Part shown: positions 1 through 35,254 of the stretch, piece by piece
Layout of the letters: each line of letters starts with the position of its first letter
Numbering within the stretch: the first letter of the stretch is position 1
Assembly: GCA_903916565.1 (NCBI GenBank)
Contig: CAIWXH010000732.1
Span: 1-35,254 of the forward strand
From: an uncultured Oscillochloris sp.
GTDB taxonomy: Bacteria > Chloroflexota > Chloroflexia > Chloroflexales > Chloroflexaceae
Reading direction: 5' to 3'
Length of the DNA stretch: 35,254 nucleotides
Program-made: the position numbers and the translations under genes
Notes under the pieces: model-generated
Seen by the model: only the letters and a program-made list of their open reading frames with translations
What the model was told of the DNA's origin: nothing
The model's database searches: none

Positions 1-1
1 G

Positions 2-2194
2 CTGCTCTGGGGCGCTTATCACCAAGGGGCCGACGGCGAGTCGCACATCAGCCTCGAACTCTTCACGCTGGCCGACTTGGCCGAAGCCTACCCGCGTTAT
101 AGCCGCTTCTTTCAGGTTCAGACGCCGCTGGAGAGCCTGCCCCTGGGCCTGCGCGAGCGCCTACGCAAGCCGCTGATGCTGCGTATGATCGCTGAGAGCT
201 ACCGCGATGGCCCGGTGGTGCTGTCGGCCCGTGGTTTTAGCCTCGGCCTCTTCCGTCGTTTCTACGACGAGCGGGTGCGCCAGCGGCGCGAACAGCTTTT
301 TATGGACGAGCTGGCCAATGAGTTGCTGCGACGTGGTCAGACGGCGGCCCCGCTGCACGAACTGGCCTATAACGAGCGGCTGCGTGATGAACTGCTCAGC
401 GAAGATCCTGACTCGACCTACATCCGGCTGCTTGATGGCGGCATTCTGGCCGAGCTGGGCGGCGACCTTTACACGGGCGAGGTGGTGAGCTTCGCCTATG
501 CCGAGCTAGGGGCATACGTTCTGGCCCGGCACCTGTTGCGCGACCCCGGTGCCCGTGGCGGGCTGCCCGCCGCCGTGGCTGCGCTGATGGCGCGCTCGCG
601 TGGCTTCCCCTTGGCCTTTGATGTGGCCCGCACCGCGCTGCTGATCGCCCGTCAGCCCGAGGCGTTCGCCGAGTTGGCCCAGTCGTCCGATATTGAGCTG
701 CGTGAACTGGTCGCCCAGACGCTTGTCGAGTTGCACGCTGACGAGCCAGCCGCCGCCGCCGAGCTAATTAAGAACCTCTGCCAGCGCGAGTCGGACGAGG
801 CCCGCCGCACTGGCCTCAAGGCGGCCTACTATATTGGGCCACGCGCCCGTGAGATTTTCCTCTGGGCAGCGGGCCGGGGCAGCCCTGCGCTGCGGCGTGT
901 CGCCCGCGACACGCTCTACCTGACGTGGCACCACGACCCCGAGTTTACCTACGGGCTGCTGCGCGACTTGGTCGCCCGCGTCGGCCCTGGTGCCCTGCGC
1001 GACCTGCGGAATATCCTTGAGTTCTTCTTCGAGCTGTCGGTGGTGATCTACAACAATCACCCCGAGCGCCCCGATGTGCGCGATACGACGGTGGATCTCT
1101 ATTATGAACTGGCCCGCCAACGCCTGCACCTCGACATCCTCAACACCGGGATGTTTGGCAAGACCATCGAGGATCTGATCTTCCAGGCGGTGGCGAGCGC
1201 CTTCTCGCAGCCTGTCCTCGACGCCGTGCTGATGGCCGAGGTGGTGCCCATCGAACAGTTCTTCGCGCTGCCCCAAGCGGAACGCGCCATTCTGGTGCAT
1301 GTTGCGCCGCTCTTTGACCCGGCCACGCCCTTGGTCGCTTATGCGGGTGAAATCGAGGCGCTGCTGCGCTCGGAGAATGTGTTTTTCAACCTCGTGGCGA
1401 TCACGCAGATCGCGCTGCACGCCGCCGAAAACCTCTCCGCCGCCGAGCCGGTCATCCGGGCGCTGTTCGAGCGCCTGCCCAGCGAGGGGCGGCTCTGGCT
1501 GCTGCTTAGCTTTAGCGTGCGCCTGCCCACCACGCCGCCAACATGGGCACCGCTGATCGAGTGGCTCACCGAGCGGATGTTTGTGGAACACCCCGCGATT
1601 ATCTATGGCGAGACCCCGAGCATCCTCCAGCGCCTCGCCGATGTGCTGCTGCTGCCCCTTGGGCACGTCTACGGCAAGGTCGGGCAGACGATGCCGCTGA
1701 TCGAGTTGATGCTGCAAGACGGTCTGATCCGTAACGATGAGCGGCTGGTCGAGCGGGTCGTCGCTGGCTTAGCCGCCGTCGGTTTTTACTACCCCGCGCC
1801 GGTTTTCCGCATGTTGGGCGATATGCTCACCGCACGCGAGGGGCGCGTCCCCGTCGCGCTGGTGTCAACCCTGGCGACCATCCGCACAATGCACCTCGAT
1901 GCCGTGGATGTCTTTATGACCCGCCACGAGCTGAGCGATGAGATCCAGCGCCGGGTGGCGGCGGCCGCTGATGTCGAGCTGGTGCGGCGCTACATTGACT
2001 GGCTGGGCCTCTATAATCAGGTCGTCCACTCGTGCATGTACTACCCGAAGATGCGCCGCCAGATGGCGATGGCCCTGATGGAGATGGTGGCACAGGCCAA
2101 GACGCCCCAAGAGGTGATTGGCGCCTACACGGCGACGGCGTTTCGGATGCTGCGCGAGGCTGGCTTTAAGCTGAGCGAGTGGACGACGCCGTGA
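2..2194 (+). CDS. STAND/NACHT-like NTPase C-terminal part with HEAT/ARM-like repeats (5' truncated by window edge)
   Basis: Frame is open to the window start (L-L-W-G-A-Y-H-Q... precedes the annotated TTG start). 'LRKPLMLRMIAESY' resembles the helical segment after a NACHT module; later helical repeats such as 'ELRELVAQTLVELHADEPAAAAELIKNLCQRESDEARRTGLKAAYYIG' look HEAT-like. ATPase core is not visible. Confidence 0.55.
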   Translation: MLWGAYHQGADGESHISLELFTLADLAEAYPRYSRFFQVQTPLESLPLGLRERLRKPLMLRMIAESYRDGPVVLSARGFSLGLFRRFYDERVRQRREQLFMDELANELLRRGQTAAPLHELAYNERLRDELLSEDPDSTYIRLLDGGILAELGGDLYTGEVVSFAYAELGAYVLARHLLRDPGARGGLPAAVAALMARSRGFPLAFDVARTALLIARQPEAFAELAQSSDIELRELVAQTLVELHADEPAAAAELIKNLCQRESDEARRTGLKAAYYIGPRAREIFLWAAGRGSPALRRVARDTLYLTWHHDPEFTYGLLRDLVARVGPGALRDLRNILEFFFELSVVIYNNHPERPDVRDTTVDLYYELARQRLHLDILNTGMFGKTIEDLIFQAVASAFSQPVLDAVLMAEVVPIEQFFALPQAERAILVHVAPLFDPATPLVAYAGEIEALLRSENVFFNLVAITQIALHAAENLSAAEPVIRALFERLPSEGRLWLLLSFSVRLPTTPPTWAPLIEWLTERMFVEHPAIIYGETPSILQRLADVLLLPLGHVYGKVGQTMPLIELMLQDGLIRNDERLVERVVAGLAAVGFYYPAPVFRMLGDMLTAREGRVPVALVSTLATIRTMHLDAVDVFMTRHELSDEIQRRVAAAADVELVRRYIDWLGLYNQVVHSCMYYPKMRRQMAMALMEMVAQAKTPQEVIGAYTATAFRMLREAGFKLSEWTTP

Positions 2195-2702
2195 TCAGTC
2201 GGGGGTGCCCCCGACCTGCGCTTCGCGCTGGCGGAGGTGGGCCTCAAGGCTTGCCAGGAGCGTGGGTAGACTGACGGGCTTGACATAATAGGCGTCAGCG
2301 CCCGCCGCTAGGCAGCGCTCGCGATCCCCCGGCAGCGCCAGCGTCGTCATGACGATCAGCGGGAGACAGCGCATCTGCCCCTCGGCGCGCAGTTGGCGCA
2401 GTACCGCCGGCCCGTCCAGCCCTGGCATCTGAAGCTGAAGCTCCCCGGCGCATGCGCGATCAGCGCCTGAAAGCGGTGCTCAGTCTGTCTAAGCTGCTCG
2501 GCGGCACCCGTGCGCTCAGGTGCGGCCCTTCGCGCTCAAGGTGCGAGTCAGCTTGGTCACAGGCCAAACTGGCGTTCAGCGTTCCAAGCCGTTGACCACG
2601 CCGTCTGGCATCCAGTTCCTGTTCAGCCTTGGCTAAGCGCGCCCGCAGCGCTTGATTGGCTCTGACCAGCGCTTCGCTTGATCGTCGTTGTCCCGCCATC
2701 AT
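2195..2702 (-). pseudogene. Decayed hybrid sensor histidine kinase / response regulator (internal deletion plus frameshifts)
   Basis: 2702-2460 encodes a coiled-coil start (MMAGQRRSSEALVRANQALRARLAKAEQELDARR); another frame then reads AAEQLRQTEHRFQALIAHAPG (PAS-start-like); a third frame reads MPGLDGPAVLRQLRAEGQMRCLPLIVMTTLALPGDRERCLAAGADAYYVKPVSLPTLLASLEAHL (C-terminal half of a REC domain). Kinase core and the REC phospho-Asp are missing. Confidence 0.7.
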
Positions 2703-2965
2703 GTACCTGTTGACGTAGCCCTGTGTTGTGTATGTCCGTCATTAGCATGCTATGATTATGCTGCACATCATGTGGAGCGTCAATGGTCGCTTGGAACGGC
2801 GCGTATCGCGCACAACACCCGCGTCTGCTAAACAAAAAGCGAATCTCAGTGGCAGGGTGTTCATCGCTTGTTCATCAAAGAGAGGTAGATTGCACAGGCT
2901 ATGGCGTAAAGGCACCGCTAATCGAAGCGCCTTGTTGATCGTTATGTATGACCCTAAAGGGCACC

Positions 2966-4441
2966 ATGAACACAGCGAACTACCTGCTCGAAACCGGCGC
3001 AGACCACCGTCTTGCGCTCATCGACGGTGAGCAGAGCTACACCTACGGCGAGCTACGTGCAGCGGTCGTGGCGCTTACGCATGCGTTAGTTGCTAACGGG
3101 GTGCAGCCGCAAGCGCATGTTGCCATCTTTGGCCCAAACACGTATTTCTGGATCGCTGCCTATCTTGCGATCCTCAAGCTTGGTGCCGTTGCCGTGCCCT
3201 TTTCGCCTGCGGCCAAGCCAGCCCAACTCGCCGAGATGCAGAAGCTGGTGGCGTGCCAAGTGGTCTGTGCCCCGGCGGCGCAGCTCACCCCGGCGCATCG
3301 CACGGTTTTTGGCGACTGCGTGGTGATCACCGAGGCGGCGCTGACGGCTGATCTATCGGCGGGGCCAGTTGGGCCAAGCAGCGCCGAGGTTGCGCCCACC
3401 CAGCTTGCTGCGCTGATGCTCACCTCGGGCACCACCGCCCGTCCGCGTGCGGTCTGCGTGACGCATCGCAATATCCAGGCCAACACCAACTCGATTATTG
3501 CTGCGCTTGAGATCGGGCTGGATGATCGGATGCTGGTCGTGCTGCCCTTTCACTACTGCTTTGGCACCTCGCTGCTCCATACACATCTGCGCGCAGGTGC
3601 CACCCTGGTTTTGGCCAATAACGCCGCCTTGCCTGAGGTGCTGCTCAACGAACTGGAAGCCCATAGCTGCACCAGCTTTGCGGGTGTGCCGTCGGTCTAC
3701 CAGTTGCTCTTGCGGAACTCGACCTTTCCCCGGCGCAGCCTGCCCGCGCTTCGCACCTTTCAGCAGGCCGGGGGCAAACTTCAGCCAGTGTTGATCGAAG
3801 AGCTGACCGCGCTGCGGCCCACGGCGCGGATCTTCATTATGTATGGGCAGACCGAGGCGACCGCCCGGCTCTCGTACCTGCCGCTTGAGCAGATGCAGGC
3901 CAAGCGGGGGTCGATTGGCCGGGGCTTGCCGGGCGTTAAGCTGCGTGTGGTCAATGAGGCGGGCCAGGAGGTTCGTCCCGGCGAGGTCGGCCAGATTATC
4001 GCTTACGGCGAGAATGTGACCGCTGGCTACCTCAACGACCCCGAGTCGACGGCGCGCACGTTTGTTGGCGGGGCGCTGCATACCGGCGATCTCGCCACCG
4101 TCGATGCCGATGGCTACATCTACATTGTTGATCGGCAAAGCGACTTTATTAAGCCGCTGGGCCACCGCGTCAGCAGCCACGAGATCGAGGCGTGCGTGCT
4201 GGCGCTGCCCGATGTGCTGGCCGCCGCCGCCATCGGCGTGCCCGACCCGCTGCTTGGCGAGGCGATTAGGGTGTACGTGACGCTGCGGCCAGGGGCGGTG
4301 CTGGACGAGCAGGCGATGCTTGCCCACTACAAGCGCACGCTGCCGCGCTATATGACCCCTAAGCAAATCGTCATTCTGGCGCAACTGCCAATGAATAGTC
4401 AGGGCAAGGTGCTGAAGACGGCCCTGCGCCAGTTGGTCTAG
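2966..4441 (+). CDS. AMP-dependent acyl-CoA/acyl-carrier-protein synthetase (class I adenylate-forming enzyme)
   Basis: ANL motifs LMLTSGTTARPRAVCVTHRNI, MYGQTEATARLSYLP, HTGDLATVDADGYIYIVDRQSDFIKPLGHRVS. ATG at 2966 chosen (MNTANYLLETGADHRLALIDG). Confidence 0.92.
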   Translation: MNTANYLLETGADHRLALIDGEQSYTYGELRAAVVALTHALVANGVQPQAHVAIFGPNTYFWIAAYLAILKLGAVAVPFSPAAKPAQLAEMQKLVACQVVCAPAAQLTPAHRTVFGDCVVITEAALTADLSAGPVGPSSAEVAPTQLAALMLTSGTTARPRAVCVTHRNIQANTNSIIAALEIGLDDRMLVVLPFHYCFGTSLLHTHLRAGATLVLANNAALPEVLLNELEAHSCTSFAGVPSVYQLLLRNSTFPRRSLPALRTFQQAGGKLQPVLIEELTALRPTARIFIMYGQTEATARLSYLPLEQMQAKRGSIGRGLPGVKLRVVNEAGQEVRPGEVGQIIAYGENVTAGYLNDPESTARTFVGGALHTGDLATVDADGYIYIVDRQSDFIKPLGHRVSSHEIEACVLALPDVLAAAAIGVPDPLLGEAIRVYVTLRPGAVLDEQAMLAHYKRTLPRYMTPKQIVILAQLPMNSQGKVLKTALRQLV

Positions 4442-4621
4442 CGTACGCTGCAAACCAGACCGTCTTCTACGGCGAATCACGCACGGTAAGCGCGATCTCG
4501 CGCCAAGCCGCCAAGCCGCCAACTAGCCGTGTGCGTGGGGTACGCCGAATGGTCAAGCGGAAATCGTTGCTTCTGAACCTGGCCTAGCCTGCGTTATTAC
4601 GCTGATACAAAAGGACTTCTG

Positions 4622-6631
4622 ATGTGTGGCATCGCGGGCACCTTAAACCTGACCCAACCGTTTGGCACGCCGCTGCCGAATCTCCAGGCGATGCTTGCGA
4701 TGCTCACCCATCGCGGGCCAGAGGAGGCCGGTTTCTACGTTGATGGCGCGGTCGGCTTGGCCCACGCTCGCCTCAGCATCGTCGGACTCAGCAACGGTCT
4801 CCAGCCGATCCCGAACGAAGATGGCAGCATCTGGGCGATTTGCAACGGGGAGTTTTTCAACTACGTTGAGCTGCGCGAGGCGCTGCGGGCCAGAGGGCAC
4901 GTTTTCAAGACGGCGTCGGACACCGAGGTGCTGGTGCATCTCTACGAGGAGCAGGGCTGGGCGGCGACCCGTGAGCTGAATGGGCAGTTCGCGTTTGCCC
5001 TCTGGGACAGCACGCGGGGCCGCCTGCTGCTGGGGCGCGACCGCCTTGGGGTGCGCCCGCTCTTCTACACGGTCTGCAACGGCCAGTTGCTGTTTGCCTC
5101 AGAGTTGAAGGCGCTGCTGGCGGGCGGCATTCCGCGCCAGCTTGACCGGCGGGCGCTGGCCCAGGTTTTTACCACGTGGTCACCGCTGCCGGGCCGCACG
5201 ATTCTTGAAGGGGTCAGCGAGGTCTTACCCGGTCACATTCTCTTCGCCACGACCGGCTCGCCCAAGCTGACCAGCGAGCAGTACTGGCGGCTGAGTTTCC
5301 CCGCGCTGGGCGAGCTTGAGCAGCGCAGCACTGAGGAGTATGTCGCGGAGATTCGCACAACCCTGACGGACGCCACGCGCATTCGCCTGCGGGCCGATGT
5401 GCCGGTCGGTGCCTATCTCAGTGGCGGATTGGACTCGACCCTGATTTCGAGCCTCGCCCAGGCGCAGTTGCCGCATCAGCTTCACACCTTCTCGGTGGCC
5501 TTTCACGACCCGGCCTTTGACGAGCGCGCCTACCAATATCAGGTCGCCAAAACGCTCGGCACGCTGCACCATGTTATTGAGTGCGACGCCGACTCCATTC
5601 GCGCCACCCTGCCCGCTGTCCTCTGGCACACCGAGGTGCCGCTGCTGCGGCTCACCCCGGTGCCGATGTACCTGCTCTCGCAGCTTGTGCATGCACATGG
5701 CCTGAAGGTGATGCTTTCGGGCGAAGGGGCCGACGAGTTTTTCGGCGGCTACGACATTTTCAAAGAGACGCTGGTGCGCCGCTTCTGGGCGCGCAACCCT
5801 GGCTCGCGGCTTAGGCCGCTGCTGCTGCGGCGCTTGTACAGTCACATCAGCGACCTGCAAAACATCTCGCCCGCGCTGCTCCAGCGCTTTTTCGGCCAAG
5901 GGCTTACCGAGACGGATCGGCCCGACTACAGCCACATGCTGCGCTGGCAGAATACCAGCCGAGCCAGACGCCTCTTTGCGCCCGACGTGACGCAGGCGCT
6001 GGCCGATTATCAGGTCATGGACGAGCTTGCGGCCAATCTGCCCGCCGAGCTGATGAACTGGGAGCCGCTGGCGCGGGCACAGTACCTGGAGATTACGACG
6101 TTTCTTTCGACCTATTTGCTTGGCTCGCAGGGCGACCGGGTGGGCATGGCGCATGCGGTCGAGTGTCGCCACCCCTTCCTCGACCATCGCGTCGTCAGCC
6201 TAAGCAACCGTATCCCGGCGCGGCTGAAGGTGCGCGGGCTGCGCGGCGAAAAGTACGTGCTGCGCCAAGCCGCGCAGGGTCTTGTGCCAAACGAGATTAT
6301 TGCGCGGGAGAAGCAGCCCTACCGAGCGCCAATCCGCAGCGTCTTCAGTGGCCGCCCGCTGCCCGACTATGCCCAGGAACTGCTGAGCGAGCGGCAGCTC
6401 CGCGCCACGGGCATCTTCGCCCCCGAAGCCGTCAGGCTGCTGCTGACGAAGGTGCAAAACTCGCCCGCGCTGAGTGAAGTTGACCAGATGGCCTTCATCG
6501 GCGTGCTGAGTACGCAGATGATCAACAGCTACTTTATCGAAGACTGGAACGCGCACGCGGCGGCCCGTCGTCGTGCGCTACCCATGACCGATGTGGGCGC
6601 GCAAGTGGTGGGCGGTGAGGGAAACCTGTAG
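4622..6631 (+). CDS. asnB: Asparagine synthase (glutamine-hydrolysing)-like amidotransferase
   Basis: N-terminal MCGIAGTLN (class II glutaminase Cys2), SGGLDSTLISS PP-loop, LSGEGADEFFGGYD; RBS-like aaaagga upstream. Confidence 0.94.
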   Translation: MCGIAGTLNLTQPFGTPLPNLQAMLAMLTHRGPEEAGFYVDGAVGLAHARLSIVGLSNGLQPIPNEDGSIWAICNGEFFNYVELREALRARGHVFKTASDTEVLVHLYEEQGWAATRELNGQFAFALWDSTRGRLLLGRDRLGVRPLFYTVCNGQLLFASELKALLAGGIPRQLDRRALAQVFTTWSPLPGRTILEGVSEVLPGHILFATTGSPKLTSEQYWRLSFPALGELEQRSTEEYVAEIRTTLTDATRIRLRADVPVGAYLSGGLDSTLISSLAQAQLPHQLHTFSVAFHDPAFDERAYQYQVAKTLGTLHHVIECDADSIRATLPAVLWHTEVPLLRLTPVPMYLLSQLVHAHGLKVMLSGEGADEFFGGYDIFKETLVRRFWARNPGSRLRPLLLRRLYSHISDLQNISPALLQRFFGQGLTETDRPDYSHMLRWQNTSRARRLFAPDVTQALADYQVMDELAANLPAELMNWEPLARAQYLEITTFLSTYLLGSQGDRVGMAHAVECRHPFLDHRVVSLSNRIPARLKVRGLRGEKYVLRQAAQGLVPNEIIAREKQPYRAPIRSVFSGRPLPDYAQELLSERQLRATGIFAPEAVRLLLTKVQNSPALSEVDQMAFIGVLSTQMINSYFIEDWNAHAAARRRALPMTDVGAQVVGGEGNL

Positions 6632-6647
6632 TGGTTCACCACTTGCC

Positions 6648-6760
6648 GCTGCCCCTCTCCCCCGGCCCCTCTCCCACACGGGGAGAGGGAGGATTCCGCA
6701 GCAGGAAGTGTTCGACTCCCCCTCTCCCGTTCTGGGAGAGGGGGCTGGGGGGTGAGGGGC
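6648..6760. repeat. Repeat R2 copy 1
   Basis: gctgcccctctcccccggcccctctcccacacggggagagggaggattccgcagcag...gttcgactccccctctcccgttctgggagagggggctggggggtgagggg. Confidence 0.9.
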
Positions 6761-6813
6761 ATAAGACGGTAACGTAAAAGCAGCCTAGTTTTGTTACGAC
6801 AAGGAGGAAGCCA

Positions 6814-7782
6814 GTGCCGTTCGGAACTCATGTCCTTACCATTGATCCAGAGCTTGAGACCGCGCACATCGTCACCGTGCTGCGCCAGACAATTCAGCAG
6901 GACTTTCGCCGCAAGGGGGCCATCGTCGGGCTGAGTGGCGGCATCGACTCGGCGGTCGTTTTGGGGCTGGCGGTCAAAACTTTTGGCCCCGAGCGCGTGC
7001 TGGCGGTCATGATGCCCGAAAAAGCCTCTAGCCCGGTGAGTGAGCAGTACGCCAAGCAGCTTGCGGACAAGTATGGCGTGACCGCGATTACGGAGGATCT
7101 TACCGCTGGGCTGGCGGGGCTGAATTGTTACGAGCGCCAGGACGAGGCCGTGCGCTCGGTCTTCCCGGATTACGACCCTAGCCTGGACGCGATTAAGCTG
7201 GTGCTACCGACGGATCTGCTGGAGCGTGGGAGCCTGAATGTCTACTCGCTCAGCCTGAGTCGGCCCGGTGGCGCAGAGCGGCGGCGGGTGCTGCCGGTGG
7301 CGGCCTACCTTCAGATTGTGGCGGCCTCGAATATGAAGCAGCGCTCGCGCATGCTGATGGTCTACTATCACGCCGAGCAGCGCAACTACGCCGTGATTGG
7401 CACGGCCAACCGCAACGAGCACGCCCAGGGCTTTTTTGTCAAGTATGGCGACGGTGGGGCCGATATTCAGCCGATCCAGCATCTGTACAAGACCCAGGTG
7501 TATCAGTTGGCGCACTATCTGGGGGTCACCCAAGAGATTATTGACCGCACGCCGACCACCGACACCTACAGCGCCGAGCAGACTCAGGAGGAGTTCTACT
7601 ATCGGCTGCCGTTCGATCTGATGGATCTGATCTGGTACGGTCTCGACCACGAAGTCCCGGCGGCTGAGGTCGCGGTGGCCTTACAGCTCAGCACGCAGCA
7701 GGTCGAGAACGTCTACCGCGATCTGGCGCAGAAGAGCCGCTCGACCGCGTATCTGCGGGCCAAGCCGCTGATGGTGCGCTAA
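6814..7782 (+). CDS. NadE-like ammonia-dependent ATP-pyrophosphatase (NAD+ synthase family, divergent)
   Basis: GLSGGIDSAVVLGL PP-loop, SNMKQRSRM, KYGDGGADIQPIQHLYKTQV; no glutaminase/nitrilase domain. GTG start preceded by aaggagg. Confidence 0.88.
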   Translation: MPFGTHVLTIDPELETAHIVTVLRQTIQQDFRRKGAIVGLSGGIDSAVVLGLAVKTFGPERVLAVMMPEKASSPVSEQYAKQLADKYGVTAITEDLTAGLAGLNCYERQDEAVRSVFPDYDPSLDAIKLVLPTDLLERGSLNVYSLSLSRPGGAERRRVLPVAAYLQIVAASNMKQRSRMLMVYYHAEQRNYAVIGTANRNEHAQGFFVKYGDGGADIQPIQHLYKTQVYQLAHYLGVTQEIIDRTPTTDTYSAEQTQEEFYYRLPFDLMDLIWYGLDHEVPAAEVAVALQLSTQQVENVYRDLAQKSRSTAYLRAKPLMVR

Positions 7783-7784
7783 GA

Positions 7785-7870
7785 CCAGGTTTCAGGTGCC
7801 TGGTTTCAGGTTTCAGGCCGAGCGCTTTGCGTACACCTAGACTGTAAAGCATCCACAAGCCTTGTCTAAG
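7785..7870 (+). repeat. Dispersed repeat family R1, copy A
   Basis: ccaggtttcaggtgcctggtttcaggtttcaggccgagcgc ... ccttgtctaag; same layout as copies at 16198 and 28078. Confidence 0.75.
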
Positions 7871-7892
7871 GGCTTGACTATTGTGACGGAGG

Positions 7893-7939
7893 GGGAGGGT
7901 GTTTAGTGGGAGGGCTTGGCCCTCCCTAAACACCCTCCC
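7893..7939. other. Strong hairpin between nadE-like and ACP genes
   Basis: gggagggtgtttag(tg)ggagggc-ttg-gccctccctaaacaccctccc: 21-bp stem with a 2-nt bulge and 3-nt loop. Confidence 0.85.
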
Positions 7940-7988
7940 AGATGGGCCTTCTGTTTGCGCCAAGTATCTAATGCGAGAGGAGCCTGGA

Positions 7989-8249
7989 GTGGAGATCAAG
8001 GAACGCATCCGCGAGTTCATCGTTAGCAACTGCCTGTTCGGCGATACAAGCTTTGATTTGCGCGACGATACTGCATTGCTCGACTCAGGAATTATCGACT
8101 CGACGGGGGTAATCGAGTTGGTATTGTTCCTCTCCGAGGCGTTTGGCTTGGACGTGCCGCCGGAGGACATGCTCCCGGCGAATTTCAACTCACTTGGTCA
8201 ACTGACCAGCTATGTGCAGCAGCGGATTCCGGTGGCGTCTGCGCTGTGA
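7989..8249 (+). CDS. Acyl carrier protein (phosphopantetheine-binding)
   Basis: GTG start with upstream gagagga; VEIKERIREFIVSNCLFGDTSFDLRDDTALLDSGIIDSTGVIELVLFLSEAFGLDVPPEDMLPANFNSLGQLTSYVQQ; DS(T) phosphopantetheine attachment motif. Confidence 0.88.
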   Translation: MEIKERIREFIVSNCLFGDTSFDLRDDTALLDSGIIDSTGVIELVLFLSEAFGLDVPPEDMLPANFNSLGQLTSYVQQRIPVASAL

Positions 8250-8638
8250 TTTATGGGATTGGGGTCGATCTGACGGACATTGAGCGCGTTCGCAAGCTGT
8301 TGGCTGGACGGCGCGAGCGCGCCCTTCAGATCATCTTTCGTCCGACCGAGCTTGAGCAGGTACGGGCGGTTGCGCCACTGCGCGAGGCCAGCTACGTCGC
8401 GGGGCGACTGGCGGCGAAAGAGGCCGTGCTGAAAGCGCTGGGGACGGGCATCGGGCCGCTGGCATTCCACGAGATTGCGATTACGCGCACCGACGCAGGT
8501 CAGCCGGGCGTCCAGATGTATGGCCGCGCAGCCCATCTAGCCGAGGAGCTTGGCATTCGTCGCTGGCACCTCTCGATCAGTCACGAGCGCGGCATGGCGA
8601 TTGCGTTTGCGGTCGCCGAACAAGACTTGGCCGCGTGA
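8246..8638 (+). CDS. acpS: Holo-[acyl-carrier-protein] synthase
   Basis: MIYGIGVDLTDIERVRKLL, GRLAAKEAVLKALGTGI, WHLSISHERGMAIAFA; GTG overlaps the ACP stop by 4 bp (gtga). Confidence 0.93.
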   Translation: MIYGIGVDLTDIERVRKLLAGRRERALQIIFRPTELEQVRAVAPLREASYVAGRLAAKEAVLKALGTGIGPLAFHEIAITRTDAGQPGVQMYGRAAHLAEELGIRRWHLSISHERGMAIAFAVAEQDLAA

Positions 8639-8691
8639 GGGCGCTTATCGCAATCATCTGGGAGTTATGCCGCACATAGCGCTGGTCGTCG

Positions 8692-8711
8692 GGGCGCAGC
8701 ATGCTGCGCCC
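8692..8711. other. Perfect 20-bp palindrome between acpS and lipoprotein gene
   Basis: gggcgcagcatgctgcgccc. Confidence 0.7.
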
Positions 8712-8777
8712 GTACGGTTTGGCTCGTGGATGATGGATGACTAGGATAGGATTGCTAGAGCTGAAAGGTATGAACCC

Positions 8778-9581
8778 ATGCGCCTCTTTACTGGCTTGGC
8801 GCTTGTTGTGCTGGTGAGTCTTGGGAGCGTCGGCTGTACGCGGCAGCAACCGTTAGCTGAAGAGGTGTCTCCAGTGGAATTGAACAGCTTGGCCCAAAAG
8901 AGCATCTTTTTCGGTCACCAGTCGGTGGGGTGGAATATCATTCAGGGCATTGAGGAGACGCTCAAAGCGCAGCCGACGGTGACGCTGACCATTAGACAGG
9001 CTGAGCGCATTGACGCGACGCAGGGGCCGGCGTTCGTCCATGCGGAAATCGGCCAGAATTACGACCCGCTATCGAAGCTCCAAGCCTTCGAGCGCCTCGT
9101 GCGGGCTGGGATTGGCGACCGGGCGCAGATCGCGTTTTTCAAATTCTGCTACGTCGATTTCGACAAAAACACGGATGTTGATCAGCTTTTTACAGCCTAT
9201 CAGCAGACCATGGCCGATCTGAGTCAGGCGTACCCGCAGACGACCTTTGTCTACGTTACGGCACCGCTGATGGCACCGGAACAGGGGGCCAAAGCGCTGC
9301 TCAAGCGCCTGCTTGGGCGCAACGACGAGGCGCTGGCCAATCTGAAGCGGCATCAGTTCAACGAGCGCTTGCGGCGCGCGTACGCGGGCAACGCGGCGCT
9401 CTTTGATCTGGCCGCGCTCGAAGCAACCTACCCCGACGGCACGCTCTGCACGGTCACGGTGGCGAATCAGACGGTTCCGTGTCTGATCGTCGAGTATACG
9501 GACGACGGTGGGCATCTGAACGGGCTGGGACGCCAAGTGGTTGCGGCACAACTCCTGAAGTTTCTGGCCAAGCTGGATTAA
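8778..9581 (+). CDS. Lipoprotein, SGNH/GDSL-hydrolase-like
   Basis: Signal peptide with lipobox-like LGSVGC; FFGHQSVGWNIIQGI block and late DDGGHLNGLGRQVVAAQLL block suggest an SGNH-like fold (tentative). Confidence 0.6.
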   Translation: MRLFTGLALVVLVSLGSVGCTRQQPLAEEVSPVELNSLAQKSIFFGHQSVGWNIIQGIEETLKAQPTVTLTIRQAERIDATQGPAFVHAEIGQNYDPLSKLQAFERLVRAGIGDRAQIAFFKFCYVDFDKNTDVDQLFTAYQQTMADLSQAYPQTTFVYVTAPLMAPEQGAKALLKRLLGRNDEALANLKRHQFNERLRRAYAGNAALFDLAALEATYPDGTLCTVTVANQTVPCLIVEYTDDGGHLNGLGRQVVAAQLLKFLAKLD

Positions 9582-9660
9582 GGTTTCAGGTGCTAGGGTT
9601 CAGGTTTCAGGTGCTAGGTTGCAGGTTTCAGGTGCTAGGTTGCAGGTTTCAGGCCGAACG
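9581..9660 (+). repeat. R1 copy B containing about three 21-bp tandem units
   Basis: aggtttcaggtgctagggttc / aggtttcaggtgctaggttgc / aggtttcaggtgctaggttgc / aggtttcaggccgaacg. Confidence 0.85.
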
Positions 9661-9683
9661 CAGCAGCATAAGGATTATCAGCC

Positions 9684-10325
9684 ATGGATTGCACACGCAG
9701 CGTCGTACATGAAGATGGTGCGACGTATCGTCGCAGCAGGCACACGATCCTCCAGCGGCTGCGCGCCTATCTCAGGGGCCAGCGCTCGCAGGTGCATGGC
9801 AAGACCCTGCTGGCCTACGCGCTCTGTGCGCCCTTGCCGAAATATGTAGGGGCCGAGATCCGGGCCGCGATTCTCCGCCGTATCGGGTTCACGATTGGGG
9901 CCAATTCAGGCTTCTTTGGCACTCCGACGCTTTTTGGCACCGGTGACTACTATAAGCGCCTGGTGATTGGCAGCGACTGCTGGATCAATCTTGGCTGTTA
10001 CCTGGAGCTAAACGCGCTCGTCCAGCTTGGGGATCACGTCAATATTGGCCCGGATGTGATGATTCTGACCGGCTCGCACGAGATGGGCACGGAGGGGTGC
10101 CGTGCGGGCCGGTTTACGACGCTGCCGGTGACGATTGATAGCGGGGCCTGGATCGGTGCGCGCTGTGTTATTCTGCCAGGGGTGACGATTGGCAAAGGCG
10201 CGGTGATCGCTGCCGGGACGACGGTTCACCGTGACGTGCCGCCAAACATCATAATGATCGGCACGCAGGGCATGCCCATTGACAAGTGGATGGCGCTGAC
10301 CAAAGCGGGCGCTGCTACCCGGTGA
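9684..10325 (+). CDS. Hexapeptide-repeat (left-handed beta-helix) acyltransferase
   Basis: [39 protein letters not shown]...[47 protein letters not shown], typical acetyltransferase hexapeptide repeats. Confidence 0.9.
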
Positions 10326-10443
10326 AGCGCGTTCGCGCCAAGCCGCCTGCGCCAATGGGGTAACGTACGCCTGCTATCATTCCCTTGCCAGGGGTGGATG
10401 GCCTGTGTTTGGGTCGTCTACCCTGGATCGCAAAGGCATCGCT

Positions 10444-13400
10444 ATGGCCCCTAAGACCGGCTCACTCCCCGACGAGCGCGAACGACTGGCTGCGCTGTAC
10501 CGCTATCACATCCTCGACACCCCGGCTGAAAGCGACTTCGACGCCTTGGTTCAGTTGGCCGCCGCGATCTGTGCGGTGCCGATGGCTGCGATCAGCTTGA
10601 TTGACCTCGACCGGCAGTGGTTCAAAGCGTCGGTCGGGCTTGCGGTGGCAGAGACGCCCCGCGCCATCAGTTTCTGCGCGCACGCGATTATGCGGCCCAC
10701 CGAGGTGCTGTTGGTCGCTGATGCCCATGCCGACGAGCGCTTCCGTGATAACCCGCTGGTGACGGGCGAACCATACCTCCGCTTCTACGCTGGCGCACCG
10801 CTCGTGACCGCCGAGGGCTACGCCCTTGGCTCGCTCTGCGTGCTTGATTGCGAGACCCGCGAGCTTACCCCGCTCCAACTGAATGCGCTCAAGGTCATCG
10901 CGCAGCAGGTCGTGATGCAGATGGAGCAGCGGCGGCAGATTACGCTGCTGCAAGAGGCAGGGGCTGCCCGCGAGGCGAGCGAGCGGCACACCCAACAGCT
11001 TGTGGCCGAGCTACAGCGGCAGACCCAAACCCTTACCCTGCTTGATCAGGTGCGTACTAGCCTGGCCCACGAGGTTGAGCTTGCGGCGGTGCTGCGGACG
11101 ATTGTCGAGGCGAGCGCGACGGTTTTCGGCTACCCCTTTGCGAGCCTCTACCTGCGTCAACACGAGCTGCTGCTGCTTCAGCATCAGGTTGGCTACGCCG
11201 AACCCATTCGGGAGATTCCGCTTACCCGAGGGGTGATGGGGCGCGTTGCGCGCAGCGGCAGGCCCATTCTGCTCACCGACGTGAGCGCGTTCCCTGATTT
11301 CGTGGCCGCCGCCGCCGCAATTGTTGGCGAGGTGGCCGTCCCGCTGTGGATGCGCGGCGAGGTGGTCGGCGTGCTAAATGTCGAGAGCACCACCCCAGGC
11401 GCGTTGGGGCAGGCCGATCTCGATCTGCTGCTTACGCTGGCTGACCATGCGACCATCGCGCTTGAGCGTGCCCGGCTCTACGGGGATCTCCAAAGCACGC
11501 TCCGCGAGACGCTGCTGCTCAACCGGGTGATCACTGTCGCCGCCAGCGCCCCTGACCACATCGCGGTGCTGAATGTCGCCTGTGCCGAGTTGGCCCGTGC
11601 GTTGGATGTGCCGCAAGCGGCCTGCGCCCTCTTCAACGAGCCGCGCACGCACCTGACGGTGGTGAGCGAATATTGTGCGCCGGGGCGACCTTCGGGCTTG
11701 GGGTCGGTCATCCCGATGGTTGGCAATGTCCTGACTGAACTCGTACTCAGCCAGCGCTCGCCCGTGCAGGTGCCCGATATTCACACCGATCCGCGCACCG
11801 CCGCGACCGCCGCGCTCTTCGACCATCGCGGCACGGCGGCCATTCTGCTGTTGCCGCTGATTGTGCAGGACGAGATTGTCGGCACGATTGGCTTCGACTC
11901 ACTTACGCCGCGCTTTTTCACGCTTGAAGAGATCGCGCTGGCCCAGGCGGTCACCTGGACGGTTGGGCCAGCGCTAGAGAATGTGCAGCTTACGGCGGCG
12001 CTCAAGGCCGAGCTAGACGAGCGTGCGCGCACCGAGGTGGCCTTGCGCGAGGCGAAAGAGTCGGCGGAGGCGGCGACCCGCGCCAAGTCAGAGTTTTTGG
12101 CGAACATGAGCCACGAGATTCGCACGCCGATGAATGCGGTGATCGGCATGACCGGCCTGCTGCTCGACACCGAGCTGAACTATGAGCAGCGCGATTTCGT
12201 CGAGACAATTCGGAGCAGCGGCGATGCGCTGCTGACGATCATTAACGACATCCTCGACTTCTCGAAGATCGAGTCAGGGAAACTCGACCTTGAGCAGGCA
12301 CCCTTCGACCTGCGCGATTGTCTGGAGGCGTCGCTTGATCTGGTCGCCGCCCGCGCCGCCGAGAAGGGGCTTGACCTCGCCTACATGATCGCGTCCGAGG
12401 TGCCGCACACCGTGGTGGGCGATGTCACCCGCGTGCGGCAGATCCTCGTCAACCTACTCAGTAACGCGGTCAAATTTACGCCCACCGGCGAGGTGGTGCT
12501 TGCGGTCGCGATGCAGCACGAGGCGGGCCAGCCGAGCCGCATCCTGTTCAGCGTGCGCGACACCGGCATTGGCATCCCGGCGTCGCGGATGGATCGACTC
12601 TTTCGGGCCTTCAGCCAAGTGGACGCCTCGACCACGCGCCAGTACGGCGGCACCGGACTGGGGCTGGCGATCAGTCGGCGCCTCTGCGCGCTGATGGGCG
12701 GCGAGATGTGGGTTGAGAGCGAGGAGGGCGTGGGGACGACCTTTTTCTTCACCGTGACGGCCCCGGCGGCGATGGCCCCGCCGCGCATCTATCTGCGCGG
12801 CACGGTGCCCCAATTGGCCGGCAAGCGGCTGCTGGTGGTGGACGACAATGCGACCAACCGCCAAATCCTGACCCTTCAGGCCGAGGCATGGGGCATGCGG
12901 GTGCGGGCTGCGGCCTCTGGGAACGAGGCCATGGTCTGGCTTGAGCAGAGCGACCACTTTGATCTGGCGGTGCTTGATATGCAGATGCCAGAGATGGATG
13001 GGGTGCAACTAGCGACCGCGATCCATGCGCGGCGGCTGCCGTACAATTTGCCGCTGGTCTTGCTCACCTCGTTCGGGCGGCGCGAAGAAGATCTGAGTAC
13101 GGGGCACTTTGTCGCCAGCCTGACCAAGCCCGTCAAGGCGGCGCAGCTCTATGATATTTTGCTCAACGTGCTGAGTGATTCGGTCGCCCACCGCAGCCCC
13201 GCCCCGCCGCAGGTCACCTTCGACACCACGATGGCGACGCGGCACCCGCTGCGCCTCTTGCTGGCTGAAGACAATGTGATCAACCAGCGCGTGGCGATCA
13301 AGACCTTGGAGCGGATGGGCTACCGGGCCGACGTGGCGGCCAACGGCTTTGAGGTACTCGACGCGCTTTCGCGCCAGCGGTATGACGTGGTGCTGATGGA

Positions 13401-14019
13401 TGTGCAGATGCCCGAACTGGATGGCCTTGAGGCGACGCGGCGCATCGATTACGAGGTGCCACCCGCGCGACGGCCCTATATCATTGCGATGACCGCGAAC
13501 GCGATGCAGGGCGACCGCGAACGCTGTCTGGAGGCCGGGATGGACGATTATATCAGCAAGCCGGTGCGCGTCGAGGAGTTGGTGGCTGCGCTGGAGCGGA
13601 GCGCGGCCCGTCAGGATGGGGTGCGCTCTGAGGCAGCCCTTGCCAGTGCGCCGGGGGCGCTGATTGATCGTACGGTGCTTGATCAGCTCCAGGTGAGCTT
13701 GGGCGGTGGCGATCCAAGCATCGTGGCCGAGCTGATCGATCTGTTCTTTATTGAAACCCCTAAGCAACTCGCCGAGCTAGGGCAGGCGTTGCAGACCCAC
13801 GCCACCACCGACGCCATTCGCGCCGTCCATACCCTGAAGGCCAACGCGGCCATTCTTGGCGCACACGCCCTTGCGCTGCTCAGCGCCGAGTTGGAGGAGC
13901 TGGCGACACAGGGCGATCTATCCATCGTGCAGGCCCGTCTCGCCGAGCTTACGGGGACGCACGCCGACGCCTTCGCCGCGCTAGAGGCGCTGCGCCCAGC
14001 GTATCTTGCGCGGCCATGA
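10444..14019 (+). CDS. Hybrid sensor histidine kinase: GAF domains, HisKA, HATPase_c, two REC domains, C-terminal Hpt
   Basis: [22 protein letters not shown] (H-box), [12 protein letters not shown], two REC domains ([11 protein letters not shown]...; [11 protein letters not shown]...[14 protein letters not shown]), Hpt [14 protein letters not shown]. Confidence 0.95.
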
Positions 14020-14058
14020 GTGCCGGCACGGGTGCTGGCTGCGTAGTGTACAATCTAT

Positions 14059-14096
14059 GTGACGTTGGGGCGCACCGTTCTGTGCCCCAACGTCAC
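14059..14096. other. Hairpin between kinase and CpaE-like gene
   Basis: gtgacgttggggc ... gccccaacgtcac: 13-bp perfect stem, 12-nt spacer that can extend the stem; no T-tract. Confidence 0.75.
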
Positions 14097-14183
14097 ACGG
14101 GTGTAAAGCGCTTCATCGGGGCGGTATCGCTCTGCCATGTTCATGCCATCGCTGCCAGCAGGTGCCGAGTACCGAAACAACGT

Positions 14184-15398
14184 ATGGCTATGGTGCCACG
14201 AATTTTACAGGTCGATGACGACCCGCTCACGCTGACCTATGTCGGTCGGATTTTGCGTACGGCTGGCTATGATGTGGTGACGGCGCGCAATGGAGCCGAG
14301 GCGCTGGCCCAGGTTGATAGCATCACCCCCGACCTCATTCTCCTTGATGTGCTGATGCCCGGCATTGACGGCTACGAAGTTTGCCGCCAACTGCGCCGTC
14401 GGCAGCCGCTCGCGCATGTGCCGATCCTGATGCTCACGGGGCACGACACCCTCGCCGAGCGGCTTAAAGGCTTTGATGCCGGTGCCGACAACTATCTCAG
14501 CAAGCCGGTGCATCCCGACGAGCTTCAGATTTTGGTGAAGGCGCTGCTGCAGCGCACGGCCCCCGAGGGTGGAAGTGCGCCGACGCAGCTTGCGCGGACG
14601 ATTGCCGTCTTTTCGCTGCGCGGCGGGGCCGGGGTTTCGAGCATCGCGGTGAACGTGGCGGTGGGCTTGGCGCAACTCTGGGGCAGCCGCACCACGCTGG
14701 TCGATCTGGCGCTGACCAATGGGCAGAGCGCGCTGATGCTCGATCTGCCGCTGCGGAATACCTGGGCCGAGCTTGCGCCGATTACGAATGCGGAGATCGA
14801 CGCCGAACTGCTTGAGGTAGTACTCCAGCCGCACGCAAGCCGCGTGCGCGTGCTGGCCGCGCCCCCGCGCCCCGATCTCAACGAGCTGATTACGGGCGAG
14901 AAAGTCACCCACGTTCTCGCGTTGCTCAAGGCGTCGAGCGCCTGTATGGTCATCGATACGGCGCATGACTTTACCGATCCTACCCTGGCTGGCCTCGACG
15001 CCGCCGATCAGATTGTGCTGGTCGTGGCCCCCGAGATGGCCTCGGTGCGCGCTGCCTCGTGCGCGCTCAAGGTCTTCCAGTCGCTGGGCTACTTGTCCGA
15101 GAAGGTCACGTTGGCGCTCAACTGGACGTTCGAGCGCAACGGGCTGGCGCGCAGAGAGATTGAGACGAGCCTGGGCCAGAGCTTCAGTCTGCTGATCCCC
15201 TTCGCCGCCGATGCCTTTGTCACCGCGATCAACACGGGCGTGCCGCCGGTGATCGGGCTGCCGAAATCGCCGCTTGGCGCGCTCTTCGAGGATATTGCCT
15301 TTATGCTCAGCAGCGCCGAGCAGCGGGCGCTGCGGCCAGGCCAGCCGACCCCCGCATGGCAGCGCGTCGCCCAGCGGGCGCAGCAGCGCCAACGCTAG
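14184..15398 (+). CDS. Response regulator receiver fused to CpaE-like MinD/ParA-type ATPase (Flp pilus assembly type)
   Basis: REC: ILQVDDDPLTLTYVGRIL...DLILLDVLMPGIDGYEV...LSKPVHPDEL; then IAVFSLRGGAGVSSIAVNVAVGLAQLWGSRTTLVDL, a deviant Walker A. ATG at 14184 favoured over the ORF start at 14016. Confidence 0.88.
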   Translation: MAMVPRILQVDDDPLTLTYVGRILRTAGYDVVTARNGAEALAQVDSITPDLILLDVLMPGIDGYEVCRQLRRRQPLAHVPILMLTGHDTLAERLKGFDAGADNYLSKPVHPDELQILVKALLQRTAPEGGSAPTQLARTIAVFSLRGGAGVSSIAVNVAVGLAQLWGSRTTLVDLALTNGQSALMLDLPLRNTWAELAPITNAEIDAELLEVVLQPHASRVRVLAAPPRPDLNELITGEKVTHVLALLKASSACMVIDTAHDFTDPTLAGLDAADQIVLVVAPEMASVRAASCALKVFQSLGYLSEKVTLALNWTFERNGLARREIETSLGQSFSLLIPFAADAFVTAINTGVPPVIGLPKSPLGALFEDIAFMLSSAEQRALRPGQPTPAWQRVAQRAQQRQR

Positions 15399-15400
15399 AG

Positions 15401-15456
15401 CCAGGTGTCAGGTGTCAGGGTGTCAGGTGTCAGTCCAAGCGCAGCACCTTGTCTAC
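15401..15456 (+). repeat. R1-related copy E
   Basis: ccaggtgtcaggtgtcagggtgtcaggtgtcagtccaagcgcagcaccttgtct. Confidence 0.6.
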
Positions 15457-15486
15457 CTGCGACTGAGCGCCCCCAGGAGTTTTTTT

Positions 15487-16173
15487 ATGCGTCAAGCGCC
15501 TCAGCGCGCGCGACCGGGTCAGTCGCTGGTCGAGATTGGTCTGTTGCTGGCCCTGATCGCGGCGGTCGCCGTGGTTGGGCTTGGGGTTACCGGCACCAGC
15601 ATTCGGACGGTGCTGTGTAATGTGGGGCGCACGTTTGGCGGGGGCGGGAGCTGCGGCACGCTCTTTAGCGATGACTTCACCAATCTGAAGGCGTGGCAGA
15701 TCGCCGCTGGCACCTGGGCCAGTGTTGATGGCGTCCTCACTGGTGGCCCCAGCGAGGGTCGGATCTTCACCCCGCTTGCCGCGAATGACTACGTGATCGA
15801 TGTTGATACGACCCACCTTGCCCAAGGGAATGGCTACGGGGTCTTCTTTCGTATCCAGGATTTCGGTAAAATCAATGGCTACTCGTTCCAGTACGACCCT
15901 GGCCTGGGCGGCTTTGCTTTTCGGAAATGGGTGGGTGGCAGCGAGATTTCCGCGCCGCTAGCCTTTGTCAAGGCACCGGCGGGGTACGATTGGTATGCGG
16001 CCAACCGCAAGCTCCAGCTTACGGTAAGCGGCGACACCTTCACCGCCTTGGTCGATGGGCAGGCGGTGCTTACGACCAAAGATAGCACCTACGCGGCTGG
16101 GGGCATGGGCTTTCGCACCTGGGATAGCACCAAAGCCAGTTTTGACAACCTGACGGTGCGCGCTGTCCCCTGA
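15487..16173 (+). CDS. Flp/type IVb pilin-like N-terminus fused to a concanavalin/LamG-like jelly-roll domain
   Basis: MRQAPQRARPGQSLVEIGLLLALIAAVAVVGLGVTGTSI resembles the Flp G-Q-S-L-V-E prepilin helix; then FSDDFTNLKAWQIAAGTWASVDGVLTGG...YVIDVDTTHLAQGNGYGVFFRIQDFGKINGYSFQYD...GGMGFRTWDSTKASFDNLTVRAVP, typical jelly-roll pattern. Confidence 0.75.
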   Translation: MRQAPQRARPGQSLVEIGLLLALIAAVAVVGLGVTGTSIRTVLCNVGRTFGGGGSCGTLFSDDFTNLKAWQIAAGTWASVDGVLTGGPSEGRIFTPLAANDYVIDVDTTHLAQGNGYGVFFRIQDFGKINGYSFQYDPGLGGFAFRKWVGGSEISAPLAFVKAPAGYDWYAANRKLQLTVSGDTFTALVDGQAVLTTKDSTYAAGGMGFRTWDSTKASFDNLTVRAVP

Positions 16174-16197
16174 TCTGGCCGTGCGCCGCAGCGAAGG

Positions 16198-16292
16198 CAA
16201 GGTTTCAGGGGCCGGGTTTCAGGTTTCAGGCCGAGCGCATCAATAAGCGCTACACGTACCAGAACTGTCAAGCTGCTACGAACCTTGTTTAA
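16198..16292 (+). repeat. R1 copy C (near full length)
   Basis: caaggtttcaggggccgggtttcaggtttcaggccgagcgcatcaataagcgct...ctacgaaccttgttt. Confidence 0.8.
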
Positions 16293-16305
16293 GCGAACAT
16301 AATCT

Positions 16306-16743
16306 ATGCCGTTTGAACGCTCACCCTCGCTGAAAGATTTCGCCCAAGGGATGCCGCCGAAGCTGCCGGATTCAGCGTGGAAGCAGCGCTGGATTCGGCT
16401 TGCGATTGTCGTCTTGAGCCTCGTGCTTGGCGGGCTGATTCTGCTGAATGTGACCCGGAGCCGCGTGATCGAGCGCATCAGCGGGAGCGGGACAGTCACC
16501 GGCCTGGTGCTGGATGCGCGTGGGCAGCCCGCCGTCGCCGAGATCCTCATTGAGCGAACGGCGCTGGTGACGCAGTCCGACCCGAGTGGCCGCTTTACGC
16601 TGCCGGGGGTTCCGGTGGGCCAGCAGTTGCTGGTCGTGGCGCACACTGGGGTTGGGGTCGAGTACCCGATTGTTGCGGTTGCGGGCGCAAGCGTTGATGT
16701 GGGCACCATGCGCGTCGAGACGACGGCGGTTCCCGTGCCGTAG
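16306..16743 (+). CDS. Single-pass membrane protein with carboxypeptidase-regulatory-like (CNA-B/CarboxypepD_reg) domain
   Basis: TM helix RLAIVVLSLVLGGLILLNV; GTVTGLVLDARGQPAVAEILIERTALVTQSDPSGRFTLPGVPVGQQLLVVAHTG. Confidence 0.7.
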   Translation: MPFERSPSLKDFAQGMPPKLPDSAWKQRWIRLAIVVLSLVLGGLILLNVTRSRVIERISGSGTVTGLVLDARGQPAVAEILIERTALVTQSDPSGRFTLPGVPVGQQLLVVAHTGVGVEYPIVAVAGASVDVGTMRVETTAVPVP

Positions 16744-16934
16744 CACCAGGCTTAGGCCACGTCGGCGGAAATGGGCGGCAGTTTTTTTACCACGAAGCGC
16801 ACGAAGATCACGAAGGCTGCACCACCGCACAGAAGCCACGTTTGTTCGCGGTCAATTTTAGCGAAGGTATTGCGGCAGGATTTCAGGGCGGGCGGGGCTT
16901 ACCATGAAACCCTGCCACAATCGAGCTTTCCGCT

Positions 16935-19040
16935 TCACGCGAAATTATTTTCGCCCCAGACAGAGACGCGATTGCGCCCCATGCATTTGGCGCTGTAAAG
17001 CGCCTGATCAGCGCGCCAGATCAACTCTTCGACCGTCGTCAGCGTTGGCTCGGCGATGGCGACCCCCAGACTAATCGTGACTTGGATCGGCCCGCTCGTC
17101 GTCGTGAACACTGTGCTCGCGACCGTCTGGCGGAGCCGCTCGGCAATCTGGCGCACCTGGATCGGACTGATCGCCGGGCTGATCATCACAAACTCTTCCC
17201 CGCCATAGCGGGCGACGATGTCCGAGGTCCGCACCTGTTTCAAACAGGTGGCGACGTGCGTCAGCACTTGGTCGCCTACCGCATGGCTGAAGGTGTCATT
17301 CACGCGCTTGAAGTGATCAATGTCGATGAAGATTGCCGCCAAGTCGCCCCCGTAGTGCTGACTCCCGTAGTGCTGAAGTCGGCGAAACTCGGCCTCGGCA
17401 AGCACGTTGAAGCGACGGCGGTTATACAAGCCCGTGAGGGGGTCGGTGTCGGCAAGCGTCTGAACGGCTTGGAGCAGGCGTACATTGTCTAGCGCAAGCG
17501 TCACTTCATGGGCCACCACTTGGGTGATGCTGGCGTGTTCCAGACTGTAGGCCCCAGCTTCAAGGCTGCCGATGGTCAGCACGCCAATCACCTGTTGGCC
17601 TTTGAGCAACGGCACGCCCATCCAACTTCGCAGCTCCGAGGAATTCGCTAGGTTCAGTGTACTCGTCTCGTTGAGTGCCTCAGCCCCCAGGATGAGCGGC
17701 GTCCGCCGCTGGATGACCAGCGCATACGGTTGCTGATCGGCGCGTATGAACTGGCCCACGCTGCTCGCTTGGCCCAGGCTACTCTGCACGGAAACCACCC
17801 GTAGGGTTTCGCCTTCAAGCAGCAGCAGAACCGATTCCTGACTGGGGATGAGGGCATCCAGATGCACCAGAACCTGCCGTGCCATGCGGTCAAAATCAAG
17901 CTCTGTCGCCAGATCGAGCATGGTTTGGCGCAGATACGCGGTCAGATCGCGCTCACGCCGGAGTGACTGCTCGACCTCCTGAAGAGCGGCGTAGGTGCGC
18001 GCATTGACGAGGGCCAGCCCGCACAAACTTGTGATTGCCAGCCCAAGATTGAGGTACTCGGTGCGGTGTTCGGGCAGGGCGATGTTGTACACCGCGACGA
18101 GGCCCAGCGGCTCATGGTGAGAGTGGATGCGGAGGTAGAAGCCGTTCTCGCGCTCCATCAGGGCGTAGTCACCAGGCATGGTCGCCAGGGCTTGTTCGAG
18201 CGCGGTGCGGGCTTCAGGCTTGCCCTGGAGCGAAAAGACCTGGCTAATCTGGCCGGCCTTGATCTGAGCATAGTCCAACTCGGTGCAGCCAAACAGCATG
18301 GCGAACAGATTCTGGATCGCGGTGATCGTCGCCTCTTCTGATTGAATCTGGGACATCTGCACCAGCAGATCAAAGGCCATTGCGTACTCGGCGATCTTCC
18401 GGTTCGCCGGCTGAAGCATCTGTTGCGTCTGGGCTTCGACGATGCTCAGGCGCCACTCAAGCACAATTTTCGCCAGAAAGAGCTTTAGGTAGTCGAGGCT
18501 GATCCGCCGCACTCGGTATGGGCGATCCACATAGGCGGCGAACTGCTCTAGCTCTGCCAGCGCATCGAGGTCGGTGCCCGTATCAAGCAGCAGCAGTTCG
18601 CGGGCACACTCATGGAAGAACTGGCGTGCGCTCGCGCGGTCGAAGCCCCAGCGTTGGAGTTGCTCGCGCCAGCGCTTCAGCCAACTTGGGGTGAGCAGAT
18701 ATGCGCCCGTGCGCGTTTCGCTCTCCCAGATCTCACGACCAGTCACCATCGCGAGGCAATGATCCAGCCGTACCCACTGGTGCGGCAGCATGGGCGCATG
18801 TTCCGCAGCGCTCGGGGGAAGTGAGCACGCACCGATGATCAGCACCTCGGTGCCATCGGGCGGGGGCGGCCTAAAAACCCCGTGGACGGGCTGGCGCTGG
18901 CGCTGCGGTTGGCTGCATGGCAGCGTGTAGCCCTCAACTTGAACCCAGGTGTAGCCCAGTTCGCGGATGGCGCGGGCGACACTCTCTTGGTAGAGGGCAC
19001 AGACCCGCAGGCAGAGCTTAGGCTTCACGGTCGATCCCAT
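16935..19040 (-). CDS. DUF1638-like N-terminal domain, GAF and GGDEF diguanylate cyclase
   Basis: C-terminal TDPLTGLYNRRRFNVLAEAEF...RTSDIVARYGGEEFVMISPA (GGEEF with RxxD I-site 5 residues upstream); central GAF-like region; N-terminus TEVLIIGACSLPPSA...GREIWESETRTGAYLLTPSWLKRWREQL...LLLDTGTDLDALAELEQFAA resembles DUF1638. Start MGSTVKPKLCLRV at 19040 chosen over the ORF start at 19217. Confidence 0.88.
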   Translation of the reverse strand: MGSTVKPKLCLRVCALYQESVARAIRELGYTWVQVEGYTLPCSQPQRQRQPVHGVFRPPPPDGTEVLIIGACSLPPSAAEHAPMLPHQWVRLDHCLAMVTGREIWESETRTGAYLLTPSWLKRWREQLQRWGFDRASARQFFHECARELLLLDTGTDLDALAELEQFAAYVDRPYRVRRISLDYLKLFLAKIVLEWRLSIVEAQTQQMLQPANRKIAEYAMAFDLLVQMSQIQSEEATITAIQNLFAMLFGCTELDYAQIKAGQISQVFSLQGKPEARTALEQALATMPGDYALMERENGFYLRIHSHHEPLGLVAVYNIALPEHRTEYLNLGLAITSLCGLALVNARTYAALQEVEQSLRRERDLTAYLRQTMLDLATELDFDRMARQVLVHLDALIPSQESVLLLLEGETLRVVSVQSSLGQASSVGQFIRADQQPYALVIQRRTPLILGAEALNETSTLNLANSSELRSWMGVPLLKGQQVIGVLTIGSLEAGAYSLEHASITQVVAHEVTLALDNVRLLQAVQTLADTDPLTGLYNRRRFNVLAEAEFRRLQHYGSQHYGGDLAAIFIDIDHFKRVNDTFSHAVGDQVLTHVATCLKQVRTSDIVARYGGEEFVMISPAISPIQVRQIAERLRQTVASTVFTTTSGPIQVTISLGVAIAEPTLTTVEELIWRADQALYSAKCMGRNRVSVWGENNFA

Positions 19041-20077
19041 TGGAGTGGGTAGGTGCCCCAGCGCTGGACCCCTTCGGCAATGGCTAAGAGGGTTTCCTCT
19101 GGGACTTGAAAGGGAATCTCGCCGTGGTTGTCGGCCAGAATGAAGCCGCCCCCAGGCCCGGCAGCCGCAAGAGCCGCCTTGACCGCCGCCTCGGCCTGGG
19201 CTGGAGACCACTGACACATCGCAATCCCGTTCAGGTTGCCGATCAGGCTGAGTTTGGCGGCGGCGGCCCGTTTCAGTGCGGCGAGATCTTCATCCACGCT
19301 GACCCCAAGCGCCACCGCGCCGGTGCGGGCGACATCGCCCACCAGCGGTAGGCAGCGCCCCGAGGCGAAGTGAAACGCGACCGGCCCGTTGATGCGGGCG
19401 AGGATGCGCGTCGTCATTGGGTGATCGAGGCGCAGAAATTGCTCACGGGGCACCATCGAGGTCGAGGCAAGCGGGTTAAAGTAGCAGATCGCGGTTGCGC
19501 CCGCTGCTAATTGCGCGTTCGCCCAAGCGACGCAAAACGCCTCGTTGAGCTGCATCAGCAGCGCGAAGAGTTCCGGCTGTTCGTACATCAGGATGAGATA
19601 CGCCTCGAAGCCCAACTGCATCACTGGCAGTGAGAACGGGGCCATGACCACCCCGATGATCGGCGTCTCGCCCTGGCTTCGTTCGCGTAGGCGGCTGATG
19701 GTATCGAGGCTGCGCCGCAGACAAGGGGTGTCGGCAATCGTGGGCGGCTGAAGCGTGCGGATCTGGGCAGGCTGGCGGATCAAGGGTTCGCCGGCATTGG
19801 GCGGCCCGTCGTCGCGAAAAATGACCTCGCCGCCCCATGCCTCGACCTCAAGGGCCGCGTAGAAGAATGGGTACAGACAGTCGTTGCGGTACTTGCGGGC
19901 CATGCGAAGCTGGCCTTCAACCACATGCTCGGCGCGGGCAAAGTAGTCCTTGATCGACAAACCCAGCTCTTTGGCCCCGTGCATCGTTAGCAGCAGGAAG
20001 AGCGGCACGCGATCCGGCTCCTGATGCCCAAGCGTAACCAGCACTCGTTGCAACGAGGTCATTGGTGTGGGCGTCAT
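19025..20077 (-). CDS. Uroporphyrinogen decarboxylase-family (corrinoid/CoM methyltransferase-like) protein
   Basis: SLQRVLVTLGHQEPDRVPLF, PIIGVVMAPFSLPVMQLGFE, GPVAFHFASGRCLPLVGDVARTGAVALGVSVDEDL, ADNHGEIPFQVPEETLLAIAEGVQRWG. Confidence 0.88.
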   Translation of the reverse strand: MTPTPMTSLQRVLVTLGHQEPDRVPLFLLLTMHGAKELGLSIKDYFARAEHVVEGQLRMARKYRNDCLYPFFYAALEVEAWGGEVIFRDDGPPNAGEPLIRQPAQIRTLQPPTIADTPCLRRSLDTISRLRERSQGETPIIGVVMAPFSLPVMQLGFEAYLILMYEQPELFALLMQLNEAFCVAWANAQLAAGATAICYFNPLASTSMVPREQFLRLDHPMTTRILARINGPVAFHFASGRCLPLVGDVARTGAVALGVSVDEDLAALKRAAAAKLSLIGNLNGIAMCQWSPAQAEAAVKAALAAAGPGGGFILADNHGEIPFQVPEETLLAIAEGVQRWGTYPLQWDRP

Positions 20078-20727
20078 GGCAACTCCTTCAGCAGTCGGCT
20101 GACGTGGCCCACCGCCTCGATGGCCGTTTTGCCCATCGCGTCAGCGCCGACGATGTGCCAGAGTTGCTCGTCAAAGCGAAATGGTGCGCCCCCGACGATC
20201 AGCTTGGGGTGCTGGTTCGCCAGCGTGAGTTGCCTGCGAACCTCTTTGATTCGTAGCGCCGAGGGCAGCATCAGCACCGAGATCAGCAGCACCGCGATGC
20301 GTTCCGCACGCACCTTCGCAACCAGCGTCTCGACATCAACGCGGCCAAAGTCGTTGACCTCGTAGCCGGTGGCGCGCAGCGACGAGTAGACCATCCGCTT
20401 CCCGAGCAAATGATAGTCTTCAAGCACGGCAATCGCCATCGGTGGCTGGCTGATGCGCTGGAGCTTTGCGGGCGGCAACAGGGTGTCTACGATCTCCTCG
20501 CAGATGCGCCCGCTCATATAGACTTGGGCCAGGGACAACTCACCCTGCTCCCACTGGGCACCAATCTGTTCGAGCGCCGGTACAATCAGTTGCTCGATCA
20601 GCGCAATGGCGTCAGTTTGATCGACAGAGCGGCTGAAGATCTGGCGTACGGCAAGGCGATCAATCGCCAAAAGCGCCTCTAGGAACTCATCAAGCGGCTG
20701 CGCTTGGCTAGCGAGGGAGACGAGCAT
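20074..20727 (-). CDS. Corrinoid (B12-binding) protein with cap domain
   Basis: Cap: AIALIEQLIVPALEQIGAQWEQGELSLAQVYMSGRICEEIVDTLLP; B12 domain with DxHxxG (VLEDYHLLGKRMVYSSLRATGYEVNDFG), ISVLM and IVGGAPFR. ATG at 20727; the longer ORF to 20904 reads into a repeat. 4-bp overlap with next gene. Confidence 0.88.
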   Translation of the reverse strand: MLVSLASQAQPLDEFLEALLAIDRLAVRQIFSRSVDQTDAIALIEQLIVPALEQIGAQWEQGELSLAQVYMSGRICEEIVDTLLPPAKLQRISQPPMAIAVLEDYHLLGKRMVYSSLRATGYEVNDFGRVDVETLVAKVRAERIAVLLISVLMLPSALRIKEVRRQLTLANQHPKLIVGGAPFRFDEQLWHIVGADAMGKTAIEAVGHVSRLLKELP

Positions 20728-20851
20728 AGAATTCAGCGCTTCTGTGTGCGACTCCGACTGAACGCACCGCCGAGGGTACGCTCTACGGATGTTGCGGAAC
20801 TTCACTGGGAGTGGGAAAGGGTCTGCCGCGCCGGTAGCTGATACGTAAATA

Positions 20852-21020
20852 CCCATGGCGGTTGCAACGTCGCCCGCCAGCCCCTGCCCGGTGGTTGAAG
20901 CCACGGGCTATGCGGTGCGAAGGCCGCCTACGCGGCCTCAACCAGCCTGCGAAGGCAGGCTTCGCACCCAAGAGCCAGGGGCTTCAGCCCCCCGGCATGC
21001 GACGTTGCAACCGCCATGGG
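20852..21020. repeat. Hairpin-cluster repeat R3, copy 1, bounded by 22-bp perfect terminal inverted repeats
   Basis: Left cccatggcggttgcaacgtcgc, right gcgacgttgcaaccgccatggg; interior cccggtggttgaagccacggg, gcgaaggccgcctacgcggcc, agcctgcgaaggcaggcttcgc, ggggcttcagcccc hairpins. Confidence 0.9.
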
Positions 21021-21086
21021 TGAATACATACCGCAGGTACTTGGCGACAGTGACTGCATTGTAACATAGCGCGCCTTCGCCACTGC

Positions 21087-21197
21087 CTAGCAGCCTGTCG
21101 GAGAGAGTGGGGTTTAGGGCGTCACAGAGCCATATTCCAAAAAAGCCGATTGGGCTTTGTGATGCGCTCTTCACGGTTTTCTCCGACAAACTGCTAG
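21087..21197. mobile_element. MITE-like element with imperfect inverted repeats
   Basis: Left ctagcagcctgtcggaga..., right ...tctccgacaaactgctag; 16 of 18 terminal positions match, with interior symmetry continuing to about 45 bp; no coding capacity. Confidence 0.65.
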
Positions 21198-21277
21198 GGC
21201 GTACCGTAGCGAAGGCCGTGTCAATGTCGCCAGATGCCCCCATGCCTGGTGGCTGAAGCCACGGACTCGTACACAGC

Positions 21278-21325
21278 GGCGGAAATGCGCGGCAGGTTTT
21301 TTACCACGAAGGCCACGAAGGCCGA
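21278..21325 (+). repeat. Short dispersed repeat shared with 16766-16826
   Basis: ggcggaaatgcgcggcaggttttttaccacgaaggccacgaaggcc versus ggcggaaatgggcggcagtttttttaccacgaagcgcacgaagatcacgaaggc. Confidence 0.7.
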
Positions 21326-21393
21326 ATCGCGTGCGGCTCGCTCTGTGCCTGACGAGAATCACCGCGCAACCCGGTATAGCAATCCTACACAGG

Positions 21394-21517
21394 TTATTGA
21401 ATCCGGGGGGCTTGTGGTGCGAAGCCTGCCTTCGCAGGCTATCCAGGCCGCGCAAGCGGCCTTCGCACACCATAGGGCGGCACGGGTGGAATTGCCCTAA
21501 TTGGCGAAGGTAGCGCA
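21394..21517. repeat. R3 copy 2
   Basis: ttgaatccggggggcttgtggtgcgaagcctgccttcgcaggctatccaggccgcgcaagcggccttcgcacaccatag. Confidence 0.85.
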
Positions 21518-21534
21518 ATCCCCCCTGGGTTGTG

Positions 21535-21686
21535 CAACCGGGGGACTAAAGTCCCCGGCGCTTGATCTGCGAAGCCTGCCTTCGCAGGCTATCCAGGCCG
21601 CGCAGGCGGCCTTCGCACACCATAGCCCGTGGCTTCCGCCACCGGGCGGCACGGGTGGAATTGCCCTAATTGGCGAAGGTAGCGCT
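21535..21686. repeat. R3 copy 3, locally duplicated relative to copy 2
   Basis: ccgggggactaaagtccccggcgcttgatctgcgaagcctgccttcgcaggctatccaggccgcgcaggcggccttcgcacaccatag...ggcggcacgggtggaattgccctaattggcgaaggtagcgc. Confidence 0.85.
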
Positions 21687-21713
21687 ACGCGCAAACAGGG
21701 TTTGAGCGTGTCG

Positions 21714-22118
21714 CTACTCCACCGCCTGGGCGATCAGATGGGCCATTACGTCGGCCTGATTGAGTGCGACATCAACGCCCATGGTCGGGCTGAACATCCA
21801 GGTGTGGTGCGGGTCATTCACGCGCGCTACCGCCCGCCCGACGCCGAAGACGAAGCGGGCGAGGCAGGTGATCACGAGGTTGGTCGCGTCAGATTTGGTG
21901 ACGGCGGCCACCACATCCGCCGTGCGTACCCCGGCGTCTTCCAGCGCCCGTGGGTCGGTGCCGTCGCCCACGATGACCAGGGCGTCGGGCGCGGTGCGGT
22001 GCAGCAACTGAACCGCCGCCTCGCGGGCTTCGAGCACGGTGACCCGGTGCCCATCCGTGCTGAGCAGGCCCGCCAGATACGAGCCGACTTGCCCGCCGCC
22101 AACGACTAAGATGTGCAT
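21714..22118 (-). CDS. TrkA-N (RCK_N) NAD-binding potassium-transport regulator-like protein, no TrkA-C domain
   Basis: MHILVVGGGQVGSYLAGLLSTDGHRVTVLEAREAAVQLL...VIVGDGTDPRALEDAGVRTADVVAAVTKSDATNLVITCLAR; ATG at 22118 with upstream ggaga, N-terminal extension rejected. Confidence 0.88.
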   Translation of the reverse strand: MHILVVGGGQVGSYLAGLLSTDGHRVTVLEAREAAVQLLHRTAPDALVIVGDGTDPRALEDAGVRTADVVAAVTKSDATNLVITCLARFVFGVGRAVARVNDPHHTWMFSPTMGVDVALNQADVMAHLIAQAVE

Positions 22119-22133
22119 GGCGAATCTCCTTCG

Positions 22134-22175
22134 ACAAGGTTTCAGGTGTCGGGTTTCAGGTGTCAGGCCGAGCGG
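22134..22175 (+). repeat. R1 copy D (truncated)
   Basis: acaaggtttcaggtgtcgggtttcaggtgtcaggccgagcg. Confidence 0.7.
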
Positions 22176-22273
22176 GTACTTTCTCCACAGCTCCACACCT
22201 CTGCACGACCGTCTGTGGAGCAGTAGAGCTGTGGAGCTGTTTCCCAAACCGTCAGGCTGATGTGAGCTTTGTC

Positions 22274-22918
22274 TCATGCGCGCAGCAGCGCGGCCAGATG
22301 GTCGGCTGCGCTGGCGAGAACGACCAGGTGGAGCAGGTCGTCGGCTTCCAGAATGGTGCCAAGGTGCGGCAGAAAGGTCTTGCCGCCCCGGCTAATTGCG
22401 GCGACGTGGATTTCGCCAGGCCGCGTCAGCGCGCTGACGGGGCGCCCCACCAGTAGCGCCGGGACGTCGGCATTGACCACATCAACGTCGCTGCCCAGGC
22501 TGGCGACTGGCTCCAGCTCGGCGTAGCTCAGCAGTTCGGCGATTCGGTTGATGCCCCAGGTGGTCGTGGTCACGGTCTGAATGCCCAGTCGCCGGTAGAT
22601 TTCGGCGGCGCGGGGGCTGTAGACGCGGGCGATCACCCGTGGCACATGGAAGACCAGACGGGCCAGTCGCGCTGCGACAAGGTTGATGTCGTCGCGCACC
22701 GTCACGGCGGCCAGCCCATCGCTCTGCTCAATCGCCGCCGCGACCAGCACGCGGCGGTCAAGCACATCGCCCACCACTGTGCGCCCGCTGAAACCGGCGG
22801 GCAGACCGGCGAGGGCGGCAGGGTCCGAGTCCACAATGGTCACCGCATGCCCGGCGACGGCGAGTCGCTGCGCCAGCCCGCCGCCGATGCGACCGCAGCC
22901 CAGAATCAGTGCGCGCAT
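22274..22918 (-). CDS. TrkA-N plus TrkA-C potassium transport regulator-like protein
   Basis: MRALILGCGRIGGGLAQRLAVAGHAVTIVDSDPAALAGL...VVGDVLDRRVLVAAAIEQSDGLAAVTVRDDINLVAARLAR; C-terminal RCK_C-like EIHVAAISRGGKTFLPHLGTILEADDLLHLVVL. Confidence 0.88.
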   Translation of the reverse strand: MRALILGCGRIGGGLAQRLAVAGHAVTIVDSDPAALAGLPAGFSGRTVVGDVLDRRVLVAAAIEQSDGLAAVTVRDDINLVAARLARLVFHVPRVIARVYSPRAAEIYRRLGIQTVTTTTWGINRIAELLSYAELEPVASLGSDVDVVNADVPALLVGRPVSALTRPGEIHVAAISRGGKTFLPHLGTILEADDLLHLVVLASAADHLAALLRA

Positions 22919-22924
22919 ACTGCC

Positions 22925-25732
22925 TCACTTTGGTTGGCCGACAGACCGGCGGCGGAGGATGAGCTTACGCAGTTCGTCGGCGATCAGCAGGGCTGGCGTG
23001 CAGGCCAATAAAAAGAGCCAGTCTGTCGCCGAGAGCGGCGCGGTGCCGAAGATGCCTTGGAGCCAGGGGAGATAGACCAGCGCGACCAGCAGCGTCAGCT
23101 CGACGGCGATGCCGACCCAGATCATGCGGTTGGCGAAGAGCGGGATGGTGACGATGGAGCTGCGTTCGGTGCGCTGCGCGAAGAGGTTGCCGACTTGACA
23201 GGCCACAATCGCGCCGAGGGTCATGGTGGTCGCCGCCGCGTAGCTGGGGCCGCTGGCGGGCAGGCCAAGCCACTGACCGGCGTACCCGCTGCTCCAGTAA
23301 TGCGCGTAAAAGGCCAGCATCGCCACGGCGCTCTGCACCATGCCAAGGAAGAGCAGCGAGCGCAGCAGCAGCCCCCGGCTGATGAGATGGTCGCTGCGCC
23401 GCCGGGGCGGCTGATCCATCACCCCTGGCTCGGCGGGTTCGGCGCCCAGGGCCAGCGCGGGCAGCATATCGGTGCCCAAGTCAATCGCCAGCACCTGCAT
23501 CACCGTCAGCGCCAGCGGGATGCGCCCGCCGCTAAGCGCGAAGAGGACGAACGGCACCGCCTCGGGCATGTTGCTGGTGAAGATGTAGGTGACGAACTTG
23601 CGGATGTTCGCATAGACCGCCCGCCCCTCTTCAATCGCGTAGACAATCGTGGCGAAGTTGTCGTCGGTCAGGATCATATCGGCGGACTCGCGGGCCACAT
23701 CGGTGCCGGACAGGCCCATCGCCACGCCGATGTCGGCCTGCTTGAGCGCGGGCGCATCATTCACGCCGTCGCCGGTGACCGCCACGACATAGCCAAGCTG
23801 CTGCAGCGCGACGACCACGCGCAGCTTATGCTCAGGCGCGACCCGCGCAAAAATCACCTCGTCCTGAAGCGCCGCCGTAAGCGCCGCGTCGTCTAGGCTT
23901 TCAAGCTCGCTGCCGGTGATGATGCGCGGGCGCTCGCTCTGCACCAGGGTCAGACGGCGGGCGATGCTCTCGGCGGTCAGCCCATCGTCGCCGGTGATCA
24001 TCACAATACGGATGCCTGCACGGCGGCACTTTTCGACCGCCGCCGCCACCTCGGGCCGGGGCGGATCGTACATGGCAACCAGCCCCAAGAAGACCAGCTC
24101 GCGCTCGATCAGATCGTCGCTGTCCAGTTCGCCCTTGGCGGGCAGTTCGCGCATGGCCATGCCAAGCACGCGCAAGCCCGCGCTGGCGAAGCGGTCTTTC
24201 GTGGTGCTAATCGTAGCCCGCAAGTCGGCGTCAAGTGGCACCGTCTGGCTGCCGACGCGGGCGCTGGCACAGCGCGCCAGCACCTCGTTGGGCGCACCTT
24301 TCACATAGACGGTCGTCGCCGCCGCCCGATGCACGGTACTCATCAGCTTGCGGCGTGACTCGAAGGGTGCCTCGTGGATGCGCGGCGCCGCCAGCGCCTC
24401 GGTTTCCAGATTGAGGCCCGCCTTGCGGGCAGCCACCAGCAGCGCGGCCTCAGTCGGGTCGCCCAGAATCGTCCAGGCCGTCGGGTCGCCCGCGTTGGTC
24501 GCAGCGGGCGGCAGCAGCCGCGCATCGTTGCAGAGCGCGCTCGCCCGCAGCAGCAGCGCCACATCATCAGCGGGCGCAACCGTCAGTTGGTGGCCGCCTT
24601 CGCTAAGCGTGCCGACCGGCGCGTAGCCGCCGCCGTCCAGATCAATCTGGCGCCCGCCCGTCCAGAGGTGGCGCACCGTCATCGCGTTTTGGGTGAGCGT
24701 GCCGGTCTTATCGGTGCAGATCACCCCGGCGCAGCCCAGGGTTTCCACCGCCGAAAGACGCTTGACCAGCGCGTGACGCTGCGCCATGCGCTGCACGCCG
24801 ATGGCGAGCGACAGGGTGACGGTGGGCAGCAGCCCCTCGGGCACGAAGGCGACAATCATGCCCAGGGCGAAGATCACGCTTTCGGCGAGACTCACGCCGC
24901 CCACGGTCGCCGCGAGTACCAGGAAGACCAGGCCGACGCCGACGGCGATCCCGGTGACGACCCGCGTGACCCGGCCAAGCTCTTGCTGAAGCGGACTGGG
25001 CGCGGCGACGATGGACTGGGTCAGGCGGGCAATCGTGCCGAAGGCGCTCTGCATGCCGGTGGCGAAGACCAGCGCCTTGCCGGTGCCCGCGATGACGGTG
25101 GTGCCCGCAAAGACGACATTCGGCAGCGCGGCGCGTTCGACCGCGCCCTCGGCGCTGGCCTGGCTGCGCTTCGCCACCGGGCGGGACTCGCCGGTAAGGG
25201 TGGACTGGTCAACGCGCAGCTCGGCAGATTCAACCAAGCGCCCATCGGCAGCGACGAGGTCGCCTTCGGCCAAAAGCAGCAGATCGCCGGGGACAACCGC
25301 CTCGCGCAGCACCTCTTGGGCGCTGCCGTCGCGCAAGACGCGGGCGTGGGCGGGCAGCAAGGCGCGCAAGGCGGCGGCGGCGCGTTCGGCCTTGTACTCT
25401 TGCCAGAAGCTGAACAGCCCATTGATCAGATTGACTGTCCAGATGGCGACCCCAAGTTGCGGCATCTGGGCCAGGAAACCAACCAGCCCCCCGGCCCAGA
25501 GCAGCAGCGCCATCAGGTGTGTGAACTGTTCGAGCAGCGTGTGGAGCAGCGGCTTGCCCTTGGCCGTCTGGAGCGTGTTCGGCCCGTAGCGGCGCAGCCG
25601 CGCCGCCGCCTCGTCGGCGCTTAGGCCGCCCGCGCCCGTCCCCAGGGCCAAATACGCCTCGGGGATCGAGTGCTGCGGCAGGGTGCCCCAGTCTTGCTCA
25701 GATGTGGTAGATGCGACCGGCGGCGTAGCCAT
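22925..25732 (-). CDS. Cation-transporting P-type ATPase (P2 class)
   Basis: VICTDKTGTLTQNAMTV phosphorylation site, LTGESRPVAKR, MITGDDGLTAESIA, VTGDGVNDAPALKQADIGVAMG, N- and C-terminal cation ATPase domains. Confidence 0.95.
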   Translation of the reverse strand: MATPPVASTTSEQDWGTLPQHSIPEAYLALGTGAGGLSADEAAARLRRYGPNTLQTAKGKPLLHTLLEQFTHLMALLLWAGGLVGFLAQMPQLGVAIWTVNLINGLFSFWQEYKAERAAAALRALLPAHARVLRDGSAQEVLREAVVPGDLLLLAEGDLVAADGRLVESAELRVDQSTLTGESRPVAKRSQASAEGAVERAALPNVVFAGTTVIAGTGKALVFATGMQSAFGTIARLTQSIVAAPSPLQQELGRVTRVVTGIAVGVGLVFLVLAATVGGVSLAESVIFALGMIVAFVPEGLLPTVTLSLAIGVQRMAQRHALVKRLSAVETLGCAGVICTDKTGTLTQNAMTVRHLWTGGRQIDLDGGGYAPVGTLSEGGHQLTVAPADDVALLLRASALCNDARLLPPAATNAGDPTAWTILGDPTEAALLVAARKAGLNLETEALAAPRIHEAPFESRRKLMSTVHRAAATTVYVKGAPNEVLARCASARVGSQTVPLDADLRATISTTKDRFASAGLRVLGMAMRELPAKGELDSDDLIERELVFLGLVAMYDPPRPEVAAAVEKCRRAGIRIVMITGDDGLTAESIARRLTLVQSERPRIITGSELESLDDAALTAALQDEVIFARVAPEHKLRVVVALQQLGYVVAVTGDGVNDAPALKQADIGVAMGLSGTDVARESADMILTDDNFATIVYAIEEGRAVYANIRKFVTYIFTSNMPEAVPFVLFALSGGRIPLALTVMQVLAIDLGTDMLPALALGAEPAEPGVMDQPPRRRSDHLISRGLLLRSLLFLGMVQSAVAMLAFYAHYWSSGYAGQWLGLPASGPSYAAATTMTLGAIVACQVGNLFAQRTERSSIVTIPLFANRMIWVGIAVELTLLVALVYLPWLQGIFGTAPLSATDWLFLLACTPALLIADELRKLILRRRSVGQPK

Positions 25733-25743
25733 ATAGGAATCCT

Positions 25744-25880
25744 ACAGCCTGCCCGGTGGCTGAAGCCACGGGCTACGGGGGACGAAGGCCGCCTGCGCGG
25801 CCTTAACCAGCCTGCGAAGGCAGGCTTTGCAACCAAGAGCCGGGGACTTTAGTCCCCCGGATTCAACAACCAGGATAGGA
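25744..25880. repeat. R3 copy 4
   Basis: cagcctgcccggtggctgaagccacgggctacgggggacgaaggccgcctgcgcggccttaaccagcctgcgaaggcaggctttgcaaccaagagccggggactttagtcccccggattcaac. Confidence 0.85.
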
Positions 25881-25890
25881 TCGCCATAGG

Positions 25891-26829
25891 TTAGTCTGAT
25901 CGGTGCCGCATCTGGCCCGCAGCGCCGACGGCCTCGGCATACTGGGCAAGGCTGTGCATCACAAGCACCGGCACCTGCGTACCGTGAAGCACCTTGTCGG
26001 TCACGCTGCCCAGCGCGAAGTGGTGCAGCCCACTCTGACCGTGCGAAGTCATCACGATCAGATCCGCCGCGTGCTGCGCGGCCTCGTGGCAGATACTGTC
26101 GCCGACGTGGCCCTCACCGACCATGGTGATAATGGACAGATCGCGGCAATCCGCCACAAGCGCGCCTAGCTCGTGCAGCATCTGCTCGCGCAGGGTGCCT
26201 TTGGCGGCTGTGTTGTCGATCCCGTGCTGGGGCGTCAGCACCGAGAGCAGCATCAGCGTGGCGCCGGTGCGCTGGGCGAGGTCGAGCGCCATGGGGAGCG
26301 CCTCGCGGGCTAGGGGTGAGCCATCAAGCGGCACCATAATCCGCTGGAGCGCCGACGGCACCGGCGTGGTGTTGCGGATGGTCAGCAGCGGGCGGGCGGT
26401 CAACCGCATCACGCTATGGGCCACACTGCCGATGAGCCAGCGCCCGATCCCACTGCGCCCGTGGGTCGCCATCACGATCAAACGGGCGGCGCAGCGCTCG
26501 GCGGCGGCGACGATCTGCTCGACTGGCGTGCCAAAGGCGATCTCAGTTTGCACCTGCGCGCCCTGGGCGCGGAGCTTCGTGGCCTCCTGCTCAAGATAGG
26601 TACGGGCGTGCAGTTGCAAGGATGGATCTGTTTCAACCGTAACCGGGCCAGCGGGTGTCGCAATCCGCATCAGCCGTTCGCGCTCAATGATAAAGCCCTG
26701 CTGGTCGCCTTCAGTGACGACATGAAGCAGGCGAATCTCGGCCCCAAGCAACTTGCCAAACAACTCGGCGTGGGGCAAGGCCAGCCCCGCAAGTTCCGAA
26801 CCATCCAGCGGCACCAGGATCGTCTCCAT
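25891..26829 (-). CDS. Universal stress protein with two tandem UspA domains
   Basis: METILVPLDGSELAGLALPHAELFGK...LIVMATHGRSGIGRWLIGSVAHSVMR; second domain IMVPLDGSPLAREALPMALDLAQ...LIVMTSHGQSGLHHFALGSVTDKVLHGTQVPVLVM. Confidence 0.94.
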   Translation of the reverse strand: METILVPLDGSELAGLALPHAELFGKLLGAEIRLLHVVTEGDQQGFIIERERLMRIATPAGPVTVETDPSLQLHARTYLEQEATKLRAQGAQVQTEIAFGTPVEQIVAAAERCAARLIVMATHGRSGIGRWLIGSVAHSVMRLTARPLLTIRNTTPVPSALQRIMVPLDGSPLAREALPMALDLAQRTGATLMLLSVLTPQHGIDNTAAKGTLREQMLHELGALVADCRDLSIITMVGEGHVGDSICHEAAQHAADLIVMTSHGQSGLHHFALGSVTDKVLHGTQVPVLVMHSLAQYAEAVGAAGQMRHRSD

Positions 26830-27146
26830 TACAGCTCTCCTTACGTGTTGTCAACCGCACAGAGGCAGACACAGCAAGAGGTGTACCGCTGGATTAGTGA
26901 ATCTGGGGCGCAGGTTGTCGGGTGGCTGGGGGAAGGGAGCGGGGATGGTCGGCTAGCATCGCGACGATCTACGCTTGGGGGGGCGCACGCGCCTGGTTGC
27001 TGTTTTACCGCCTGCGTAGACTATAGCAAGGGTGGCGCTCATGTATAGGGGCGATCTGCACTACCCGGTGTGACCGTTTCGTGCCCCTTGGCCGTAAGGG
27101 CACAGACCCGGTGGCGGCTTTTTGTTGACCATACCAACCAAATAAC

Positions 27147-27174
27147 TTGACAACCCGCACAGATACGGTACCAT
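27147..27174 (+). promoter_or_regulatory. Candidate sigma70-like promoter for the DUF4395/thioredoxin-like pair
   Basis: TTGACA - 16 nt - TACCAT, about 40 bp upstream of ATG 27213, with RBS-like gaaagga. Confidence 0.4.
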
Positions 27175-27212
27175 GCCTCTAGCAACTGACTCGCAACAGA
27201 AAGGATGTCCTG

Positions 27213-27668
27213 ATGGCCGTGACGCTTCAAGATCGGGCGGTGCGCCCGCCTGCCCGCTTCGACCGTACGGCGCTGAAGGTGAACCAGACGGCGATCATCG
27301 TGCTGCTGGTGATCGCCTTTGTCGCCAATCAGCCTTGGCTTGTGGCACTAGTCGCCACCGTGATGATCCTGGGCACGCTTAGCCCTCAACTGGCTCTGTT
27401 CCAGCGGCTGTACCGCGACGTGCTGAAGCCGGCGGGCCTGCTGCGCCCCGACATTCACGACGAGGACGCCGCGCCCCACCGCTTCGCCCAGGGCTTCGGC
27501 GCGGCGGTGCTGGTGGCTGCCAGCGCCGCACTGTTCGCGGGGCTTTCCGGGTTGGGCTTGGGCCTGACCCTGCTGGTGATTGTGCTTGCAGGGATTAATC
27601 TCGCCTTCGGCTTTTGCGCGGGCTGCTTCGTCTACCTCCAGCTTTCCCGCTTGCGGCAGGCGAGGTAA
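27213..27668 (+). CDS. DUF4395-family membrane protein
   Basis: VNQTAIIVLLVIAFVANQPWLVALVATVMILGT...AGINLAFGFCAGCFVYLQL, four-helix membrane pattern with CxxC near the C-terminus. Confidence 0.8.
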   Translation: MAVTLQDRAVRPPARFDRTALKVNQTAIIVLLVIAFVANQPWLVALVATVMILGTLSPQLALFQRLYRDVLKPAGLLRPDIHDEDAAPHRFAQGFGAAVLVAASAALFAGLSGLGLGLTLLVIVLAGINLAFGFCAGCFVYLQLSRLRQAR

Positions 27669-27672
27669 GCCG

Positions 27673-28077
27673 ATGCTTGAACGGCTGCTCATTCTGGCGC
27701 TGGTCGGCGCCATTGTCGTCGCGGTCTGGGCGCTGCTGCGCGAACGGCAGCGCCGACGGCTCAGCGCCTTGGCCGCGACCAGTCCCTTCGCCGACCTCGT
27801 GCCCACCGGGCGGGCGGCGGTCGTCGCCCTGACTCTGCCCACCTGCGTGGAGTGTCGGGCGCGGCAGGCGCCGGCCATCGAGCGGCTACGCGCCAGCCTC
27901 GGTGCCAGCATCCACATCGTCACGCTCTCGGCAGAGACACACGCCGACCTGGTCACGCAGCTTGGCGTGCTGACCGTCCCCTCGACGGTCGTGCTTGACC
28001 CCGCTGGCACGGTGTGCTTCCTGAACCAAGGCTTCGCCGACGAGACGCGACTGGCCCAGCAGGTCGCCGCGCTTTAG
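27673..28077 (+). CDS. Membrane-anchored thioredoxin-like protein
   Basis: N-terminal TM LLILALVGAIVVAVWALL; VVALTLPTCVECRARQAPAIERL (CxxC), GVLTVPSTVVLDPAGTV (cis-Pro motif). Confidence 0.85.
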   Translation: MLERLLILALVGAIVVAVWALLRERQRRRLSALAATSPFADLVPTGRAAVVALTLPTCVECRARQAPAIERLRASLGASIHIVTLSAETHADLVTQLGVLTVPSTVVLDPAGTVCFLNQGFADETRLAQQVAAL

Positions 28078-28173
28078 CCAAGGTTTCAGGTGCTTGGTTT
28101 CAGGTTTCAGGCCAAGCGCATCAGAACGCGCTGCGTGAGGCCAAACTGTGACGTACCTGCGAACCTTGTCTTA
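28078..28173 (+). repeat. R1 copy F (near full length)
   Basis: ccaaggtttcaggtgcttggtttcaggtttcaggccaagcgcatcagaacgcgct...cctgcgaaccttgtctt. Confidence 0.8.
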
Positions 28174-28176
28174 ATG

Positions 28177-28230
28177 AAAAAGGCGGGGGCAGCGGGAGAG
28201 CTTGGATCTCCCGCTGCCCCCGCCTTTTTT
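28177..28230. terminator. Bidirectional intrinsic terminator-like hairpin
   Basis: aaaaaggcgggggcagcgggag-agcttggat-ctcccgctgcccccgccttttt: 22-bp perfect stem, 9-nt loop, T-tract on both strands, between convergent genes. Confidence 0.9.
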
Positions 28231-28240
28231 AGCGTGCAGA

Positions 28241-28280
28241 TGCGCTTGGCCTGAAACCCAGCACCTGAAACCTGAAACCC
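28241..28280 (-). repeat. R1 copy G (inverted relative to copy F)
   Basis: tgcgcttggcctgaaacccagcacctgaaacctgaaaccct. Confidence 0.75.
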
Positions 28281-29872
28281 TACGTCAAAAAGGCGAGATA
28301 GGCCGGATTCTCGCTCTCGTCAGCGTGGCGGTAGCCCAGACGCTCAAGTGAGGCGTGGAAGCGCGGCAGGTCGGCGGCGGGCACCTGGATGCCCGCCAGC
28401 ACGCGCCCGTGGGCGCTGCTGTGGTTGCGGTAGTGGAACAGGCTGATGTTCCACGACTCGTCGAGCGACTCAAGAAACTGAAGCAAGGCACCGGGGCGCT
28501 CGGGGAACTCGAAGCTGTAGAGCCGCTCGTTGGCGGCTTCGGGCGCGCGCCCGCCCACGAGGTGCCGCAGATGCACAATCGCCAGCTCGTTGTTGGTCAG
28601 GTCAAGCACCTCGTAGCCCTGGGTGGTGAGGTGGGCCAGGGCGGCGGCGCGTTGTCCGGCGTGGGCCAGTTCGATCCCGACGAAGATGCGCGCCTGAGCG
28701 CGGGGGGCGTAGCGGTAGTTGAACTCGGTGATATTGTGCCGGCCCAGGTCGCGGCAAAAACGCTTGAACGCCCCCGGCTGCTCGGGGATGCTGACCGCCA
28801 ACAGCGCCTCGCGCTGCTCGCCAAGCTCGGCCCGCTCGGCCACGTGGCGCAGCCGCCCAAAGTTCATATTGGCGCCGCAGGTCAGCGCCACAAGCGACTC
28901 GCCGCTGATGCCGCGCTCGGCGACGTAGCGCTTCATCCCGGCCACCGCCAGCGCGCCCGCTGGCTCCTGAATGGCGCGAGTATCGTCAAACACATCTTTG
29001 ATCGCGGCGCAAACTTCATCAATGCTGACGCGCACAACCTCGTCAACGAACTCGCGCACTAGGCGAAACGAGTGTTCGCCGACGCGCCGCACGGCCACCC
29101 CATCAACAAAAATGCCCACCTGAGCCAGCGTCACCCGCTCACCGGCGCGTAGGCTCTGGTACATCGCGTCCGAGTCATCAGGCTCAACGCCGACCACCAC
29201 AATCTGCGGGTTGATGCTCTTGAGGAAAACCGCGATCCCGGCGGCGAGGCCACCGCCGCCAATTGGCACGAAGACGCGGTAGCGCTCGGCGCGCATCTGC
29301 TGCGAAATCTCCAGGCCGATGGTGCCCTGGCCGGCAATCACCAGCGGGTCGTCGTAGGGGTGAATGAAGGTTAGCCCCGACTGGGCCTGCAGCGCGTAGG
29401 CGTGGGCCTCGGCGTCGCTGTAGCTGTCGCCGTGCAGCACCACCTCGGCGCCGCGTGCGCGGCAGGCGTTCACCTTAATCTCTGGGGTCGTCGCTGGCAT
29501 CACGATCACCGCGTGGACGCCCATGTGCTGGCCCGAGTAGGCCACGCCTTGCGCGTGGTTGCCCGCCGAAGCAGTGATGACGCCGCGCTGGCGCTCTTCG
29601 GGCGAGAGGTGCGCCATGCGGTTGTAGGCGCCGCGCAGCTTAAACGAGAAGATCGACTGGAGATCTTCGCGCTTGAAAAAGACCGCGTTGCCGAGCCGCG
29701 CCGACAGGCGCGGCGCGGGCTGGAGCGGCGTCTCGATGGCGACATCATAGACCCGGCTGGTCAAGATGCGCTGGAGATACTCAAGGTTCAAGGCTGGCCC
29801 ACCTGGCTCTGCGAGAAAGGGCACGCGCCGGACGGCGGCAGCGGGCGCGCTGAAGCTCAGACGCACGCCCAT
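28280..29872 (-). CDS. ilvA: Threonine dehydratase, biosynthetic (two C-terminal regulatory ACT-like repeats)
   Basis: FFKREDLQSIFSFKLRGAYNRMAHL (PLP Lys), ITASAGNHAQGVAYS, PIGGGGLAAGIA, EPAGALAVAGMK; C-terminal VSIPEQPGAFKRFCRDLG and FPERPGALLQFLESL. ATG at 29872 (MGVRLSFSAP). Confidence 0.95.
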   Translation of the reverse strand: MGVRLSFSAPAAAVRRVPFLAEPGGPALNLEYLQRILTSRVYDVAIETPLQPAPRLSARLGNAVFFKREDLQSIFSFKLRGAYNRMAHLSPEERQRGVITASAGNHAQGVAYSGQHMGVHAVIVMPATTPEIKVNACRARGAEVVLHGDSYSDAEAHAYALQAQSGLTFIHPYDDPLVIAGQGTIGLEISQQMRAERYRVFVPIGGGGLAAGIAVFLKSINPQIVVVGVEPDDSDAMYQSLRAGERVTLAQVGIFVDGVAVRRVGEHSFRLVREFVDEVVRVSIDEVCAAIKDVFDDTRAIQEPAGALAVAGMKRYVAERGISGESLVALTCGANMNFGRLRHVAERAELGEQREALLAVSIPEQPGAFKRFCRDLGRHNITEFNYRYAPRAQARIFVGIELAHAGQRAAALAHLTTQGYEVLDLTNNELAIVHLRHLVGGRAPEAANERLYSFEFPERPGALLQFLESLDESWNISLFHYRNHSSAHGRVLAGIQVPAADLPRFHASLERLGYRHADESENPAYLAFLT

Positions 29873-30028
29873 TATACGGCCCGGTTGGGGCAGGCGATGT
29901 TGGGCGCAATGAAAAGGCGTGTGCCGCACTACCACAAAAGCAATGCTGCGAGGCGTCTGGTCATGCTGAGCGCCAGCGAAGCATCCCGACCGAGAGCCTG
30001 TGCTTCGCTCCTCAGCACCATGGCACCA

Positions 30029-30060
30029 AAGACCTGTCAGGTGCAAGCACCTGACAGGTC
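30029..30060. repeat. Palindromic hairpin agacctgtcaggtgc-aa-gcacctgacaggtct
   Basis: 15-bp perfect stem with 2-nt loop upstream of ilvA; adjacent to tcatgctgagcgccagcgaagcatc-type repeat. Confidence 0.8.
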
Positions 30061-30085
30061 TAGAGGTTGCGCCCAACACGCGCAG

Positions 30086-30132
30086 TGTTCGGCCTGACAC
30101 CTAACACCTGAAACCCGGCACCTGAACCCTTG
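30086..30132 (-). repeat. R1 copy H (inverted)
   Basis: gttcggcctgacacctaacacctgaaacccggcacctgaacccttgg. Confidence 0.65.
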
Positions 30133-30134
30133 GC

Positions 30135-30461
30135 CTACTTCAGATACTCCAACAGTTGCCAAAGGCTAATCGGCAGTCCTGCGCCGATGAAGCCGACGAT
30201 GACCAGACGCTCGTAGTCGCGCCAGGCGATGGTTTCAGACGCGGTTGAGCGTGCGGCCAGCATCACCGGGATGCCGACTAATAGGACCCCGCCGACGACC
30301 TCAACGGCGACCCAACTGGGTTTAATCGGCAGCATCCGTTCGAGGGCGGCGAGCACCAGCGCGTAGGCGCTGCCAGAGATAACCGTCATTCGTGCGACCC
30401 GGCTCGTTAATGTGTGCGCCTGTGGATATTCAGATGACGCGGGAAAAGTGCCGAACGACAT
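30135..30461 (-). CDS. Hypothetical small membrane protein
   Basis: MSFGTFPASSEYPQ...VARMTVISGSAYALVLAALERML...VAVEVVGGVLLVGIPVML...LVIVGFIGAGLPISLWQLLEYLK, about three hydrophobic segments. Confidence 0.6.
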   Translation of the reverse strand: MSFGTFPASSEYPQAHTLTSRVARMTVISGSAYALVLAALERMLPIKPSWVAVEVVGGVLLVGIPVMLAARSTASETIAWRDYERLVIVGFIGAGLPISLWQLLEYLK

Positions 30462-30528
30462 AGATCGCCCCTTTCGTGCGTTGTTGAAAAAACACGAAGG
30501 TGTGTACGTGGAGGCTGATAAGCTCCAC

Positions 30529-30565
30529 ATGACCTTCGGCGACATAAACGTGTGCCGAAGGTCAT
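30529..30565. terminator. Hairpin downstream of SDR gene, possible terminator
   Basis: atgaccttcggc ... gccgaaggtcat: 12-bp perfect stem, 13-nt loop, no clear T-tract. Confidence 0.4.
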
Positions 30566-30589
30566 ACTTAGGCGGCCAATAGTTAAATT

Positions 30590-31483
30590 CTAGTTACAAC
30601 CGTTGCTTGCTGCATCCTCCGCAGCCGCCGCAGCCGGCACGCTCTGGTAGCTGAGCCACGGCGCAGCGGGGTGGCGCAGCAGGGCGCGGGCCGTCTCGCG
30701 CACCAGCCCACGCAGCAGGTGTGAGGCCACGGGTGCCCGCAGTTCGATGCCGGTGCGCCCATCGGTGGCGGCACCCGCCAGCCACAGCGCCAGGCGGGCC
30801 GACTCCTCGGGCGGGGCGGCGACGAGCCGGGCGATGCGGGCGAAGGCGCGGGCGCGGCCCTCGTAGCCCGCCACGACGGTCATCCGGCGCGTCAGGGGCG
30901 TGTCGAGCAGGCCGGGATTCAGCGTGAAGATGCCCAGGCCATTGGCGCGCTCCTCGGCGGCGAGGGCCAGCGTGAAGGTGCGAATCCATGCCTTGCTGGC
31001 GCCGTAGGCGTTGCCAAAGGGATTGGGCGCTCGCTCACCTTGGCCGACCATGTTGATCAGCTTGCCAGCGCGGCGTGGGCGCATCACGTGTAGCGCGGCC
31101 AGCGAGCCGTGGTAGGTGCCAAGAATGTTGGTCTGGATGACGCGGGTGAAGACCTCGGGCGCGATCAGCGCGGTTGGCCCCTGGGTGGCCGTCACCCCGG
31201 CGTTATTCACCCACAGGTCGATCTGGCCGAAGGCGCTGACGGCGGCGTGCGCCAGGGCGAAAACCTGGGCACGGTCGCGCACATCACAGGGCTGGCCGCG
31301 CACACGTGCGCCACGCGCCTGAAGCCAGGCCACCGCCCGCGCCACTTCGTCAGCCACATGGCTTGAGACCACCACCGTCGCGCCTGCCTCGGCGAAGGCC
31401 CGTGCAATCGCCAGCCCAAGCCCCTGCGTGCTGCCCGTCACCACGGCCACCTTACCGCCAAGCTCGCCCGTGCGCTGCTGCAT
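30590..31483 (-). CDS. Short-chain dehydrogenase/reductase (SDR) family protein
   Basis: KVAVVTGSTQGLGLAIARAFAEAGATVVV, DLWVNNAGVTA, YGASKAWIRTFTLALAAE (YxxxK). Confidence 0.92.
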   Translation of the reverse strand: MQQRTGELGGKVAVVTGSTQGLGLAIARAFAEAGATVVVSSHVADEVARAVAWLQARGARVRGQPCDVRDRAQVFALAHAAVSAFGQIDLWVNNAGVTATQGPTALIAPEVFTRVIQTNILGTYHGSLAALHVMRPRRAGKLINMVGQGERAPNPFGNAYGASKAWIRTFTLALAAEERANGLGIFTLNPGLLDTPLTRRMTVVAGYEGRARAFARIARLVAAPPEESARLALWLAGAATDGRTGIELRAPVASHLLRGLVRETARALLRHPAAPWLSYQSVPAAAAAEDAASNGCN

Positions 31484-31592
31484 CGTCGCCTCCCGCCCCA
31501 CTTTGTCTGCGCGAATCTGGCGCGGCCCTCATTGGGCGCGGCGCGATTATACCGCAGGGCGTTGGGGCGGGCGGGCGCGACGGCGCCTTCTC

Positions 31593-31703
31593 TGCCCCTC
31601 ACCCCCGGCCCCTCTCCCTCACGGGGAGAGGGGAGATTCCGCAGCAGAATAGGTTCGGCTCCCCCTCTCCCGTTCAGGGAGAGGGGGCAGGGGGGGTGAG
31701 GGC
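31593..31703. repeat. Repeat R2 copy 2 (CCCCTCTCCC/GGGAGAGGGG double-hairpin element); copy 1 at 6648-6760
   Basis: tgcccctcacccccggcccctctccctcacggggagaggggagattccgcagcag...gttcggctccccctctcccgttcagggagagggggcagggggggtgaggg; copy 1 shares core and order. Confidence 0.9.
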
Positions 31704-31791
31704 TGGCGCGGAACAGGACGTTGCTCCACACCTTGTCTGCGCCTGATCTATAATCACCACCGACCACCGACCACCGACGAAGGATCAACCG

Positions 31792-32577
31792 ATGAGCGAG
31801 ACCGCACTGCGCGACTGGTGGGAAGAGTTGCTCCAGGTACACGAGTTTGCCCACTACCGCGACTACGCCGCCGATCTGACCCGCCGCGAAGTTGATTTTC
31901 TGGTCGAGGCACTGAGCCTGCGCGGGAGCGAGACGATCCTCGATTTGGCCTGCGGCGGCGGGCGGCACAGCCTTGAGCTGGCCCGCCGGGGGCTGACCGT
32001 GGTCGGGCTTGACGCCTCCGCCCCCGTCATCGCCCACGCCCAGGCCCAGGTTGCCGCCGAAGGGCTAAGCGTCGAGCTGATGCACGGCGATATACGCGCC
32101 CTGACCTACGCGGCCCGCTTCGACACCATTCTGGTCATGAACAGCAGCATCGGCTTCTTCGACGACGAGACGAACGCCGCCGTTATCGCTGGCTGTGCCC
32201 GCGCGCTCGCCCCCGGCGGGCGGCTGCTGCTCCAGTGCATCAACCCCTACCAGATTTCGGCCTACTTGCGCGACTTCCGGGCTGGCTGGTATCGTATTGG
32301 CGCGGGCTATGTGCTGCGCGAGGCGCGCTTTGAGCCGCGTGAGGCCGCGCTGCACATCGGCTACCGCTACCTCGATCCGGCCCAGGGGCTTGAGGTCGTC
32401 CACCCCGGCGACCGCATCCGCCTCTACAGCTTCCCTGAGCTGCGGCGCCTGCTCACTGACGCTGGTTTGCGCCCGCTCAGTGTGTTTGGCGACGCGGTGT
32501 TGCCGCCCGTCACCTTCGACGAGCAGAGCCAGTGGCAGGTGCTGATTGCCGTCAAGGATCAGCCGGTTAGCGCGTAG
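31792..32577 (+). CDS. Class I SAM-dependent methyltransferase
   Basis: ETILDLACGGGRHSLELARRGLTVVGLDASAPVIAHAQ, DTILVMNSSIGFFDD. Confidence 0.9.
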   Translation: MSETALRDWWEELLQVHEFAHYRDYAADLTRREVDFLVEALSLRGSETILDLACGGGRHSLELARRGLTVVGLDASAPVIAHAQAQVAAEGLSVELMHGDIRALTYAARFDTILVMNSSIGFFDDETNAAVIAGCARALAPGGRLLLQCINPYQISAYLRDFRAGWYRIGAGYVLREARFEPREAALHIGYRYLDPAQGLEVVHPGDRIRLYSFPELRRLLTDAGLRPLSVFGDAVLPPVTFDEQSQWQVLIAVKDQPVSA

Positions 32578-32821
32578 GGCTGAGGCAACACCGTCCTACG
32601 GCCCCTCGCCCGCTGGCTGAGGAATGCTGGTGGCGAAGGGGCTCAGGTCACCGAAAGCGGACGAATCACGAAGCCCCTGCGCGGGTGATAGGCACATCGT
32701 CGCACAGCGACAGCCGGATCTCCAGCGCCACCGCGTACATGCTGCCGCTGAGCGGAGATTCGCCAACAGCATAGCCACCGGGCGGGCGACGTTGACGTAG
32801 CCCTAAGCGCATCCGGCCACG

Positions 32822-34072
32822 CTACGCTGCGACTTGCGCCTCAATGCCCAGCGCCATGCGGTACAGGTGCAGCAGATCTGTGGCGATGCGGGGCGAGCTA
32901 AAGGCCACCGCCATACTCACCGCCCGTGCGCTGCATGTCTCCCAGGCAGCCTGGTCAGTCAGCAGCTCGACAATGGCCTCAGCAATCGCGGCGCCCGAGC
33001 GCGGGTCAACCACGCGCCCAGCCGCAGCAGCGGCGACATAGTCACTCACGCCGGTCGTGCGGGTGACGATGGGCGGGGTGCCGACGGCGGCGGCCTCGAC
33101 CACCACGCGGCTGAATGACTCGGCGACGGAGGGCACGACGGCTAGGTCGGCGGCAGCCAGATAGGTGATGGCCTCACTATGGGGAATGCCACCGACGAGA
33201 TGCACATCGTTGGCGACGCCCAGGCTCGCCGCACGTTGGGCCAAATAGGCGCCGTAGTCGCCGAAGCGCGGCGTCGAGCGACTAGGGCCAACAATCAGCA
33301 CCTGGGGCGCAACGCCGCCGCGCCGCGCCGGGGGCACGGCGTCAACCAAGTAGGCGATGCCCTTGAAGGGGTGCAATCGGTTCAGGCTCACGATAAGCGG
33401 GCGGGCTGGGTCGAGGCCGTGGCGGGCAACAATGGCCGCACGGCTACGCTGTCGCAGCGCGCCAAGGTCGCCAGGGGGCGGGTAACTGTCTGCCGTGATG
33501 TTGTAGGGGATCGCAACGACTTTGCCGGGGCGCGCACCCAAGCGCACCGCCAGCTCTTTAATCTGGGGCGAGTCGGCCCGCAGCACCGCTGCACGGCGGA
33601 AGATCCAGGGCAGCAGCGCCCGCACCGCCCGAAAGCGGCCATAGCCATAGTCGAACTCGGGTTCGGCCATAATGTCGGCGCCAGGGAGCGTGATGGCGAG
33701 GGGCGGCGCGTGCGCCCGTGGGGCCAACGCAGCCACCAGACCAAGGGGGAAGGCCGTCTCGATATGCACGAGGTCGTAGGTGCGCTCGGCAAGCAGGCGG
33801 CGATAGTGCAGCACGGCGCCTGCCAAGTACGGGTAGGGCAACAGTGCGGCGACGGCGCGATTCGCCACCTTTAGTGGTAGCCCCGCGCTCACTGGCAGCC
33901 GATGGACGGTGACGCCCTCTTCGACGGTGGTGGTGCGCGTGGGCAGGCCAGCCGCCAGGGCCAGCACCTCGGCCTCGACGCCGTGACGACGCCACTCGGC
34001 GATGACCTCGGTATGGATGCGATTGCCCATCGCCGCGCTATCGTAGCGCGGGATGCAGTAGAGAACGCGCAT
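32822..34072 (-). CDS. Glycosyltransferase, GT4-like (GT-B fold)
   Basis: MRVLYCIPRYDSAAMGNRIHTEVIAEWRRHGVEAEVLAL; RPLIVSLNRLHPFKGIAYLVDAV; VVPSVAESFSRVVVEAAAVGTPPIVTRTTGVSDYV. Confidence 0.92.
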   Translation of the reverse strand: MRVLYCIPRYDSAAMGNRIHTEVIAEWRRHGVEAEVLALAAGLPTRTTTVEEGVTVHRLPVSAGLPLKVANRAVAALLPYPYLAGAVLHYRRLLAERTYDLVHIETAFPLGLVAALAPRAHAPPLAITLPGADIMAEPEFDYGYGRFRAVRALLPWIFRRAAVLRADSPQIKELAVRLGARPGKVVAIPYNITADSYPPPGDLGALRQRSRAAIVARHGLDPARPLIVSLNRLHPFKGIAYLVDAVPPARRGGVAPQVLIVGPSRSTPRFGDYGAYLAQRAASLGVANDVHLVGGIPHSEAITYLAAADLAVVPSVAESFSRVVVEAAAVGTPPIVTRTTGVSDYVAAAAAGRVVDPRSGAAIAEAIVELLTDQAAWETCSARAVSMAVAFSSPRIATDLLHLYRMALGIEAQVAA

Positions 34073-34096
34073 GGTTGCTCGCGTAGGCGCGATCCG

Positions 34097-34954
34097 CTAA
34101 CCCTTCCGCAGCGTGAACATCACATAGAGCGGGTCGCTACGATCCAGGCGCTCTTCAAGGGGATGCACGATGAGGGCGAGCAGCAGATCTTTCAGCACGA
34201 ACTTACGCCAATAGCGCGTGAGCCGCGTCTCGTGGTAGCGCCCGTTGAGGATCGAGCGCCCGAAGCCGCGCAGCTTGCCGAGGCGCAGGTTCGCGGGGCG
34301 CACATAGACCCGCTGAATATCTTCGTCGGTGTAGAAGCGGAAGAACGAGCCAGCCTTGCCCTCCTGGACGAAGGCGTTGGGGCCAACCTGCACAAACTTC
34401 CGAATACCCTTGAAGAAATCGCGGCGCACCGTGCTGGTGTAGGGGATTGTCAGGGCAGCGAGGCCATCCTTGGCGAGCACCCGCCCAAGCTCAACACCGA
34501 CAGCGGCATCATCGGGAATATGTTCCAGCGACGAGACGGCGGAGACGCGCAGGACGCTGCCGTCGCGGATGGGCATGTGGGTGGCGCTGGCGACCAGGGG
34601 GAAGAAGCGCCCATCGCCGGGGCGGGCTGTCTCGCGGCGCTTCGCCAACTGCCAGCGCACGCGCTCGGGGGCAAGCTCAAGCACCACCACATCAACGCCC
34701 TCTTTCGCCAGCATGTGTGGGTACGACGAGGTGCCGGAGCCAAGGTCAAGCACCAGATCGCCACGGCGCAAATCGAGCGCCTTGGTGGCCCACGGGTACT
34801 CGATGATGCGCCAGAGACTGAAATCGTTGACGGTCTCGCGCAGCACACGCCAGCCGTTAAGGGCGATCTCGTAGGCGATGGTGCGCCACGCGGGGAGGCG
34901 CACGGGCCTGCGGGGCGGGGCGGCAGGAGCAGTCACAGCTTCCTCAACTACCAT
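34097..34954 (-). CDS. Class I SAM-dependent methyltransferase
   Basis: RRGDLVLDLGSGTSSYPHMLAKEGVDVVVLELAPERVRWQLAKRRE...VSAVSSLEHIPDDAAVGVELGRVLAKDGLAALTIPY; ATG 34954 (MVVEEAV) preferred. Confidence 0.85.
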   Translation of the reverse strand: MVVEEAVTAPAAPPRRPVRLPAWRTIAYEIALNGWRVLRETVNDFSLWRIIEYPWATKALDLRRGDLVLDLGSGTSSYPHMLAKEGVDVVVLELAPERVRWQLAKRRETARPGDGRFFPLVASATHMPIRDGSVLRVSAVSSLEHIPDDAAVGVELGRVLAKDGLAALTIPYTSTVRRDFFKGIRKFVQVGPNAFVQEGKAGSFFRFYTDEDIQRVYVRPANLRLGKLRGFGRSILNGRYHETRLTRYWRKFVLKDLLLALIVHPLEERLDRSDPLYVMFTLRKG

Positions 34955-35155
34955 GGTCTCGCTATACGCTGGAGCGCGAATGCTGCAAAGCGTCAATCAT
35001 GATGATTTGCAGATTTCACGCTACATGGTGGTGCAATAATTATCCTACATTCATTTTACCGCATCACAGTCACTTCTGCAAACCTGCCCCTTGCCTTCGC
35101 ATGGCGGTTGCAACGGCTCTTGCGCACTTTTGGTGATTCGGGTCATCTGGCGTGC

Positions 35156-35254
35156 TTAGGCCATCAGTCGTAGCTTTAACAGATCGAGTTTCGCACGCCC
35201 ATACATCTGCCGTTTCACCTGCTTCAGCCGGTTGACGTGGCCCTCGGTCGGGCC
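35156..35254 (-). mobile_element. ISL3-family transposase, C-terminal end only (continues beyond window)
   Basis: Reverse strand reads GPTEGHVNRLKQVKRQMYGRAKLDLLKLRLMA*, the characteristic ISL3 transposase C-terminal signature. Confidence 0.8.

Follow-up and report, generated by a model that had tools for sequence, protein, structure and literature searches.

Gene organization and domain composition

Why should the gene for a predicted diguanylate cyclase overlap genes for proteins that resemble corrinoid methyl-transfer machinery, and what might such a cyclase sense? The question is raised by three minus-strand genes in the window (the entire 35,254-nucleotide stretch of DNA analyzed, from an uncultured Oscillochloris sp.), for which a first-pass annotation had reported overlaps at both junctions. 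The coordinates and both overlaps were confirmed. COR (20074..20727; 217 amino acids) is a corrinoid (cobalamin-binding) protein resembling MtbC/MttC, UROD1 (19025..20077; 350 amino acids; PF01208, 1.2e-53) is a URO-D-fold protein distant from MtaA/CmuA, and the third gene (16935..19040; 701 amino acids) encodes a predicted diguanylate cyclase with DUF1638, GAF′, GAF, and GGDEF domains, as indicated by Pfam and by orthologues in eight further genomes. The COR and UROD1 genes overlap by 4 nt, and the UROD1 and cyclase genes overlap by 16 nt. The cyclase open reading frame was called mechanically as 760 amino acids; the start codon ATG 19040 gives 701.

COR has the helical cap and the B12 domain with the DxHxxG, SxL, and GG motifs of MtbC/MttC proteins. 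Pfam recognizes B12-binding_2 (PF02607, 2.8e-14) and B12-binding (PF02310, 2.7e-15), and the best PDB match is a trimethylamine corrinoid protein (7xcn, 7e-16). The previously noted DxHxxG motif, as part of DxHxxGK, and the GGAPF motif are unchanged in 10/10 orthologues.

The fusion of DUF1638 with GAF and GGDEF domains proposed for the cyclase is real. The DUF1638 input domain (residues 1 to 182; 18495..19040, minus strand) scores 40.3 bits (3.8e-10) with PF07796 against a gathering cutoff of 27 and contains Cys14, Cys73, and Cys95. Its predicted structure is confident (pLDDT 94.2), but a Foldseek search found no solved structural relative (best E value, 0.015), and no ligand can therefore be read from the fold. 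It is followed by a long helix and a GAF-like domain, GAF′ (residues ∼183 to 361; 17958..18494), which was missed by Pfam but, in a Foldseek search with the AlphaFold model, matches GAF domains such as that of KdpD (4y2f; TM score on target, 0.67). The second GAF domain (residues 381 to 518; 17487..17900) matches PF13185 (1.2e-8) and PF01590 (2.1e-7), and the GGDEF domain (16968..17453) matches PF00990 (4.7e-41). The GGEEF active-site motif and RxxD I-site described previously are both present. GGEEF is kept in 9/9 GGDEF-type proteins, the cyclase motif being intact, and RxxD is kept in seven of the nine, with RDTE in the other two (loci L026 and L027).

The earlier assignment of UROD1 as a UroD/MtaA-type methyltransferase was not supported. 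The protein scores 87 bits against TIGR01463, below the cutoff of 235 bits, and in an alignment to MtaA (4ay7) the zinc ligands H-x-C..C are replaced by H-x-A..H. Since the three MtaA zinc ligands are not kept, UROD1 is probably not a normal, MtaA-type methyltransferase, and a methyl donor is therefore only one among several possible signals. Identity as HemE was also rejected: the catalytic Asp is missing (HemE FSDIL aligns with UROD1 FYAAL), as is the N-terminal RQAGR motif, the UROD1 N terminus being DRVPLFLL. A separate, high-scoring URO-D is encoded at C376 of the same genome. UROD1 orthologues are 57 to 79% identical and keep motifs such as DNHGEIP throughout.

Conservation of the trio and exchange of the output domain

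Conservation of the trio, which like DUF1638 homology in the N terminus had been named beforehand as a check, was examined in 100 Chloroflexota genomes, starting with the closest relatives. The trio (type 1) occurs in 12, with changing flanks, and all 12 belong to the window's own family, within a group of filamentous photosynthetic bacteria. Nine are of the GGDEF type, with conserved gene order, and three deeper-branching members are of a kinase type, in which the same DUF1638-GAF′ N terminus is joined to HisKA-HATPase-REC. In the phylogenetic tree, the GGDEF members form one clade (support, 100/99) and the kinase members lie at the base. Of the three kinase-type members, two have lost the zinc-site His of UROD. 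Since orthologues are 48 to 79% identical in other genomes despite unrelated flanks, the arrangement reflects more than chance. No flanking gene that might name a target is conserved across genera.

The distribution is patchy (12/100), and the trio is missing from a 98% complete genome of the same genus (G002). Two kinase-type loci are atypical: at L029, COR is missing from the vicinity and the N terminus of DUF1638 is truncated, and at L030, COR is encoded on the other strand and the UROD gene is broken into two frames. Patchiness and atypical loci both count against a sensor function.

A second operon type and the absence of methyltransferase partners

A family-by-family search of the window's own genome gave 31 GGDEF matches in 5.5 Mb (∼0.6% of genes, assuming one gene per kb), and both COR-UROD pairs detected there end in a GGDEF gene. 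The second pair belongs to a separate operon (type 2; COR-UROD-RACo-GAF-GGDEF) found in this genome and six relatives, with a diguanylate cyclase in 7/7. Corrinoid modules are thus coupled to cyclic di-GMP (c-di-GMP) in two separate types of operon. A sensor domain common to the type 1 and type 2 cyclases was rejected, as profile comparison was not significant (hhalign probability, 1.5%; E value, 0.034).

RACo, the corrinoid reactivase, is present in all type 2 genomes, where it sits within the type 2 operon. It is missing from 8/8 type 1-only genomes, three of which are at least 99% complete, and COR is not paired there with the RACo of a RACo-DUF1638 reactivation system. The first-pass annotation had seen no MtaB/MttB-type gene nearby; this extends to all 12 trio-bearing genomes, none of which has a homologue of MttB (PF06253) or MtaB (PF12176), ruling out a catabolic MttB/MtaB pathway.

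A putative cobamide-state sensor

We propose, with a probability of roughly 0.52, that COR, UROD1, and the cyclase act together as a sensor of cobamide state with an exchangeable output, which in the window is c-di-GMP. Joint inheritance with a c-di-GMP enzyme and replacement of the output in relatives make a B12-based signaling switch probable and an ordinary metabolic set less so, and exchangeability of the output domain is what sensors would show. Further support comes from the type 2 operon, from the lack of RACo (where type 1 occurs alone), MttB, and MtaB, and from the company that DUF1638 keeps elsewhere (see below). The earlier suggestion of a methyl-donor or corrinoid-state sensor with c-di-GMP output is therefore favored with respect to sensing, while the methyl donor is unproven.

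We envisage the following. COR, as its DxHxxG motif suggests, would carry a base-off/His-on corrinoid. UROD1 might bind COR and a small molecule and either set or merely report the axial-ligand or redox state of the corrinoid. The DUF1638 domain would dock on COR, and the long helix and both GAF domains could relay the docked state to the GGDEF dimer, altering c-di-GMP synthesis. The signal may be methyl-Co(III), the ratio of Co(II) to Co(I), or the supply of cobamide, and control could run in either direction. If this is correct, a non-light, enzyme-like cobamide input joins the short list of B12-based signaling systems, and one-carbon corrinoid machinery can be converted to a sensor with exchangeable output.

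DUF1638 in other settings

The first-pass annotation described DUF1638 as a neighbor of one-carbon modules, which is correct but incomplete. In most of 30 Chloroflexota loci with stand-alone DUF1638, a gene for RACo, UroD, or a corrinoid protein lies within 1.5 kb, and genetics ties Phaeobacter PGA1_c13340 to B12 reactivation, as a partner of RamA/DUF4445 (PMC5764234). Ruegeria SPO2162 is likewise a DUF1638 B12 reactivation partner (PMC12478193). These proteins (PMC5764234, PMC12478193) share the domain and three Cys residues with the trio, and stand-alone copies adjoin a corrinoid protein and RACo, whereas the trio's DUF1638 is fused to GAF-GAF-GGDEF and occurs also in genomes without RACo. 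Stand-alone DUF1638 probably docks on methyltransferase corrinoid proteins in the way proposed for the trio. Long stand-alone frames in some high-GC genomes resemble fusions but have no second domain recognizable by eye.

In Dehalococcoidia, DUF1638 forms the N terminus of cytoplasmic kinases adjoining reductive-dehalogenase genes. A COR-like protein accompanies DUF1638 at 14/14 loci, and a PAS-kinase and a response regulator are present at 12. These loci, equated with published RdhS genes by gene content rather than locus tags, resemble the trio in having a cytoplasmic sensor with a DUF1638 N terminus preceded by a corrinoid-protein relative (RdhS/RdhP; PMC13390414). They differ in their PAS-histidine kinase and response regulator output, their lack of UroD, and a B12-protein relative that has lost DxHxxG. 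Cys14, Cys73, and Cys95 are kept in all three settings (trio, stand-alone proteins, and Dehalococcoidia kinases).

Tentatively, Chloroflexota could possess a general class of cytoplasmic sensors for corrinoid proteins, of which DUF1638 would be the founding input domain. The ligand or redox state of a corrinoid protein, or of a degenerate relative, would be presented to DUF1638, which in turn would drive c-di-GMP synthesis in the phototrophic Chloroflexales and, at the reductive-dehalogenase genes of Dehalococcoidia, a two-component system. Methyl-transfer machinery would then be used for signaling rather than for a step in metabolism. The DUF1638 phenotype was published without a proposed function (PMC5764234), and the literature poses the question of what is detected by the soluble sensor kinases encoded beside reductive-dehalogenase genes (PMC13390414). 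That DUF1638 might read corrinoid proteins offers a testable link for both questions.

Alternative explanations

The trio may instead belong to a small but genuine corrinoid methyl-transfer pathway (e.g., demethylation feeding methionine or S-adenosylmethionine), with DUF1638 as the reactivation factor of COR and the GAF-GGDEF fusion tuning motility or biofilm formation, the cyclase being accessory. The GGDEF gene may simply be coexpressed, adjusting behavior to the pathway. COR keeps the full set of cobalamin ligands, DUF1638 is required for B12-dependent methionine synthesis in Phaeobacter (PMC5764234), and RACo, a true reactivase family, is found in the type 2 operon. In genome G001, the strand that encodes the trio carries metK and ahcY immediately upstream of it, but this linkage occurs in that genome only. 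Compared with MtbC/MttC plus MtaA/MtbA modules, COR shares the fold and DxHxxG and UROD1 shares the URO-D fold, but the zinc triad, MttB/MtaB, and, where type 1 occurs alone, RACo are all lacking, and the third gene encodes a signaling enzyme whose output is swapped for a kinase in relatives. We therefore regard a metabolic pathway as unlikely.

Sensing could also be confined to redox state or cobamide supply, with DUF1638 reading Co(II) versus Co(I), or corrinoid presence, in COR and with UROD1 as a scaffold that performs no chemistry. This would suit the absence from UROD1 of the zinc triad of MtaA as well as the catalytic Asp of HemE, the three conserved DUF1638 Cys residues, which fit a metal or redox center, and the Dehalococcoidia loci, in which pairing with DUF1638 persists with neither DxHxxG nor UroD. 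However, the conservation of UROD1 exceeds the needs of a scaffold, and we consider so restricted a sensor improbable.

A further reading is light control of the cyclase, in a phototrophic host, through a CarH- or photocobilin-type B12 photoreceptor, and fusions of photocobilin and diguanylate cyclase are known (AbDPcob; PDB 8J2Y; PMC10979010). These are the closest known system in working, as there too a cobalamin-binding module controls a GGDEF cyclase, control that in the trio is putative; beyond the photocobilin work, no literature was found that connects c-di-GMP with DUF1638 or with corrinoid proteins. The photocobilin B12 domain is fused to the cyclase, binds adenosylcobalamin and a bilin, and senses light (PMC10979010), whereas COR is a separate, methyltransferase-type protein with DUF1638 and UroD partners. 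Of the light signature GxxW, EH, GxxH, and GxxxP (PMC11796333), COR has GxxW only, EH being replaced by VY and GxxH by EDYH, with GxxxP missing; it has the methyltransferase-type DxHxxG instead. Light sensing by COR is thus largely refuted. In favor of light control, all four elements occur in a separate B12-protein/diguanylate cyclase pair (L119) in the same genome.

A chance or hitchhiking neighborhood without functional linkage, for which the abundance of GGDEF genes might speak, is scarcely credible: it is contradicted by conservation across genera despite different flanks, by the fusion of DUF1638 to the cyclase and the overlapping genes, and by the recurrence of the pairing in type 2 operons and the exchange of the output domain.

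The trio and its domains

Pfam assigned the three minus-strand products to a corrinoid protein (COR, 20074-20727), a URO-D protein (UROD1, 19025-20077) and a 701-residue protein with DUF1638, GAF and GGDEF domains (DGC, 16935-19040). The gene overlaps proposed by the first-pass annotation were confirmed (4 nt at 20074/20077 and 16 nt at 19025/19040), as was the union of a DUF1638 N-terminus with GAF and GGDEF in one protein. The DUF1638 match (3.8e-10) exceeds the curated cut-off and is the only copy found by search of the genome, and structure modelling revealed an additional GAF-like domain (GAF'), missed by Pfam, C-terminal to DUF1638. COR should bind cobalamin, since its orthologues all keep the sequence motifs DxHxxGK and GGAPF; three of the four elements of the B12 photoreceptor light signature (GxxW, EH, GxxH, and GxxxP) are absent from COR. 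The proposed UroD-family methyltransferase stands as a URO-D assignment but is probably not an MtaA-like enzyme: in alignments, UROD1 keeps neither the zinc ligands of MtaA nor the catalytic Asp of HemE.

Conservation and output exchange

The DUF1638-GAF' protein was found in 12 of 100 genomes searched, including that of the window; named relatives belong to the Chloroflexales (Chloroflexales bacterium ZM16-3, “Ca. Chloroploca,” and “Ca. Oscillochloris fontis”). All 12 genomes encode a matching UROD1, with COR at the same locus in 11. The conserved three-gene neighborhood sought in Chloroflexota thus exists: the order COR-UROD1-DGC, with a GGDEF output, recurs in nine genomes, and locus comparison found no flanking gene common between genera, which identifies the trio as the conserved unit. 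In the other three (L028, L029, and L030), HisKA-HATPase-REC follows the same N-terminus, which is truncated in L029. In the UROD1 tree, GGDEF members form a single clade (100/99) and kinase members are basal, a topology consistent with a single switch from a kinase to a GGDEF output. At L030 (genome G019), COR lies on the opposite strand, and the UROD1 orthologue is split across two overlapping frames (6160-7397), reflecting a frameshift in the gene or the assembly.

Sensor or pathway

The trio is best read as a sensor of cobamide state in which DUF1638 is the reader and the output, c-di-GMP in the case of the window, can be exchanged. The observed part of this reading is the domain make-up, the linkage and conservation of the genes, the exchange of output, and the absence of the reactivase and methyltransferases. 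COR, UROD1, and DGC would form a complex with bound cobalamin, whose state DUF1638 may sense and pass to the output; the nature of this signal and the sign of its effect on c-di-GMP, the putative output in the window, are conjectural. RACo, the usual corrinoid reactivase, is missing from all eight genomes with the type 1 trio only, three of them ≥99% complete, and is present in every type 2 genome. The earlier remark that no MtaB/MttB-type gene is nearby also held more widely, as family searches found neither family in any of the 12 trio genomes.

The leading alternative is a small metabolic pathway to which a cyclase is attached. It is kept plausible by metK and ahcY, which adjoin the trio in one genome (same-genus G001; directly upstream on the same strand, L020:4191-6884), and by the RACo gene within the type 2 operon.

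The type 2 operon (COR2-UROD2-RACo-GAF-GGDEF; L106:929-5852 on contig C27 of the window's genome), whose genes overlap or abut, occurs in seven genomes (the window's and six others), always with a terminal diguanylate cyclase; UROD1 and UROD2 are only ∼26% identical. With 31 GGDEF matches in the window's genome (∼0.6% of genes, assuming one gene per kb), chance is not a likely cause of GGDEF in the operons of both corrinoid-UroD pairs. The other URO-D genes of this genome lie on contigs C376, C810, and C63, where no B12-binding match was found. A third B12 protein-cyclase pair, with overlapping genes (L119:2896-4757, contig C592), carries GxxW, EH, GxxH, and GxxxP and provides an internal contrast to COR; its B12 protein is a predicted green-light receptor from these motifs, and the pair a predicted split photoreceptor-cyclase.

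Control of a cyclase by a cobalamin module is already known from photocobilin (PMC10979010), but the input of the trio differs, consisting of a methyltransferase-type corrinoid protein, UroD, and DUF1638. No description of such a cyclase input was found in a partial coverage of the literature, which is no proof of novelty.

DUF1638 in other contexts

Genetics in Phaeobacter connected DUF1638 with the reactivation of B12 used in methionine synthesis and put forward no specific function (PMC5764234), and in Ruegeria a DUF1638 protein increases together with glycine betaine proteins (PMC12478193). Among 30 sampled Chloroflexota DUF1638 loci, mostly stand-alone, RACo lay within 1.5 kb in 12, a corrinoid protein in seven, and UroD in two. 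The stand-alone fold was predicted confidently (pLDDT, 94.2), and a structure search found no solved relative of it. Three Cys residues are common to stand-alone members, the window protein, and kinase fusions.

In Dehalococcoides/Dehalogenimonas-like genomes, DUF1638 is also the N-terminus of cytoplasmic PAS-histidine kinases adjoining reductive dehalogenase genes. We sampled 14 DUF1638 loci (L091 to L104, e.g., L091:4258-8838) from eight small Chloroflexota genomes judged to be of this kind from their size and rdhA genes. At all 14, rdhA (confirmed as PF13486) lies inside the 14 to 16 kb examined and a COR relative of ∼200 residues precedes DUF1638; profile comparison shows this protein to be a homologue of COR (pairwise E, 5e-7) that has lost DxHxxG and retained GGxxF. 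A histidine kinase part and a response regulator follow DUF1638 at 12 loci. Sensor kinases at reductive dehalogenase loci are described as cytoplasmic, with a signal that is not known (PMC13390414). DUF1638 lacks the kinase part at the other two loci, L100 (6567-8324) and L104; at L100 an adjoining transposase suggests disruption by insertion.
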